The notes under the pieces are model-generated. The model made no database searches. It was not told the DNA's origin and saw only the letters and a list, made by a program, of their open reading frames with translations. From the NCBI GenBank assembly GCA_025054775.1, contig JANWZA010000059.1, positions 1-64,000 of the forward strand: DNA of 64,000 nucleotides. Reading direction: 5' to 3'. The DNA is from Microscillaceae bacterium. Lineage in GTDB: Bacteria > Bacteroidota > Bacteroidia > Cytophagales > Microscillaceae. A program made the position numbers and the translations under genes. Shown here piece by piece: positions 1-64,000 of the stretch. Numbering within the stretch: the stretch's first letter is position 1; each line of letters opens with the position of its first letter.

Positions 1-1
1 A

Positions 2-301
2 AAAGGAGAAGCCGTGAGCGTGGAACTCAAAAATTTCATTCTCCCGCCTGACGATATTCCCCAAGATATTCAGCAAAGCATTACGCATTGGAGCCAATGG
101 ATAGACTATTGGAGCATAGATTGGAACTTCCGCAACGATACCTTCCACAACGAGTGGCAAAGCTATCGTACTCGGCAAAACCCTAAGATAAAACTCCAAG
201 CCAGTAATGTGTATGAGTCGAAAGGGAGCTATACCATCTTGGTGAAAGTAATTGATATACTGGGTAATGATACCACAAAGGCACTCTCCGTTCAAGTATA
301 A
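2..301 (+). CDS. C-terminal end of a probable site-specific DNA methyltransferase (5' end outside window)
   Basis: The frame is open from the left edge, so this is the last ~99 codons of a longer gene; the GTG at 14 is not a credible start. The visible part has a Trp/Tyr-rich segment (THWSQWIDYWSIDW), then YRTR, and ends in a beta-strand-rich PKD-like stretch with VKVIDILGNDTT. From memory this resembles the C-terminal tail of type III-like or orphan adenine methyltransferases. No catalytic motif (DPPY or FxGxG) lies in the visible part, so the assignment rests on tail resemblance only. Nothing follows on the same strand; the next gene, sodA, is convergent. Confidence 0.5.
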   Translation, partial: KGEAVSVELKNFILPPDDIPQDIQQSITHWSQWIDYWSIDWNFRNDTFHNEWQSYRTRQNPKIKLQASNVYESKGSYTILVKVIDILGNDTTKALSVQV

Positions 302-663
302 AAGTATACAAGAGGAAGGAAAGAAATGCGCTCTTTTCGTGAAGATTTTGTTACTTTTGAGAGAATAAAAAACAATAGCCCTAACCTAAAAGGTAGATAA
401 CAGTAATTCTATCTTATCGCTGAAATTACTCTCCACCATTCTTACGTAAAGTTTTATGTTCCATCTTTATTACGACCATTTCTTATTACCTCAACTTCAG
501 GGAAACAAGGAGAAGTTACTTTTTGACCGATAAGGCAAAAGTAACCCCCTTTTGTCTATTGGGCTAAATTTTTTATCAGGCATTTGATACCCCTAGAAAA
601 ACAAGTAGTGGTGAAATTACAAATTATACCTACACTACTTGTTTGCTCTTTGGTGAATTCAGA
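302..663. other. Intergenic region between convergent genes
   Basis: About 360 bases with no supportable gene. A 24-codon frame from the ATG at 327 is too short and featureless to call. The right part holds the sodA terminator, listed separately. The rest is AT-rich with no repeat or RNA fold that I recognise. Confidence 0.6.
596..644 (-). terminator. Rho-independent terminator of sodA
   Basis: An 11-bp perfect inverted repeat (AACAAGTAGTG at 600-610, CACTACTTGTT at 633-643) lies 20 bases past the sodA stop. On the minus strand the second arm runs into a T tract. It also faces the plus-strand gene ending at 301. Confidence 0.8.
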
Positions 664-1281
664 TTATTTTACTGCTAGATAGCGTTTGTTTACTTCTTCC
701 CAATTTACTACGTTCCAAAAAGTGGCTACGTAGTCAGCTCTACGGTTTTGGAATTTGAGATAGTAGGCATGTTCCCACACGTCAAGTCCTAAAATAGGGG
801 TTCCGTTGCAGTCTGTTACTACATCCATAAGAGGATTGTCTTGGTTAGGGGTAGAGCAGATTTTCAGTTCTCCGTTTTCTACGCAAAGCCAAGCCCATCC
901 TGAACCGAAGCGTGTTATTGCGGCTTTGCTGAACTCTTCTTTGAAGGACTCAAAAGAACCGAATTTTTGGTTAATAGCTTCGGCTAATTCACCTACGGGG
1001 GTGCGAGTCTCGCTGTTAGGATTGGGAGCGAGAATTTGCCAGAAGAGTGTATGGTTGTAATGCCCACCGCCATTATTACGTACCGCTGCAGAATGTTTGC
1101 TGACGTTGGCAAGTAATTCCTCTAAGGGAGCACTTTCCAAAGCAGTGCCTGCAATGGCATTGTTTAAGTTTGTTACATAGGTCTGATGATGTTTGCTATG
1201 ATGTATTTCCATGGTTTTGGCATCAAAGTGCGGTTCTAAGGCATCATAGCTATACGGAAGTGGTGCTAATTCAAAAGCCAT
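664..1281 (-). CDS. sodA: Superoxide dismutase [Mn]
   Basis: Converts superoxide to oxygen and hydrogen peroxide; probably cytoplasmic, since no signal peptide is visible. The 205-residue length is normal for the Fe/Mn family. Metal ligands are H27, H77 (in [11 protein letters not shown]), D167 and H171 (in LDVWEHAYY). A Gly-rich segment ahead of the second ligand and Q147 (PNQDNP) in the C-terminal half follow the Mn-type pattern rather than the Fe-type, though a cambialistic enzyme cannot be excluded. The gene is monocistronic with its own terminator. A -7-like box (TATTTTTG on the minus strand, 1330-1337) lies about 50 bases upstream, with a TTTG only at a long 23-base spacing. Confidence 0.96.
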
Positions 1282-1637
1282 AAAAATTGTTTAAGTTTAG
1301 GTGGAACAAGTAAAGACAGTAAAAGTAAGCAAAAATAGTAAGAAATAGTAATTTCTGATTCAAAAAACGTTTTACATAGATTTTTGTTTGAGCAATTTTG
1401 GAATTTGATTTTGCATTCTGTTATTTACTACAAAACAAAAAAACCTTGCAGACAAGGTCTGTAAGGTTTTCAAACCATATAACCATGAAAACCTAACCAA
1501 CAAAATTGTTGTGTAGGAAAATCATGCTCTTTAAGGCTTTGACTTGTGCCAAAAACAACATCCATGGTATAAAACTTATGCTTATAGCAAAATACTGCAA
1601 ATAGTAAAGATAGGCTCCATTCTATTTATTTTTATTT
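1282..1637. other. Intergenic region between sodA and siaC
   Basis: About 355 bases holding the sodA leader with a -7-like box at 1330-1337 (minus strand) and the siaC terminator at 1432-1470. An 83-codon plus-strand frame starting at 1544 overlaps siaC antisense and is not coding-like. Nothing else recognised. Confidence 0.6.
1432..1470 (-). terminator. Rho-independent terminator downstream of siaB-siaC
   Basis: A 13-bp stem with one G-U pair (1440-1452 with 1458-1470, 5-base loop) is followed on the minus strand by a run of seven T. It lies about 170 bases past the siaC stop and is the only strong terminator for that transcript. Confidence 0.75.
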
Positions 1638-2027
1638 TTATGCTTCCTCTTGGTCAATTTCTACCATTTCAATTGGAATTTTTACAATTTGTTTCAAATC
1701 TTCTCCTGTTTGGAGCATGTCCTCGTCATCGGCGTCATAGAACCATCTTACTTGTGATTTGTGCCCTGCAAGGTATATTTTCTCTAATTTTTTGAGTATG
1801 CCCAAGATATACATAGAAGAGCTTGTATTGAAATAATCTAATTTGAAAGTTAGAAGTGTATTCGGTCTAGGTTCTGCGGCGTATCTATCTAACCAAGATA
1901 GCAAAGGCTCATAAAACTGATAAGAGTTTTCGGGGATAGATCGCCCTTTAATTTCCAAATTGCCTGTACTGGCATCAAAATTTACGTCAGGTGTTTTTGA
2001 TGTACCTCTGATGACAATGTTATCCAT
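1638..2027 (-). CDS. siaC: SiaC-family regulatory phosphoprotein (DUF1987)
   Basis: Small cytoplasmic regulator of 129 residues. The family signature is the segment LDYFNTSSS; Thr68 falls in FNTSSS, matching the threonine phosphorylated in Pseudomonas SiaC. The N-terminus (IRGTSKTPDVNFDASTG) and IKGRSIPENS also fit the family. In Pseudomonas, SiaC is phosphorylated by SiaB, dephosphorylated by the PP2C-like SiaA, and in its unphosphorylated form stimulates the diguanylate cyclase SiaD. Here siaB lies immediately upstream with a 7-base gap, but no GGDEF protein is in the window, so the output partner is unknown. The family call is firm; the phosphorylation site is by alignment of position. Confidence 0.85.
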   Translation of the reverse strand: MDNIVIRGTSKTPDVNFDASTGNLEIKGRSIPENSYQFYEPLLSWLDRYAAEPRPNTLLTFKLDYFNTSSSMYILGILKKLEKIYLAGHKSQVRWFYDADDEDMLQTGEDLKQIVKIPIEMVEIDQEEA

Positions 2028-2034
2028 ATTTTTA

Positions 2035-2715
2035 TCAACTAATTTCGTTATTAAGATTCAAATTAGACTTGTCAGGATCTACTTGTTCTGTCACTTGTAC
2101 CGATGGATGTTGCATAGTTACTACGTGATTAAAGTTTGGGTTAGCCTTTGTCTCACTTTCTTTGTTTTGTGGTTCTTGGTCTTTTACTTCTATTTGCATA
2201 GAAAATAGATACAAGCCGTTGTCTGACTCGGTGAACTTGTAGTGAATTTGATTCTTTGCTCTACGAGCAATGTCAATCAATCCTACTCCTGCTCCGCCAT
2301 GGGTAGGGAGTTCCTCTTTATTGAGGGCTTTGATATAGGTTTCATTCAGTTCTGCTTCAGTCATTCGGCTTATATCTTCTAGTTTTTTCTTTAGGTAATC
2401 AGCTTGGGCTTTGGTTACATAATTACCCGTAAAGATAGTAAAATTTTCCGAATTTTGCTGAATAACTAAAAAAGGCGATTCAACTACTGCTGTATGTTCT
2501 TCATTATCTACGGAGTAGTGGAAACTGTTTTGTAAACATTCTACCAAGATATTTACTACTTTTTTGCGGATTTTATTTTTTACTTTGCTTTTAGCAAGTC
2601 GTTTGTCTGCTAGTTGTACTAAAAGATCAATCAAATCTCCATCAATTGCTCCATTGTGAGACAATAAAATCCTCTCGTGTTGTAAAATATCGTAATATTT
2701 AGAAATGTCTAACAT
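2035..2715 (-). CDS. siaB: SiaB-family protein kinase
   Basis: A 226-residue GHKL-type kinase expected to phosphorylate SiaC. The ATP-binding fold is visible as an N box (LVECLQNSFHYS, about residues 57-68) and a glycine box (GGAGVGLIDIARRAK, about residues 140-155). There is no histidine-kinase dimerisation domain and no membrane segment. The last ~45 residues are polar and low in complexity. It is first gene of a two-gene unit with siaC. A -7-like box (TACCTTTG on the minus strand, 2819-2826) lies about 100 bases upstream. The PP2C partner needed for a full switch is not adjacent; the SpoIIE protein at 12.5-14.7 kb is a candidate. Confidence 0.8.
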   Translation of the reverse strand: MLDISKYYDILQHERILLSHNGAIDGDLIDLLVQLADKRLAKSKVKNKIRKKVVNILVECLQNSFHYSVDNEEHTAVVESPFLVIQQNSENFTIFTGNYVTKAQADYLKKKLEDISRMTEAELNETYIKALNKEELPTHGGAGVGLIDIARRAKNQIHYKFTESDNGLYLFSMQIEVKDQEPQNKESETKANPNFNHVVTMQHPSVQVTEQVDPDKSNLNLNNEIS

Positions 2716-2918
2716 AAAAATACAATACAGTATTGTTTCTCAAAGAGCTTTTAATCTTGATTGATTTGGATAGTACGTACATTGGTAGAATGTTTTTTTC
2801 AAACCCATATTTTGCTAGCAAAGGTAAGTATTTTTTGGTACAAAGTTGTAAAACAAGAAAAAGAAATTAGTTGAGTTCTCCTTCTGCTAAGAATATTACA
2901 AAAAATCATACCAAATTT

Positions 2919-3644
2919 TTACCAACTTTGTGCTAATGCATCTATTAAGTGCATTACTTGTATTTTTTTACGGTTTTTTTCTATATACCCTGCCAAATGC
3001 ATGAGGCAGGAATAATCCGTTGAAATTAGATAATCAGCTTGGGTAACAGAAGCATTATCTATTTTCTGCTCTGCCATTGCTACCGAAATTGCCTGAAATT
3101 TAACGGCAAATGTCCCACCGAAGCCGCAACAAACTTCGCTTTCGTGCATTTCTATCAGGGTTAGCCCTTCTATGTTCGCCAAGAGTTTGCGTGGGGCATA
3201 TTTTATGCCACATTCTCGCAAAGCACTGCAAGAGTCATGGTACGTAGCTATACCTTCCAAACGTGCATTTTCTATTTTTTCTACTCCTAGTACATCTACT
3301 AAAAATTCAGAAAATTCAAACAAGTTGCGTTGAATAGGATAGTACTTTGTTAATTCTTCTTTGGTGTGTAAAATATGGGCATAATGGTTGCGTATCATCC
3401 CCACACACGAGGCGGAAGGGCATACAATGTAACGGTTTTCGTGAGGAAAATCTATCAAAAATTTTTGTGCTAGCTGCCTTGCCAAATCAAAAAAACCTGC
3501 ATTATAGGTAGGTTGCCCACAACAGGTTTGCTGGGGATTGTAATTCACCTCACAACCTAAACTACGTAAAATTTTGACCATGTTCAGCCCCGTTTGGGGA
3601 AAAAATTGGTCTATAAAGCAGGGTATGAAAATATCAACTATCAT
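2919..3644 (-). CDS. LutA/YkgE-like (Fe-S)-binding protein
   Basis: A 241-residue protein with two CCG domains, as in LutA of the lactate-oxidising LutABC complex and the heterodisulfide reductase/GlpC superfamily. Cysteine motifs are C9, QTCCGQP (C41-C42), and later EVCCGFGGTF (C172-C173). LutA works with LutB and LutC in L-lactate to pyruvate oxidation, but neither partner is in the window. It follows the alcohol dehydrogenase gene by 37 bases on the same strand, so the two are probably co-transcribed, suggesting a role in redox metabolism of short alcohols or hydroxy acids. The exact substrate cannot be read from sequence. Confidence 0.8.
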   Translation of the reverse strand: MIVDIFIPCFIDQFFPQTGLNMVKILRSLGCEVNYNPQQTCCGQPTYNAGFFDLARQLAQKFLIDFPHENRYIVCPSASCVGMIRNHYAHILHTKEELTKYYPIQRNLFEFSEFLVDVLGVEKIENARLEGIATYHDSCSALRECGIKYAPRKLLANIEGLTLIEMHESEVCCGFGGTFAVKFQAISVAMAEQKIDNASVTQADYLISTDYSCLMHLAGYIEKNRKKIQVMHLIDALAQSW

Positions 3645-3681
3645 TTTAAGCAGAGTAACAAAAAAAGTTGCAAAGAAGAGA

Positions 3682-4827
3682 TTAGGACATGAGTTGAATT
3701 ATTTGCTCGTAATCGGTTTTCTTCATTTTGAAGAAGCTACCATTAGCGTTAGTTTGTACAAGGTTATCTAGAATAAGATTGTGCTTGTCAGGCAAAATAT
3801 TTACCTCACGCAAACGAATAGGTGTTTGAATATTTTGGTAAAACTCCTCTAAATGCTGAATAAAATCTTGTGCTTTTGCCGCAGGAGAGATTATTCTCTG
3901 TGCCAGCAAAGTGAGTTTAGACTCTATTTGTGGATAGAAATATTTGAGCCATGCAGGATACACAATAGAAAGTCCTGCTCCGTGAGGAATATCAAACAAT
4001 ACACTAAGCGTATGCTCTATGGCGTGGACGCCCCAGTCCCCCCCTTTTTTACCTGCACTAAGCGCGCCATTAAGGGCTACGGTAGCTAACCACATCAAGT
4101 TAGCACGAGCATCGTAATCATATAGGTTTTCCATTACTTTTATGCCGTATTCCATTGCCAAGCGTATCGCTTCAATTGTAAAGCTATCGCTCAAGGGTGA
4201 ATGGCTTTTATCAAAATATTGTTCTAAACAGTGTGAAATGAGATCTGCTATGCCATAAGCAGTATAATTAGCCGAAACGGAGTAAGTAAATTCAGGATCC
4301 AGAAATGAAACTTTGGGATACATCAAAGGGCTACCGTAACCTACTTTTTGCTTGGTGGCATCATTTTGTAAGACGGTAAACATATTCATTTCCGTACCCG
4401 TAGCAGCTAAGGTAAGTACTGCGAGAATAGGCAAGGCTCGTTGTGGTGCAGGGGCTTTGCGTATGTAAAAATCCCAAACTGAATGCTCAACGTAATAACC
4501 TACAGCAATAGCTTTGGCAGAGTCAATTACTGAACCACCTCCTACGGCAACAATCACCTCTGCCTTAAATGCTCGGGCTTGGGCTACGGCTCGGTCTGCA
4601 TCTTGGTAAATAGGATTGGATTTTATGCCCTCAAAGAGGCTATAAGTTACGTTAGCTTTTTCTAATTGAGCTAACACTTGGCTTAAAATACCATTCGTTT
4701 TTACAGAGCCTCTTCCTATCAATACCAAAGCCCGTGAGCCATATTGTGAAACCTCATGAGCTAATTTAGAAATACAGCCTTTGCCAAAAATAACTTTCGT
4801 AGGGTTGTAAGCAACAAAGTTTTCCAT
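3682..4827 (-). CDS. Iron-containing alcohol dehydrogenase (BdhA/YqhD type)
   Basis: Group III alcohol dehydrogenase of 381 residues, oxidising or reducing an alcohol/aldehyde pair with NAD(P). The nucleotide-binding GGGSVIDSAKAIA motif sits at about residues 96-108. Metal ligands are D195, H199 (GIADLISH), H268 (WGVHAIEH) and H282 (DIPHGAGL). Sequence and length fit the butanol dehydrogenase/YqhD branch. First gene of a probable operon with the LutA-like protein. A -7-like box (TATTTTTG, minus strand, 4869-4876) lies ~40 bases upstream, without a matching -33. Confidence 0.9.
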   Translation of the reverse strand: MENFVAYNPTKVIFGKGCISKLAHEVSQYGSRALVLIGRGSVKTNGILSQVLAQLEKANVTYSLFEGIKSNPIYQDADRAVAQARAFKAEVIVAVGGGSVIDSAKAIAVGYYVEHSVWDFYIRKAPAPQRALPILAVLTLAATGTEMNMFTVLQNDATKQKVGYGSPLMYPKVSFLDPEFTYSVSANYTAYGIADLISHCLEQYFDKSHSPLSDSFTIEAIRLAMEYGIKVMENLYDYDARANLMWLATVALNGALSAGKKGGDWGVHAIEHTLSVLFDIPHGAGLSIVYPAWLKYFYPQIESKLTLLAQRIISPAAKAQDFIQHLEEFYQNIQTPIRLREVNILPDKHNLILDNLVQTNANGSFFKMKKTDYEQIIQLMS

Positions 4828-5480
4828 TCACACAAAAGCAGAAACAATTAAAGTAATCTTATTTTGAGCAAAAATACGAAAATTATCCCGTATTTTTTCT
4901 TGAATAGAAAAGAGGTTTTATTTAATTCTTTCAAAACAAAGCAGTTGTTTATAGCATTTGTAGCTTGTAACAAAACTATGCGACTTTAGTTTGAGGTAAT
5001 ATACGAGTACGATTATTGTAAAACTCATAGGGTCTTCAAATGAAATAGCTTGCAAATTCAAATTCAAGTAAAACTTAACACAGATAGCAGAGGAGTTGAA
5101 AATTTAGTGCTATTAAACTTAAAGTCAAAGGCATAATAGAACAAAGCAGATTTTATTGCACAAATGCCCACACTTACATAGCAGCAGAGAGAGGATAAGC
5201 AATATTTCAACTTAATTAGAATTAGAATCAACTTAATTAGAAAAAAGTAATATTTTGACAATCAAATTTTTACAAATAAAAAAACGAAAAAATGAAAATC
5301 TTCAGTTTATTTTCACCTAACAGCTATTTTTATTTTTACAAAAAATTTAGTTGTTTTTTGTATAATTCAAAAACATTCCTTACTTTGCAGAATATTTCTA
5401 CATTTATGGATTACTCTGACTTGAATTGTACTTAAATTAAGATAAATAAATTTCATAATCTATTAAAAACTAATACTCAA
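4828..5480. other. Long intergenic region between divergent genes
   Basis: About 650 bases, very AT-rich. The left end carries the alcohol dehydrogenase leader, the right end the ompA promoter. A 65-codon minus-strand frame (5064-5261) is rich in Leu, Tyr and Cys, has no family resemblance and follows the AT bias, so I do not call it. Between about 4920 and 5340 I see no RNA fold or repeat that I recognise. Confidence 0.6.
5357..5387 (+). promoter_or_regulatory. Promoter of the OmpA/TSP3 gene
   Basis: TTTG at 5357-5360, a 19-base spacer, and TTACTTTG at 5380-5387 match the Bacteroidota -33/-7 promoter except for one base. The predicted start is about 5394, giving a leader of roughly 85 bases. 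Confidence 0.65.
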
Positions 5481-6926
5481 ATGATGAAAAAAATACTTCT
5501 ACTAACTATCTTTGGGATAGGGCTTGTAAACCTAACTATGCAAGTGCAAGCCCAAAATCGCGAAATGCCATGGGCAGTAGGTTTCAATTTTGCTTGGATT
5601 GATGCACAAGGAGGTATCAAATCCCCTATGTTTAAGCGAAAAGATAATTGGAATCAAGCCGCACAAATATCCGTAGCTAAATTTATCAATCCTTCGCTTA
5701 ATGTATATGCCTCCACAGCCATAGCAGAAATTAGCAAACCTAATACCCGTTTCGACAAAAATATTAGCTTCTTTAACCTTGACCTCGGCGCTCAATACCA
5801 TGCCGCTAACGGTTACCTCTTGAAAGAGAATCACTGGTTTGACCCTTTTATCTTTGTAGGGGCAGGTGTGAATACGTTAAGAAGCCAAAACAAATTTTTC
5901 TATAACGGAGGCTTAGGTGTAAATTTTTGGGTAAAAGATTTTTTTGCCATTACCGCACAAACCTCCTATAATGGTGTAAATAATTTCAAGGATTTAGATC
6001 GTTACTGGAACCATGCTATAGGAATTAAGTTTCGTATCGGTGATGTATTTGATACTGATGGCGATGGTATTATTGATAAATTTGATGAATGCCCCGAAGT
6101 AAAAGGACCTGAAGCCCTCAAAGGTTGCCCTGATACCGATAGCGATGGTATCGTGGATAAAGACGACGCTTGCCCCGATAAATTCGGTGTTCCCGAATTC
6201 AAAGGCTGTCCTGATACTGACAGCGACGGCATTGCCGATAGTGAGGACGAGTGCCCCGAAGTAAGAGGCACACCCGCTCTCAAAGGTTGCCCTGATGCAG
6301 ATAACGATGGAATAGCTGATAAAAATGACCAGTGCCCTTTTCAGAAAGGCATCCCAGAACTTAAAGGCTGCCCTGATACCGATAGCGATGGTATTGCCGA
6401 CAAAGACGACCTTTGCCCTACCCAGAAGGGACTTGCCGAATTTAAGGGTTGCCCTGATACTGACGGCGACGGCATTCCAGACCATGAAGACCAATGCCCT
6501 ATGCAAAAGGGAACTCGCGCTCGTAACGGATGTCCTGAGCCAGTAATTCCCAAAGAGAAAGAGAAAGAGGTGGAGGATGTGCTCTCCAAAGTAGCACACC
6601 GTATTCAATTTGAAACAGGTAGCGCCAAAATCACGCAAGAGTCCTATCCTGAGTTAGATAAAGCCCTAAGCATTATGAGGCAATATCCTAATGCTAAATT
6701 TATCATAGAAGGACATACTGACGACGTGGGAACCCCTGAGAGAAACAAAGTTCTTTCCCAAGAAAGAGCTGACGCAGTAAAAGCATATTTTGTAAGTAAA
6801 GGAATAGAAGAAAGCCGCTTACGTGCTATTGGCTATGGGCAAGACAGACCTGTTGTACCTAACAATAGCGAGGCAAATCGTGCTATCAATCGTAGAGTAG
6901 AAATGTTCTTGGATAAAGATAGATAG
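5481..6926 (+). CDS. OmpA-family outer membrane protein with thrombospondin type 3 repeats
   Basis: Outer-membrane protein of 481 residues. It has a signal peptide (about residues 1-25, ending QAQ), a beta-barrel-like region of ~165 residues, six calcium-binding TSP3 repeats of 27 residues each (191-352, pattern DTDxDGIxDxxDxCP), and a C-terminal OmpA domain binding peptidoglycan (EGHTDDVG, then NRAINRRVEMF). It probably links the outer membrane to the cell wall, with the repeats as a Ca-stiffened periplasmic rod. Two start codons lie in tandem (5481, 5484); either keeps the signal peptide. It stands alone with its own promoter and a downstream hairpin. Confidence 0.92.
   Translation: MMKKILLLTIFGIGLVNLTMQVQAQNREMPWAVGFNFAWIDAQGGIKSPMFKRKDNWNQAAQISVAKFINPSLNVYASTAIAEISKPNTRFDKNISFFNLDLGAQYHAANGYLLKENHWFDPFIFVGAGVNTLRSQNKFFYNGGLGVNFWVKDFFAITAQTSYNGVNNFKDLDRYWNHAIGIKFRIGDVFDTDGDGIIDKFDECPEVKGPEALKGCPDTDSDGIVDKDDACPDKFGVPEFKGCPDTDSDGIADSEDECPEVRGTPALKGCPDADNDGIADKNDQCPFQKGIPELKGCPDTDSDGIADKDDLCPTQKGLAEFKGCPDTDGDGIPDHEDQCPMQKGTRARNGCPEPVIPKEKEKEVEDVLSKVAHRIQFETGSAKITQESYPELDKALSIMRQYPNAKFIIEGHTDDVGTPERNKVLSQERADAVKAYFVSKGIEESRLRAIGYGQDRPVVPNNSEANRAINRRVEMFLDKDR
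6051..6536 (+). repeat. 81-bp tandem repeat array encoding six TSP3 units
   Basis: Six in-frame units of 81 bases within the OmpA gene. Each encodes DxDxDGIxDxxDxCP followed by a 12-residue linker ending GCP. Units differ at many third positions, so the array is old rather than a recent slippage product. Confidence 0.9.
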
Positions 6927-7052
6927 TTCAAATTTAATAACAGAACCTTCCTACAAAAAAATAATTCCTGAAAATCAATAGTTATACCTCAAAAGTTATA
7001 TCTCAAAACTTTTTGATCATAAACTTTGAGGCTTGAATAAGTAAACCTTAAA

Positions 7053-7083
7053 AACTTCAGCCCCTACGAGGTTGAAGTTTTTA
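7053..7083 (+). terminator. Rho-independent terminator after the OmpA gene
   Basis: AACTTCAGCC (7053-7062) pairs with GGTTGAAGTT (7070-7079) over 10 bp with one G-U, followed by T residues. It lies ~125 bases past the ompA stop. A TTG at 7072 that would lengthen the next gene sits inside this hairpin. Confidence 0.7.
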
Positions 7084-7107
7084 TATTTTATACCTTATAA
7101 GTTTGCC

Positions 7108-8304
7108 ATGAAACCTAAAATTTTGTATTTACATCAATATTTCAAGACACCACAAGAGGGTGGAGCTATACGTTCTTTTTATATTGCCCAAGCTCTCGCC
7201 CAAGCAGGTTTTGAAGTAGTAATTATTACCTCACATAATGAAAAAAAATGCAGAATTGCTCAAATACAAAATTTTGAAGTCAGATATTTACCTATTGCTT
7301 ATGATAATCACTTCAATACATTTACTCGCATAGCGGCTTTTCTAAAATTCTTGTTTCAAGCCTATTGCGAGGCAAAAAAAATTTCTAATGTCCGTTTAGT
7401 TTATGCTACTTCTACGCCACTTACCGTAGGAATTACCGCCTTATGGCTCAAATATTGGCACAAAAAAAAATATATCTTTGAAGTACGGGATTTGTGGCCT
7501 CAGGCTCCTATTGAAATGAGGGTTATTAGAAATAATTTGCTCAAAAAAATATTATATTGGTTAGAAAAAAAAATCTATCATCAAGCCGAAGCAGTGATCG
7601 CTCTCTCGCAAGGTATAGAGCAATATATTAGACAAAAGACTAATAAACCTGTTTACCTAATTCCTAATATGGCTGATAATGAAGTATTTAACCCTTGCAA
7701 TCAAAGTCAAAAATATGTTTTGCCACAACACAATTTCTTAAAAGATAAGTTTGTTGTAACTTATTTTGGTACGTTGGGTAAGGCAAATCACTTGAACTAT
7801 CTTTTAGAAATTGCTCGTATTGCCCAACAAAGACAATTTACTCAACTCTTTTTCTTAATTATTGGCAAAGGAGCAGAAGAAAAAAAGCTCAAAGCACAAG
7901 CCCAAACTTGGCAACTGCAAAACCTGCTTTTTATTGAGCACCAAAGCAAAACTAATTTGATTTATTTTCTAAACCTAACTTACGCTACTTATATCTCATT
8001 TTTAGATTTACCTGTATTGCAAACTACAAGCCCTAATAAATTTTTTGACTCCTTAGCCGCAGGCAAACTTTGTATCGTGAATGTGCAAGGTTGGCTTAAA
8101 GAACTAGTAGAGAAAAACGAATGTGGTTTTTATGCTCCACCACACCAACCTGAAGTTTTTTTAGAAAAAATAAGACCTTTTGTACAAAACCCTAATTTAT
8201 TAGCCCAGTACCAAGCTAATGCACAGAGATTAGCCCAAACTCAATTTGATAAAAATTTCCTCTGCCAAAAAGTAATTGAGGTTGTAAAAAAATTGACCAT
8301 ATAA
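7108..8304 (+). CDS. Glycosyltransferase family 4 (WbuB/WcaI-like)
   Basis: A 398-residue GT-B glycosyltransferase, probably adding a sugar to a cell-surface polysaccharide. The N-terminal acceptor domain starts KILYLHQYF and has the glycine loop PQEGGAIRS; FEVRDLWPQ is typical of the WbuB-like group. The C-terminal donor domain includes TYFGTLGKANHL and the E/D-rich SPNKFFDSLAAGK element. The ATG at 7108 is chosen because the alternative TTG at 7072 lies in a terminator hairpin and adds residues outside the fold. The gene is isolated, with no other surface-polysaccharide genes nearby, so the sugar is unknown. Confidence 0.85.
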   Translation: MKPKILYLHQYFKTPQEGGAIRSFYIAQALAQAGFEVVIITSHNEKKCRIAQIQNFEVRYLPIAYDNHFNTFTRIAAFLKFLFQAYCEAKKISNVRLVYATSTPLTVGITALWLKYWHKKKYIFEVRDLWPQAPIEMRVIRNNLLKKILYWLEKKIYHQAEAVIALSQGIEQYIRQKTNKPVYLIPNMADNEVFNPCNQSQKYVLPQHNFLKDKFVVTYFGTLGKANHLNYLLEIARIAQQRQFTQLFFLIIGKGAEEKKLKAQAQTWQLQNLLFIEHQSKTNLIYFLNLTYATYISFLDLPVLQTTSPNKFFDSLAAGKLCIVNVQGWLKELVEKNECGFYAPPHQPEVFLEKIRPFVQNPNLLAQYQANAQRLAQTQFDKNFLCQKVIEVVKKLTI

Positions 8305-8526
8305 TAAAAATAAAATCTAACCTTTTTCTCTAAAAATGCCAAATAAAATTTGGTTTTATATAAAAAAATCCAATTTACTCATAAACAAATTGCAAAAACA
8401 CAAAATAATAAAAAAAATTATTGGAATAATACAACTTTTTACCATGTTTTTACGTTTTACTGTTGCAGGTTAATTAAAAGACCTGTAGTGAATTACCTAA
8501 AACTTCCAATATTTTTCTTATTTCTC

Positions 8527-8853
8527 ATGGAGTATCACATAGAAATTCTTACAAAAGATTTTTCAAAAAAGATTTTATTTACTGAAAATGGTTCAACCGA
8601 AATCGGTTGGGGCGTACCTTCCGCATGGGAAGATTACAAGTATGCCATGGGAGCAGTTATAGACGATAAAATTACCCCAAGCATAGAAGGTAATGTATGC
8701 AAAGCCGTACTTTCAGTTCCTGATATGCGTTACGATGACGTGTTGGATATCATGTGTGAGGATCTTAGTCAGCCACTAATCAAAGTACTTACAGATAATC
8801 AAAAAGTAAGTTATTTTGAATTACACTCACAGCCAACTTTGCAAATGGTTTAA
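8527..8853 (+). CDS. Hypothetical protein, 108 residues
   Basis: I do not recognise this protein. It is acidic, with no signal peptide or membrane segment and a predicted alpha/beta composition (MEYHIEILTKDF at the N-terminus, then GWGVPSAWEDYKYAMG). The open frame extends upstream to a TTG at 8350, but the extra 59 codons are AT-bias residues (YKKIQFTHKQ and so on) with no domain, so the ATG at 8527 is preferred. A strong hairpin follows. Codon use and length are consistent with a real gene. Confidence 0.6.
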   Translation: MEYHIEILTKDFSKKILFTENGSTEIGWGVPSAWEDYKYAMGAVIDDKITPSIEGNVCKAVLSVPDMRYDDVLDIMCEDLSQPLIKVLTDNQKVSYFELHSQPTLQMV

Positions 8854-8864
8854 CTATATAATTG

Positions 8865-8892
8865 AAAGGCTACTCGTTCAAGAGTAGCTTTT
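8865..8892. terminator. Bidirectional terminator between convergent genes
   Basis: AAAGGCTACTC (8865-8875) pairs with GAGTAGCTTTT (8882-8892), an 11-bp stem with one G-U and a 6-base loop. It serves the hypothetical gene ending at 8853 and the ferredoxin gene ending at 8917. Confidence 0.8.
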
Positions 8893-8916
8893 CACATTAG
8901 TAGGAGATTGCGAATT

Positions 8917-9753
8917 TTATTCAGTAGCTGAACTGTTTTCTTGTTTAGGGTTGTCAGCAGGTCTCATTTTAGGAATAAACTTTGGCTTAGGCTTTTCTAG
9001 TTTATCTTTACTTTTTGTTTCATTTTCAGTAGTTTGAGTTGTAGGTGTTTCAGTAGTTTGAGCAATAGGTTTTATTTTAGGGACGAACTTGGGCTTGTAA
9101 GTAGGCTGTTGAGCTTGGGTAACTTCAGTGAGTTTCTCTTCTGTTTTGGTAGAGGCTTTTTGGGCTTTCAGGGTCTCTTTTTCTTTTTGAAACTGCTCTA
9201 AAAGTCGTTTTTTTTCTGCTGCCTGCTCAGGGGTGAGATTGGAAAAATGGTAAATCATATTCGTAATTTCGTACTCACTGAAATCATATACTTTACTCAT
9301 CGTGAGGCACTCAGTAGGGCAAACGGTTGTACATAAACCACAATAACAACATTTTGCCATATCAATGTCAAATTTAGCAGCATACAAGCGAATGGGTGAG
9401 CCGTCAGAGGTAGTGCCAATCTGTTCTGTGGCTTTGATTGCCTCAATATCAATACAATCTACAGGGCATATTTTAGCACATTTATCACACACAATGCAAT
9501 CCTCTATTTCATTATAGAGGCGGTACCTACCATTGTCAGGTATAGCAATTGCCTCGTGGGGGTATTGCAAAGTAACAATTCCTTGGTTTTGCTTAAAATA
9601 ATCTTCGTGTGTAACATAGAAAGGCTTATTAACAAATCGGGCATTTTTTAAGTGCTTGAAGGATAGTTGTAGCCCTCGCCAAGAGGTTTTAATACCTTCC
9701 CAAAGACTGCCCCAGTAGGTATTATTAGCTCCTTTTTTTTGTTTTTTTATCAT
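8917..9753 (-). CDS. nuoI: NuoI-like 2x[4Fe-4S] ferredoxin protein with long polar tail
   Basis: Resembles NADH-quinone oxidoreductase subunit I, which relays electrons through two [4Fe-4S] clusters in the peripheral arm of complex I. Cluster motifs are C86-C89-C92-C96 (CIVCDKCAKICP) and C135-C138-C141-C145 (CYCGLCTTVCP). After residue ~185 comes a ~95-residue tail rich in Lys, Pro, Thr and Glu, with repeated PKF(V/I)PK(I/M)(K/R)P segments, absent from standard NuoI. No other nuo gene is in the window, so it is either an orphan second copy or a split complex I locus. Assignment to complex I rather than another ferredoxin-dependent enzyme is by resemblance. Confidence 0.75.
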   Translation of the reverse strand: MIKKQKKGANNTYWGSLWEGIKTSWRGLQLSFKHLKNARFVNKPFYVTHEDYFKQNQGIVTLQYPHEAIAIPDNGRYRLYNEIEDCIVCDKCAKICPVDCIDIEAIKATEQIGTTSDGSPIRLYAAKFDIDMAKCCYCGLCTTVCPTECLTMSKVYDFSEYEITNMIYHFSNLTPEQAAEKKRLLEQFQKEKETLKAQKASTKTEEKLTEVTQAQQPTYKPKFVPKIKPIAQTTETPTTQTTENETKSKDKLEKPKPKFIPKMRPADNPKQENSSATE

Positions 9754-9797
9754 TTTTTCTTAGGGTGAACGTTCATGTGTAGCATGGGTAAAAATGC

Positions 9798-9831
9798 AAA
9801 AAAGCCACAACCTTTAATGGAGGTTGCGGCT
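9798..9831 (-). terminator. Terminator of tRNA-Lys
   Basis: AGCCACAACCT (9803-9813) pairs with AGGTTGCGGCT (9821-9831), 11 bp with one mismatch, followed on the minus strand by six T. It lies 6 bases past the tRNA 3' end. Confidence 0.8.
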
Positions 9832-9836
9832 TGAGG

Positions 9837-9909
9837 TGATCCCGCTGGGGTTCGAACCCAGGACCCCAACATTAAAAGTGTTGTGCTCTACCAGCTGAGC
9901 TACGGAATC
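9837..9909 (-). tRNA. tRNA-Lys (anticodon TTT)
   Basis: A 73-base cloverleaf. The acceptor stem GATTCCG/CGGGATC has one G-U pair and discriminator A. The D arm has GCTCAGCTGGTAGAGC, the anticodon stem CAACA/TGTTG encloses loop CTTTTAA with anticodon TTT, and the T arm has GGTTCGAACCC. CCA is not encoded. It has its own promoter and terminator. Confidence 0.96.
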
Positions 9910-9969
9910 AAATTTACTTTATTAACTTTGTTATCTGATGTAATTTTTTTAGTTTATTATTTTATGGTG

Positions 9970-10001
9970 CAAATATAGATACTTCTGAAACATTATGCAA
10001 A
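9970..10001 (-). promoter_or_regulatory. Promoter of tRNA-Lys
   Basis: On the minus strand TTTG (9998-10001), a 20-base spacer and TATATTTG (9970-9977) match the Bacteroidota promoter exactly. The predicted leader is about 55 bases. The -33 box overlaps codon 2 of the divergent gene starting at 9995. Confidence 0.75.
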
Positions 10002-10735
10002 TTTTTTTGAAAAAAAAATACGTTTTTTTTATCTTTTCTTTGTTTTTTCATAATCTTTGTGGGCAGGGTACAATTTTAGTAAAAAGTATTCAACGTGCTG
10101 ATAGCCTTTTTACCCAAAAGCAGTATGGTGAAGCGTTAGAAATATATGAATATTTATTACAACGAAAACAACGTGCCTCTCCTCAAACCTTGCTCAAAAT
10201 GGCCTTCATTACTGAAGGGCTAAATGACTATCCCAAAACTTTGTATTACCTATCTTTGTACTATTACCTTGAAGGTGATTATAGAATATTACCAAAAATG
10301 GACCGTATAGCTCAAGAATACAAACTCAAAGGGTATGAATATACTGATTTGACCTTACTGCAAGCCTTCTATTACCGATATGTAACCTGGTTCTACGTAT
10401 TAGGGATAAGTGTTTCAGTTTTCTTTTTTTTATTTTTACACTTTCGGTTTCTACGTTCTAAAACCTTAAAAAACACATTCTTTGTTATATTCTTTATGTT
10501 TTTAGGTGTTTATTTAGGCATTACGTATCTTATGCAAGCACCTAAGCAAGTAATTATAGCCAAGCCTAATAGCTACCTTATGAAAGCTCCCTCTGCAGGC
10601 TCAGAGGTATACAAAATAGTAGAAGCAGGGCATAGATTGGTCTGGAAAAGTACCCAAGATACTTGGTTAGAGGTATTGTGGGATAATCAGCCTTGTTACA
10701 TCAAGCGAAGTGATGTATTCTTGTTAGATTTTTAA
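9995..10735 (+). CDS. TPR and SH3-like membrane protein (BatE-like layout)
   Basis: A 246-residue envelope protein. It has a signal peptide or N-terminal anchor (residues 1-23), a TPR-like helical segment (about 28-90, ADSLFTQKQYGEALEIYEYLL), two membrane helices (about 130-150 and 163-180) and a C-terminal bacterial SH3-like domain (about 188-246, LMKAPSAGSEVYKIVEAGHRLVW). The arrangement recalls BatE, which accompanies aerotolerance BatA/BatD proteins, but no bat gene is nearby, so I do not assign the symbol. It is likely monocistronic. Its start is only 86 bases from the divergent tRNA-Lys. Confidence 0.7.
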   Translation: MQIFLKKKYVFFIFSLFFHNLCGQGTILVKSIQRADSLFTQKQYGEALEIYEYLLQRKQRASPQTLLKMAFITEGLNDYPKTLYYLSLYYYLEGDYRILPKMDRIAQEYKLKGYEYTDLTLLQAFYYRYVTWFYVLGISVSVFFFLFLHFRFLRSKTLKNTFFVIFFMFLGVYLGITYLMQAPKQVIIAKPNSYLMKAPSAGSEVYKIVEAGHRLVWKSTQDTWLEVLWDNQPCYIKRSDVFLLDF

Positions 10736-11109
10736 TAATACAGGTATGCAAAGCCTTACATACTTTTTTTCCTTCTTTTGACAATAATACTCTTAATTAG
10801 CAAGCCCACTACCTCTTTTATTTTATACTACTTATTTATTTGAAAAGATAATTTTAGTAAGGCTTGCAATTATTACCCACTCAAAAAAAGTAATACTCAA
10901 TAAGTATAAAACATTTTTACAATTTTGCTATTAATTGCCTTGTTTGCTTGCTAAGGCAATAAGCCCAAATTTGATGCTTCTAAAATATAGACAGTTACAC
11001 ACAAATAAATAAATACACTGAAACTTAGCGAACAATTTATATTTTTCAACTACTTTACGATAGTTTACAGTTTGACTATAAGCTTACTCTACTTAGTAAG
11101 TTCTTTTTA
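10736..11109. other. Intergenic region between convergent genes
   Basis: About 370 AT-rich bases. An 8-bp inverted repeat (ATTGCCTT at 10934-10941, AAGGCAAT at 10953-10960) has no T tract on either side, so I do not call a terminator. Nothing else recognised. Confidence 0.55.
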
Positions 11110-12246
11110 TTAAACTGATACTACAGTTTCATCGCGGTGTTTAGCTAAATAAGTCATGAAAGGAGTACCACCTGTTCCTATGGTATTGCTGTTATTAGCT
11201 TGTAATGCTTGCTTATGAATATAAGAGGCGGCATATTCTAAGTGTTTGGCTCTAAATTTGTATAACTCGTTCACACACAAAACATAAGCCTCTCGTAAAG
11301 GTTGATGGTTAGGATTATCTCTCACGGTTTGTTTAATTGTAGAAGCTTGCTCTATAGTTTCGACAAATTTTCTATGTAAAACAGGCATATATTGACGCAT
11401 TTCTAACAAATATTCTTTTAGAGGATCATCTTCATGATAAATACCGAGCAATGCATCTAAGGTAGGTACAATACCACTTTGAGCACCAGTTTCTCCTCTG
11501 TAAAATTGCGGTTGGTTGTCAAAACAATCCTCGTATATTAAGCCGTTAGGCATGGCAGGATTATTTTTAGTACCAAAAATATAAGGTCGGACACGTGTGT
11601 AATAAATATACGGATCGCAATACTCGGGCATGCGATTCAAGGTAGCATTCATTGCTTGCAACCCTTCGGCAACTTCTTTAAGCCCTTCTACTACAGCATC
11701 TAATCGTTGATTTTGGCTATCTTCTAGTAATTGTGGGATAACACGCAAGGCTTGTGCGGCACGGGCTTCAATATCTACGTGAATAAGGATAAACCAGTCC
11801 TCATCTGCTCCACCGAGAAAATTTTGTATGATTTCTATGTTTCCCAAATATGGGGGTTTGTTAGTATCAACACGTTGCCAATTAAAGAGGCAATAAGATG
11901 GGTAAGATAAGATAGGGGGTCTGCCCAAGAGTTGTGCGGTAGCCACCCATGCCGTTGCTAAGTTAGCAGGTAGCTTTGTAGGGACATTCTTATCACCCCA
12001 CATGTAAGCGTGTCCTATGTAGCTTAGGGTTCGCATGTCGCGCTCCCAAAGGTCGGGTCTATGGGTATTTACCTTAAAGTCAGGTAGATTTTCTACAATT
12101 TGTTTGAAATTTCCTTGTAATAGAATTTTAGGTAATCGTTCAGCTAATGCTAGCCATGCTTCATTGCTTCGGTCAGCAAGTATTATCTCCTTTTCAGGCA
12201 AAAAGCCTGTATGTTCACTTATTTGGTAGTCAGATAATTTTAACAT
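11110..12246 (-). CDS. Indoleamine 2,3-dioxygenase family protein
   Basis: A 378-residue haem protein of the IDO/TDO superfamily, opening the indole ring of tryptophan (or a related indole) to N-formylkynurenine. Features shared with animal IDO are NGLIYE (235-240) followed by GAQSG in the substrate region, the proximal haem ligand H335 in KFRAKHLEYAASYI, and the C-terminal GTGGTPFMTYLAKHRDET. The ATG at 12246 is chosen; the longer frame starts at a TTG and adds a hydrophobic stretch foreign to the family. No kynurenine-pathway gene is in the window, so whether it serves catabolism, NAD synthesis or a secondary metabolite is open. A TACCTTTG -7-like box lies at 12324-12331. Confidence 0.88.
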   Translation of the reverse strand: MLKLSDYQISEHTGFLPEKEIILADRSNEAWLALAERLPKILLQGNFKQIVENLPDFKVNTHRPDLWERDMRTLSYIGHAYMWGDKNVPTKLPANLATAWVATAQLLGRPPILSYPSYCLFNWQRVDTNKPPYLGNIEIIQNFLGGADEDWFILIHVDIEARAAQALRVIPQLLEDSQNQRLDAVVEGLKEVAEGLQAMNATLNRMPEYCDPYIYYTRVRPYIFGTKNNPAMPNGLIYEDCFDNQPQFYRGETGAQSGIVPTLDALLGIYHEDDPLKEYLLEMRQYMPVLHRKFVETIEQASTIKQTVRDNPNHQPLREAYVLCVNELYKFRAKHLEYAASYIHKQALQANNSNTIGTGGTPFMTYLAKHRDETVVSV

Positions 12247-12412
12247 AAGGTCAACAGTAATAAAAAAAATCGTGTAAGTTTCGAAAGACAAGAAAATTTT
12301 GCTTAAAGGTTTGGTTTAATACGCAAAGGTATAAACTTTTGAATTTTTTTTAGCTATTTTTGTATTAAATTCTGTTGGCTGAGGCTTACAAAAACTTAGT
12401 ATAGTTTTTTTT

Positions 12413-12450
12413 AGTTTTGCATAGTTATCAAAGTTTTGCATAGTTATCAA
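12413..12450 (+). repeat. Exact 19-bp tandem direct repeat upstream of the SpoIIE gene
   Basis: AGTTTTGCATAGTTATCAA occurs at 12413-12431 and again at 12432-12450 with no gap. The second copy carries the TTTG used as the -33 box of the next promoter. Repeat period equals the spacer length of that promoter. Confidence 0.85.
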
Positions 12451-12465
12451 AAAATATTACTTTTG
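12435..12465 (+). promoter_or_regulatory. Promoter of the TPR-SpoIIE gene
   Basis: TTTG (12435-12438), a 19-base spacer and TACTTTTG (12458-12465) match the consensus fully. The predicted start is about 12472, roughly 30 bases before the GTG start codon. Confidence 0.75.
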
Positions 12466-12500
12466 CTTTTGTTAATCAGCGTTAAACTAACCTTGCTATT

Positions 12501-14681
12501 GTGTTGAAAATAATTGTTTACATACTCTCTCCTTTGCAATTATGCTGGCTTGTAGGTATTTTGCTTTGGGCTGTCCCATTTCTAAATTATGCTCAGGTTT
12601 CGCTGGATAGTTTAGAAAAATTGTTAAAAGGGGTGCAAATGACAAGCAAACGTGCTGATAATTTGGTGCTTATGTCCAAAGAAATTCAAAAACTTTCAGC
12701 AGAAAAGGGACTAATTTACGCTCAACAAGCCTTACTCGTATCGCAGAAAATTGCCTACCAAAAAGGAATATGTGATGCCTTGTATTATATCGCTCAATCT
12801 TATTACAATTTAGGAAACTATACAAAGACCGTGGAATATGCAAACCGTGCCGTTAAACACTATACTACATTAAATGATTACAAAGGGATTTTGCAGGCAC
12901 TCACTCTCTCTGGAAACGCTAATTTCTATTTAGGGGAGTATGAGACTAGCTTCAAGACCCACATTGAGCGTAAAAATATTGCAGAAAAAAATAAAGACAA
13001 TTTAGCCTTAGCCGAAGCCCTAATAAGCATCGGGAACGTCTATTTAGAGCTCCGAGAGTATAAATTAGCGATTGAAAAATATGAAAAGTCGCTTTCAATT
13101 GCTGAAAAATATAAAAATCAAAACCTTGCTGCACGCAATTATAACAATTTAGCTACCGCCTTTGAAAAGCAACGCCAGTATGCACGTGCTTTGGAATATT
13201 ACCAAAAAGCCTTATCTATTTTTACTAAACTGCAAGATGTACGCAATATAGCTAACACATATAATGGGATAAGCGATGTATACCTGTTGCAAAAAAAACA
13301 TAATGAAGCCTTAAAAAATTGCCTAACTGCCCTCAAATTTCAAGAAGCAATTAGAGATAAAAATGGAGCCTGTTATTCTAAAATGACTATTGGTATTATT
13401 TATTTTGAAACTAAAAACTATGCACGTGCTATTGACTACCTACAACAGAGCCTTGTACTTGCCAAAGAAATGCGATACAAAGAAGTAATTAAGACGATTT
13501 ACCAAAAGCTTTCTGAAATTTACGAAGAAACGAATCAAATTGCCCAAGCTTATGCCAACCATAAGTTGTATAAAGTATATAATGACTCTATCTTGAATGA
13601 AAGTAAGATTGCTCAAGTGGTAGAATTACAGATGCGTTTGGGCTTGGCAGACAAGGAAAGCGAAATTGAAACTTTGAATAAACAAAAGAGCATTCAAGAA
13701 CAAATTATTTCTATCAAAGAAACAAACATTCAACAACAGAGGCTAATCATCGGGCTGTTCATAGGGTTAGTCTTAATTTTGATGCTTTTAGCTATCCTGT
13801 TTTATAGGGCAAGGGCAAAAGAAATTAAAATTAACCAACAACTTACTGCCCAAAATGAAGAGATTGTAAAGAAAAATGCTGAAATAGAAAAACAACGAGA
13901 ACAACTTTCGCAAATTTATACCAAACTTACTGACAGTATTCGCTATGCCGAAACAATACAAAAAGCTATTTTACCCAGTGAACAACGTATTAAAGAAGTG
14001 TTGAAAGAATATTTTATTATTTACCAAGCCAAAGATATTGTTTCGGGAGATTTCTATTGGATGTATCAAGCAGAAGGCAAAATTTTTTTAGCCGTGATTG
14101 ACTGTACAGGGCACGGGGTGGCAGGTGGCTTTATGTCTATGATTGGGCATACTCTTTTGAACGAAATTGTAACCCAAAAGAAAACCTATGCTCCCTCGGA
14201 TATTTTGCAACAACTGCACAAAGGCGTAGTCAATGCCCTAGAAGAGCAGTACTTGGGTATAGATGTAGGTATGGAGGTTTGCCTTTGTACAATAGAAAAC
14301 GTTCCTGACAACGAGAACCGCCGCAAAATAATATTTGCAGGAGCAAAAAGACCCCTCTTTTACGTGCAAGATAATCAACTTTTAGAGCTACGCGGTGAAA
14401 GAAAGTCTATCGGCTTTAATGATAATCGCAATTTTGAGTACAAATCGCACCAATTATATGTAGATAAAGGTACTATTCTTTACCTTGCCACTGACGGAAT
14501 TGTTGATCAAGCGGGTAAAGACGGTAGCCGATTTGGGACAATGAAATTCAAAAACCTTTTGCAAAAAATTAAAGAATTGCCTTTGGCTAAACAAAAAATG
14601 GCTCTCCAAAAAGCCTTGGAAGAATTTCAGCAGGATATTCCCCAACGCGACGATATTACCATTTTGGGAGTGAAAATATGA
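12501..14681 (+). CDS. TPR sensor with SpoIIE-type PP2C phosphatase domain
   Basis: A 726-residue membrane protein with an N-terminal hydrophobic segment (about 1-31), six or more TPRs (about 70-370), one membrane helix (about 412-433), a coiled coil, and a cytoplasmic SpoIIE phosphatase domain (about 490-726). Catalytic metal-site acidic residues are visible in SGDFYW (D517), IDCTGHGVAGG (D534) and the closing QRDDITILGV. The family dephosphorylates serine or threonine on partner proteins. The start is GTG at 12501. By analogy with SiaA it could be the phosphatase for the SiaC-like protein at 1.6-2.0 kb; that link is inferred. No gene is co-transcribed with it. Confidence 0.88.
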   Translation: MLKIIVYILSPLQLCWLVGILLWAVPFLNYAQVSLDSLEKLLKGVQMTSKRADNLVLMSKEIQKLSAEKGLIYAQQALLVSQKIAYQKGICDALYYIAQSYYNLGNYTKTVEYANRAVKHYTTLNDYKGILQALTLSGNANFYLGEYETSFKTHIERKNIAEKNKDNLALAEALISIGNVYLELREYKLAIEKYEKSLSIAEKYKNQNLAARNYNNLATAFEKQRQYARALEYYQKALSIFTKLQDVRNIANTYNGISDVYLLQKKHNEALKNCLTALKFQEAIRDKNGACYSKMTIGIIYFETKNYARAIDYLQQSLVLAKEMRYKEVIKTIYQKLSEIYEETNQIAQAYANHKLYKVYNDSILNESKIAQVVELQMRLGLADKESEIETLNKQKSIQEQIISIKETNIQQQRLIIGLFIGLVLILMLLAILFYRARAKEIKINQQLTAQNEEIVKKNAEIEKQREQLSQIYTKLTDSIRYAETIQKAILPSEQRIKEVLKEYFIIYQAKDIVSGDFYWMYQAEGKIFLAVIDCTGHGVAGGFMSMIGHTLLNEIVTQKKTYAPSDILQQLHKGVVNALEEQYLGIDVGMEVCLCTIENVPDNENRRKIIFAGAKRPLFYVQDNQLLELRGERKSIGFNDNRNFEYKSHQLYVDKGTILYLATDGIVDQAGKDGSRFGTMKFKNLLQKIKELPLAKQKMALQKALEEFQQDIPQRDDITILGVKI

Positions 14682-14730
14682 TTTTAATAAATTTTTTGTG
14701 GGTAAGATACTGAATTTTTAGTTTGTTTTG

Positions 14731-15855
14731 CTAAAAGTACTCACTCAATTCATAGGCAATTTGGCTACTTAAAGCCACGCCCATGCCATTACATGCAAAG
14801 GCTACCCACGTATGTGGGCTTACTTTTGCCAAAATAGGCTGTTTATTTTCAGAAAAGCCCATAATGCCTGCCCAGGTGCAATCAATTTCAACGTTTGAAG
14901 CTATTTGTGGGCAAATGATAGTATAAAGTTTCTCTTTTAGTTTTTCAATCAAAAATGTGTTAAGGGCAATTTCGGTGGTGGTTTCAGTGGCAAGGTCTTC
15001 ATTTCGTCCACCACCCAAAATAATACGGCTGTGGTAATCTCTAAAATAGTAAAATCCTTCCTCAAAATGGAACGTACCTTCAAAAGGTAGGTGATAGATA
15101 GGTTTTGTAACTAATACCTGCCCGCGCCCTGGAGAAATTTGAATTTCAGGCAGTAGTTTAGGAATAAACGCATTGCTACAAACTATAATCGTATTTGCCC
15201 TAAATTGGTAATTTTCTTGCCCATTGAGCGTATTTTTTATGCTAATTTCTTGATAGTTAAGAGCTAATACTTCGGCTTGTGTGAGAATAGTTACGCCTAA
15301 TTTTTGAACATACTGCCAAAGATTTTTCATGGTTAGCCCTGAGTCTATTTGAGCTTCTAAACTGTTTTTAAGTAGAAATTTTACCTTGTCAGTTGCGAAG
15401 CCAAATTTTGCCAATTCTTGGTGTGCGAGGCTAAAAATTTCGGTTTTGAAAATAGATTTGAGCAGTTGGTTGAGATAGTCAAGTTTGTCTATGGCATGGG
15501 TTTGATGTTCAAAAATGAGTTCGTAGCCACCTTTTTGTTCTAATTGTAGAGCATTATCACCTAAACGTCTTCGTAATTTTTGTAATCCTTGCCAACGTTT
15601 TTCTACTAAGGTAAGGGCTTTATCTTCACCCATAAGGGCAATATCGTGCAAAATTTCGGTAGGGCTACCAAAGCAAGCGAAACCTGCATTTTTGGTGCTT
15701 GCCCCTGTGGGCAAAAGCCCGCGTTCAAACACGACAATTCGTGCTTGGGGTAGTTTCTCTGCCAAAGTTGCTGCTACTGAAAGTCCTACAATTCCTGCTC
15801 CTATGATGGCAAAATCATAAGAAAGGTAGTGATTTTTCTCCCAAAAGCTAAGCAT
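14731..15855 (-). CDS. FAD-dependent oxidoreductase, DAO family
   Basis: A 374-residue flavoprotein of the D-amino acid/glycine oxidase family. The dinucleotide-binding motif is IIGAGIVGLS (residues 17-26), followed by FERGLLPTGASTKNAG, which is typical of DadA/ThiO-like proteins; the C-terminal FAD contact is CNGMGVALSS. The substrate is unknown. It is third in a tight operon, overlapping the thioredoxin-like gene by 8 bases and downstream of bioB. Confidence 0.85.
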   Translation of the reverse strand: MLSFWEKNHYLSYDFAIIGAGIVGLSVAATLAEKLPQARIVVFERGLLPTGASTKNAGFACFGSPTEILHDIALMGEDKALTLVEKRWQGLQKLRRRLGDNALQLEQKGGYELIFEHQTHAIDKLDYLNQLLKSIFKTEIFSLAHQELAKFGFATDKVKFLLKNSLEAQIDSGLTMKNLWQYVQKLGVTILTQAEVLALNYQEISIKNTLNGQENYQFRANTIIVCSNAFIPKLLPEIQISPGRGQVLVTKPIYHLPFEGTFHFEEGFYYFRDYHSRIILGGGRNEDLATETTTEIALNTFLIEKLKEKLYTIICPQIASNVEIDCTWAGIMGFSENKQPILAKVSPHTWVAFACNGMGVALSSQIAYELSEYF

Positions 15856-16471
15856 ATTGTTTCAACCAAAGGTCTATTTGTTGGCAAAGTTCGGTTTGCG
15901 TGCAAACGGTGCGGTCGTTATCATACCAAGCGTGTACTATTTTTACAGCTTCTTTGAGTGGTGTTTGCTTGGTTTTTAGTTCTTCTACTATTTTTTGCAC
16001 TTCGGCAGGGCGAGGTCCCCAATTTCCTACTTCGTGTAAGGTAGCTGCGTCTAAACAAATAAGTTTTGGGATACTGCGTCCACCGTTGGTTAGATACGCA
16101 TCTATGATGGGCAGGTGCAAATCTCTCAAAATAATTTTATGGCTTATGAAAGGGCAAAAAGTTGCCATTTTTTCTAAAATTGGTACAATTTGCGCCGCAT
16201 CACCGCACCAAGGTTCTGTAATGACAAGCCAAATCCATTGCGTATTGATTTGTGCTAATATTTGTTTGGTGCTATCTAACAAATCTATTTCGTTATCAAT
16301 ACGTTGCATACGTTCCAAATTTTGGCGCGTGTAGTTTATCATAAATTCGCTTTGGTTTTCACCTGTGGTGCGGTTCTGTGCTAATAGCTCCATAGTTAGC
16401 CTTAGGTAATCCTTATAGGACATAGCTTGTTGCAAAACTGCCTGTGTAATGATGGTTTGTGGTTTTAGCAT
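15848..16471 (-). CDS. Thioredoxin-fold protein with a single-cysteine WCGDA motif
   Basis: A 207-residue protein with a central thioredoxin fold. The usual CxxC active site is replaced by EPWCGDAAQ (C89 only), so it cannot form the standard redox disulfide within the motif. Close relatives are small cytoplasmic thioredoxin-family proteins of Bacteroidota and Firmicutes. No signal peptide is visible. It sits between bioB (17-base gap) and the FAD oxidoreductase (8-base overlap) and is surely co-transcribed with them. Function is unknown; a thiol-handling role next to an Fe-S enzyme is a guess. Confidence 0.8.
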   Translation of the reverse strand: MLKPQTIITQAVLQQAMSYKDYLRLTMELLAQNRTTGENQSEFMINYTRQNLERMQRIDNEIDLLDSTKQILAQINTQWIWLVITEPWCGDAAQIVPILEKMATFCPFISHKIILRDLHLPIIDAYLTNGGRSIPKLICLDAATLHEVGNWGPRPAEVQKIVEELKTKQTPLKEAVKIVHAWYDNDRTVCTQTELCQQIDLWLKQYA

Positions 16472-16488
16472 GGTTATTTATTTTTCGT

Positions 16489-17463
16489 TTAGGAACTTAG
16501 TGAAGCGTGTGCTTTATAGGCTTGTCTTGGTTGCAAGTTAAGCAGTTGGAACATGGCTTGGTCTTGGTCAAATGTAGGGTTTGGTGTGGTGAGTAGTTTA
16601 TCGCCTGCAAAAATAGAATTAGCTCCTGCTAAAAAACACAAGGCTTGCTCTGCTATGGGCATTTCCAACCTACCTGCCGAAAGGCGAACCATGGCTTGGG
16701 GCATTAAAATTCGTGCAGTAGCAATCATACGTAGCATTTCCCACACTGAAACACGTTTCTGCTTAGCAAGGGGGGTGCCTTCAATGGCTACCAATGCATT
16801 GATAGGTACTGATTCAGGGTGTTGTGGTAGAGTTGCCAAGGTGTGTAGCATACTTATTCTATCCTCGTCGGTTTCTCCCAAACCGATAATTCCACCTGAA
16901 CATACTGAAATTCCTGCTTTGCGTACATTCTCTAAGGTTTTTATGCGGTCTTGAAAAGTGCGTGTGGTAATAATCTTTTCATAATACTCTTCGCTGGTGT
17001 CCAAATTATGGTTATAGGCATACAAACCTGCCTCTTTTAGTTTTTGGGCTTGTTCTGCCGTAAGCATACCTAAAGTACAACAAACCTCTAAGCCTAACTC
17101 CTTAATGCCTCGTATCATTTCCAGCACCTTGTCAAAATCTTTGTTATCACGTACTTCGCGCCAAGCTGCGCCCATGCAAAAACGCGTGCTACCCGCTTGT
17201 TTAGCTTCACGGGCTTTTTGCAATACCGTAGGGAGGTCTAACAATTTATGGACAGGTACGTTGGTATTGTATTTTACTGATTGTGAGCAATAAGCACAAT
17301 CCTCAGGGCAGCCGCCTGTTTTGATAGAAAGTAAGGTACAAACTTGCACCTCGCTGGGGGTATGGTATTGACGGTGAACCGTAGCGGCTTGGTACACAAG
17401 TTCTAAAATCGGTTGGAAGTAAATTTGTTTTATCTCTTCTCTTGTCCAATCGGTGCGTATCAT
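16489..17463 (-). CDS. bioB: Biotin synthase
   Basis: Radical SAM enzyme inserting sulfur into dethiobiotin, the last step of biotin synthesis. The 324-residue protein has the radical SAM cluster motif C52-C56-C59 (CPEDCAYC) and ligands for the auxiliary [2Fe-2S] cluster, C96, C128, C188 and R260, at the same positions as in E. coli BioB. No other bio gene is in the window, so the rest of the pathway is elsewhere or dethiobiotin is imported. First gene of an operon with the thioredoxin-like and FAD genes, divergent from a TonB receptor 164 bases away. Confidence 0.97.
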
Positions 17464-17627
17464 GGTGGCTTTTAATAAAAAGTGTTGAGTATGATAGGTT
17501 TGGCTTGCAAATTACGCTTTTTTGAAATAATTTGTTAAACATAAGTTAATTTTTCGTGAAATATCCAAAAATTAGCAACCACTCAGCTAAAAAATGCTAA
17601 ATTTGAGCAAAATAAATCATCTTTTGT

Positions 17628-19640
17628 ATGAAAGCGTTTTTTTACTTCGTATGTATTTTTTGCTTCTGCTGTATTTTATGTAAGCAGGTAATTGGTCAGG
17701 AGAAAGATAGTATGCGGCTTTACTTTGCTCCCAATGTAGAAGAGGTTTTGCAAGCAAAAAAAGCTCAAAAAGAGGAGGCAAGTTCAGTAGCAAGTTTTAA
17801 GGAACTTGCTCTACGTGAAATACCGAGCATAGTTACTATTATTTCAAAAGAGGAAATATTACAATCAGGTGCGCGTGATTTATTAGAGATTCTTCGCTTT
17901 GTGCCTGGTATTGATTTTGGGCAAAATTTTGACTTCGTGGGAGGCATTGCTATCCGTGGAAACTGGGCAGAGGAAGGCAAAATACTGCTTTTGATAGATG
18001 GGCAAGTGCTTAATGATGCCTCTTTCGGTACGGTAATATTTACACAAAGACTTCTGTTGGCTGATATTGAACGAATAGAGATTATCCGTGGGGCAGGTTC
18101 AGCGATGTATGGTGGGTTGGCGGCATTGTCAGTTATCAATATTATTACTCAAAAAAATGTAGCAAGTCATAATGTGCAAGTCCAATGGAATATCGGCGCT
18201 TCTGAAAATGCGCTCTCACGCAATAATTTGCAAGTAAGTTTGAGGCAAAAGACAGGGTATTCCCAACATAGTCTGAGTATCGCCCTTAATCAGGCAAATT
18301 TGAGCAATGCACTTGTTGATCTACCTAATACCTCGCGTTTTAGTTTGAGAGATAGTTCGCAAACTCAAATGCGATACTTTAACTATGGATTAAAGCATAA
18401 ACAACTACAATTAAGAGCTATTTTTACTGAATATGCCTTCACTTCTACTCCGCGCATTTTGAAAGGCACGATGCGGGATTATTTGATAGGACTTTCCTAT
18501 GAATGGAATATCAATGAAAAACTAAAAATCTTACCTCGCCTTCAATGGAAACAGCAACAACCATGGTGGTATCAAAATTACCAAAACTTACCCAATCGCA
18601 AAATGTACGAACAGTACCAATTAGAAAATCAACGGCTTAATCAAGCTATTACCTTGCTTTATCAAAGCAGCCCTAAACTAAATTTTGCCACAGGTTACGA
18701 ATACTTTTGGGACTATGCTCGCTATGACTTGCAAGGCTATCAATTCTATAATCAAAAATCTACTATTAGTTTTCATAACATAGCCCTTTTTACGGAGCTA
18801 ACTTGGCAAAATAAGATAGCTACGCTTACAGCAGGAGCAAGATATGACAAGAATAGTGCTTTTCAAGCTGCGTTTGCCCCACGATTAGCCCTTACTAAGG
18901 TATGGAGGCAATGGCATGGCAAAGCGATTGCCAATTATGCCTTCAAAGCACCTACAATTCAGAACATACAATATGCCCGCAAAGCCAATGTAACTATTCG
19001 CCCTGAATGGGTAAGTACCTTTGAAGTAGAACTTGGCTACAAGTTTTCAGAAAAGTTATCTTGGGTAGCCAACGCTTACCAAATTCAGATTGACGGCCCT
19101 ATTTTGTATATATACAACCCTGCTACTTTTGAGGAGTATTACACCAACCAAGACCGTGCGGGTACACGCGGTATAGAAAGTGAACTAAAATGGGTAAGTA
19201 AAAAAGGCTTTTTGAAAGTAAATTATTCGTTTTATCAAAATCACCGAACTACCGCCACCACTTATTTACTAAATCTTGATAGTAAAAATTATTTACTCTT
19301 GGGACTTCCTGCTCATAAATTTACACTCTTGGCAAATTACAAAGTAAATAAAACAATTTGGCTAAATACCTCTCTTTTGGGATTGAGCGAAAAATACACT
19401 TTTGTCTATAAAGATTTTGACTTTCAGGACTTTGCATTACAACGTTACCCAAGTACTTGGCAGTGGAATGTGAGTTGCTTGTTCAAAAATGTAGCCAAAA
19501 ATTTAGATATTTCTTTACTTATATACAATTTGCTTAACCAAACACAATGGCTCATTAGCCCTGTGAATAGCGGTATCAATCCTTTTGTTGAGCCACGCCG
19601 AGAATTTGTATTAAGGTTGCATTACCAAATTGGCAATTGA
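17628..19640 (+). CDS. TonB-dependent receptor
   Basis: A 670-residue outer-membrane active transporter with a signal peptide (1-23, ending IGQ), a plug domain (about 50-180, with IAIRGN and ERIEIIRGAGSAMYGG) and a 22-strand-type barrel ending in an aromatic-rich strand (FVLRLHYQIGN). It lacks the N-terminal carboxypeptidase-like domain, so it resembles CirA/BtuB-type receptors rather than SusC. The substrate is unknown. Its start lies 164 bases from the divergent bioB. A TAAATTTG -7 box lies at 17598-17605 without a clear -33. Confidence 0.88.
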   Translation: MKAFFYFVCIFCFCCILCKQVIGQEKDSMRLYFAPNVEEVLQAKKAQKEEASSVASFKELALREIPSIVTIISKEEILQSGARDLLEILRFVPGIDFGQNFDFVGGIAIRGNWAEEGKILLLIDGQVLNDASFGTVIFTQRLLLADIERIEIIRGAGSAMYGGLAALSVINIITQKNVASHNVQVQWNIGASENALSRNNLQVSLRQKTGYSQHSLSIALNQANLSNALVDLPNTSRFSLRDSSQTQMRYFNYGLKHKQLQLRAIFTEYAFTSTPRILKGTMRDYLIGLSYEWNINEKLKILPRLQWKQQQPWWYQNYQNLPNRKMYEQYQLENQRLNQAITLLYQSSPKLNFATGYEYFWDYARYDLQGYQFYNQKSTISFHNIALFTELTWQNKIATLTAGARYDKNSAFQAAFAPRLALTKVWRQWHGKAIANYAFKAPTIQNIQYARKANVTIRPEWVSTFEVELGYKFSEKLSWVANAYQIQIDGPILYIYNPATFEEYYTNQDRAGTRGIESELKWVSKKGFLKVNYSFYQNHRTTATTYLLNLDSKNYLLLGLPAHKFTLLANYKVNKTIWLNTSLLGLSEKYTFVYKDFDFQDFALQRYPSTWQWNVSCLFKNVAKNLDISLLIYNLLNQTQWLISPVNSGINPFVEPRREFVLRLHYQIGN

Positions 19641-19864
19641 TAGAAGTTGTTAAGGATTTATTTTTTTTCCATTCTACATATAGAAACGAAAATGAATTAT
19701 AGTATTATCTTTGCTAAAGATTTCCATAAAAGGGCTATTTTAGGCTAGATACCTAAAAATAAACCTTTGAGCGGAAGTATTTTATAATCCTAAACAACTT
19801 TCAGGCTAATTCTATAGTCTAAATACTCTTGATACAAAAACATTTTTCCATTTTTTCATTCTCT

Positions 19865-21751
19865 ATGTGTGGAATTTCCTTCATTCGCTTACGCAAACCT
19901 TATACTTACTATATAGAGAAATACAAAACACCTATGTATGGTTTGCAAAAATTGTATATCCTAATGCAAAAACAAAACAATCGTGGGCAAGATGGTGCGG
20001 GAGTGGCTACACTCAAATTGAACGTCCCTCCTGGGCAAAGATATATCAGCCGATACAGGTCAATGGATGAGAACCCTATTGAGGACATTTTCAAGAAAAT
20101 TACCCAAAGAATAGAACATGCACTTAAAGCTCACAAAAAAGAAGCCCAAGACCAAAAGTGGGTGTATGAAAATGTTGCTTTTATGGGAGAAGTCTTGTTA
20201 GGGCATTTGCGATATGGTACACACGGGATTAACAGTTTGGAAAATTGCCACCCCTTCTTACGGCAAAGCAACTGGCGAGGACGTAATCTGATCTTAGCAG
20301 GAAATTTCAACCTAACTAATGTGGATGAATTGTTTGATACATTAGTAAAACTTGGGCAACACCCCAAAGATAAAATTGATACCGTACTAGTATTAGAAAA
20401 AATTGGACATTTCCTTGATGAAGAAAACCAACGCTTATTCAGAGAGTTCAGAGAGCAAGGGCTAAAAGGTGAAGAATTAGCACGAGCTATTGAGCAACAA
20501 ATTGACTTAAAGAAAATCTTGAGCCGCGCTACGCGCGATTTTGACGGAGGATATGCCATGATAGGGATTACAGGCTATGGAGACGCCTTTGTGGCTCGGG
20601 ATGCTCATGGAATAAGACCAGCTTTTTATTACGCTAATGATGAGGTAGTGGTTGTCGCTTCTGAACGCCCTGCTATTAGAACAGCCTTCGGTATTGAATA
20701 TGACCAAATTCAGGAAATTAAACCTGCCCATGCTCTTTTAATTGATAGACAAGGTAATTTCAAACAAGAACTTTTTACAGAACCGCAACCCGTAAAAGCA
20801 TGTAGTTTTGAGAGAATTTATTTTTCACGAGGTACAGACCCTGCTATCTATGCAGAAAGAAAAAATTTAGGCAGGTTAATTGCTCCTAAAATTTTGGAAG
20901 CTATTAACTATGATTTAGAAAATACCGTTTTCTCTTACATTCCTAATACTGCCGAAACAGCCTTTTTAGGCATGATAAAAGGTATTGAAGAATATATTGC
21001 CCAGCAAGCCCTTGAAAAATTACGAATATTCAAAGAAACCAACGACCCTGCCATAGAGGCTGATCTAATTAAGCTCCTCTCCACTAAGCCACGCATAGAA
21101 AAGTTAGCTATCAAAGAAGTAAAACTTCGTACTTTTATTACTGAAGATGAGCAACGCGAAGACGTGGTTTCTAGTGTGTATGATACCACTTTCGGTGTTA
21201 TCCGTAAGCAACAAGACACGTTAGTACTAATTGATGACTCTATTGTAAGAGGCACTACGCTAGAAAAAAGTATTTTGAAAATGTTAGATAGGTTAGAGCC
21301 GAAAAAAATCATTATTGTCTCCTCAGCTCCGCAAATTCGCTTTCCTGACTGCTACGGAATTGATATGTCTAAAATCCGTGAATTTGTTGCATTTAGAGCC
21401 GTGCTAGAACTTTTAGAGGAAACCCAACAAGAGCATCTTTTAGATGAGGTATACGCTCAATGTTTGGAAGCAGAAGAAAATAACCTAGCTGAAACGAAAA
21501 ACTATGTTAAACGCCTCTACGATCTTTTTTCTGACGAACAGATTTCGGCTAAAATTTCGCAAATGGTAGGGCAAGAAATCCATGCCGAAATTCAAATCAT
21601 TTACCAAAGTGTAGAAAACTTACATTTGGCTTGCCCACAACACACTGGCGATTGGTATTTTACAGGTGATTATCCTACCCGAGGAGGCAACCGCGTGGTT
21701 AATCAAGCATTTATCAATTTTATGCAAGGTAGTTTTGAGCGTGCTTACTAG
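19865..21751 (+). CDS. Long PurF-like amidophosphoribosyltransferase
   Basis: A 628-residue class II glutamine amidotransferase. The N-terminal nucleophile Cys2 follows the initiator Met (MCGISFIR), and NRGQDGAG, GHLRYGTHG and NFNLTN mark the glutaminase site. The phosphoribosyltransferase PRPP loop is VLIDDSIVRGTT (about 453-464). Ordinary PurF is ~460-510 residues; the extra length sits mainly between the glutaminase and PRPP loop and in an additional C-terminal ~90 residues. The ATG at 19865 is certain because Cys must be residue 2; the longer frame starts at a TTG. A TATCTTTG -7 box at 19706-19713 would give a leader of ~145 bases in which I see no known riboswitch. Confidence 0.82.
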   Translation: MCGISFIRLRKPYTYYIEKYKTPMYGLQKLYILMQKQNNRGQDGAGVATLKLNVPPGQRYISRYRSMDENPIEDIFKKITQRIEHALKAHKKEAQDQKWVYENVAFMGEVLLGHLRYGTHGINSLENCHPFLRQSNWRGRNLILAGNFNLTNVDELFDTLVKLGQHPKDKIDTVLVLEKIGHFLDEENQRLFREFREQGLKGEELARAIEQQIDLKKILSRATRDFDGGYAMIGITGYGDAFVARDAHGIRPAFYYANDEVVVVASERPAIRTAFGIEYDQIQEIKPAHALLIDRQGNFKQELFTEPQPVKACSFERIYFSRGTDPAIYAERKNLGRLIAPKILEAINYDLENTVFSYIPNTAETAFLGMIKGIEEYIAQQALEKLRIFKETNDPAIEADLIKLLSTKPRIEKLAIKEVKLRTFITEDEQREDVVSSVYDTTFGVIRKQQDTLVLIDDSIVRGTTLEKSILKMLDRLEPKKIIIVSSAPQIRFPDCYGIDMSKIREFVAFRAVLELLEETQQEHLLDEVYAQCLEAEENNLAETKNYVKRLYDLFSDEQISAKISQMVGQEIHAEIQIIYQSVENLHLACPQHTGDWYFTGDYPTRGGNRVVNQAFINFMQGSFERAY

Positions 21752-21754
21752 CTC

Positions 21755-21802
21755 AAAAGAAAAGAGTGTTAGATATTGGGCATTCATTTATACCTAACAC
21801 TC
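21755..21802. terminator. Bidirectional terminator between convergent genes
   Basis: GAGTGTTAG (21764-21772) pairs with CTAACACTC (21794-21802) around a 21-base loop. The minus-strand side has a T-rich tail (TTTTCTTTT). It separates the PurF-like gene from the TPR gene. Confidence 0.65.
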
Positions 21803-21832
21803 AACTTTATTGTGCACATTATTTTTTTGGGT

Positions 21833-22984
21833 CTATTTGTCAATTACATCCAAAATTTTTTGAATACGTGCAGCCTCTTCTTTACGTTTAAGTGAATTGT
21901 AAATATTGTAGAGTGGTCTGAGAACTTCTACCTCGTTCTTTTTTACATTGTTTGCTTTTTCAAAGTAAGGGAGTGCTTTTTCTAATTCTGCTTTCGCTTT
22001 GTCTTCTAAGGGTTTGCCTTTTTTATTGTAAGTTACCATATCCATGTTGTTTACCTCTTTGAGTAATTCACTGGCTCTGTTGTAAAAGATAGCTCCTGCG
22101 TTGAAGAGTGCCTCGTAGTTGTAAGCATCAAGTTCTAGGCACTTGTTGTAAGCTTCAAGGGCTTTGTCAAGCAAATTAGCGTTATTGTATAAAATACCTA
22201 ACTTCAAGTAATTGATAGCATCATTTGGATTGCTCGCAATTACCTTCTGTAACTTTTCAATAGCAAGATCAACTTTATTAGCTTTGAGTAAAAGTTCTAC
22301 GTGCAAATCATTCAATTCTTTGTCATTAGGGTACTTTTTTAGCCCCTCATCAGCCCAGTAGAGAGCTTTTTCATAATCCTTATCCTGATCGCGAATAAAA
22401 ATCGCCAAGTCGCGATAGGCTTGTAACTTGTTTTTCACTTCTGGACTTTTGATAAGTTGCTCGGTGAGGTCTTTATACTTTTTAAAGTCTTGGGTAAAAT
22501 AGGCTGATATTGAGCCAATTAGAAAACCGAGTGTATCTTTGGGGTTAAGCTCGCGTCCAAGTTCGGCTGCACGTAAGGCATTAGCATATTTTTTGGCATT
22601 GTAGTTATCTACGGCATAGTTAAGCATAGGGTAATACAACGTATCTAGGTAAGCTTTGGCATCCTTATAACTTCTACCTTTGGCAGGATCAAGTTCCATG
22701 GCTTTTTTGTATGATTCATAAGCCGTAAACACGGCATTAGTATCCAAATTCTTAAATAACTTGGTAGGATCGGTAGCAATTCTGAAGTAGATGCGTCCAC
22801 GCAAAATCCAAGTACGAGGTTTTACTTTCTCTTTTTCGTCTTGAATAGCTATCTCAATTGCATCGCGTGCGTCTTTGAGTTTGCCATTAGATAAGTGGTT
22901 AGCGGCTTTGTTATATTGTGCTAACAATATTTGAGAACAGCCTACTAATCCTGCAAGTGTAATCAATAAACGAATGTTTTTCAT
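21833..22984 (-). CDS. TPR-repeat exported protein
   Basis: A 383-residue protein made almost entirely of tetratricopeptide repeats (for example ALEAYNKCLELDAYNYEALF). The N-terminus is an export signal; LVGC could be a lipobox, but cleavage at LLAQ by signal peptidase I is also possible, so lipoprotein status is open. The ATG at 22984 replaces an upstream TTG. It is the last of five minus-strand genes with Ser/Thr kinase, FHA and VWA-FHA proteins, 73 bases after the VWA-FHA gene, and may scaffold that set in the periplasm. A TATCTTTG -7-like box lies at 23027-23034. Confidence 0.82.
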   Translation of the reverse strand: MKNIRLLITLAGLVGCSQILLAQYNKAANHLSNGKLKDARDAIEIAIQDEKEKVKPRTWILRGRIYFRIATDPTKLFKNLDTNAVFTAYESYKKAMELDPAKGRSYKDAKAYLDTLYYPMLNYAVDNYNAKKYANALRAAELGRELNPKDTLGFLIGSISAYFTQDFKKYKDLTEQLIKSPEVKNKLQAYRDLAIFIRDQDKDYEKALYWADEGLKKYPNDKELNDLHVELLLKANKVDLAIEKLQKVIASNPNDAINYLKLGILYNNANLLDKALEAYNKCLELDAYNYEALFNAGAIFYNRASELLKEVNNMDMVTYNKKGKPLEDKAKAELEKALPYFEKANNVKKNEVEVLRPLYNIYNSLKRKEEAARIQKILDVIDK

Positions 22985-23057
22985 AAAAATAGGATAAAAT
23001 AAAAGGCTCAACTAATAACATTTCTGCAAAGATATTGAAAACTTGTAAAAATTTGCC

Positions 23058-24680
23058 CTAAATTTCAAATTTTGCACTTGCTGAACCTAATTTTATTATA
23101 TCTCCTGCTTTGAGCAAGTGGCGTACAATTCGCGAACCGTTGACAAATGTGCCATTTGTACTATTACGGTCTGTAAGTATAAAACTCCCATTTTCAATTG
23201 TAATAGTAGCATGAAAGCCTGACACTGTTTGCTCAGGTATCATAATATCGTTATTTGGATTTCTACCTATGGTAATAGTGGGTTTGTTTAGTGGAAATTG
23301 CTTATTCAAAGCTCCTGCTACCACGTGAAGTGTAGGAGTAGATGCGCCACTTGCTATCATGGTTTGTCGTAGTTTTTTCTTTGCTTCTTCTTCTTCTTCT
23401 CTTTGTTTAATCTCTTTTTGGAAATATTGTGAAACCTCTATGGCTCGCTGGATTTCTGCTTCTTTGGCACGTAACTGCTCTTGTAAGCGAATATTCTGCT
23501 CCTCTAATGCTTTGATACGCGCTTGCTCTTCCACTTCTTTGCGTAAGCGTTCTTGTTCGGCTTGTGCTGCAGCTTCGGCTGCTGCTTCTTCCTCTTCGCG
23601 TTTTCTGATGCGGTATTCGTTATATCGCCAAAGAGCAAAACCCACCAAAATGCCTACTCCAAGCAAAATAAAAATACCGTAACTGCTCAAAAAAGAATTG
23701 GCTGCACCGCTGTTCTTTCTATCAGGTGAAACATAGGTAATTACCTGCTTTTCACCTGCATATTGTATCTCAAATTGATGACTTTTGCCATCTGCAGGTT
23801 GGTTTGTATTGAATGAGAGTACATATTTATCTTTGTCTGCCTCGCTGTCGTTTTTAGCTGTGGATTTAATAAAATCGTTTAGAGCATTTTTTATCTCTGA
23901 GCTATTTTTAGCTATGGCAAACAAGCCATTCGTTTTATCTGACATAAGCATAAAATTTTCACGTTCTGAGGCAAACTTTCCTCCCTCAATTCTATGCCCG
24001 ATAATATTAAGAGCTAATCCTGCGCGGTTAGCTTTATCAATACAATTACCTGCTCCAATTGGCGAGTTAGTTTTATTTACAGTGGAGCAAAGGATGATAA
24101 GCAATTTAGCAACATCTTCCTTGTATTCATCCATGTATTTTATGGCTTCGTAAATACCTTTGTAGAGGTCATTATTCGTTAGGTTCGTATCTGTCTCGGC
24201 ACGTAGTTTGCTACGAATAGCCTCACGCAAGCGGTTTTTATTATTCGTAAATTCAGCACTTACCACATTCAAAACTTTTTCCTCTTCTTCTTGGGGTTTG
24301 CCAAAGTAGCCGATATTTACCTTATCTCCCTCTTCTAAAAAATCTAAACTTGCCGTCAAGGATTTCTTAATATTATCTAACGGTAGTCCTGCTGTAAAAG
24401 CTGATGTTTCTACCACAAAAAAGACAAGCCGATTTCTAGGTGTACCTTTGCTGAGAGGAGACTCGTACCTATTCAAGGCAAATGGCACTTCTTTTTTGTC
24501 CTCGTCTAGTATCTTAAAGTCTGCTTCGGCAGGTATTTTTTTGTTTAGGATTTGTATTGTTACCTTCAATGAAGGGAAGCCCATCGTATCAATTGGCTCA
24601 AAAACTTTGAACATATTATTTTGAGCCATCACTTGCCAAGCAAGCAAGCATAAAAAGTAAAAGGTATAAACAACTTTCAT
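23058..24680 (-). CDS. VWA-FHA membrane protein
   Basis: A 540-residue protein with a signal peptide (1-20, ending VMAQ), a periplasmic von Willebrand factor A-like domain (about 65-270; VFFVVETSAF in place of a canonical DxSxS metal site), a membrane helix (about 330-352), a Glu/Arg-rich coiled coil (about 355-440) and a cytoplasmic FHA domain (about 450-540, ITIGRNPNNDI and STNGTFVNG). FHA domains bind phosphothreonine, so it could relay the state of the nearby Ser/Thr kinase across the membrane. The ATG at 24680 is chosen for its signal peptide; the longer frame begins with TTG. Confidence 0.82.
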   Translation of the reverse strand: MKVVYTFYFLCLLAWQVMAQNNMFKVFEPIDTMGFPSLKVTIQILNKKIPAEADFKILDEDKKEVPFALNRYESPLSKGTPRNRLVFFVVETSAFTAGLPLDNIKKSLTASLDFLEEGDKVNIGYFGKPQEEEEKVLNVVSAEFTNNKNRLREAIRSKLRAETDTNLTNNDLYKGIYEAIKYMDEYKEDVAKLLIILCSTVNKTNSPIGAGNCIDKANRAGLALNIIGHRIEGGKFASERENFMLMSDKTNGLFAIAKNSSEIKNALNDFIKSTAKNDSEADKDKYVLSFNTNQPADGKSHQFEIQYAGEKQVITYVSPDRKNSGAANSFLSSYGIFILLGVGILVGFALWRYNEYRIRKREEEEAAAEAAAQAEQERLRKEVEEQARIKALEEQNIRLQEQLRAKEAEIQRAIEVSQYFQKEIKQREEEEEAKKKLRQTMIASGASTPTLHVVAGALNKQFPLNKPTITIGRNPNNDIMIPEQTVSGFHATITIENGSFILTDRNSTNGTFVNGSRIVRHLLKAGDIIKLGSASAKFEI

Positions 24681-24912
24681 TTCATTGAAGAATATGTTTT
24701 TTAGTGTACAATTTGCGTTTTTTAGTATAAGTTTTTTTGCTCCCACTTCGGTATGTTGCACCAAGCTCAGCGGATTTGCTCTTTTAATCTCTAATACAAA
24801 ATAATATTCGGTTGGTGTAAAATTTTATTTTTTTGCCTTACTTGTTAGTTCAAAATTTAGCAAACTTGATAAATAAAAAACATATTTTTATTTTTTTCTC
24901 AAATCAATTAGG

Positions 24913-25491
24913 TTAGGCAATACTCCTAAACTTAAAAACCGTATCTCCGATTCTTATCATATCTCCATCTTTGAGCGTGCCTTCCTCTTCAAAAATATCG
25001 TTGATAAAAGTGCCATTAGTAGAAAGTTCATCTTTGAACTTAAAATGCCCCATGCGATACAAAATAGTAAGATGTTTAGCTGAAACAGCGGGGTCATCTA
25101 TTTGAATATCACATTCATAACTTGAACCAATGGTATTTCTACCTTCGTAGAGGCGAAAATCTTTGCCGTATTCATCAAGGGTAAAAGACACCAACCAACC
25201 TACTAATTTTCGCTCTTTACGTACCTGTTTAGGTTGTGAACCAAAATCCCCACTTCCAAAAGACACTCCGCCGCCCTCGTCAGTAAAAATTTGAGTACGT
25301 GAAAGGTTACCACGTCCTATACTCCCTATGCTTCCGCCAAATATATCAGGTTGTCCCTCAAAGTTATCTTCCTTACCTTGCATCGTAGCCCGTAAATTGT
25401 CCTCACTCCCCCCTATTTTAGGGCAATAAGGGCAAAAAGCTTGACTTTTAGGGTAGTAATGCCCATTTTCGCATAGTTTGAAATCGCTCAT
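24913..25491 (-). CDS. Zinc-ribbon FHA-domain protein
   Basis: A 192-residue cytoplasmic protein. The N-terminus has a zinc-ribbon-like motif (C7, H11, C20, C23 in CENGHYY and FCPYCP), followed by a Gly/Ser-rich linker and a C-terminal FHA domain (about 105-190; RNTIGSSYECDI, VSAKH, STNGTFIND). It should bind phosphothreonine peptides. It lies between the Ser/Thr kinase and the VWA-FHA gene on the same strand. The ATG at 25491 is chosen over a TTG two codons upstream. Confidence 0.82.
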   Translation of the reverse strand: MSDFKLCENGHYYPKSQAFCPYCPKIGGSEDNLRATMQGKEDNFEGQPDIFGGSIGSIGRGNLSRTQIFTDEGGGVSFGSGDFGSQPKQVRKERKLVGWLVSFTLDEYGKDFRLYEGRNTIGSSYECDIQIDDPAVSAKHLTILYRMGHFKFKDELSTNGTFINDIFEEEGTLKDGDMIRIGDTVFKFRSIA

Positions 25492-25685
25492 GTTCAAAAA
25501 TAATTAAAATGCTTTGTGTATATTTACTCTAAACTAAAAGTAGCTCAAAATTAGTAAAAAATTATGATTGGTTACACTCAGCTTATGAAATTAGATTTTT
25601 AATTTGCAAAAATGATTTTGAAAATCAATTGTTTACAATAGTACTATTTTAATAGTGGCAAAGCATTTTTCTTTGAGGAGGTTTT

Positions 25686-26087
25686 TTATATTTTGTTAAA
25701 GGTATTATTACGTCTATTTTGGGGCTGAGCTATCCAATAAATTTTGACAAAAGTTATTCGTTTTGCGGTATGCCTAAAAAGTTTGAGATATTGCTTTTTA
25801 AGTTCCTTCTTACAACAGATAGCTATGCGTTGAAAGTCTTTGAGTTTAACACGCCAATATACTCCATCTTTATCTAAACGAGGTACAACAGGCACGTGTA
25901 ACTGATACATACAAGTCCGAATCTTATCTAACCTACAAGTAGCTTTGAAAAAACAAAGTGTGGGAAAGGCTACTACTTGCAAGCTAGCAAAGGTATTTTC
26001 TGACAGCCACTTTTGTAGGTGTTGGTGTAGTTTATCTTTGGCAAATACATAGTTTACAAGCCTTTGTATTTCAGAAGATTGCCTCAT
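25686..26087 (-). CDS. Hypothetical basic protein, 133 residues
   Basis: I do not recognise this protein. It is strongly basic, has seven Cys residues but no paired zinc motif, and no signal peptide or membrane helix from the ATG at 26087. A longer frame from a TTG at 26120 adds a hydrophobic run (LLFYFSVLILM) that looks accidental. It lies within the minus-strand FHA/kinase block, so it may share that role, but nothing in its sequence shows it. Confidence 0.5.
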   Translation of the reverse strand: MRQSSEIQRLVNYVFAKDKLHQHLQKWLSENTFASLQVVAFPTLCFFKATCRLDKIRTCMYQLHVPVVPRLDKDGVYWRVKLKDFQRIAICCKKELKKQYLKLFRHTAKRITFVKIYWIAQPQNRRNNTFNKI

Positions 26088-26235
26088 GAGAATTAGAACA
26101 GAAAAGTAGAAAAGAAGCAAAAGAAAGGTTCACATTTGTGGTGGCTTCGCGTCTAGGTAACTCAAAAAATCTCTTACTGTAAAAGTATACCTAAAGGTAG
26201 GAAAAAAAAACGAAATATACAAGTTTTAAGCGGTT

Positions 26236-27663
26236 TTATTTTTCAAATTCTTTTACTTGTTGCCATTCATTTAGTACAAGTACGTATTCAGAGGCTTTTC
26301 TATTGTGCCAAGGCCAAGAACGCATTACATTTCTTTTTCCATCAATCTGTTGAATTATTACCGTTGGAAACGGCAAGAAACATAATAAAGCCAAAAGGAC
26401 TACTAACAAGGAAAGAAAAAAAATGCTCCAATGGAAAGCAATCAGCCATAAATAAACTGCCATTCCCAACAAAAAGAGTCCCGTAGCATATTCGCGATGT
26501 ACTTTGAAAGAGGCTTTTTCTACCTTAGCAATATCTATACTTTCTAATTTCCCTTTCTCAAAGAGATCTAAGCCTTTGTAAAAAATAAGCTTTTGCGTAG
26601 TAATTTTTCCGAATTTATTTTCAAGTAAAATCTTCTCTTCGCTCATAGCGTTTTTATGAGGTATAGGTTGAGCGTTAGTTTCAGTGGCTTTTGGGCTAAT
26701 TGCCTTATCGGTTTCTGCTTGAGATGAGGGCTTTTCTATCTTTGAAATCGTTTCTAACACTATTTCGTGTTGGGTGTTAGTTTTAGGTTCAAAAATCCAT
26801 TCTTTGGTTGAGGTGTTAGCAGGTAATATAGCTTCTTTTTTGAGCAGAGCATTTCGCATGGCTTCTACTGTGGGAAACCGCTCTTGTGGATTTTTAGCGG
26901 TGGCTCGGTCTATGATGTCTTGCATAAAATCTGAAACACGGGGATAAAAGTATTTAGCTTTCGGAAGTGCTTGGTTGATAATAAGTTGGCTAATTTCAAA
27001 TTCAGAGTCGTAGTGCTGGTAAGGGTTTCTCCCTGTAAGCATCTCAAATAGTGTAATGCCCAAACTGTAAATATCAGAACGCTGGTCTAGTTCTTCACCT
27101 CGTACCTGCTCGGGGCTCATGTAGAAAATTGTCCCCATTTTTACACCTGCTTTAGTCAAGTTTTCTACATCTTCTTTTAAGTTTTTTGCAATGCCAAAAT
27201 CTAAAACTTTTACTTTTTCCTTAGGCAAGAGCATAATATTAGCAGGCTTAATATCACGGTGAATAATCCCTTTTTTGTGGGCATATACGAAAGCATCAAG
27301 TACTTGCTTAAAAATTTGAATTGCTTTTGCTTCAGGGATAGGTCCTTGAATCTCTTGTATATATTTCTCCAGCGTAATTCCCTGTACATATTCCATAATG
27401 ATATAAATACTTCCCGAGACTTCCAAATAATCATACAGAGCTACGATATTAGGGTGGAAAAGTGTTGCCATAAGACGTGCCTCATTCTCAAATCTTTTGC
27501 GGATCTCTGGATTGACAGAGAATTGTGGCTTTAAGGCTTTAATAGCTACTTTTCTTTGCCGCTTGAGATCTTGGGCTAAGTACACCGTCCCCATCCCCCC
27601 CTCGCCTAATGTTTTTTCTATGTGATAATGAAATGAATGAGTGATGGTAGAATTAGTAGGCAT
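26236..27663 (-). CDS. Ser/Thr protein kinase with C-terminal membrane segment
   Basis: A Hanks-type kinase of 475 residues. The kinase domain (about 10-275) is complete: glycine loop LGEGGMGTVYLA, K42, E61, catalytic HRDIKPAN (D137), DFG (D155) and the SPEQ segment. After a Thr/Ser-rich linker come two close hydrophobic segments (about 393-435) and a ~40-residue tail. The kinase probably phosphorylates threonines read by the two FHA proteins just downstream. It starts the five-gene minus-strand block and has a consensus promoter at 27690-27721. Confidence 0.93.
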   Translation of the reverse strand: MPTNSTITHSFHYHIEKTLGEGGMGTVYLAQDLKRQRKVAIKALKPQFSVNPEIRKRFENEARLMATLFHPNIVALYDYLEVSGSIYIIMEYVQGITLEKYIQEIQGPIPEAKAIQIFKQVLDAFVYAHKKGIIHRDIKPANIMLLPKEKVKVLDFGIAKNLKEDVENLTKAGVKMGTIFYMSPEQVRGEELDQRSDIYSLGITLFEMLTGRNPYQHYDSEFEISQLIINQALPKAKYFYPRVSDFMQDIIDRATAKNPQERFPTVEAMRNALLKKEAILPANTSTKEWIFEPKTNTQHEIVLETISKIEKPSSQAETDKAISPKATETNAQPIPHKNAMSEEKILLENKFGKITTQKLIFYKGLDLFEKGKLESIDIAKVEKASFKVHREYATGLFLLGMAVYLWLIAFHWSIFFLSLLVVLLALLCFLPFPTVIIQQIDGKRNVMRSWPWHNRKASEYVLVLNEWQQVKEFEK

Positions 27664-27689
27664 CGTTGCATGGTGGTATATTTTTGTAG

Positions 27690-27721
27690 CAAAGGTACAA
27701 AAATAACCCTATTTCCGCAAA
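27690..27721 (-). promoter_or_regulatory. Promoter of the Ser/Thr kinase gene
   Basis: On the minus strand TTTG (27718-27721), a 20-base spacer and TACCTTTG (27690-27697) match the consensus exactly, about 27 bases before the start codon. Confidence 0.75.
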
Positions 27722-27786
27722 AATTAGCAACAAAGAACGGCTAAAATAAATTTCTTATCTTTGCCAGAATATATACTCAAAAAAAC

Positions 27787-29136
27787 ATGGGGCAGAACAT
27801 ATTATTTGTCTTGTTTTTCATTAGTAGCTGGGGCTATATCATATACAGATTATATAAGCAACAAAAAAATTCACCTTTGATACTTATTTTTTATGCAGCC
27901 TTGATTACAAAAACACTGGCGGGTTTTTTGCATGCTGCTGTGTTTTTCTTTTATTATCGCGAAGGTGATTTGATAGCTTATCACCACGATTCAATAGTTT
28001 TGGCAAAATATGCCCTTAAACATCCTTTACGTTTTCTAGAATTTTTTATTTGGAATACCTATATTCCTTTACCCGATTTAGAAAATTTTACTATATACAA
28101 TCAACCACGTGCCTTATTGATGCTTAAAGTCAATAGCTTATTATACTTGTTGGCAGGAGAAGAAATTATTTTAGTAATTTTACTATTAAGTACTTTGAGT
28201 TTTTGGGTTACGTGGTTATTTACTAATGAATTAACAAGTTGGTTTCCTAACCACAAGTGGGAAGCCTACATCGCTTTTTTGTTCTTTCCTTCTGTGTTGA
28301 TTTGGAGCTCAGGCATTAACAAAGAATGTTACGCTCTTATTTCAATATATGGTATACTATGGATAGTTTTTCGTTGGAAAAGATTAGGAATTAACTTAAA
28401 CAAGGAATTTTTGGGAGGTATACTATTATTATTCGTATTTACTTATTGGTTATTCCAAGTAAAATCTTACTATTTTATTGTGCTTGGGTTGTGTTTAGGT
28501 GGTTGGGGGATAGGAGAGTATTTATACAAAACTTCTTTAAGATTGAATAAACCTTGGATATTTCCTCTATTGAGTATTGGTATTTTTTTGTTTTTTACAA
28601 TAGTTTTTTTTAGCAATAGTTACAAAGATTTTTCTTTTTTAGGTATAAGCCAAACCATTATTAAAAATCATAACGTAAACTATATTCTCTCATCTTCTCA
28701 GGGGCTAATTCATTTCTATAAAGTAGGTAAAGAGGCATTTATTACACTTTCTCCTACTTTAGAGAGTTTTATAGTGAATAGTCCTTTGGCACTGATTTCA
28801 GCCTTGTATCGCCCTTTTGTATGGGAAGCCCATAACAAGTTACAACTTTTGGCAGGTATAGAAAATTTAGTGATTTTATTAGTTAGTTTACAGGCTATTT
28901 TTCTGCTTTTTACTAGCAAAATACATGTAAAAAACATTTTTCTATTAGTTTTTGCTTTAATTTATATAATTTTGTTGGCAATTTTATTAGCATTTTCTTT
29001 TCCTAACTTAGGAAGTTTGAATAGGCTTAGAGTGAGTTTTATGCCTTTCTTCTTATACTTGTTGTTAATAGTAGTGCTTCCAATATGGCGAACTTGGTGG
29101 CAGGCTTTCCAAAAAAGAAAACAGGTAGTAACATAA
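27787..29136 (+). CDS. Polytopic membrane protein, polysaccharide-biosynthesis-like
   Basis: A 449-residue protein with roughly ten to eleven membrane helices and a large loop after the second. The segment FFPSVLIWSSGINKE recalls membrane proteins of Bacteroidota surface-polysaccharide loci (polymerase or GT-C-like), but I cannot name a family. No catalytic residue can be assigned. It stands alone; a TATCTTTG -7 box lies at 27756-27763, about 25 bases upstream, with no -33 box. Confidence 0.6.
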   Translation: MGQNILFVLFFISSWGYIIYRLYKQQKNSPLILIFYAALITKTLAGFLHAAVFFFYYREGDLIAYHHDSIVLAKYALKHPLRFLEFFIWNTYIPLPDLENFTIYNQPRALLMLKVNSLLYLLAGEEIILVILLLSTLSFWVTWLFTNELTSWFPNHKWEAYIAFLFFPSVLIWSSGINKECYALISIYGILWIVFRWKRLGINLNKEFLGGILLLFVFTYWLFQVKSYYFIVLGLCLGGWGIGEYLYKTSLRLNKPWIFPLLSIGIFLFFTIVFFSNSYKDFSFLGISQTIIKNHNVNYILSSSQGLIHFYKVGKEAFITLSPTLESFIVNSPLALISALYRPFVWEAHNKLQLLAGIENLVILLVSLQAIFLLFTSKIHVKNIFLLVFALIYIILLAILLAFSFPNLGSLNRLRVSFMPFFLYLLLIVVLPIWRTWWQAFQKRKQVVT

Positions 29137-29274
29137 AAATACCACCTGCTTTACACAATGACACCAAATTATATAAATTTTACTGCAATTTTAATACCAC
29201 TTGAGCCTTTGCAATTATTTTAGTAGGTAGATAATAGTTAAATGTCCTGAAAATGAGGTTATTATTTTTATTTT

Positions 29275-29841
29275 CTACATAGCTAATCTTTTCATAATTT
29301 GTTTGCGTACAAATTCAAAAAGCTGGAGAGGCTGAAAGGTGCGCCAGTTTTCAATTTCTAAACTGCCACCAAAGTTGAGGTAATAGTCTAGTCTATGTTT
29401 TCTCCACTCTGCTTGAATAAAATCACGAAAGTTGATAGCAGCAATCCAACCATCTTCTATTTCTTCAAACCACTCTTCGTAGTAGCAATCGTCTGAGGCA
29501 TGAAAATCCATCACATTTTCACCAATTAGAATAAATTGATTAATATTTTTTTTCAGCATCTTGTCAATCACTGTGCGTTTGAAATACATTATATCATTAT
29601 GCAGAGCGTCGTTCCACTCCCCTAGAAGTTCTATGATAGCTACCCTATGTTGGTAGTCTACAAAAAGCACTTTTACGTAGAGCGTCTCGGAGCCGATATA
29701 GTCCCAAAGGGGGTGAATGTAGTAACCGTAAATATGGTTCTCATAACGGAGTTTGTAAGTTTTTCTGTAAAAAGGTGATTGTGCATCATGAGTTGGCGAG
29801 TAATACTTGAGCCAATTCAAATAAGGTTCTATTTCGTGCAT
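29275..29841 (-). CDS. Conserved hypothetical protein, 188 residues
   Basis: An acidic cytoplasmic protein rich in Trp, Tyr and His, with no signal or membrane segment. The segment FHASDDCYYEEWFEEIEDGW followed by IAAINFRDF looks like the core of a conserved Cytophagales family I have seen without a function. The ATG at 29841 is chosen over a TTG two codons earlier. It is convergent with the membrane-protein gene and divergent from the dehydrogenase gene. Confidence 0.65.
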   Translation of the reverse strand: MHEIEPYLNWLKYYSPTHDAQSPFYRKTYKLRYENHIYGYYIHPLWDYIGSETLYVKVLFVDYQHRVAIIELLGEWNDALHNDIMYFKRTVIDKMLKKNINQFILIGENVMDFHASDDCYYEEWFEEIEDGWIAAINFRDFIQAEWRKHRLDYYLNFGGSLEIENWRTFQPLQLFEFVRKQIMKRLAM

Positions 29842-29917
29842 ATCCAAAGAAAATTGAAATTAACATTTAGAACAGAAAAAGATTTTTATGCTATAACATT
29901 AAATAGCAAGCAATAGG

Positions 29918-29948
29918 TTTATTTTTTTCAAAAAAGGTAATAATTTTG
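29918..29948 (+). promoter_or_regulatory. Promoter of the short-chain dehydrogenase gene
   Basis: TTTA (29918-29921, one base from TTTG), a 19-base spacer and TAATTTTG (29941-29948), about 28 bases before the start codon. Confidence 0.5.
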
Positions 29949-29975
29949 TTTAACACTCAATTTCAATCTTAAAAT

Positions 29976-30740
29976 ATGAAACAAAAGACTGTTCTAATTA
30001 CAGGAGCAACCTCAGGTATCGGGAAAGCTACCGCAGAGCAATTAGCCAAGCAACAATATAGAGTAATCATATGTGGTAGAAGGCAAGAGCGGCTTACTAA
30101 TTTACAGAATACCCTTCTCTTACAAACAAGCCAAGTGCATAGTCTTTGCTTTGATGTGGCTAAACCAGAGGAGGTAGCTCATGCCATAGCTAGTTTACCA
30201 CCTGATTTTCAAGATATTGACGTACTTATAAACAATGCAGGCAACGCTCACGGATTGGCTCCTATCCATGAGGGAGATCTAAGGGATTGGGAAGCTATGA
30301 TTGATACAAACCTTAAAGGGTTGCTCTATGTTTCTAAATGTATTATTCCTCAAATGGTAGAAAAACAGCGTGGGCATATTATCAATATCGGCTCTATTGC
30401 AGGTAAAGAAGTGTACGCACAAGGTAACGTATATTGTGCTTCTAAGTTTGCCGTTGATGCTCTAACCCAAGCTATGCGAATTGATTTGCATAAATATAAT
30501 ATCAAGGTATCAGCTATTAATCCAGGGTTAGTAGAAACTGAATTTTCTTTGGTTCGTTTCAAAGGGGATACTGAAAGAGCCAAGAAGGTATATAGTGGTT
30601 TCACACCGCTTACTGCCACAGATATAGCTGAAATTATTGCCTTTATACTCTCGCGACCTGCTCATGTGAATATTGCCGATTTGCTTGTACTCCCCACAGC
30701 CCAAGCCAATACCTACCTAGTAAATAGAAAGACAGAATAA
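29976..30740 (+). CDS. Short-chain dehydrogenase/reductase, YdfG-like
   Basis: A 254-residue NAD(P)-dependent oxidoreductase, similar to YdfG (serine/allo-threonine or 3-hydroxy acid dehydrogenase). The cofactor loop is TGATSGIG (9-16), structural NNAG at 86-89, and the catalytic residues are N112, S140, Y153 and K157 (YCASK). R36-R37 after the second strand favour NADP. The substrate is inferred from resemblance only. The gene is single with a promoter just upstream. Confidence 0.88.
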   Translation: MKQKTVLITGATSGIGKATAEQLAKQQYRVIICGRRQERLTNLQNTLLLQTSQVHSLCFDVAKPEEVAHAIASLPPDFQDIDVLINNAGNAHGLAPIHEGDLRDWEAMIDTNLKGLLYVSKCIIPQMVEKQRGHIINIGSIAGKEVYAQGNVYCASKFAVDALTQAMRIDLHKYNIKVSAINPGLVETEFSLVRFKGDTERAKKVYSGFTPLTATDIAEIIAFILSRPAHVNIADLLVLPTAQANTYLVNRKTE

Positions 30741-30876
30741 GACAGAATAATAAAAAGCTTGAATTGTAATTTTTCTTTTCATTTTTTCAGCTATAAATCT
30801 ATTTTTTACGTAGAATATGACAAAACTTTCATACATTTATACAATTTTATTTTTCACATTTTTTCTTAACTTTTTT

Positions 30877-31341
30877 ATGAAAAAAAATGCTCCCCTTTTG
30901 TTAAGTATGTTGGCTTTTGTATGCCTAAACTTAACTACTGCGATTGCTCAAACGAGCAAAGATTTTGTAGCTACTTGGGTAATAGATGATTTCAAAATTC
31001 AACTTACCCCCGAATTGAATGCAATACTCACAGATGAGCAGAAGACAGAAATGGAAAGAGGTACTGCCGAAGAAGCTAATAAAAGACGTGGAATGTTGAT
31101 ATTTACCTTCAAGAATGATGGTACAGCCATCATGGAAAATAAAGAAAAAAATGAAAAGAAAAATGGTAAATGGCATTATGAGAAAGGCATAATGTATCTC
31201 ACAAACGATAAAAAAGAAACCAAAGCCCTGCCTGTAGCTATAGAAAATGGTAAAATGGTAATAACTTTTAAGGATGATAAGTCAGAGGAAAATCCTATGG
31301 GTGATCAAATGACTATGAAAATGATTTTTAAGAAAAAATAA
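30877..31341 (+). CDS. Exported lipocalin-like protein
   Basis: A 154-residue protein with a signal peptide (1-25, MKKNAPLLL to AIAQ) and a small beta-barrel-like domain (FKNDGTAIMENKEK, GKWHYEKGIMYLT, MVITF) typical of Bacteroidota lipocalin-like/DUF proteins. The role is unknown. The open frame has an earlier ATG at 30817, but that gives two hydrophobic runs in tandem; the start at 30877 gives a clean signal peptide. A strong hairpin ends the transcript. Confidence 0.65.
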   Translation: MKKNAPLLLSMLAFVCLNLTTAIAQTSKDFVATWVIDDFKIQLTPELNAILTDEQKTEMERGTAEEANKRRGMLIFTFKNDGTAIMENKEKNEKKNGKWHYEKGIMYLTNDKKETKALPVAIENGKMVITFKDDKSEENPMGDQMTMKMIFKKK

Positions 31342-31371
31342 GACAAAATAGTTACCTAAAAAGCATAAATG

Positions 31372-31404
31372 AGGATAGCGTTCCGTAGAACGCTATCCTT
31401 ATTT
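31372..31404. terminator. Terminator between convergent genes
   Basis: A perfect 12-bp stem (AGGATAGCGTTC at 31372-31383 with 31388-31399) and a CGTA loop, followed on the plus strand by TATTTG. It serves the lipocalin-like gene and probably katG. Confidence 0.8.
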
Positions 31405-31431
31405 GTTGGGTTGTTATTTGAATGGTATATG

Positions 31432-34133
<2,702 letters not shown>

Positions 34134-35444
34134 TTAGTATCGGTATTCTGGTTTTTTGAAAGGGCCTTGTGGTGAAACTCCAATATAAGCGGCTTGCTCT
34201 TCGGTTAGTGTATCTAACTCGGCACCTACTTTTGCTAAATGCAGTGCGGCCACTTTTTCGTCTAGGTGCTTAGGTAAAACATAGACTTTATTTTCATAGT
34301 TCTTGTAATTGTTCCAGAGTTCAATTTGAGCAAGCGTTTGATTAGTAAACGAACAAGACATTACAAAAGAGGGATGCCCCATAGCACAACCTAAATTTAC
34401 TAAACGTCCTTCAGCTAATACGATAATATCTTTTCCCTCTACGGTGTATTTATCTACTTGTGGTTTAATTTCTATCTTGGTATGCCCGTAGTTTTTATTT
34501 AGCCATGCTATGTCAAGTTCGTTATCAAAATGTCCAATATTACAAACCACGGCTTTATCTTTCATTTTCAAGAAATGTTTGCCTGTAATTACGTTAATGT
34601 TTCCAGTAGCGGTAACAAAGATGTCTCCGATTTCAGCGGCTTTGTCCATTTTCATGACTTGGTAGCCTTCCATAGCGGCTTGCAAGGCACATATAGGGTC
34701 AATTTCAGTAACGATTACTCTGGCACCTGCACCACGTAATGAAGCGGCTGATCCTTTACCTACGTCCCCATAACCTGCTACAACAGCCACTTTTCCTGCT
34801 AGCATCAAATCGGTAGCACGACGGATAGCATCTACCAAAGATTCTTTGCAACCATATAAGTTATCAAATTTAGATTTTGTAACTGAGTCATTTACGTTAA
34901 TAGCAGGCAAGGGGAGTGTGCCTTTTCTCATACGTTCGTACAAGCGGTGTACGCCTGTGGTAGTTTCTTCTGAGATTCCTCGAATGCCTGGTACTAATTC
35001 AGGGTATCTATCTAGAACCATGTTAGTGAGGTCGCCGCCATCGTCAAGAATCATATTAAGGGGTTGCCCGTCTTTGAAAGCAAATAAGGTTTGCTCAATA
35101 CACCAGTCAAACTCTTCGAGGGTCATACCTTTCCAGGCAAATACAGGAATACCAGCAGCAGCAATAGCGGCAGCAGCGTGATCTTGAGTAGAGAAAATAT
35201 TGCAGGAGGACCAGCTCACTTCTGCACCTAAATGCACTAAGGTTTCAATCAATACAGCGGTTTGAATAGTCATATGGAGGCAGCCTGCAATTCTTGCTCC
35301 TTTGAGGGGTTTGCTTTCTCCATATTCTTTACGAAGAGCCATGAGGCCGGGCATTTCAGCTTCGGCTAGTTCGATTTCTTTGCGTCCCCAGTCAGCAAGA
35401 GCAATATCTTTTACTTTGTACCTAACTTGAGAAGTTTCTATCAT
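34134..35444 (-). CDS. ahcY: Adenosylhomocysteinase
   Basis: Hydrolyses S-adenosylhomocysteine to homocysteine and adenosine, clearing the product of methyltransferases. The 436-residue protein has the NAD-binding GYGDVGKG (224-231), K190 and D194 of the substrate site (TKSKFDN), and the C-terminal KPEYRY that reaches into the neighbouring subunit. It lies 105 bases downstream of recJ on the same strand; a TATCTTTG -7 box at 35497-35504 suggests it can also be transcribed alone. No SAH or SAM riboswitch is visible. Confidence 0.97.
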
Positions 35445-35549
35445 AAGAATTTTTGTGAATGTTGGATGTAAAGATTTTTTTAGGAATAATTAAGTGCAAA
35501 GATAAAAGAAAAAAAGTGAAAGAAAAATTTTGAGTTAGAAATCGTAGTT

Positions 35550-37268
35550 TTAGCTTTGCCTTACTTTAATATCTTTTACACGGAGTTGGAGGTTGGTCTG
35601 CCCCATGAAGTTATTTTCCTCTACTACGTAACACAGATCGAGGCGTTTGGCGAAAGCAACTTTTTCGTGTTGGTCTATCATGCCGAAAGCTAAGGCATCA
35701 AAACAGAGATTTGTTTCTGGTTCACGTACTCGTATTTTGAGATGTTTTTCTTTAAGTACTTGGATGTATTCTATACGTAGGTTTTCGGTTACGAATACGG
35801 GTCGCATGTTACCTGGTCCGAAAGGAGCAAATTGTTTGAGTATGCTGTAAAATTTTGGGGTCAGTTTATCAAAAGAGATTTTAAGGTCTATTTCTTCTTG
35901 GGGAACAAGTTGCTCATCATGGATATTTTGGGCAACTATGGCTTCAAACTTGGTTCTAAATTTGTCTATATTTTCGGGCTTGAGGGTGAGGCCTGCTGCG
36001 TGGGCGTGTCCACCGTATTCTTCTAGTAAATCTGAACACTCTTCAATAGCTTTGTAGAGGTCAAAGCCGGGAATGGAACGTGCTGAGCCTGTGGCTCTAC
36101 CTTCGTGTTCGGTAAGAATGATAGTAGGTTTATAGTATTTTTCAATACAGCGGGAGGCTACAATACCTATCACGCCTTTGTGCCAGTCGGATTTGAATAA
36201 TACATTAGATTTAGGAGTGTGTTTGCTACGTCTATTTTGCTCAGCGATCATTTCTAGGGCTTCAATAGTAGTCTGATTGTCAATCGTTTTGCGAGTAATA
36301 TTATCTAAATTGATAATCTCGGCTATGCGGTCAGCTTCTTCTTTGGTTTTAGCTAGGAGCAGTTGTACGGCTTTCTTAGCGTGATTTATCCTTCCTGCAG
36401 CATTGATTCGGGGTCCGATTCCAAAAACTAGATTTTTAATTTCCAACTCTGCTGTGTCTTTCAGTCCTGCTACTCTGATAAGTGCCTTTAGCCCCTCTCT
36501 TTTGGTATTGTTCAATTTTTGCAAGCCATAGTAAGCTAGCACTCGGTTTTCGCCTACTATAGGCACGAGGTCTGCAGCGATACTTACTACAACCAAATCT
36601 AAAAAGTCATAAAGTTCCTCTATATTAATTTTTTGCTTTTCTGCAAAAGCTTGCATAAATTTGAAGCCCACCCCACAGCCTGAGAGTTCTTTGAAAGGAT
36701 AAGAGCAATCCCGTTGTTTAGGGTCAAGGATAGCAAAAGCTTCGGGCATTTCGTCGCCAGGAATATGGTGGTCGCAAATAATAAAGTCAATGCCTAGGCG
36801 ATTAGCATAGCGAAGATTATCTATTGATTTAATCCCACAATCTAAGGCAATTACTAAAGAAATACCCTCTGCCTTTGCCATTTCTATGGCTTTTTTGGAG
36901 ATACCGTAGCCTTCTTGGTAGCGGTCTGGGATGTAATATTCAATATTTTTATGGAATTTATTTAAGAAGCCATATACTAAAGCCACTGAGGTAGTGCCGT
37001 CTACGTCATAATCGCCATAAATTAAAATTCGTTCATTGTTATTTATTGCTTTTTGTAGTCTTTGTACGGCTTTGTGCATATTTTTCATTAAGAAGGGGTC
37101 ATTTAATTGGTTTAGTTGGGGTCTGAAAAATATTTTGGCTTCTTCAAAGTCGTAAATATTGCGTTGTACCAAAAGTTGGGCTAATTCTCCTGTAACATTG
37201 ATAGCCTCGGCTAATTTTTGCACCTTTTCCCAAGGTGGTATAGGTTTGAAGATCCATCTTTTTTCCAT
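35550..37268 (-). CDS. recJ: Single-stranded-DNA-specific exonuclease RecJ
   Basis: A 572-residue 5'-3' ssDNA exonuclease of the DHH family used in recombination and repair. Metal-binding motifs are GDYDVDG (85-91), ALDCG (141-145) and CDHH (165-168); the DHHA1 motif is EYGGHAHAAG in the second half, followed by the OB-fold. The length is normal. It starts 12 bases after the glycosyltransferase gene on the same strand, so the two are co-transcribed. Confidence 0.95.
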   Translation of the reverse strand: MEKRWIFKPIPPWEKVQKLAEAINVTGELAQLLVQRNIYDFEEAKIFFRPQLNQLNDPFLMKNMHKAVQRLQKAINNNERILIYGDYDVDGTTSVALVYGFLNKFHKNIEYYIPDRYQEGYGISKKAIEMAKAEGISLVIALDCGIKSIDNLRYANRLGIDFIICDHHIPGDEMPEAFAILDPKQRDCSYPFKELSGCGVGFKFMQAFAEKQKINIEELYDFLDLVVVSIAADLVPIVGENRVLAYYGLQKLNNTKREGLKALIRVAGLKDTAELEIKNLVFGIGPRINAAGRINHAKKAVQLLLAKTKEEADRIAEIINLDNITRKTIDNQTTIEALEMIAEQNRRSKHTPKSNVLFKSDWHKGVIGIVASRCIEKYYKPTIILTEHEGRATGSARSIPGFDLYKAIEECSDLLEEYGGHAHAAGLTLKPENIDKFRTKFEAIVAQNIHDEQLVPQEEIDLKISFDKLTPKFYSILKQFAPFGPGNMRPVFVTENLRIEYIQVLKEKHLKIRVREPETNLCFDALAFGMIDQHEKVAFAKRLDLCYVVEENNFMGQTNLQLRVKDIKVRQS

Positions 37269-37280
37269 AAATTCTTGCGT

Positions 37281-38267
37281 TTATTTGTTTTGAATATTCT
37301 GTTCCATCGCTTGAGTCTTGTCCTTTAACATTTCAGACAAAAAGCCTATGCCATACCCCCACAATTGCACAAAAACAGCGACCACACTCAACAAACTTAT
37401 ACCTATATGTTTATGTTTAGCTACGGCATCGGCAAACAGAAGTGTAATGTAAAAAAGCAAAATTATGGTTTGTACCCAAGCTAATTGCACATCAACAAAC
37501 CATATCAAAGGCAACAAAGCACAAAAAAGCGTGAAAACAGCAGGAAAATAATGAGCTAATTTCACTTCTTGTGGGAAGAATCGTCCTACGTTGATTCTTG
37601 CTCTGCCAAAGAAGTGTAATTGTTTGAAGAATTGCTCAAAATTAGTTCGTCTTTTATGATATACATAGGCTTCAGGAATAAGCCCTACTTTGAAACCTTG
37701 TTGTTGTATTCTTATACTCAACTCAATATCTTCGCCCATACGTGTGATGATATAACCTTTGGTCTTTTGAAATACTTCTCGGGAGATGCCCATATTGAAA
37801 CTCCGCGGGTGAAACTGAGTAACAGCCTTTTTATTACCTCTAATCCCTCCTGTGGAAAAGAGCGAAGTCATAGCATAGCTTATTGCTTTTTGGATAGGTG
37901 TAAAGTTATCAGCTGCGCGGTCAGGTCCTCCATAGGCATCTAACCAGTTGGCTTGCAAATGTTTGTATACGGTTTGCAAATACTCTTCAGGCACCAGGCA
38001 GTCAGAGTCAAACACGATAAAATAGTCGCCTTTGGCACGCTCAAAGCCATAATTTCGCGAGAAGCCCTGCCCTGTATTTGCTTTGTAAAAATAATGTATA
38101 TCTAGTCGATTTTCAAATTCTTGTACTATTTTATCGCATTTCTCCGTAGAGCCGTCCTCTATAACTAGCACTTCAAAATTCTTGTAAGTTTGCCTTACAA
38201 GGCTCTCTAAAAGTTCCCTTACCTCGTCAGGGCGATTATATACTGGGATAATGATAGAGAACAGCAT
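37281..38267 (-). CDS. Glycosyltransferase family 2 with C-terminal membrane segments
   Basis: A 328-residue GT-A enzyme. It starts FSIIIPVYNRPDEVRELL, has the metal-binding VFDSDC motif near residue 91, and ends with two to three membrane helices (about 240-315). It probably adds sugars to a lipid-linked or surface glycan on the cytoplasmic face. It precedes recJ by 12 bases. A TACTTTTG -7 box lies at 38309-38316 without a clear -33. Substrate unknown. Confidence 0.88.
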   Translation of the reverse strand: MLFSIIIPVYNRPDEVRELLESLVRQTYKNFEVLVIEDGSTEKCDKIVQEFENRLDIHYFYKANTGQGFSRNYGFERAKGDYFIVFDSDCLVPEEYLQTVYKHLQANWLDAYGGPDRAADNFTPIQKAISYAMTSLFSTGGIRGNKKAVTQFHPRSFNMGISREVFQKTKGYIITRMGEDIELSIRIQQQGFKVGLIPEAYVYHKRRTNFEQFFKQLHFFGRARINVGRFFPQEVKLAHYFPAVFTLFCALLPLIWFVDVQLAWVQTIILLFYITLLFADAVAKHKHIGISLLSVVAVFVQLWGYGIGFLSEMLKDKTQAMEQNIQNK

Positions 38268-38356
38268 AAGTAATACAGGAGCAGAAACTGACTTTAAGCA
38301 AACAACTTCAAAAGTAATAAAAAAGCATGAATTATGCCTAAAAGCCGTATTTGTAG

Positions 38357-38400
38357 TAAAAAAAGTACACTTTCCAAGTACAAAGTAACTTGAAAAGTGT
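38357..38400 (-). terminator. Terminator of the large TonB receptor gene
   Basis: A 13-bp stem with one mismatch (38367-38379 with 38388-38400), followed on the minus strand by seven T, about 60 bases past the stop. Confidence 0.75.
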
Positions 38401-38457
38401 GTAATTAGGGATTGTATGCAAAATTTTTAAGGTAGTTTTTTTTTGCTATGTAGTGGG

Positions 38458-40911
38458 CTAAAATTCTATGATAAATCCAATAGAAGGTACAAAAATGGCA
38501 TCATTATTTTTCAAAATCAAAGGAATAGCATTAGAGCCGTCGGCTGCTAGAGGTAAGCCATCGGTAGTAGCAAAGGCGGTATTGTCAGAAGTACGTTGAA
38601 AGGTATATTGTGGGAAGGCAGGGGTAGGAAAGCGTAGGAAATTCACTACATCTAAAAACAAATCAAAGGTAAAGTTTTTGAAGTTCCACTTTTTGTCAAT
38701 GCGTACATCAAGTTGGTTAAAGGCATCAAGGCGTTGCGAATTGAGTCGTGAAAAATCTAAAATTCCTACACCAAGACTTGCGTAATTGCGTTGGGAGGCT
38801 ACCAGATCAAAAGGGGTAAAAGGGGCGCCACCTGCAAAGCGATAACGGAGCCCAAGTTCCCATCCTCGGCGAAACTTTCTTCCATAAAGGGCAGAGATTA
38901 AGTGCCGGTTATCCCAAGCTGAGGGAATAAAAATATTGTTCAGGCCTGCAAATTCACTTCTGACAAGGGTATAAGAAAACACGGCAAAAGTATTTTTAGT
39001 AAGTTTTTGTTGCAAATAAAATTCCAGCCCGTAGGCTCTGCCTTTGCCCGTAGTTTGTACGGCTTCATTGCCCACAGGTGAAAAGTCTCCCCCTTGGTTG
39101 GCTAGTGAAATGCCATCACGTATGGAAACAGGGTAATTGCGGTAATCTTTATAGAAAACCTCTAAGGTAAATCTTAAATCATTTTTGGGCAAAAATTCTA
39201 CTCCTGTGGTATAATGGATAGAGTTAGTGTATCTCACATTGCGATTTACTAATTCTCCTTGCTCATTTCTAAAACCTAGAATGGTGTAAACAGGTATCTT
39301 GAAATAGCTACCTATGGAGGCACTTGCACTCCATTTGTCTGAAAATGAATAAGTTATTGAGGCACGAGGAGACAAAGTTTCCAAAGGGTTATTGCCTGTG
39401 GTGGTAAAGCTATTCATATCGGTACGCAAGCCTGCTGAAAGCCCTAACTTATCCTTAAATAAAGCTTTTGCCCCCTGCACGAATGCCCCATAACGAAAAA
39501 ACTCAATAGCAGAATTAGCCCGTACCAACAAAGCAGATTGTACAATATTGCCTTGCCCATCGGTAATTTCTTTGCGAATACGATTGAATAAGCGATTATT
39601 AAACTTTACATATTGCCCTACCAAGCCATAGGCATATTTCCAACCATTGATAGATTTATTGATCTCAACCCGCAATTTATTTTCTATTTCTTGTGATTGA
39701 ATGCCTAAGATTCTAAAATTTTCGTTGCCAACTTGTTTATCTTCAAATCTATCTATTTGATTATCAAACATATTACGGCTAAGGGCGATATTCACAAAAC
39801 CATTTTTTATTAAGCGTTTCACTAAAAAACCTACTGTATAATTCCACTGCTGAATAGATGGTACAGACCGCAAAATGTACTCATTTTCAGGAGTGCTCTT
39901 CCGTACCGAACCAAAGCGAAACTCGTCAATAGCTCCCACTCCGATAGCATTGATAGTGGTTTTGGCATTGAGCTTATGAGTAATTTTATACTGAAAATCC
40001 CAGTAGTCAGGGCGAATAGGCAAATCAATAGCTTCAAATAAAAATTGTAAGTAAGACCTGCGTGCTGAAAGTAATGAGGTTGTTTTTTTGCCTATAGGTA
40101 TTTCCAAAGTATTGGCTAATTCGGTGGCACTCAATCGTACATTGCCCTGAAACCTATCAGGGTTGCCTTCACGTTGTTTGAACTGAAAAACAGAAGCCAA
40201 AGCATTATCATACCTTGCCTCAAAAGCTGAAGAGCTCAATTTTACATCTTCAATAAACGAAACATTAAGAATTCCTGTAGGACCTCCTGCTGCTCCTTGA
40301 GTAGCAAAATGATTGATAACAGGAATTTCAATGCCGTCAAGGTAATACACGTTTTCATTAGGAGCGCCACCACGAATAATAATATCGTTCCTAAAACCAC
40401 CTACTGAACCATTCGTGCCACCCACACCAGGTAAAACTTGCACCACGCGTGAAATATCGAAATTACCTCCTGGATTACTCCGAATCTCCTCAGTGGTAAG
40501 GCTTTGTACAGAGAGTGGAGTAAAAATATCGGCTACAGCAGGTGAAATGGTCTTATCAGCTGTTACCTCTACCTCACCCAAAGTAGTGTTATCTTCCTCT
40601 AATTCAAAACTAATGATGTTAGCATTGCCCGAAGTTACGTTAATGTTATACTTAACTATGGGCTTGTATCCTACCAAAGTAGCTTTTATGTTGTAACTAC
40701 CTACAGGAAGGGAAAGCTTAAATTTCCCTTCAGCATCAGTGCTTACTCCTATTTGCGTGCCTTCAGCAACAATAGATACACCCGCTAGCCCAAATTGACC
40801 ATTCTTATCACGTACTTCACCTTGAACAACGCCCATGGCTTGGGCAAAGAGAATTTGTGAAGATAACCACAAATAAAAAAATGTTATCCCAAAAATGAAG
40901 TGCTGGTTCAT
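38458..40911 (-). CDS. TonB-dependent receptor with carboxypeptidase-like domain
   Basis: An 817-residue outer-membrane receptor with a signal peptide (1-24, ending LFAQ), a carboxypeptidase regulatory-like beta domain (about 28-115, QGEVRDKNGQFGLAGVSI), a plug (about 120-240, DIIIRGGAPNENVYYLDGIE) and a barrel. The layout fits the Bacteroidota group with an extra N-terminal domain but not SusC, and no SusD partner is present. The substrate is unknown. The ATG at 40911 is chosen; the longer frame starts with TTG and precedes the signal peptide. Monocistronic with its own terminator. Confidence 0.9.
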   Translation of the reverse strand: MNQHFIFGITFFYLWLSSQILFAQAMGVVQGEVRDKNGQFGLAGVSIVAEGTQIGVSTDAEGKFKLSLPVGSYNIKATLVGYKPIVKYNINVTSGNANIISFELEEDNTTLGEVEVTADKTISPAVADIFTPLSVQSLTTEEIRSNPGGNFDISRVVQVLPGVGGTNGSVGGFRNDIIIRGGAPNENVYYLDGIEIPVINHFATQGAAGGPTGILNVSFIEDVKLSSSAFEARYDNALASVFQFKQREGNPDRFQGNVRLSATELANTLEIPIGKKTTSLLSARRSYLQFLFEAIDLPIRPDYWDFQYKITHKLNAKTTINAIGVGAIDEFRFGSVRKSTPENEYILRSVPSIQQWNYTVGFLVKRLIKNGFVNIALSRNMFDNQIDRFEDKQVGNENFRILGIQSQEIENKLRVEINKSINGWKYAYGLVGQYVKFNNRLFNRIRKEITDGQGNIVQSALLVRANSAIEFFRYGAFVQGAKALFKDKLGLSAGLRTDMNSFTTTGNNPLETLSPRASITYSFSDKWSASASIGSYFKIPVYTILGFRNEQGELVNRNVRYTNSIHYTTGVEFLPKNDLRFTLEVFYKDYRNYPVSIRDGISLANQGGDFSPVGNEAVQTTGKGRAYGLEFYLQQKLTKNTFAVFSYTLVRSEFAGLNNIFIPSAWDNRHLISALYGRKFRRGWELGLRYRFAGGAPFTPFDLVASQRNYASLGVGILDFSRLNSQRLDAFNQLDVRIDKKWNFKNFTFDLFLDVVNFLRFPTPAFPQYTFQRTSDNTAFATTDGLPLAADGSNAIPLILKNNDAIFVPSIGFIIEF

Positions 40912-41015
40912 AAAGTACTCAAAAAATTGAGAAAAATAAAACGATTTTATAGCAAAAAACGTATTTAATTGTATTAACAAAGCGATTTACAAAATGTTTA
41001 GGTACAATACCTCGT

Positions 41016-41046
41016 TTTGGTAATGAAACAATATTTATTATCTTTG
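41016..41046 (+). promoter_or_regulatory. Promoter of the response regulator-SGNH operon
   Basis: TTTG (41016-41019), a 19-base spacer and TATCTTTG (41039-41046) match the consensus exactly. The predicted leader is ~40 bases. Confidence 0.78.
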
Positions 41047-41091
41047 TTGCAGATTTTTATTCTTTTCAAAAATTGCTTAAAAGACTAAAAA

Positions 41092-41487
41092 ATGCAAAAA
41101 GTTGGTCAAATTTTACTTATTGATGACGACCCTGTAAGCAATTTAATTTGTGAGAATTTGTTTAAACGCACAAGTATATGCCAACAAATTAAAGCCTTTA
41201 CTCAAGCCCAAGCGGCTTTGAAATATCTGGACGAGGTAGTACAAAGGAATTTACAACTCCCTGAAGTTATTTTTTTAGACCTAAACATGCCTATTATGAA
41301 CGGGTGGGATTTTTTAGAAAAATATGCTACACAAATTGCTACAAAACTTCCCCATAGGATTAAAATTTATATTCTCACTTCATCTATTGATAAAGCGGAT
41401 AAAAAAGAAGCCGAAAAAATTGATTGGGTAACAGGCTTTGTAATAAAACCCTTTACAGAGGAGAAACTACTTAAAATCTTTGAATAA
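41092..41487 (+). CDS. Single-domain response regulator (CheY-like)
   Basis: A 131-residue receiver domain with no output domain. Acidic pocket D11-D12-D13, phospho-acceptor D63 (FLDLNMP), T96 and K119 (VIKPF) are all present, so it should be phosphorylatable. Such stand-alone receivers pass signals by protein contact. The histidine kinase at 44.0-45.6 kb is a possible partner but is in another operon. It is followed after 3 bases by the SGNH hydrolase gene. Confidence 0.92.
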   Translation: MQKVGQILLIDDDPVSNLICENLFKRTSICQQIKAFTQAQAALKYLDEVVQRNLQLPEVIFLDLNMPIMNGWDFLEKYATQIATKLPHRIKIYILTSSIDKADKKEAEKIDWVTGFVIKPFTEEKLLKIFE

Positions 41488-41490
41488 CCT

Positions 41491-42354
41491 ATGCGTTTGG
41501 GTTCTCTTATTATTTGGTTGTTGGGGGGTAGTCTCGTTTTTCTCATGTGCCATTCAGAAAACGCACAAGAGGTAGAAAAGCCATTATCTAATAAGCAATT
41601 CACTAAAAAGTCCCAAAGAATGGATAAAGAATTAAAACAAAACTCTGCAAAAGAAGTACTAATCAGTCAGCAAATTACAACCAAAGATACTATTTACGCT
41701 CAACTACCTACGGTAGCTTTGCCTGACTTGCGCACTAATATTGAAATTTTGCAAAATAACTTGCAAAGCAAACAACCTATCAAAATTGTATGCTATGGCA
41801 ATAGCATTACACGGGGCTACAAAGTAGGTACTTATGGTGTGGTGGCACAACCTTATCCGCAAGTATTGCAAAACTTATTGCAAAAAGAATTTGCTAACCC
41901 TCACGTACAAGTTGTGAACGAAGGGCATAACGGCTGGCGAACTGACCAAGCCTTGCAAAATGTACAAAAATTGGTAATTGAAAAGCAACCCCAGTGGGTA
42001 ATTCTAGATTTTGGGATTAACGATGCTTATGCAGGCTTCAGCCATACACAAATAGACCATTACCTTACCAAAATTATTGAAATATTACAAAAAAATCAAA
42101 TCAAAGTTATTTTGTTAAGCCCTACCCCTATTTTAACCATACAACACAAAATCATTTTAAGCTATATTCCAACTATTTACAACGTAGCTAAAAAAACTAA
42201 CAACAGTTTTTGTAACTTGCACCAAAAATTAGTAGAACGCTTGTACCTACAACAACTCAACCCTAAACATTGGCTCCCTGACGAAGTACACTTTGCTGAT
42301 GAATACTATACTTGGATTGCCGAAGTAATATGCCATTTTGTGAAAAAAAACTAA
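41491..42354 (+). CDS. SGNH/GDSL-type hydrolase
   Basis: A 287-residue esterase/lipase-fold protein with an N-terminal hydrophobic signal or anchor (1-20; the Cys at position 20 lacks a good lipobox). Block I is YGNSITRG, with nucleophile S105 and Asn in place of the usual Asp; block II has NEGHNGW, block III FGINDA, and the catalytic pair is D264/H267 in LPDEVHF. It probably removes an acyl or acetyl group from an envelope glycan or lipid. It is co-transcribed with the response regulator (3-base gap), an unusual pairing. Confidence 0.85.
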   Translation: MRLGSLIIWLLGGSLVFLMCHSENAQEVEKPLSNKQFTKKSQRMDKELKQNSAKEVLISQQITTKDTIYAQLPTVALPDLRTNIEILQNNLQSKQPIKIVCYGNSITRGYKVGTYGVVAQPYPQVLQNLLQKEFANPHVQVVNEGHNGWRTDQALQNVQKLVIEKQPQWVILDFGINDAYAGFSHTQIDHYLTKIIEILQKNQIKVILLSPTPILTIQHKIILSYIPTIYNVAKKTNNSFCNLHQKLVERLYLQQLNPKHWLPDEVHFADEYYTWIAEVICHFVKKN

Positions 42355-42486
42355 TTTTGAAACAATTTTAGAATTTTTAGCAAAATTATTGATATTATTT
42401 GAGTAAGTTTTGTTCTTTCTACTAAACCTGACGTAAAAGGCAGAAATTATTATTTTTGCTTTGCTCTAAAATCCTAAACCAAAGCC

Positions 42487-43983
42487 ATGACCACTATTCG
42501 TTTCTGGATTTCATTTTTCTTTTTCTTACTTGTAATTTTCAATCTTATCGGATATTTCTTTATTAACCAAGAAAATTCTTTGATTGATGAATTATGGTTT
42601 GGTTTAGCCTTATTGCTGTTACTTGCCTTCTTCATACTGCTTGACCGCAAGGTTATTCGCCCTTTGAAAGCGATAAAGAACCAAATCGGAAGGCTAAAAG
42701 AGGGAAACTATGCAGCACGTATTTACTATAATCAAGAGGATGAGGTGCGAGAGATTGTGGAGGTAATCAATCAAATTACGGATAGCATTAGCCGTGCTAC
42801 CAAGTTTGTACAAGCGATTGAAAATAACCAACTTGATGTAAAGTATGAAGGCATAAAAAATAAAAAAGATTTAGAAAAAGACACCTTAGCCCAAGCCCTG
42901 CTCAGGATGCAAGCCCATTTGCTTAAACTAGACCGAGAAGAAAAAGAGCGAAATTGGAAAGAGCAAGGATTGTCTGACTTATCTTATCTTATCCGTAATA
43001 ACCAAAATGAAACTATTGACAAAGTCGCTGATTTGGTACTCACTACTATAGTAGAACACTTACAAGCCGCCCAAGGGGCTATATTTTTCGCAATCAAAGA
43101 CTTAGACAACCAACCTACCCATTTAGTGCTGAAAAGTTGCTATGCCTGTTCTGAAAACCGTATCTTGCAAAAAGAGATACAACTGCGCGAAGGGCTAGTA
43201 GGGCAATGCTTTGTAAAGCGAGAGATTATTTTTTTAGAGCAAATTCCACAAGACTATATTCAAATTCAATCAGGGCTAGGGCAGGCAGCACCACGGTCGC
43301 TTATTTTACTGCCTTTGCAATTTAATGATCAAATCATTGGTGTAATTGAAATTGCTTCGTTGTATAAATTAGAGAATTATCAAATAGATTATTTAGAGCG
43401 TGCCGTTGAAGTCATAACTGCTAATTTCATTGCTCTGGAGAGTACAGAACGTACTAAACGCCTTTTAGAGGAAACCCAGCACCAAGCCGAAGCCCTGAGA
43501 GCCCAAGAAGAAGAGATGCGACAAAATATGGAAGAGCTGCAAGCTACCCAAGAGGAAATGGCAAAGAAGCAACGAGAATTAGAAAGTAGCAATGCCAAAA
43601 TGATAGCTAATGAAAAGGTATTAATCAAAGCTTTTGAAAAAATGAAAGCTGATGACAAGAAAATACGGGAACTTTTAGCCCGAACTCAACAACAAGCCGA
43701 AACGTTAAAAGCCCAAGAGGAGAAGATGCGACAAAACATGGAAGAGCTCTTAGCTGCTCAAGAGGAAACGGCAAAGAAGCAAAGAGAAATAGAAATAGCT
43801 AATAAAAAATTAGCAGATAACGAGGCTATTCTCAAAAAATCAATAGAGAAATTTAAGCAAAAAGAAAAAGAAACAGCTCAAATGATAGACCGACTTACCA
43901 AAGAATTGCACGAGGCACAAAATCGTGAGGCACAACTGATAGCTACCATAGAAAAATTGCAAACTAACGATAGTCAAAAATAA
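42487..43983 (+). CDS. HAMP-GAF coiled-coil sensor without catalytic domain
   Basis: A 498-residue membrane protein with two N-terminal helices (about 7-53), a HAMP domain (about 55-110), a GAF domain (about 165-315) and a long C-terminal coiled coil (315-498) containing two copies of a ~70-residue unit (AQEEEMRQNMEELQATQEE and AQEEKMRQNMEELLAAQEE). It has no kinase, cyclase or phosphatase domain, so it must act by contact with a partner. A TATTTTTG -7 box lies at 42451-42458 without a -33. It is convergent with the histidine kinase gene, 7 bases apart. Confidence 0.82.
   Translation: MTTIRFWISFFFFLLVIFNLIGYFFINQENSLIDELWFGLALLLLLAFFILLDRKVIRPLKAIKNQIGRLKEGNYAARIYYNQEDEVREIVEVINQITDSISRATKFVQAIENNQLDVKYEGIKNKKDLEKDTLAQALLRMQAHLLKLDREEKERNWKEQGLSDLSYLIRNNQNETIDKVADLVLTTIVEHLQAAQGAIFFAIKDLDNQPTHLVLKSCYACSENRILQKEIQLREGLVGQCFVKREIIFLEQIPQDYIQIQSGLGQAAPRSLILLPLQFNDQIIGVIEIASLYKLENYQIDYLERAVEVITANFIALESTERTKRLLEETQHQAEALRAQEEEMRQNMEELQATQEEMAKKQRELESSNAKMIANEKVLIKAFEKMKADDKKIRELLARTQQQAETLKAQEEKMRQNMEELLAAQEETAKKQREIEIANKKLADNEAILKKSIEKFKQKEKETAQMIDRLTKELHEAQNREAQLIATIEKLQTNDSQK
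43480..43790 (+). repeat. Internal 210-bp-period duplication in the HAMP-GAF gene
   Basis: A ~100-base block starting at 43480 recurs starting at 43690 with high identity, encoding the coiled-coil unit twice in frame. Differences are mostly at third positions. Confidence 0.7.
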
Positions 43984-43990
43984 AGAGATA

Positions 43991-45598
43991 TTAGGCTTGT
44001 GGTAGTGTAAAGTGAAAAGTAGTACCTTTGCCCTCTTCGCTTTCAACCCAAATAGTGCCTCCATTTTTTTCCACAAAGTCTTTTACAAACAATAATCCAA
44101 AGCCTGTTCCTTTTTCCTGGTTCGTTCCTTGTTGGCTTTTGATAGTTCGTTTGAATAAATTTTCTCTCACCTCAGAGGGCATACCTACTCCTGTATCTTG
44201 GATACTTACTTGAATATACTCATTTTTAAGGGTAGTTTTGAGTATGATTTTGCCCTCTTCAGGTGTAAATTTTATGGCATTGCTAATTAAATTTCTTACA
44301 ATGGCTTTAAGCATCTCCTTATCTGCTTTCACGCTGTGCTGTTCGTCAATTTGACAAATGACTTCAATTTTTTTATTTTCAAGACTAGATTGGTATAGTT
44401 CTATGATTTCGCAAGCTGTGGTTTTGAGATGTATCTTAGTAGGGCTAATTTGCAAACCTTCCATTTGTGTTTTAGACCATTTGAGCAAATTATCCAAAAA
44501 GTCAAGTGTATTGGTTGCTTTTTGTAGCATTTGTGGATAGTAAGGTTTTGCCTCCTCGTGGGTAATGGTATCAGTATTGAGCAAATTCAAAATTCCCTGT
44601 ATGTTAGTTAGTGGGCTACGAAAGTCATGCCCTATAAGTGAGATGAGTAGATTTTTAGTTGCATTCAACTCTTCTAATTTCGCTTTTTGTTGAGCAATTT
44701 CTTTTTTCTGTTTTTGAGCTATGCGGAAGTAGTATAAAGTAATTAGCAGTACGGTTAGCACGATAGCTGACGTAGCAAAACTAAAATATAAGTAAGTTTG
44801 TTGTAATAAGTTTTCTTTTGCCAAAATTTGATTTTGTCTTTTCATATCAGCATATTCGTACTTATTTTGCAAAATTTCGGCATCTTTTTTACGACTAATT
44901 AAGTTGAGACTGTCTTGAATATGGTATAATATTTTGTAAGTAGCTGCCAGATTAAGATAATCTTTGCTCTTTTCGTACAGGGTGAGATATTTCTCGTATG
45001 CCCTTCTGCGAAGTTTAAGGTTATTATTGCCATATACCTTAATAAAATGCATAGCAGAGTCTAAATAAGCCTTACTTTTCTCAAACTCGCCTCTTTCGGC
45101 ATAAATTTCGCCAAGTTCTGCTAAGGCATTAGCGGCACTAGTAAAAATCTTATATTTTTTGCTATACATTACATCTATTTTTAGAAGTTGCTCTGCTTTC
45201 TCATTTTGTTTTCTAACCCGATAAATAACAGCAAGATTCCCACCCACTAGTCCAATCCAGAATGTATCTCTCAAATTTTTGGAAAATTGGAGTGCCTGTA
45301 TGAAAGATTTTTCGGCTTTGTCATATTTTTTCATTTTCTGATAGCAAAGACCTTGAGTATTCATTATATTACGGTGTAGTAATTTTCCTTTGCCATCTTT
45401 GGGTAAGTAATTGAGAGATTTCGTAAGGTATTCAAGGCAAGACACATATTTTTCATTGTCATAGTAATAGCTTGACACATCAAAATAAATGTTAGCAATA
45501 AGGATGGAGTCTGTTTTGAGGTTGTAATAGGAGGTAGCTTTTTCAAAGTATTCCAGTGCTTCTTTTTCTTTATTTTTTGCAAGGAATAGCACCCCCAT
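43991..45598 (-). CDS. TPR sensor histidine kinase, 3' part of a split gene
   Basis: From the ATG at 45598, a 535-residue protein with TPRs (about 1-230), a membrane helix (about 269-291), a coiled coil, and a HisKA/HATPase kinase core: phospho-acceptor H324 in IGHDFRSPL, N box NLISNAIKFTP, G1 DTGVGM, G2 GTGFGL. The kinase core is complete. Its relatives carry an N-terminal signal peptide, which here is in the preceding 98-codon frame, in a different phase. The stop of that frame and this ATG overlap as TAATG. Either a one-base indel broke the gene or the two parts are made by coupled reinitiation. The open frame reaches upstream to a TTG at 45661. Confidence 0.85.
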   Translation of the reverse strand: MGVLFLAKNKEKEALEYFEKATSYYNLKTDSILIANIYFDVSSYYYDNEKYVSCLEYLTKSLNYLPKDGKGKLLHRNIMNTQGLCYQKMKKYDKAEKSFIQALQFSKNLRDTFWIGLVGGNLAVIYRVRKQNEKAEQLLKIDVMYSKKYKIFTSAANALAELGEIYAERGEFEKSKAYLDSAMHFIKVYGNNNLKLRRRAYEKYLTLYEKSKDYLNLAATYKILYHIQDSLNLISRKKDAEILQNKYEYADMKRQNQILAKENLLQQTYLYFSFATSAIVLTVLLITLYYFRIAQKQKKEIAQQKAKLEELNATKNLLISLIGHDFRSPLTNIQGILNLLNTDTITHEEAKPYYPQMLQKATNTLDFLDNLLKWSKTQMEGLQISPTKIHLKTTACEIIELYQSSLENKKIEVICQIDEQHSVKADKEMLKAIVRNLISNAIKFTPEEGKIILKTTLKNEYIQVSIQDTGVGMPSEVRENLFKRTIKSQQGTNQEKGTGFGLLFVKDFVEKNGGTIWVESEEGKGTTFHFTLPQA

Positions 45599-45894
45599 TA
45601 CTGCATAAGAGGTAGGGCGTACGATTGTAGTTGTTGGTTTGCTTCGGTTTCTTGTATGCAATAGTTGAGATGTTTTTCTGCTTCTTCTAAGGTAATTCTA
45701 CCAGAGGAGATAAGTTTTTGTAGATAGTTAAGCAAATCATTCATTTTTAGGGTACTTTTATCGAATGAATACCTTTTTTTGAGCGTATCCAAGTGGCTTG
45801 TGGGCAAAGCATTGATTTCCTGCCCTATTATTTGGCAGCAAGCACTAATAACAAACCCTATAATAAGCCAAATATGCTTGAAAGTATATTTCAT
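45598..45894 (-). CDS. Signal-peptide/TPR segment, 5' part of the split histidine kinase
   Basis: A 98-residue frame with a signal peptide (1-24, ending IIGQ) and a helical region that looks like the first TPRs of a sensor kinase (EEAEKHLNYCIQETEANQQL). It ends with TAA at 45598-45600, overlapping the ATG of the kinase frame by one base. The kinase frame is TPR-like slightly upstream of that ATG (SYAVMGVLFLAKNKEKEAL), which suggests one ancestral gene. Its start overlaps the Nudix gene stop by 4 bases (ATGA). Confidence 0.65.
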   Translation of the reverse strand: MKYTFKHIWLIIGFVISACCQIIGQEINALPTSHLDTLKKRYSFDKSTLKMNDLLNYLQKLISSGRITLEEAEKHLNYCIQETEANQQLQSYALPLMQ

Positions 45895-46415
45895 AAAGTT
45901 TTTGAATAAGCACTACCTTCAAAAAAACGCTTTAATACATAGCTATGAAGGGGAAAAGCCAACTCCTGAAATTCCTGAAGAACAACAAGTCGGCTCGTTT
46001 CGGTAGTAGGCTGGAAGTTAGCCCAATCCATTTCTCTTAATTTTTGTTGATAAATTCCAAAAATTAGCACCACAGAAGCATTTTGGGGAGGGCTATGCAC
46101 ATCAAATACTTGAAATAATTCAGGAGAGAGTTGCATCTGAGTTTCCTCATGTACTTCGCGAACAAGGGCTTGTTGCCACGTTTCACCAAAGTCAATATAT
46201 CCACCAGGGAAAGCTAATTTACCTTTTTGCGGTTCAACATTTCGCTGAATAGTTATAATTCCTTGATTTTCAGTAGGAAGCAATGCTACTGCCACAGGAA
46301 TAGGGTTGCGATAGGTAATATTTTGGCAATTTGAGCAATTTTTAGGGTAAGTACTTATTTCTCCGAAAGATGCCCCACAATAACTGCAAAAGCTATCTTT
46401 TTGAAAAGTAAGCAT
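45891..46415 (-). CDS. Nudix hydrolase with N-terminal zinc ribbon
   Basis: A 174-residue pyrophosphohydrolase. The zinc ribbon cysteines are C10, C13, C27 and C30; the Nudix box is GGYIDFGET then EVHEET at residues 71-92, complete. This NudC/ADP-ribose-hydrolase-like architecture acts on nucleoside diphosphates linked to another moiety; the substrate cannot be fixed. It leads the operon Nudix - signal/TPR - histidine kinase, with a 4-base overlap to the next gene. Confidence 0.88.
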   Translation of the reverse strand: MLTFQKDSFCSYCGASFGEISTYPKNCSNCQNITYRNPIPVAVALLPTENQGIITIQRNVEPQKGKLAFPGGYIDFGETWQQALVREVHEETQMQLSPELFQVFDVHSPPQNASVVLIFGIYQQKLREMDWANFQPTTETSRLVVLQEFQELAFPLHSYVLKRFFEGSAYSKTL

Positions 46416-46808
46416 TACAAATATATAGTAAAATTTAGGTATAAATTTTTTTCAACTCTCCAAATTCTCTCGTAATTTTTTCTAGGTGTGACACAAAAAT
46501 ATGATACTAAAGACAAGAGTCAAAGCATCATTTTTGCAGAATTAGAAATTAGCCCAAACTAATTTCTCTTCTTGAAGTACAAAGATAATAAAAAATCCTA
46601 CACCGAACCATAAGAGAGACTTTTTACAAGAGAACAGCCTCTTGTATAGCTATTTATAGCACCTTCTCAAATTGTACCAAATTGCGGCAATCAGTGTTAA
46701 TAAAAGCTAGATCTAACATTTGACAATTTGCAAAAATCTTCAAAAGTTTTGTATTTTTGAACACCTAAATTAGCTCAAAAACTTACAAAATTATTTGCTC
46801 ACCATGCC
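46416..46808. other. Intergenic region between divergent genes
   Basis: About 390 bases. The right end has the promoter of the HlyD-like gene. An 8-bp hairpin (TACAAGAG at 46625-46632, CTCTTGTA at 46639-46646) has no T tract. Nothing else recognised. Confidence 0.55.
46727..46759 (+). promoter_or_regulatory. Promoter of the HlyD-like gene
   Basis: TTTG (46727-46730), a 21-base spacer and TATTTTTG (46752-46759), ~50 bases before the start codon. Confidence 0.65.
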
Positions 46809-48068
46809 ATGAGAAAACAATTATTCAGAGAAAAAGCTTTAGAAAAATTAGCCTCACCCGATAATATTCATGAATTAGTACAAATTACTTCGGCGCGTAG
46901 TTGGCTTGTTTTAGCGGGTATTTCCTTTTTAGTGTTTGCCTTTGTAATTTGGGCTATCTTTGGAAAAATCCCTAAAACGGTAAGTGGGCAAGGTATGCTT
47001 ATCCAAACAGGTGGTATTGTAGAAATGAATGCTCTCGGCGGAGGTATCGTAAAAAAGGTATTAGTTAAAGAAGGGGATCTAGTGAAAAAAAATGATACTA
47101 TTGCAATTATTGCCCAACCTGAAACCGAAATTCAAATAAATAATCTGCAAAAAAAACTACAAAATTTAAAGGAAAAGCGAAAGAAGTTTGTCCAAAATAA
47201 CGTAACTAACAAGGAATACAAAAAACTATTATTAGAAAAGTATTTCCTAGAAGAACAAATAGCCCAAACTGAACAGCTACAAAAAGCCCTACAAGAGCGA
47301 ATAGAACGCGAAGCCCAAATAGTAAAAGAAAAAAATATTATTAACCATAGTTTCATAGAAATAAAACGCCAACAAGCCGAAATAGATAGAATCAATGCTA
47401 AATATGATAGTATTTGGTACGTAATTAACCAAAAACTCTCCTTTCTCAATACACCTGAAGAGGCACAAATAGAAGCCTATGACAATGAAATTAACGAAAA
47501 TCAACGTATTTTTGATGAATTGTATGCCAAATTTAACATAAGTACGTACATAAAAAGTGGTTATGAAGGAAAAGTAGTAGAAATCATGGCAAAGCAAGGG
47601 CAGCTCCTAGAGGCAGGAGCTTTGATAGCTAGCTTAGAGGTAGAAAATACCCAACCTCAAACCGAAGCATTGCAAGCTATGGTTTACATTCCCGCCCAAG
47701 ACGGAAAAAAGGTATTGCCTAAAATGAAAGCCAAGATTGCTCCCTCTACAGTCAAGGTAGAAGAGTATGGATTTATTGAAGGAGAAGTCATATCAGTTTC
47801 TGAATATCCCTCTACCAAACAAGGCATGATGCGTATTTTAAGCAATGCCGATTTGGTAGAAGCCTTTAGTAAAGGCAGTCCTCCAATTGCTGTAAAAATT
47901 AAACTTTATACTAACCCACAAACTTTTAGTAAGTATAAATGGACCTCAAAAGCAGGTCCTCCGATTAAAATTCGTTCAGGTACACTCTGCGAAGCACACA
48001 TCGTAGTATATCAACAAACTCCTATTACCTTGCTTTTTCCCTTTTTGAAAGAAAATATAAATCTGTAA
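46809..48068 (+). CDS. HlyD-family protein of the NHLP bacteriocin-export type
   Basis: A 419-residue membrane-fusion protein. One membrane helix (about 31-50) follows an N-terminal LASPDNIHELVQITSARSW segment that recalls the secretion protein of NHLP (nitrile hydratase leader peptide) bacteriocin systems. A lipoyl/biotinyl half-motif (GGGIVKKVLVKEGDLVKKND), a long coiled coil (about 110-245) and a second half-motif (SGYEGKVVEIMAKQGQLLEAG) complete the adaptor. Such proteins pair with peptidase-containing ABC transporters, but none is nearby; the next gene is an amino acid permease 36 bases downstream. The family call is by resemblance. Confidence 0.75.
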   Translation: MRKQLFREKALEKLASPDNIHELVQITSARSWLVLAGISFLVFAFVIWAIFGKIPKTVSGQGMLIQTGGIVEMNALGGGIVKKVLVKEGDLVKKNDTIAIIAQPETEIQINNLQKKLQNLKEKRKKFVQNNVTNKEYKKLLLEKYFLEEQIAQTEQLQKALQERIEREAQIVKEKNIINHSFIEIKRQQAEIDRINAKYDSIWYVINQKLSFLNTPEEAQIEAYDNEINENQRIFDELYAKFNISTYIKSGYEGKVVEIMAKQGQLLEAGALIASLEVENTQPQTEALQAMVYIPAQDGKKVLPKMKAKIAPSTVKVEEYGFIEGEVISVSEYPSTKQGMMRILSNADLVEAFSKGSPPIAVKIKLYTNPQTFSKYKWTSKAGPPIKIRSGTLCEAHIVVYQQTPITLLFPFLKENINL

Positions 48069-48103
48069 TCTAACATTCTTTAACCTTAAAACCTATTTGA
48101 ACC

Positions 48104-49855
48104 TTGAAACATCTCTTCCGAAAAAAAAGCGTTTCGCAAATTCTAGCTGAAATAGACACAAGTCATAGTGAACATCAACTCAAAAAAGATATTCGTCTGA
48201 TTGATTTAGTTTCATTAGGTATAGCTGCCGTAATTGGAGGAGGTATTTTTAGCACTATTGGCAATGCAAGTGCCTCTGGCGGCCCAGCAGTAGTGTTTTT
48301 ATTTGTATTTACTGCCGTAGCTTGCTTATTTTCAGCTCTTTGCTATGCCGAATTTGCCTCAGCTATTCCTATTAGTGGCAGCGCTTATACCTATGCTTAC
48401 ACCTCTTTTGGGGAAATTATTGCTTGGATTTTGGGCTGGGCTTTGGTTATGGAATATGCCGTAGGAAATATTGCCGTAGCTATTTCTTGGTCTGATTATT
48501 TTACAGGACTCATGGCAGGCATCGGTTGGGACATCCCACCTTACTTTACTATGGATTACCTTTCAGCATATCGCGGTAATAAAGAATTTGAAATGCTTAT
48601 AGCCAAAGGTACAAAATTAACAGAGATTACTGAGCCTATCAAACAAGCCCACACTGCGTGGCAACAGGCCCCAACCCTCTTCGGCTTAAAACTCATTGCC
48701 GATTTACCTGCCCTGCTCGTTACATTCTGCATTACTACATTAGTTTTTATTGGAATCAAAGAGTCAAAGAATTTCAGCAATATCATGGTGGCAGTGAAAA
48801 TTACTGTAATTTTATTAGTAATTATCGTAGGATATTTTTATATCAATCCACAAAACTGGAGTAATTTCGCTCCTAATGGCATATCAGGGGTATTGAAAGG
48901 CGTCTCTGCGGTATTTTTTGCATACATTGGCTTCGATGCTATTTCCACTACAGCAGAAGAGTGCAAAAATCCACAAAAAGATTTGCCACGTGCCATGATT
49001 TATACTTTGCTTATTTGCACTGTGCTTTATATTCTTATCGCTCTAGTAATGACAGGTATGGTTCACTACAAGGAATTAGCCGTAGGCGATCCACTGGCAT
49101 TTATCTTCAAAAAGCGCAATTTGGTGGTGATGGAAGGCATAGTGGCAATTAGTGCAATTGTAGCTATCACGAGTGTATTTTTGGTATTTCAAATCGGGCA
49201 ACCTCGAATTTTAATGACCATGAGCCGCGACGGTTTGTTACCTGAAGCCTTTTCCAAAATTCACCCTAAATTCAAAACCCCTTACATCTCTACTATTGCC
49301 ACAGGTATCATGGTAGCCGTTCCTGCCTTATTCTTGAACCTTACCGAAGTAACCGACCTTACAAGCATAGGAACGCTCTTTGCTTTCACACTGGTTTCAG
49401 GAGGTATATTGTTGTTAGAAAAACAAGCCCATCATTTAGAAGATAAAAAACGATTCAGAATACCACGCTATAATTCGCAATACGTTATTCCGCTCTTTTT
49501 GATAGGACTTTTCGGAGGAATCGCTTATCAATATCCCAAAGAAGTATGGCAATTTTTCACTTTCAGCCGCTTAGAAGGAGGTTTTTGGGTGAATTTTAGC
49601 CAACAATTTCCCATGTTATGTTTTATCTTATTTTGTATTTTTATTGGATATGCTTGCTTTCGGTACAAACTCTCACTTATTCCTGTTTTAGGTTTATTGA
49701 CTAATTTCTACCTTATGACTGAACTCGGCCTACATAATTGGATTGGCTTTGGCATATGGCTCTTGCTAGGGCTGTTAGTTTATTTTAGTTATGGCATAAA
49801 AAACAGTAAATTACGGCAAGACAAGACTTACCGACAAACTACTTGCAATGAATAA
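48104..49855 (+). CDS. APC-superfamily amino acid permease (CAT-like)
   Basis: A 583-residue inner-membrane transporter with 12-14 helices. GIAAVIGGGIFSTIG in helix 1 is the substrate-binding signature of the APC superfamily, and the cationic amino acid transporter branch fits best (FFAYIGFDAISTTAEECKNP). The only start codon between the in-frame stop at 48098 and helix 1 is TTG at 48104 (TTG AAA CAT CTC), so this gene starts with TTG. It follows the HlyD-like gene by 36 bases and may be co-transcribed. Confidence 0.9.
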   Translation: MKHLFRKKSVSQILAEIDTSHSEHQLKKDIRLIDLVSLGIAAVIGGGIFSTIGNASASGGPAVVFLFVFTAVACLFSALCYAEFASAIPISGSAYTYAYTSFGEIIAWILGWALVMEYAVGNIAVAISWSDYFTGLMAGIGWDIPPYFTMDYLSAYRGNKEFEMLIAKGTKLTEITEPIKQAHTAWQQAPTLFGLKLIADLPALLVTFCITTLVFIGIKESKNFSNIMVAVKITVILLVIIVGYFYINPQNWSNFAPNGISGVLKGVSAVFFAYIGFDAISTTAEECKNPQKDLPRAMIYTLLICTVLYILIALVMTGMVHYKELAVGDPLAFIFKKRNLVVMEGIVAISAIVAITSVFLVFQIGQPRILMTMSRDGLLPEAFSKIHPKFKTPYISTIATGIMVAVPALFLNLTEVTDLTSIGTLFAFTLVSGGILLLEKQAHHLEDKKRFRIPRYNSQYVIPLFLIGLFGGIAYQYPKEVWQFFTFSRLEGGFWVNFSQQFPMLCFILFCIFIGYACFRYKLSLIPVLGLLTNFYLMTELGLHNWIGFGIWLLLGLLVYFSYGIKNSKLRQDKTYRQTTCNE

Positions 49856-51878
<2,023 letters not shown>

Positions 51879-51979
51879 TTCTCTTTTGCTCAATTTTTCA
51901 AACTTTGCAAAGTCTGAAAAGCTATTTAAGCAGTTTTGTAGAACAATTTTTAGGCACGCTACACAAACTTAATTTAATT

Positions 51980-52228
51980 ATGCATATAAAAATCCTAACC
52001 CCTGATAGATTAGTTTTCGAAGGTGATGTATCTTCCGTTAAATTCCCTGGTAGCAAAGGCGAATTTGAAGTTCTGAAAGACCATGCCGCTATCATAAGCA
52101 CATTAAGAAAGGGAAATCTCCGACTTCGCACCTCAACAGGTGATAAGTACTTGCTGATTGACGGAGGAGTGGTAGAGGTGTTAAATAACGAAATTATCGT
52201 ATTAGCTGAATCGGTAAAAGAAAACTAA
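51980..52228 (+). CDS. atpC: ATP synthase F1 subunit epsilon
   Basis: An 82-residue subunit of the rotor stalk that couples and regulates the F1 motor. It contains only the N-terminal beta-sandwich (MHIKILTPDRLVFEGDV to EIIVLAESVK); the C-terminal inhibitory helices of longer epsilon proteins are absent, as is common in this phylum. The ATG at 51980 is the family start; a longer frame begins at a TTG at 51905. It lies ~100 bases after atpD and is co-transcribed. Confidence 0.92.
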   Translation: MHIKILTPDRLVFEGDVSSVKFPGSKGEFEVLKDHAAIISTLRKGNLRLRTSTGDKYLLIDGGVVEVLNNEIIVLAESVKEN

Positions 52229-52324
52229 GCCAACATTTTAATAAAAAACCTGATAGCAAAAAGTAAAGTCTGATAGATAGCCCAATTTTCAGGAAAATTT
52301 GTAACTTGTAGAGTACTTATCAGA

Positions 52325-53437
52325 ATGTCAGAAATGCTCACAAAGGAACAGATTACAGAACTTAAAAATAAAGGGAACGAGCATTTAGGCTATCTGATTG
52401 ATAAACAGAAAGATAGTAAGAATATTGTATTGATCTTAAAGAATTTAGGCCACTTACCTGAAAACTTTAACGGAGAATTTTTACTACCCTTGCTTAAACA
52501 CGAGCATCCCCAAGTAAGGCTATTAGCAGTAAAAAACATAGGCAAATTGAGAAATGAAAGTTTTTTAACAGCACTTTCTCAAATGCTTGATAAGGAAGCG
52601 AATACAAGTGTAAAGCGTGAGGTAGTTTCAGCCATCGGCAGAACGAGAAATCCTAAAAATAAAGAGATTTTATACAAAATTTTACAAGACAAAGACCCTA
52701 AAATCGTATGCCAAGCTATACGTGCTTTGTTGGTGTTTGAAAATGATAAAGAAGTTGAAGAACAACTAAAACCACTCGTAAATCACCCTAACGAAATGGT
52801 GCGAACAGTGATTTATAAGGAATTTTTTGCAGACCAAGAAAGCAAAACACCATCAAGTTTGCCCCACGCCGAAACTTACGATTTTCTGAAAAATGTTGTC
52901 GTAAATGGTGATGTTTTGGAAGTTTTGAAGTATGTACCAAACGAAAGTGTACATCTCACTTTTACCTCGCCACCTTACTATAATGCTCGTGATTATTCCA
53001 TTTACCCAAGTTATCAGGCGTATTTAGAATTTTTAGAAGAAGTTTTTAAGGAAACACACCGCATTACAAAAGAAGGTAGATTTTTGATAGTCAATACTTC
53101 GCCAATCATTATTCCTCGTGTAAGTCGTTCATATTCAAGCAAAAGATACCCTATTCCGTTTGACTTGCACCCCTATTTGGTTAAAAATGGTTGGGAATTT
53201 ATAGACGATATTATTTGGCAAAAGCCCGATTATTCGGTAAAAAATCGTATTGGTGGTTTTATACAACACCGCAAGCCTTTGATGTATAAACCTAATGTAG
53301 TAACAGAATATTTAATGGTTTATCGCAAAGAAACTACTAAGTTAATTGATTGGAATATTAAGAAGTTACGACAAAGAAACAATCGAACAAAGCAAAGTAC
53401 CAGACGGTTACGAAACTACCAATATTTGGAAAATTGA
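52325..53437 (+). pseudogene. HEAT-repeat DNA methyltransferase, 5' fragment of a frameshifted gene
   Basis: 370 codons: an N-terminal HEAT-repeat region (about 45-170), then the start of a beta-class DNA methyltransferase with catalytic motif TSPPYYNARDYS (214-225). TSPPY favours N4-cytosine or beta-class N6-adenine methylation. The frame goes wrong near 53357-53365, where one extra base shifts reading; the last ~25 codons (KKLRQRNNRTKQ and on) are out of frame. The SAM-binding motif is in the next frame (53346-53717), so as read the enzyme is inactive unless frameshifting occurs. Confidence 0.85.
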
Positions 53438-53717
53438 CCCTTGTTTTGACAAAGTACATTCGGCGGTTTTTCCTGTGGAATTGTGCAAACGGGTAATTCA
53501 ATACTATTCTTTCAAAGGAGATTTAGTTTTTGACCCTTTTGGCGGAAGTGGAACAGTAGGGAAAACCGCAAAAGCATTAGGGAGAAAGTTTCTTTTAATC
53601 GAAAAAGAACCGACCTATTTTGAATATATGAAAAGCAAAGCCAAACCGAATTTAATAGATGAAGACCGTAGTAAGTTCTTGAATTTGCAAGAGTTTGTAA
53701 ATCAAGTTTTACCATAA
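53346..53717 (+). pseudogene. DNA methyltransferase, 3' fragment with SAM-binding motif
   Basis: The +1 frame continues the same gene. RSYDKETIEQSKVPDGYETT joins on to IDWNI of the 5' fragment, then the protein ends with the SAM-binding motif FDPFGGSGTVGKTA and LLIEKEP. The order TSPPY before FxGxGT is the beta class. The TTG at 53346 is not a true start. One base removed in ATTAAGAAG at ~53358-53366 would restore a single frame of about 460 codons. Confidence 0.85.
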
Positions 53718-53723
53718 AACGGA

Positions 53724-53959
53724 ATGACTTTAACCGAACAGGTAACGAAAAATATCATTTCACGTCTGATAAAAGGGCAAGACTACCGCATAGAAGTTGT
53801 GAGACTTTAAGTATCAAAGTGAATATCAATGAAAACCTACGAAGTGAAAACGGCTATCAACGATTTGAAAAAGCCTTACAAAATTTGGGTATTCCGTACA
53901 ACAAATTTTCAGGTGACATAGACAAGAAATTGACAGAAATATTTGCATTGATATTTTGA
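53724..53959 (+). pseudogene. Possible remnant of a restriction endonuclease
   Basis: Directly after the methyltransferase, a 28-codon frame from ATG 53724 (MTLTEQVTKNIISRLIKG and on) ends at 53810. In another phase from about 53798, an open run of ~50 codons (SIKVNINENLRSENGYQRF to a TGA at 53957-53959) follows. The two look like the first and last parts of one gene with a deleted, frameshifted middle. The N-terminus resembles that of nucleases paired with such methyltransferases; I cannot name the family with certainty. Low confidence. Confidence 0.4.
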
Positions 53960-54077
53960 AAATAATTGATCATGTTATTTTGAAGTTTTGTACTTTTTGC
54001 ATACGTTTGTATTCATATAAAGTGCAAGAGGATTTCAGCATCAATTTCATAAAGATTGTAGTTAGATGTTTTTAACG

Positions 54078-54117
54078 AAAAACCTTGTCAATTTTTCGCA
54101 AATTGATAAGGTTTTTT
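54078..54117 (+). terminator. Strong terminator after the decayed restriction-modification locus
   Basis: A ~16-bp stem (54078-54094 with 54100-54116, one G-U, TTCG-type loop) runs into six T. It ends transcripts from the restriction-modification locus before the MMPL gene. Confidence 0.85.
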
Positions 54118-54151
54118 CAATTCAATTATTTGATATAACTGTACCAAATCT

Positions 54152-56479
54152 ATGAGTAAAATTCTTGTTTTTTGGGAATATTTGGCTATCCAAATCTTAC
54201 GCTTTCGGCTCATTCTTCTTACATTTCTACTTATTTCTACGCTTTTTTGGCTCTACCAAAGCCGTACTGTTCGCCTTAGCTACGAACATATGAAAGTTGT
54301 CCCCTCTGATGATGCGGATATGATTTATTTCAGAAATTTTTTGCAAACCTTTGGTGAAGAGGGCAATCTCTTAGCTATAGGGCTAAAAGATAACTCTGTG
54401 TTCCAATTGCCAAAATTTCGGGCTTTGAATCAGTTTACACAAAAAATAGAGAAAATCTATGGTGTGAAGGAGGTAATTGCACTTACTCATTTGCAATATC
54501 TCCACAAAGATACCACAGCCAAAGTATTTCGGTTAAAAAAGGTATTTGAGCCGATGCCTCAAAACCAAGCCCAATTAGACAGCTTATTACAATTTGCTAA
54601 GGCTCTAAAAGTATATGAAGGGCAAATTCTAAGTAAAGAACAGGCTCTCATGATAGTTTTAGCTATTGACAAGAAGGTATTAGACAGCCCTCAACGCTTG
54701 GAACTCATGCAAAGCATTAAACAAGAAGGAGAAAAATTTAGCCAAGCCACTCAAATCAAATTGCATTATGCAGGCTTGCCTTACACACGTACTATTATGG
54801 CTACACTCGTGCGTTCCGAACTGCAAATGTTTTTAGTGATTTCTCTTCTTGTTACAGTAGCGGTTGTATTTCTATTTTTTAGAAGTATAGTACCTGTGCT
54901 AGTTTCAATAGGGTTGATTGCCATGGCAGTAATTTCTTGCATGGGGATAATGGGGAGTTTAGGCTATAAAATTACCATTCTTTCAGGAATAATACCCCCC
55001 ATATTAGTAGTAATTGCTATTCCTAATTTAGTGTATATTACTACTAAATTCCACCAAAAATTTGCTATCTTACAAGATAAAGTACGCGCTTTACAAAAAG
55101 TATTAGCTGAAATTGGCTTTGTTACCCTCACTGCAAATATCACCACAGCCACAGGCTTTTTTGTATTTATGATAGGTGATGTTACTATTTTGAAAGAATT
55201 TGGCTTGCTCACGGGTCTAAGCGTACTTTATACCATGTGTATTAGCTTAATTTTCATACCGATAGCTTATTATTACTTACCTTCTCCCCAAACTCATACA
55301 CTTAAACATTTAGAACACAAAGGGATGAATAAAATCATTGATTTCTTGATACTATTAGCGCACAAATACCGAACTATTACTTTGGTGTGTACTTTGACTG
55401 TAATTGTTATTAGCTTTGTAGGTATGAGCCAATTACGCCCCTTGGCTTTTATGGTAGATGATTTACCTGAAAGTAGTGATATTAAAACCGATTTGGCTTT
55501 CTTTGAAAAGCACTTCAAAGGAGTAATGCCATTGGAAATTGTAGTAGATACAGGTAAAAAGAAAGGTGCGCAAAAGTTAAAAAATTTGATTTTGATAGAC
55601 AGCTTAGAACAATATTTAGCTAGCCTACCTGAAGTAAACCGACCAATTTCTATGGTTGGTTTTTTGAAAACTGCTAACCAAGCTTATTTTAATAACCATA
55701 CAGAATATTTTCGCTTGCCTGAAAAGCGTGAAATGGTATTTATTACAAGTTATCTTAAAGGGCAAAAGGATGATCGAAACCTTGTACGTAACTTTATAGA
55801 TAAAGATGAGCAAAGAATACGCCTCTCACTCAAAGTAGCTGATATTGGGACACAAGCAATGGATAAATTAGTTAGGCAAAAAATTCGCCCTGTCATAGAT
55901 AGTATCTTTAAAGGTTCAGAATTAAGAGCAGATATTACAGGTACTTCTTACCTTTTCGTCAAGGGCAATGATTATTTACTGAGTAGCTTGAAAATGAGTA
56001 TTTTAGCTGCTATATGTTTTGTCGCTTTGGCACATGGTATTTTGTTTTTCAATTTACGTATGATGCTTATCTCTATTTTGCCCAACCTCATTCCTATGAT
56101 TATTACAGCGGGGCTTATGGGCTTTTTAGGCATTCCGCTCAAACCAAGTACAGTAATTATTTTTAGCATCGTTTTTGGTATTGCTGTAGATGATACAGTT
56201 CATTTTTTAGCACGATACAAATTAGCCTTAACCGAGTATAACAATGTATTGCAAGCTACTCTATTAAGTTTGAAAGAGACAGGGCACAGCATGATTTATA
56301 CTTCTTTGGTACTTTTTGCAGGTTTTTTTATTTTCGTAAGTTCGCAGTTTGGAGGTACAGTAGCCCTTGGTGTACTTACTTCTACTACACTGCTCGTTGC
56401 TATGCTTACTAATTTGGTAGTTTTACCTATTTTACTTATTTTCTTAGATAAAAATCCACACAAAGCAAAAGGACAGTAA
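54152..56479 (+). CDS. RND-family exporter, MMPL/HAE3 type
   Basis: A 775-residue inner-membrane protein of the resistance-nodulation-division superfamily. Twelve membrane helices fall in two sets (about 15-35 plus 225-375, and 405-425 plus 610-765), each preceded by a large periplasmic loop. The signature FGIAVDDTVHFLARYK lies in the second set. MMPL/HAE3 proteins move lipids, hopanoids or other hydrophobic molecules driven by protons. No membrane-fusion or outer-membrane partner is adjacent. The gene is single. Confidence 0.88.
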   Translation: MSKILVFWEYLAIQILRFRLILLTFLLISTLFWLYQSRTVRLSYEHMKVVPSDDADMIYFRNFLQTFGEEGNLLAIGLKDNSVFQLPKFRALNQFTQKIEKIYGVKEVIALTHLQYLHKDTTAKVFRLKKVFEPMPQNQAQLDSLLQFAKALKVYEGQILSKEQALMIVLAIDKKVLDSPQRLELMQSIKQEGEKFSQATQIKLHYAGLPYTRTIMATLVRSELQMFLVISLLVTVAVVFLFFRSIVPVLVSIGLIAMAVISCMGIMGSLGYKITILSGIIPPILVVIAIPNLVYITTKFHQKFAILQDKVRALQKVLAEIGFVTLTANITTATGFFVFMIGDVTILKEFGLLTGLSVLYTMCISLIFIPIAYYYLPSPQTHTLKHLEHKGMNKIIDFLILLAHKYRTITLVCTLTVIVISFVGMSQLRPLAFMVDDLPESSDIKTDLAFFEKHFKGVMPLEIVVDTGKKKGAQKLKNLILIDSLEQYLASLPEVNRPISMVGFLKTANQAYFNNHTEYFRLPEKREMVFITSYLKGQKDDRNLVRNFIDKDEQRIRLSLKVADIGTQAMDKLVRQKIRPVIDSIFKGSELRADITGTSYLFVKGNDYLLSSLKMSILAAICFVALAHGILFFNLRMMLISILPNLIPMIITAGLMGFLGIPLKPSTVIIFSIVFGIAVDDTVHFLARYKLALTEYNNVLQATLLSLKETGHSMIYTSLVLFAGFFIFVSSQFGGTVALGVLTSTTLLVAMLTNLVVLPILLIFLDKNPHKAKGQ

Positions 56480-56602
56480 TCAAAATAAAAACGATCTTTA
56501 CGCTTTTTTCAAAATGAATTAGCTTGATTTGTAAGGTCTTGTATTCATAAAAAACTAAAAGCTCTTTTAATTTTTAAGTATAAAGACAAATAGGTATTAA
56601 AC

Positions 56603-56642
56603 AAAAACACCTCACTACCTTTGTAAATAGTGAGGTGCTTTA
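56603..56642. terminator. Bidirectional terminator
   Basis: A perfect 10-bp stem (CACCTCACTA at 56608-56617, TAGTGAGGTG at 56628-56637), with a T tract on the minus-strand side (GTTTTTGTTT) and a weaker one on the plus. It serves the FecR-like gene (minus) and the MMPL gene (plus). Confidence 0.8.
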
Positions 56643-56677
56643 AGTTTTTTTCAACCTGTTAGAGATGATTAAGTTAA

Positions 56678-57634
56678 TTACTTGTTAGCTTTTGCTTCTT
56701 CAAATTCTTTCAGAGTACCGATATTTCTACGCATAAGGTATTGGTTGCGTGCAATTACGTAAGGTTCGGCATCTTCACCTGCTAATTTAACTGCCTCATT
56801 ATAGCAACGCAAAGCATCCATATAATATTCGTGCTCTTCAAAAAACATGGCCTCTGCTAATTTCGCAAAAGCAGGGTTACTTTCGGTCATATTTTCTTTT
56901 TGGAAAGCCTCGTACATTTTTTTGAAGTTAGCCGCTTCATCAGCATCAACGCGTTTCAAGCCAAAAGCCTCATGGGGAGTAGTAAGGTTTCTCTCTTTGG
57001 CATTGATGATAATCGAAACAATATCACTTCCTTTGAGAGCATTATCATTGAAGTCAATTGTTATGGTAGTATCTTGAGTAGTGATTTTTTTCAAAACTTC
57101 ACTGAACTCGTTCTGTAAGGTTACTACATAGGTTTTATTACCTACTACACTCTCCCAAGCGAGATTGATTTTAGGTTCAAAAACCTTGCTATGTTGAGGC
57201 AAAAATACATTGATAAGTGATTTGGTACTTCTTTCCACTGAACCCGTTACATTCATGTAAGCATATTTCTTTTGGTTAATGTTGTCTTCCTGTCCTTTGC
57301 TTACTTCGCTAATTACATAGCTCAAGAGCTTGCTTGAAGCTGAACTACGAGAGGCGAGCATATTTTTCTCCAACTCGGCTACACTGTAAGTTCCTGCTTT
57401 ACTAATTTGCACTGTACCTCCTGACTTGTGTGCCAAGCTAAGGTATCCCTTTTCTTTTACTATCACTTGGTCAGTTGCTTGTAAAGAAGTCCCTGCGGTT
57501 AAAGGCTTGTTCGTAGATTTGAGTAAAGGGTTATTACTACTTGCCATTACCTTAAAGGTATATCCTTGTGCATACACCCAATCTGCTCCAAAAATAAGAG
57601 CAAATGCTAAAAAACCTGCAATTCTGTTCTTCAT
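56678..57634 (-). CDS. Exported FecR-like/TPR protein
   Basis: A 318-residue protein with a signal peptide (1-23, ending VYAQ), a FecR-like beta region (about 40-95: GTSLQATDQVIVKEKGYLSL, GGTVQISKAGTY), a central beta domain (about 150-220) and a C-terminal TPR-like helical hairpin (YYMDALRCYNEAVKLAG). FecR-like domains bind cell-wall material or signal partners in the periplasm. It is 130 bases downstream of the CHASE2 gene on the same strand, a pairing that suggests joint function. Confidence 0.72.
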   Translation of the reverse strand: MKNRIAGFLAFALIFGADWVYAQGYTFKVMASSNNPLLKSTNKPLTAGTSLQATDQVIVKEKGYLSLAHKSGGTVQISKAGTYSVAELEKNMLASRSSASSKLLSYVISEVSKGQEDNINQKKYAYMNVTGSVERSTKSLINVFLPQHSKVFEPKINLAWESVVGNKTYVVTLQNEFSEVLKKITTQDTTITIDFNDNALKGSDIVSIIINAKERNLTTPHEAFGLKRVDADEAANFKKMYEAFQKENMTESNPAFAKLAEAMFFEEHEYYMDALRCYNEAVKLAGEDAEPYVIARNQYLMRRNIGTLKEFEEAKANK

Positions 57635-57764
57635 TTTTATACAAAAATTTAATCGTTTTAGAGATTTTTAACTTATTTCAATATTTTGTTACGTACTTAC
57701 GTAGTAAATAGTTCTGTTTTTCAAAAAGTTCGCTTTTCTTTCTTTATTACTGAAAAGTAATACG

Positions 57765-59096
57765 TTAATTTGAGGGGTTAGGTTGCCCTTCGCTTGTATT
57801 TTCTTCATTAGCTAACATTGCATCGATACTGGATTGTATTTTTTGTAATCTTTTAGCCATGCGTTTTTTACGTACATCATCCACAAATTTACTTAACAAG
57901 CCGTGATAAATCTCCACGGTAAGTCCTGCTAGAACTACTCCTCCGACGGCGGCAGTAACATCTATTTTTATTTGGTACCAATTAAATGTAAAAACTACGA
58001 GTGCTAAGAGAATTATGGAGAGAAAAAGTTGAATTACTACTGTAATACCATCATACCAGAAGCCTGCATGCTTGAATAAATAAGAAAAAGTATAAATGGT
58101 AATAAAGACCAGTACTAAGGCAATAAGAAAATTTACGATAAAAGGAGCATCATCTATATAGTCCTCGTTCAAAATCATGGAAACGATATTAGCGTGTATT
58201 ACCAATCCAAACATGTCAGGGGTAGCACGTCCTACATAGATAGGGTTGAGAGGGGTGTAAAATTTGTCAGTGAAATCTTTGACTTGCAGGCTTTTACCCA
58301 TATAACCCATCATGACAATTTTGTCTTTAATGAGTGGTTTTCCTGTAATAGCAAAGCTACTATCTAGTACTTGGTCATGGTCTAATACGCTGAAAAAAGT
58401 AGGTGCATTGTCTGTGGGTTCGGCATCGCCTTTGAAGTTTATCCATTCTACGGGGTTATTACGTGCTAGAAATCGTTTAGCTTTCTCAGGGGCGGCTAAT
58501 TCGGCAATTTTTACGGCAAAGGCAGGTTCTATACGTATCTTTCCGTTTTTATCTCTCACTTTCTCCTTAGGGCTAAAAGAGCGACACGTCCACCATCCCG
58601 TGAGGTTTCCTTCACCTTTGGTAATTAAATTTGCATGTCCTGTATGGGCATATTGCACAAATTTAGGGTGCGAAGTTTCTAAGGTATCACAAATGCCTGT
58701 CTCCTCTTTACATTTATCTATTTTGCTCACCAAGACCAAATTTTTTGTGTTCTTAAAAGCCTCCATCAAAATACTATCCCCTACGGGATCCTTATCTTTT
58801 CTATAAAAGGCATCTATTGCTACGATTTTGGGTTGATGCTGATTGATAGCATTAAGCATAGCAGCTACGCTCAAGCGGTCTAACTCACCAATGTTTACTA
58901 ATACGATATTCGTATCAACTTTTTCTTTCTCACTATCGCGAAAATGGGAGAATACCATATCGGTAAGGTCAAAATCCTCAAAAGCATTTTGTATAGGGTC
59001 TAAAATGTTGAATTTGAAAGGAATATTTGAGAATAACCACAGGAGTATAAAAAGTATAACGGTAATAGCCAAGCTATCGCGCACAAGTGATCTCAT
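57765..59096 (-). CDS. CHASE2-domain membrane protein without output domain
   Basis: A 443-residue protein with one N-terminal membrane helix (about 8-27), a large periplasmic CHASE2 sensor (about 35-325; NIVLVNIGELDRL, VAIDAFYRKDKDPVGD, PEWINF-type core, IVMMGYMGKSL), then three helices (about 333-405) and a ~45-residue cytoplasmic tail. CHASE2 is usually fused to adenylate cyclase, a Ser/Thr kinase or a histidine kinase; here there is no catalytic domain. It lies upstream of the FecR-like gene. A minus-strand TATATTTG -7 box lies at 59139-59146, with a poor -33. Confidence 0.85.
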   Translation of the reverse strand: MRSLVRDSLAITVILFILLWLFSNIPFKFNILDPIQNAFEDFDLTDMVFSHFRDSEKEKVDTNIVLVNIGELDRLSVAAMLNAINQHQPKIVAIDAFYRKDKDPVGDSILMEAFKNTKNLVLVSKIDKCKEETGICDTLETSHPKFVQYAHTGHANLITKGEGNLTGWWTCRSFSPKEKVRDKNGKIRIEPAFAVKIAELAAPEKAKRFLARNNPVEWINFKGDAEPTDNAPTFFSVLDHDQVLDSSFAITGKPLIKDKIVMMGYMGKSLQVKDFTDKFYTPLNPIYVGRATPDMFGLVIHANIVSMILNEDYIDDAPFIVNFLIALVLVFITIYTFSYLFKHAGFWYDGITVVIQLFLSIILLALVVFTFNWYQIKIDVTAAVGGVVLAGLTVEIYHGLLSKFVDDVRKKRMAKRLQKIQSSIDAMLANEENTSEGQPNPSN

Positions 59097-59196
59097 AGTT
59101 TACCAAAATTAGGGTGAGCTATTTAATATTAACTTAAACAAATATACTACTTTTTCGTAATTTGCAAGCTCAAATTGTAATTAACAATAGAACAAC

Positions 59197-59760
59197 ATGA
59201 AAAAAATTTATCTTATTCGCCATACTGCCCCTGAAGTAGAACGCAATATTTGCTACGGGCAAACCGATTTAGCCCTTAAACCTACTTTTGAGCAGGAGGC
59301 TGAAGCAATTAAGCAAGTTATCCCTAACCATGAACAAATTCCCTTCTGGACTAGCCCCTTGCAACGTTGCTATCTATTAGCACAAAAATTGAACCCAAAC
59401 CAAATTACAATAGACGAACGGCTCAAAGAAATCAATTTTGGAGACTGGGAAATGAAACCCTGGAACGAAATCCCCGAACGCGAACTTATGCCCTGGATGG
59501 GTAACTTTGTTAATATGCGTACCCCTAATGGAGAATCTTATCTTGACTTAAATGAAAGAGCCTTAAACTGTTGGAACGAAATCATAAAATTACCTCATGA
59601 AACCATAGGAATTGTTACCCATTACGGTATTATACAATCACTTTTAGCTAACCTTTTGCACATTCCTTTTGAAAAAGCCTTCCGCTTACAACTAGACTAC
59701 GGAAACGTTTTTTTAGTAACCCTTAATAGAGAACTAGTGCGTGTAAAGTTCCTGAAATGA
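59197..59760 (+). CDS. Histidine phosphatase family protein (CobC/phosphoglycerate-mutase-like)
   Basis: A 187-residue enzyme of the histidine phosphatase clan. The RHT motif (R8-H9) supplies the phosphohistidine, and H142 (VTHYG) is the second catalytic histidine; E/D residues of INFGDWE complete the pocket. It resembles alpha-ribazole phosphatase CobC and phosphoserine phosphatases of the phylum; the substrate cannot be chosen. It lies 60 bases before murC on the same strand. Confidence 0.88.
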   Translation: MKKIYLIRHTAPEVERNICYGQTDLALKPTFEQEAEAIKQVIPNHEQIPFWTSPLQRCYLLAQKLNPNQITIDERLKEINFGDWEMKPWNEIPERELMPWMGNFVNMRTPNGESYLDLNERALNCWNEIIKLPHETIGIVTHYGIIQSLLANLLHIPFEKAFRLQLDYGNVFLVTLNRELVRVKFLK

Positions 59761-59819
59761 TAGAAGTATTTTCAAACTTATATCTAACTTAATTTACTAA
59801 TCCTTGAACTTTCTAAAAG

Positions 59820-61232
59820 ATGAACTTTTTGAACACCTTTACACACGTTTATCTTATTGGTATTGGCGGCATTGGCATGAGTGCCCTAGCACGCTATTTT
59901 CAGCAAAAAGGTTATATGGTAGCAGGCTATGACCGTAGCCAAACACCCTTAACACAACAACTTGAAAATGAAAATATTACCATTACCTATACCGATAGTA
60001 TCGCCCAAATTCCAACTAATTTTTTAGAGGTTGAGCCGCAAAAAGTATTAGTTATTTTCACACCTGCTATTCCCAAAGAAAATACTCAATTAAATTTTTT
60101 TATACAAAAAGGCTATCGCATACACAAGAGAGCCGAGGTGTTAGCCTGGCTCACACAAGGAAGCTACAACATTGCAATTGCAGGCACGCATGGCAAAACA
60201 TCTACTACGGCTATGGTGGCACATCTCTTCAAAACAGCTCAATTCCCTTTCTACGCCTTCCTAGGAGGAATTAGCCAAAATTATCAAACAAATTTACTAT
60301 CTAACACAGATACACTACAAAATTCATTTACCATTACCGAAGCCGACGAATATGACAAATCATTTCTACAACTTAGCCCACAAATCATCGTGCTTAATTC
60401 TATTGAACCTGACCATTTGGATATTTATGGAAATGAACACGAGGTAATGAAAACTTATCAACAATTTGTAGAAAAAATACTATCCAACGGTAAAATCTTT
60501 GTCCGAAAGGGCATTGAACAAGTATTAGATTTTAGCTTTACCAAAGAAAAAAACGTGCAACTCTTTACCTTTGGTACAGAACCTGACGCCGACTTTATAG
60601 CCCATAATTTGCAAATAAAGAATGAATATTTTGTATTTGATTTTCAAGATAATACACAGAACTTGCAAATTCCAATTACTTTACAAGTTGCAGGTTTTCA
60701 CAATATTATCAACGCAACGGCAGCTATGGCAGTAGCTCTGCAAGTACCAATTAGGCACGAAATAGTAAAAAGCGGAATAGAAACTTATCTAGGTGTAAAG
60801 CGTAGATTTCAATTCCTTGTGCGGAGTGAGAAGTACATCTTAATTGATGATTATGCCCACCACCCTACAGAAATAGAAACTTTTTTGCGTTCTGTGAAAA
60901 ACCTCTATCCTAACAAGAAATCAACAGCCATTTTTCAGCCACACCTCTACACCCGCACTCGCGATTTTATGCAAGATTTTGCCCAAAGCTTAGCTTTAGC
61001 TGATGAAGTTTGGCTTTTACCCATCTATCCTGCCCGTGAGCAACCAATTCAAGGTATAAATAGTGAAAAACTGCTTGCACTTATTCCTAAAAAAGAAAAA
61101 TATCTTCTTACAAAAGAAGAAATAAAACAAAAAGTACAACAAAGTACACCCGAGCTATTGCTTACCATAGGAGCAGGAGATATTGAGCAGTTAGCCATAG
61201 AATTAGCAAGTATATACAATATTTTAGAATAA
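59820..61232 (+). CDS. murC: UDP-N-acetylmuramate--L-alanine ligase
   Basis: Adds L-alanine to UDP-MurNAc, the first peptide step in peptidoglycan synthesis; cytoplasmic. The 470-residue protein has the N-terminal GIGGIGMSALA motif, the ATP P-loop AGTHGKTST (121-129) and DDYAHHPTEI in the central domain. GIGGIGMSALA favours MurC over the recycling ligase Mpl. It is away from the usual division/cell-wall cluster, so a second copy in that cluster is possible. Confidence 0.88.
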   Translation: MNFLNTFTHVYLIGIGGIGMSALARYFQQKGYMVAGYDRSQTPLTQQLENENITITYTDSIAQIPTNFLEVEPQKVLVIFTPAIPKENTQLNFFIQKGYRIHKRAEVLAWLTQGSYNIAIAGTHGKTSTTAMVAHLFKTAQFPFYAFLGGISQNYQTNLLSNTDTLQNSFTITEADEYDKSFLQLSPQIIVLNSIEPDHLDIYGNEHEVMKTYQQFVEKILSNGKIFVRKGIEQVLDFSFTKEKNVQLFTFGTEPDADFIAHNLQIKNEYFVFDFQDNTQNLQIPITLQVAGFHNIINATAAMAVALQVPIRHEIVKSGIETYLGVKRRFQFLVRSEKYILIDDYAHHPTEIETFLRSVKNLYPNKKSTAIFQPHLYTRTRDFMQDFAQSLALADEVWLLPIYPAREQPIQGINSEKLLALIPKKEKYLLTKEEIKQKVQQSTPELLLTIGAGDIEQLAIELASIYNILE

Positions 61233-61752
61233 TAATTTGGCAACGCCTTAAAGGGTATGATATGTGCAGTTTCGTACTTAAAAGTGAAACTTAACACTCT
61301 TAGTAAAAACGTAGCTTTGAAATTGCCTACCGCAATTCCTGTATAGAAATTCTGAATTCTGTTTTTTTCAATATCATTCTTTACTACCTTTGTTTTAAGA
61401 TAACGAGGGCAACTTACTTTTATCATTTATCAAGCAAAATCTTAGGTAATTTTAGAGGGCGTAAGTCCTAATTGTAACTAAGCATGAGTACCCAAGTTTT
61501 TGGAGATATTGACGTAGTTATGCCTTCTATTACCCAAGCTATGAAAAAATACGAAACCAAGCAAGCGATTGTAGTTATGAAACTGGGCAGAGGCATTCTG
61601 AAATTGTCATAGATAAGAGAGTTTGTGTAAAAAAAGAAAATAAAACGTAACTATATTTTACCAAAAGTCTGAAAAACTTAAAAAAAGACCTGTGTTTTCG
61701 GCATACATTACCCTATGGGAATTAAAAAGCCTAATGTTTTGTAAATTTCATA
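61233..61752. other. Intergenic region after murC
   Basis: About 520 bases. A 42-codon frame (ATG 61484 to TAG 61610-61612, MSTQVFGDIDVVMPSITQAM and on) has a coding-like composition but no family that I know; it may be a fragment. A 125-codon antisense frame (61049-61426) lies mostly over murC and is not coding-like. No terminator or RNA motif recognised. Confidence 0.5.
61484..61612 (+). CDS. Possible small protein or gene fragment, 42 residues
   Basis: A short frame with balanced amino acid use, unlike the surrounding AT-rich non-coding sequence: it begins MSTQVFGDIDVV and ends KLGRGILKLS. No promoter or hairpin supports it. It may be the remains of a longer gene. Low confidence. Confidence 0.25.
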   Translation: MSTQVFGDIDVVMPSITQAMKKYETKQAIVVMKLGRGILKLS

Positions 61753-62079
61753 CTAAAACAAAATTAAATCATCTACAGCTGGCTGTCCTAAAAGTTGGTT
61801 AATTTTGTCTATAATTATAGATTTTTGCATCAAAATTTCTACTTTTAGTGGAGAAGAGGCAAGTCTAACAAATATTTTTTTGTTTTTCACAAAAATATGA
61901 CGCGTCTTACTTTTGACTGCCTCACCTGTTACTTCGTACCAAGCCTGTACTATGTTTAATTTTTCCAATGCAGGTTTAATTTCATAGATTTCCAACAAGT
62001 TGTCAATGCTTTGGGCTATGTTAGCAATTTGAGAAAGGGGCTTGTTGGTTCGCTCTAACCTGAAGTTATAGTCAGACAT
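61753..62079 (-). CDS. DUF721 (DciA-like) protein
   Basis: A 108-residue protein of the DUF721 family. The segment AWYEVTGEAVKSKTRHIFVKNKKIFVRLASSP and following matches the conserved DUF721 core (no single run longer than needed is given here). DciA members help load the replicative helicase, but the Bacteroidota branch has not been tested as far as I know. It lies 180 bases downstream of secG on the same strand. Confidence 0.85.
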   Translation of the reverse strand: MSDYNFRLERTNKPLSQIANIAQSIDNLLEIYEIKPALEKLNIVQAWYEVTGEAVKSKTRHIFVKNKKIFVRLASSPLKVEILMQKSIIIDKINQLLGQPAVDDLILF

Positions 62080-62261
62080 ATTTCAATTTTAATATTTTTT
62101 GCTTTTTAGGTTTGTTTAGAAAACACAAAAAAACAAGCAAAAGTTCTAATTATTTTAGCAAAAGTCTGAATAATTAGCAACACAATTATAATAAGTTCGC
62201 TCACAAAGTCATAGAGAAAGCCTTCGGTAAGCCTTTAGGGTAATATTTCAACTTTTCAATC

Positions 62262-62639
62262 TTATTTATTTTCGCTTTTCTTTTCAGTGGGTTTATTAGG
62301 TACTGATTTACTGTCTGTTTCTTTTTTCTGGTTGTCTGATTTAGGTAAGATAGGCTTAGCTTCTTTGGCTTTTTTCACATTAGGGCTTTCAAAGCTTGCG
62401 GGTTGGTCTAAACGCATTAAAGGCTTAGAGGCAAGGCAAAAAATCATTAAACTAATAGCAAATATCCATGTAATACGCTCTACCAAATCTATGCCTTGTT
62501 TTACACCTACTACTTGCATCGTTGTTTCTCCAAAAGCAGGTCCTGCACCTGCACCTCCTCTAGAATTTTGAACTAACACAACTAATATTAACAAAATGGC
62601 AGTAATGATAGCTAAAATAACTACAAACGTATAAAGCAT
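62262..62639 (-). CDS. secG: Preprotein translocase subunit SecG
   Basis: A 125-residue inner-membrane subunit of the SecYEG channel. Two membrane helices (about 3-23 and 50-72) flank a cytoplasmic loop with QNSRGGAGAGPAFGE, the SecG signature. The C-terminal tail is longer and Lys/Ser/Glu-rich, as usual in the phylum. It is 47 bases downstream of tRNA-Ser on the same strand and may be read from the same promoter. Confidence 0.95.
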   Translation of the reverse strand: MLYTFVVILAIITAILLILVVLVQNSRGGAGAGPAFGETTMQVVGVKQGIDLVERITWIFAISLMIFCLASKPLMRLDQPASFESPNVKKAKEAKPILPKSDNQKKETDSKSVPNKPTEKKSENK

Positions 62640-62686
62640 TCTAAAAAGAAAGATAAAAAGAGGTTGTTATTTTCTACTATAAAGAG

Positions 62687-62773
<87 letters not shown>

Positions 62774-62787
62774 TTATTTGGGGAATG

Positions 62788-62818
62788 CAAAGATAATGCG
62801 TTTTATTCAAATTACAAA
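62788..62818 (-). promoter_or_regulatory. Promoter of tRNA-Ser
   Basis: On the minus strand TTTG (62815-62818), a 19-base spacer and TATCTTTG (62788-62795) match the consensus exactly, ~15 bases before the tRNA 5' end. Confidence 0.78.
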
Positions 62819-62881
62819 TTTTTTTGATATTTTTGTAAAACTTTTCCTGAGAAATATTTATCGGGCTTAATTATCAAGCAA

Positions 62882-64000
62882 TTACAACATTGTTTGGGCA
62901 ATATGTATAGAAAGATCTAAAAACGTAATTTTAGGGTTGGCATTTCGCTCTAAATGATAAAGGGCTTCATTTAGTTTTTCATAAATTGTTTCAATCCCTG
63001 CCATATTGAAAAATTGAGCAAATTTGCTCACAAAATTTAGTTCTTCGGCTTGCAAACGTAGCAGGCTCTTGTCTCCATATTGGTAAAGCAATACTTCGCG
63101 GTAGATGCGAAGGCTGTAAAGTAATAAGTTTTTTTGTTCATCTTTGCTCAATTTGGCAATTTTTTCATTTTCTGCTACAATTTTATCAAAACGCATTTGG
63201 CGTTTTTGTTGTACTTTCTCTCCATAACAGGCAAGCATCCATTGGCGAAAAATGTCAAAAAAATTGTGTGTATTTTCCTGCAAAAGTTTAAGGGCTTCGT
63301 TTAAGTTTCCCTCACATAGATAAGCAATTTGCCTAGCTTTTTTTAGGTCAATTTGTTTATTTTTCACTAAAAAATTTACTACTTCTTCATCAGAAAAAGT
63401 AGGAATGGTAATACGCTGAGTGCGCGAAATAATAGTAGGTAAAAGTTTCTTATCTTCTTGAGTAACTAAAAGAAAAAGTGTTTTAGAAGGAGGTTCTTCC
63501 AAAATTTTGAGTAAAGCATTAGCGGCAGCAAGGTTCATGTACTCAGGTAGCCAAATTAGAATAGTTTTGTATTGAGCCATGAGTGGTTTAAGAGCTAAGA
63601 TTTGCAAAATATTACGGCTCTCTTCTACTGAAATATTCCCTTGCTTGTTATCTGCTTCAATGAAAGCTAACCACTGCGAAAAAGTTTGGTAAGGGCTTTC
63701 TAAAAGGAAACTACGCCACTCGTTAATAAAATCACGGCTTAAAGGTTTGGTTTCTACTTTTTTGGTAACAGCTACGGGATAGACAAAATGTACGTCAGGG
63801 TGAATAAGTTTTTTCATTTGCATACACGAAATGCAGTGCCCGCAAGCGTCTTCTACTTGGGGGTTTGGGCAATTCAAATAGGTAATGTATGCCCAAGCCA
63901 GTGCCAAATTGGCTGAGCCTTCTTGTCCACAAAAAAGTTGAGCATGAGCAATCTGCTGATTTTGAAGGGCTTGTAAAAGTATTCTTTTTGTACTTTCTAA
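62882..64000 (-). CDS. holB: DNA polymerase III subunit delta' (5' end outside window)
   Basis: Clamp-loader subunit that helps load the sliding clamp. The frame is open to the right edge: upstream of the TTG at 63907 the residues QNQQIAHAQLFCGQEGSAN continue the delta' N-terminus, so only the first ~10 codons are missing. Zn-binding cysteines (CPNP, DACGHCISCMQM) and LLKILEEPP are typical. The P-loop reads GQEGSANLAL, with Asn in place of the Walker A Lys, so it should not bind ATP normally, as in other delta' proteins. No SRC finger defect: ISRTQRI is present. Confidence 0.9.
   Translation of the reverse strand, partial: LESTKRILLQALQNQQIAHAQLFCGQEGSANLALAWAYITYLNCPNPQVEDACGHCISCMQMKKLIHPDVHFVYPVAVTKKVETKPLSRDFINEWRSFLLESPYQTFSQWLAFIEADNKQGNISVEESRNILQILALKPLMAQYKTILIWLPEYMNLAAANALLKILEEPPSKTLFLLVTQEDKKLLPTIISRTQRITIPTFSDEEVVNFLVKNKQIDLKKARQIAYLCEGNLNEALKLLQENTHNFFDIFRQWMLACYGEKVQQKRQMRFDKIVAENEKIAKLSKDEQKNLLLYSLRIYREVLLYQYGDKSLLRLQAEELNFVSKFAQFFNMAGIETIYEKLNEALYHLERNANPKITFLDLSIHIAQTML

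Follow-up and report, generated by a model that had tools for sequence, protein, structure and literature searches.

The ZFHA/VWA-FHA locus

The window analyzed here is a stretch of 64,000 nucleotides from a Microscillaceae bacterium (assembly GCA_025054775.1, contig JANWZA010000059.1, positions 1 to 64,000). Its region 21833-27663 carries five ORFs, all on the minus strand and all present at the coordinates given by an earlier sequence-only reading, which took them for a single five-gene signaling locus. The ORFs are real, but they do not form a single unit. In the direction of transcription they encode: a Ser/Thr kinase (26236..27663) with intact catalytic residues, a match of 209 bits to the Pfam model PF00069 and two C-terminal hydrophobic helices in the hydropathy profile; a basic protein with no domain above any cut-off; a zinc-ribbon FHA protein we termed ZFHA (24913..25491); a membrane protein combining a vWA-like and an FHA domain, VWA-FHA (23058..24680); and a protein with TPR repeats recognized by Pfam. 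Reading of the sequence favors ATG codons at 25491 and 24680 as the starts of ZFHA and VWA-FHA. The kinase and the basic ORF are separated by 115 bases, and the other gaps span 188-194, 148-232 and 46-73 bases, depending on the start chosen. A scan with a Bacteroidota -33/-7 promoter consensus returned matches 5' of four of the five genes, VWA-FHA being the exception; it is uninformative because 42% of shuffled sequences match too. Across the genome six kinases are detected above the cut-off, whereas only two FHA domains are found at an E-value of 0.001, namely those of ZFHA and VWA-FHA.

Conservation of the gene neighborhood

To assess gene order we surveyed 58 ZFHA loci, mostly labeled as Bacteroidota, seven of which also contributed sequences to the search models. 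In 40 loci ZFHA is followed by a VWA-FHA gene on the same strand; PP2C phosphatase genes lie downstream in 35 and Ser/Thr kinase genes in 28, and 25 loci have all three. Restricting the count to the 48 loci with at least 5 kb of downstream sequence yields 34, 33, 27 and 25, respectively, with VWA-FHA undetected in the remaining 14. Four loci (L085, L086, L087 and L088) display the order ZFHA, VWA-FHA, PP2C, kinase, kinase. The cluster genes also lie together in the cultivable relative Rhodocytophaga aerolata (locus L119). Among the 12 genomes with VWA-FHA in the family of the window, ZFHA precedes it in six, PP2C follows it in five and two kinases do so in four. The whole set is together in four of these genomes; the ZFHA/VWA-FHA pair is split in six, and VWA-FHA stands without ZFHA, PP2C or kinases in the stretch examined in six. 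Outside the core genes, an α/β hydrolase (7/58 loci) and PurE (5/58) are the commonest ORF families, followed by families present in four loci, among the 25 of 61 families listed; Pfam searches on 43 of 47 non-core ORFs from 38 of the 58 loci likewise point to no dominant family.

The other three genes of the region present a different picture. The kinase, as defined by its C-terminal tail, is single-copy in 13 of 14 family genomes, and none of its 13 orthologues in the family lies on a contig known to carry ZFHA or VWA-FHA; several of these assemblies are fragmented and no VWA-FHA is known in one genome (G258). TPR homologues occur in 22 of 23 genomes, with four of the seven fetched being directly after a gyrA-like gene, and none of the 14 best homologues in the family, again with several fragmented assemblies, shares a contig with ZFHA or VWA-FHA. 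No homologue of the TPR or the basic protein is detected in the 58 ZFHA loci at 1e-3, and a search of 22 other genomes gave no credible relative of the basic ORF. Hence, ZFHA and VWA-FHA are the only conserved partners among the five genes, and none of the other three is a conserved neighbor of the pair.

These observations bear directly on the proposal that all five gene products cooperate in one circuit. The genes are adjacent and on the same strand in the window genome, the catalytic residues of the kinase are intact, and the only FHA domains found in the genome adjoin it. Nevertheless, the absence of kinase orthologues and best TPR homologues from the contigs of the pair, together with the missing relatives of the basic ORF, makes this proposal very unlikely. 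The sequence-only reading had itself named unconserved gene order as grounds for rejection: on these grounds the three other genes fail as members. The neighboring kinase may or may not feed into the circuit.

Partners encoded elsewhere in the genome

Likely counterparts of the partners usual in other loci are found on other contigs of the window genome: a PP2C with a LysM domain and one transmembrane segment on contig C43; a LysM-containing kinase-like protein on contig C55, a pseudokinase that groups with the first kinase of the cluster (support 100/98); and an active-looking kinase on contig C7. Being outside the window, the PP2C and the pseudokinase were invisible to the earlier reading. 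The parts of the module are thereby spread over four contigs, which counts against it and weakens the case for co-regulation. LysM domains were recovered in two of the five PP2C proteins scanned. In one locus (L111) the second cluster kinase is also degenerate, with the caveat that some kinases were scored as such from gaps or the VAIK column alone. Two long branches joined at the root of the kinase tree (OWN_C8 and L111_5883) were left out of use.

ZFHA: a putative zinc ribbon, a linker with threonine motifs and an FHA domain

In the AlphaFold model ZFHA comprises a putative zinc ribbon (CxNGHYY...CPYC; residues ~1-25), a linker with low pLDDT that is likely disordered (28-90) and a C-terminal FHA domain (95-190; Pfam FHA, 53.8 bits). 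The linker contains a candidate phosphoacceptor, Thr66 (codon 25294..25296, minus strand), in an RTQIF motif: this position is a threonine in all 41 rows of alignment A4 and in 48/49 of a second alignment. More generally, [KR]T.[ILVF] motifs are seen in 31 of 32 ZFHA representatives, with up to five per protein, and their total of 74 in the linkers (shuffle mean 3.94) was reached in none of 1000 shuffles. The serine version is not observed at all against 3.23 expected, which fits the selectivity of FHA domains for threonine. VWA-FHA displays a weak excess of the threonine motif (7 versus 2.84 expected; 22/1000 shuffles as high). Enrichment was sought in PP2C, Ser/Thr kinases and other FHA proteins and not found, a point against the model we propose below.

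FHA domains bind phosphothreonine through a GR, an SxxH and an NG element (PMC1262709). The ZFHA of the window retains SxxH and NG, but has GS in place of GR, i.e. a serine for the key arginine. Across 49 ZFHA proteins, the window included, this position is R in 23, S in 18, A in 7 and K in 1; the set was gathered with a loose zinc-ribbon regular expression, with 10 of the 58 loci left out as they have no recognizable ribbon ORF. The retention of the arginine in 23/49 makes a role as substrate only untenable for the family as a whole. Of the two phosphothreonine readers claimed earlier, VWA-FHA has the canonical arginine and the window ZFHA lacks it.

VWA-FHA: a membrane protein with a predicted periplasmic vWA and a predicted cytoplasmic FHA domain

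VWA-FHA has a signal peptide, a β-sandwich with a vWA-like domain, a transmembrane helix, a coiled coil and an FHA domain. The hydropathy profile features one hydrophobic helix C-terminal to the vWA domain (23637..23693, minus strand; peak at residues 358-376) with a basic flank after it, and on this topology the vWA domain is predicted to be periplasmic and the FHA domain cytoplasmic. The vWA-like domain (23838..24446, minus strand) scores 19.9 bits, below the Pfam cut-off of 23.8, and is supported by PDB profiles and by fold: residues 108-306 align with 6fpy_A (VIA-align Z 22.4, rmsd 2.0, 176 aligned). Its MIDAS motif is degenerate (E/D-x-S), with the first position being Glu in 32 and Asp in 6 of 40 VWA-FHA proteins, and the window having ETSAF. 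The FHA domain (Pfam 77.4 bits) bears all three phosphothreonine-binding elements in the window; in the 40 proteins GR is present in 39 and S..H in 40, while N-G is found in only 30. A second candidate phosphosite, Thr468 (codon 23361..23363, minus strand), lies in the segment preceding the FHA domain, which has low pLDDT over 453-473 and is likely disordered. A threonine occupies this position in 12 of the 13 sequences of alignment A1 and in 13 of the 40 in the wider set. From these features we infer that ZFHA is mainly a phosphorylated hub and VWA-FHA its membrane reader.

A conserved threonine in a disordered segment before an FHA domain, seen in ZFHA and in part of the VWA-FHA family, is also a feature of GarA and OdhI, which are among the closest FHA matches in sequence and fold. 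It is conceivable that each FHA protein folds onto its own linker phosphothreonine, toggling other interactions, with contact between ZFHA and VWA-FHA not being required. We consider this rather unlikely: ZFHA self-binding would be weak in the window as its FHA arginine is replaced by Ser, 26/49 ZFHA proteins lack that arginine, Thr468 is a minority state in the wider set, and up to five motifs in ZFHA exceed the needs of such a switch. The OdhI model yields 52.4 and 33 bits (cut-off 200), and GarA and OdhI are not known to have a zinc ribbon, transmembrane helix or vWA domain. In the account of PMC5448819, they are metabolic regulators, and the ETTS phosphosites of GarA lie in an unstructured N-terminal extension bound by its own FHA domain.

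Comparison with known systems

The gene set parallels both the actinobacterial fhaA-fhaB-pstP-pknA-pknB and the archaeal ArnA-ArnB systems, yet fails a tested defining feature of each. In actinobacteria the gene order is fhaA-fhaB-pstP-rodA-pbpA-pknA-pknB. Loci L085-L088 likewise have FHA, FHA, PP2C, kinase, kinase in order; the closest structure to the FHA domain of ZFHA is that of FhaA (3poa; Z 18.5, rmsd 1.5, 95 aligned); and the best NCBIfam match of VWA-FHA is FhaB (64.3 bits, below the cut-off of 125). In contrast, the window genome has its PP2C and cluster-type kinases on other contigs, and in Microscillaceae a pseudokinase takes the place of the first kinase. The set features a putative zinc ribbon and a predicted periplasmic vWA domain, which are not known from the actinobacterial one, and LysM replaces PASTA where scanned: no PASTA was found in the kinases searched with Pfam, some of which have LysM, and in the window genome PASTA is confined to contigs C4 and C32, away from the kinases. 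The PASTA/PknB kinase model NF033483 (cut-off 450 bits) is not passed by the neighboring kinase (334.8) or by that on C7 (331.1). Finally, tblastn of the two RodA/FtsW proteins and the PASTA-bearing C4 protein of the window genome against the 58 loci returned no match at 1e-4. An equivalent cell-wall control system acting on peptidoglycan synthesis, as suggested by the shared gene types, the FhaA match and the LysM domains of the PP2C and pseudokinase, is hence improbable given the missing rodA/pbpA relatives, the placement of PASTA and the additional domains. In published work the actinobacterial locus groups the genes of two kinases and a membrane-spanning PP2C with those of two FHA proteins (PMC6554272).

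ArnB is a cytoplasmic protein; VWA-FHA, by contrast, sits in the membrane, its vWA domain is predicted to be periplasmic and it has an FHA domain of its own, and the threonine motifs are on the zinc-ribbon protein. In Sulfolobus, ArnA and ArnB are a zinc-finger FHA protein and a vWA protein acting with kinases and a phosphatase, and ArnB is described as having an intact MIDAS and bearing phosphosites (PMC6509490; PMC12852372). The likeness lies in a putative zinc-finger FHA gene beside a vWA gene; unlike in ArnB, the MIDAS (DxSxS) of VWA-FHA is not intact. Among the 50 structure matches listed, only 4fx5 and ArnB (8s05_A) span the β-sandwich plus the vWA domain (residues 50-354), although the match to 8s05_A over residues 50-352 (Z 20.5) has an rmsd of 11.0 over 238 residues.

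The kinase, PP2C and FHA logic is shared with the T6SS threonine phosphorylation pathway PpkA-PppA-Fha1 as outlined in PMC5995506 and PMC6213207, but with 42.8 and 41.6 bits the matches to the TagH model stay below its cut-off of 120.25. The sheath gene VipB, the sole T6SS gene sought, was not found in the window genome, in line with the type VI-free setting first reported for the locus. Actinobacterial GAP1-N2 GTPase neighborhoods also place a kinase (often with a zinc ribbon), a PP2C and a vWA protein side by side (PMC7159879). By description rather than by sequence these are set apart as GTPase systems with a standalone vWA, no FHA pair figuring in the part of that account concerned with them. 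Of the proteins compared with anti-phage models, the kinases match generic PD-T4-6 kinase models, the PP2C and TPR proteins weakly match candidate PDC models, and ZFHA and VWA-FHA match nothing. A search of the open-licence literature for a description of the ZFHA/VWA-FHA gene set found none.

A putative phosphothreonine module of the cell envelope

The pair belongs to a conserved, apparently undescribed bacterial phosphothreonine module, which may watch the cell envelope. This part of the initial proposal, an apparently undescribed phosphothreonine circuit whose vWA domain is predicted to be periplasmic, is supported, and the LysM domains of the likely partners fit its envelope link. We propose, with a probability of roughly 0.5, that the module comprises ZFHA and VWA-FHA as an adaptor pair, a PP2C, at least one Hanks-type kinase and, in Microscillaceae, a LysM pseudokinase, operating thus: the state of the envelope or peptidoglycan, sensed via the periplasmic LysM and vWA domains, would govern the kinase/phosphatase balance; the kinase would phosphorylate the [KR]T.[IVF] motifs of the ZFHA linker; the intact FHA domain of VWA-FHA would bind the linker phosphothreonine and tether the zinc-ribbon protein to the membrane; and the PP2C would undo the phosphorylation and the tethering. 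A more specific version is possible, though we hold it only tentatively: a Bacteroidota envelope relay in which the LysM pseudokinase and LysM phosphatase read peptidoglycan, the kinase marks threonines of the zinc-ribbon hub, and these marks are recognized by a membrane protein whose periplasmic vWA core resembles ArnB and Sec23/24. This would be a Gram-negative counterpart of both the actinobacterial PASTA kinase/FhaA/pseudokinase axis and ArnA-ArnB.

Significance

Ser/Thr kinase signaling at the cell wall is known mainly from Gram-positives and actinobacteria with PASTA kinases. The accounts in PMC6554272 and PMC6213207 agree in centering such work on the groups with these kinases. A conserved Bacteroidota set that combines LysM tails and a pseudokinase with a phosphatase and a vWA domain predicted to be periplasmic would equip this phylum with a comparable system whose phosphosites can be tested, and would also link the zinc-finger FHA/vWA logic of the archaeal ArnA-ArnB pair to a bacterial envelope system.

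A five-gene region that is not one unit

Five minus-strand ORFs lie between 21833 and 27663, as the sequence-only reading had placed them. From upstream to downstream these are: a Pfam-recognized kinase (26236-27663) that has two hydrophobic helices at its C-terminus; a small basic ORF (25686-26120); a protein with a zinc ribbon and a Pfam FHA domain, here called ZFHA, for which ATG 25491 is the best start; the membrane protein VWA-FHA, best started at ATG 24680, which on inspection has a signal peptide and which carries a Pfam FHA domain alongside its VWA region; and an exported protein with Pfam TPR repeats (21833-23011). The only two FHA domains found in the genome are both at this region.

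That reading had further joined the five genes in a single circuit, which was not borne out: they are not one unit. In 14 other Microscillaceae genomes and others of the same order, the kinase, the basic ORF and the TPR protein lack a conserved link to the ZFHA/VWA-FHA pair. The C-terminal tail of the kinase finds a single match in 13 of the 14 Microscillaceae genomes, in all 13 cases off any contig known to carry ZFHA or VWA-FHA; this comparison is weaker in the several fragmented assemblies and limited in one genome (G258) with no known VWA-FHA contig. The six kinase neighborhoods compared have no neighbor gene in common. Homologs of the TPR protein occur in 22 of the 23 genomes searched (own included), and in none of the 14 Microscillaceae genomes, several with fragmented assemblies, is the best match on the pair's contig. 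The TPR family is common in Cytophagales: in four of seven loci (L209, L210, L213, L214) the homolog lies directly 3' of what we take, from its sequence, to be a gyrA-like gene, and the window copy (21833-23011) has a different neighbor. The basic ORF (25686-26120) resembles neighboring genes in codon-position composition and has no credible homolog among 22 other genomes, the two weak matches carrying stops; this ORF could be an orphan gene, or no gene at all.

An FHA-VWA-phosphatase-kinase module in relatives

Near full-length VWA-FHA is present in 12 of the 14 Microscillaceae genomes (two with an in-frame stop, one split across contigs). It also occurs in two g97 genomes of family f38 (one Rhodocytophaga aerolata) and in three of the Raineya group, a fourth member of which has a contig-cut copy. 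In the stretches examined from the 12 Microscillaceae genomes, the ORFs place ZFHA immediately 5' of VWA-FHA in six, a PP2C phosphatase 3' of it in five and then two kinases in four. In six of the 12, VWA-FHA stands without ZFHA, PP2C or kinases within the stretch examined, and four of these have ZFHA on another contig; the two are likewise separate in the Raineya group. This splitting of the pair in half of the window's family counts against the module reading.

Scanning named genomes with the ZFHA alignment yielded 58 loci, annotated with models built in this analysis; seven are the same places as sequences that built the models. They come from Cytophagales, rumen and other Bacteroidales, one record each of Saprospirales and Flavobacteriaceae, and unnamed bacteria, as well as MAGs labeled Ignavibacteriales, Opitutia and Chloroflexi. 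A same-strand VWA-FHA lies downstream in 40 of the 58, starting within ~900 bases of the ZFHA start in 38; a PP2C is found in 35, a kinase in 28 and all three partners in 25. Restricting the count to the 48 loci that have 5 kb or more downstream gives 34 for VWA-FHA, 33 for PP2C, 27 for kinase and 25 for all three; the 14 in which VWA-FHA went undetected despite this room count against the module reading. Chance levels per random 10 kb are ~0.01 for PP2C and ~0.02 for kinase, by arithmetic from three PP2Cs and six kinases over the cut-off in the 3.0 Mb window genome. The distribution is patchy: 57 of 395 sampled Bacteroidota genomes have any ZFHA match, of which 11, own included, are strong (best E 1.4e-40 or lower) and the remaining 46 weaker, mostly to the FHA part alone.

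Further features were noted at some loci. The AIR carboxylase gene purE lies just 5' of ZFHA in several Cytophagales clusters (L085, 5660-6142; also L111, L119, L127, L145); in the window, the opposite side of the region from ZFHA's upstream flank holds an amidophosphoribosyltransferase-like gene (19829-21751, +). Two clusters enclose FHA-ABC transporters whose FHA domains number two or three (L073, 14900-17257; L134, 7029-9941), a layout reminiscent of Rv1747. One cluster kinase carries 19 WG repeats C-terminal to its kinase domain (L136, 4043-7156). In three related genomes, a small gene that we take from its sequence to be STAS-like lies 5' of ZFHA (L112, 9531-9986; L114, 9568-9990; L118, 9552-9932).

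Dispersed likely partners in the window genome

The module looks complete but dispersed in the window genome. Contig C43 encodes a PP2C with a single TM and LysM at its tail; its match to the cluster PP2C model has an E-value of 2.2e-115, and it clears the Stp1/IreP cut-off of NCBI. Contig C55 encodes two kinase-like proteins, of which the first, with a TM and two LysM stretches, groups with the first cluster kinase (tree support 100/98). The HRD Asp and DFG Gly are replaced by Ala in all four members of this clade; hence, it is a pseudokinase. In this stretch of C55 (L075, 3292-9798) its gene adjoins the second kinase-like gene and lies shortly 3' of one for an 834-aa TPR-GAF-adenylate/guanylate cyclase. 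In the tree, a kinase on contig C7 falls near the second cluster kinase without strong support and is a candidate ortholog; the window kinase falls in no well-supported group. LysM has a known role in peptidoglycan, on which basis these tails would point to peptidoglycan. LysM was seen in two of five PP2Cs and three of three pseudokinases scanned; its presence in only some PP2Cs counts against our reading, as does L111, where the second cluster kinase is degenerate too.

Anatomy of the pair

The VWA domain, sub-threshold in Pfam, is well supported by profile and fold: a profile built from 13 relatives hits calcium-channel alpha-2/delta (9.2e-10) and integrin chains (1.7e-7) over this region, and the predicted structure aligns to VWA folds with Z up to 22.4. 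Its MIDAS is degenerate, so metal-dependent ligand binding is doubtful. The FHA domain of VWA-FHA largely keeps its recognition residues (n=40: GR in 39, S..H in 40, N-G in 30). T468, in the disordered stretch before it, is Thr in 12 of 13 aligned sequences and 13 of 40 overall, with similar sites outside Cytophagales (e.g. L166).

In its predicted structure, ZFHA has a small ribbon (~1-25) and an FHA domain (95-190), joined by a linker modeled at low confidence (28-90). Across 32 representatives, the linker motif [KR]T.[ILVF] was counted 74 times versus 3.94 in shuffles; 31 of them have at least one copy, with a maximum of five per protein. Its Ser version was observed 0 times against an expectation of 3.23, and none of the other control motifs was in excess in the linker. 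Thr66 in the linker is Thr in 41 of 41 rows and, in a second alignment, 48 of 49. FHA recognition would be expected to select for such a Thr-not-Ser pattern. The motif's lack of enrichment in the other module components counts against our overall reading. Of 49 ZFHA sequences, the FHA arginine position holds R in 23, S in 18, A in seven and K in one, the window protein having S.

Relationship to known systems

In the actinobacterial cell-wall locus, two FHA genes come first, then a PP2C gene and lastly two kinase genes. The gene list of this locus, as excerpted from PMC6554272, is the same set as the module: FHA, FHA, PP2C, kinase, kinase. The FHA domain of ZFHA is closest to actinobacterial FhaA. 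Unlike that locus, the 58 ZFHA loci yielded no rodA or pbpA relatives, and the kinases of the window genome have no PASTA domains. ArnA-ArnB shows the same pairing, a zinc-finger FHA protein with a VWA protein (excerpts of PMC6509490 and PMC12852372), and an ArnB-like layout is described for C. acidiphila vWA and E. coli YfbK (excerpt of PMC12852372). Among the best 50 structure matches listed, only 4fx5 (rmsd 12.0) and ArnB (rmsd 11.0) span the beta-sandwich and VWA; these high values indicate a domain orientation differing from VWA-FHA. Actinobacterial kinase-PP2C-vWA neighborhoods with GTPases are also on record (excerpt of PMC7159879). We assign the module to none of these families.

Proposed mechanism

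We infer all four steps of a chain in which a signal would lead to phosphorylation, then binding and finally output. From the motif and FHA residue patterns, one canonical reader and one multi-site substrate are expected in the window: VWA-FHA would be the phosphothreonine reader and ZFHA the substrate, and in part of the family T468 may compete in cis for the FHA domain of VWA-FHA.
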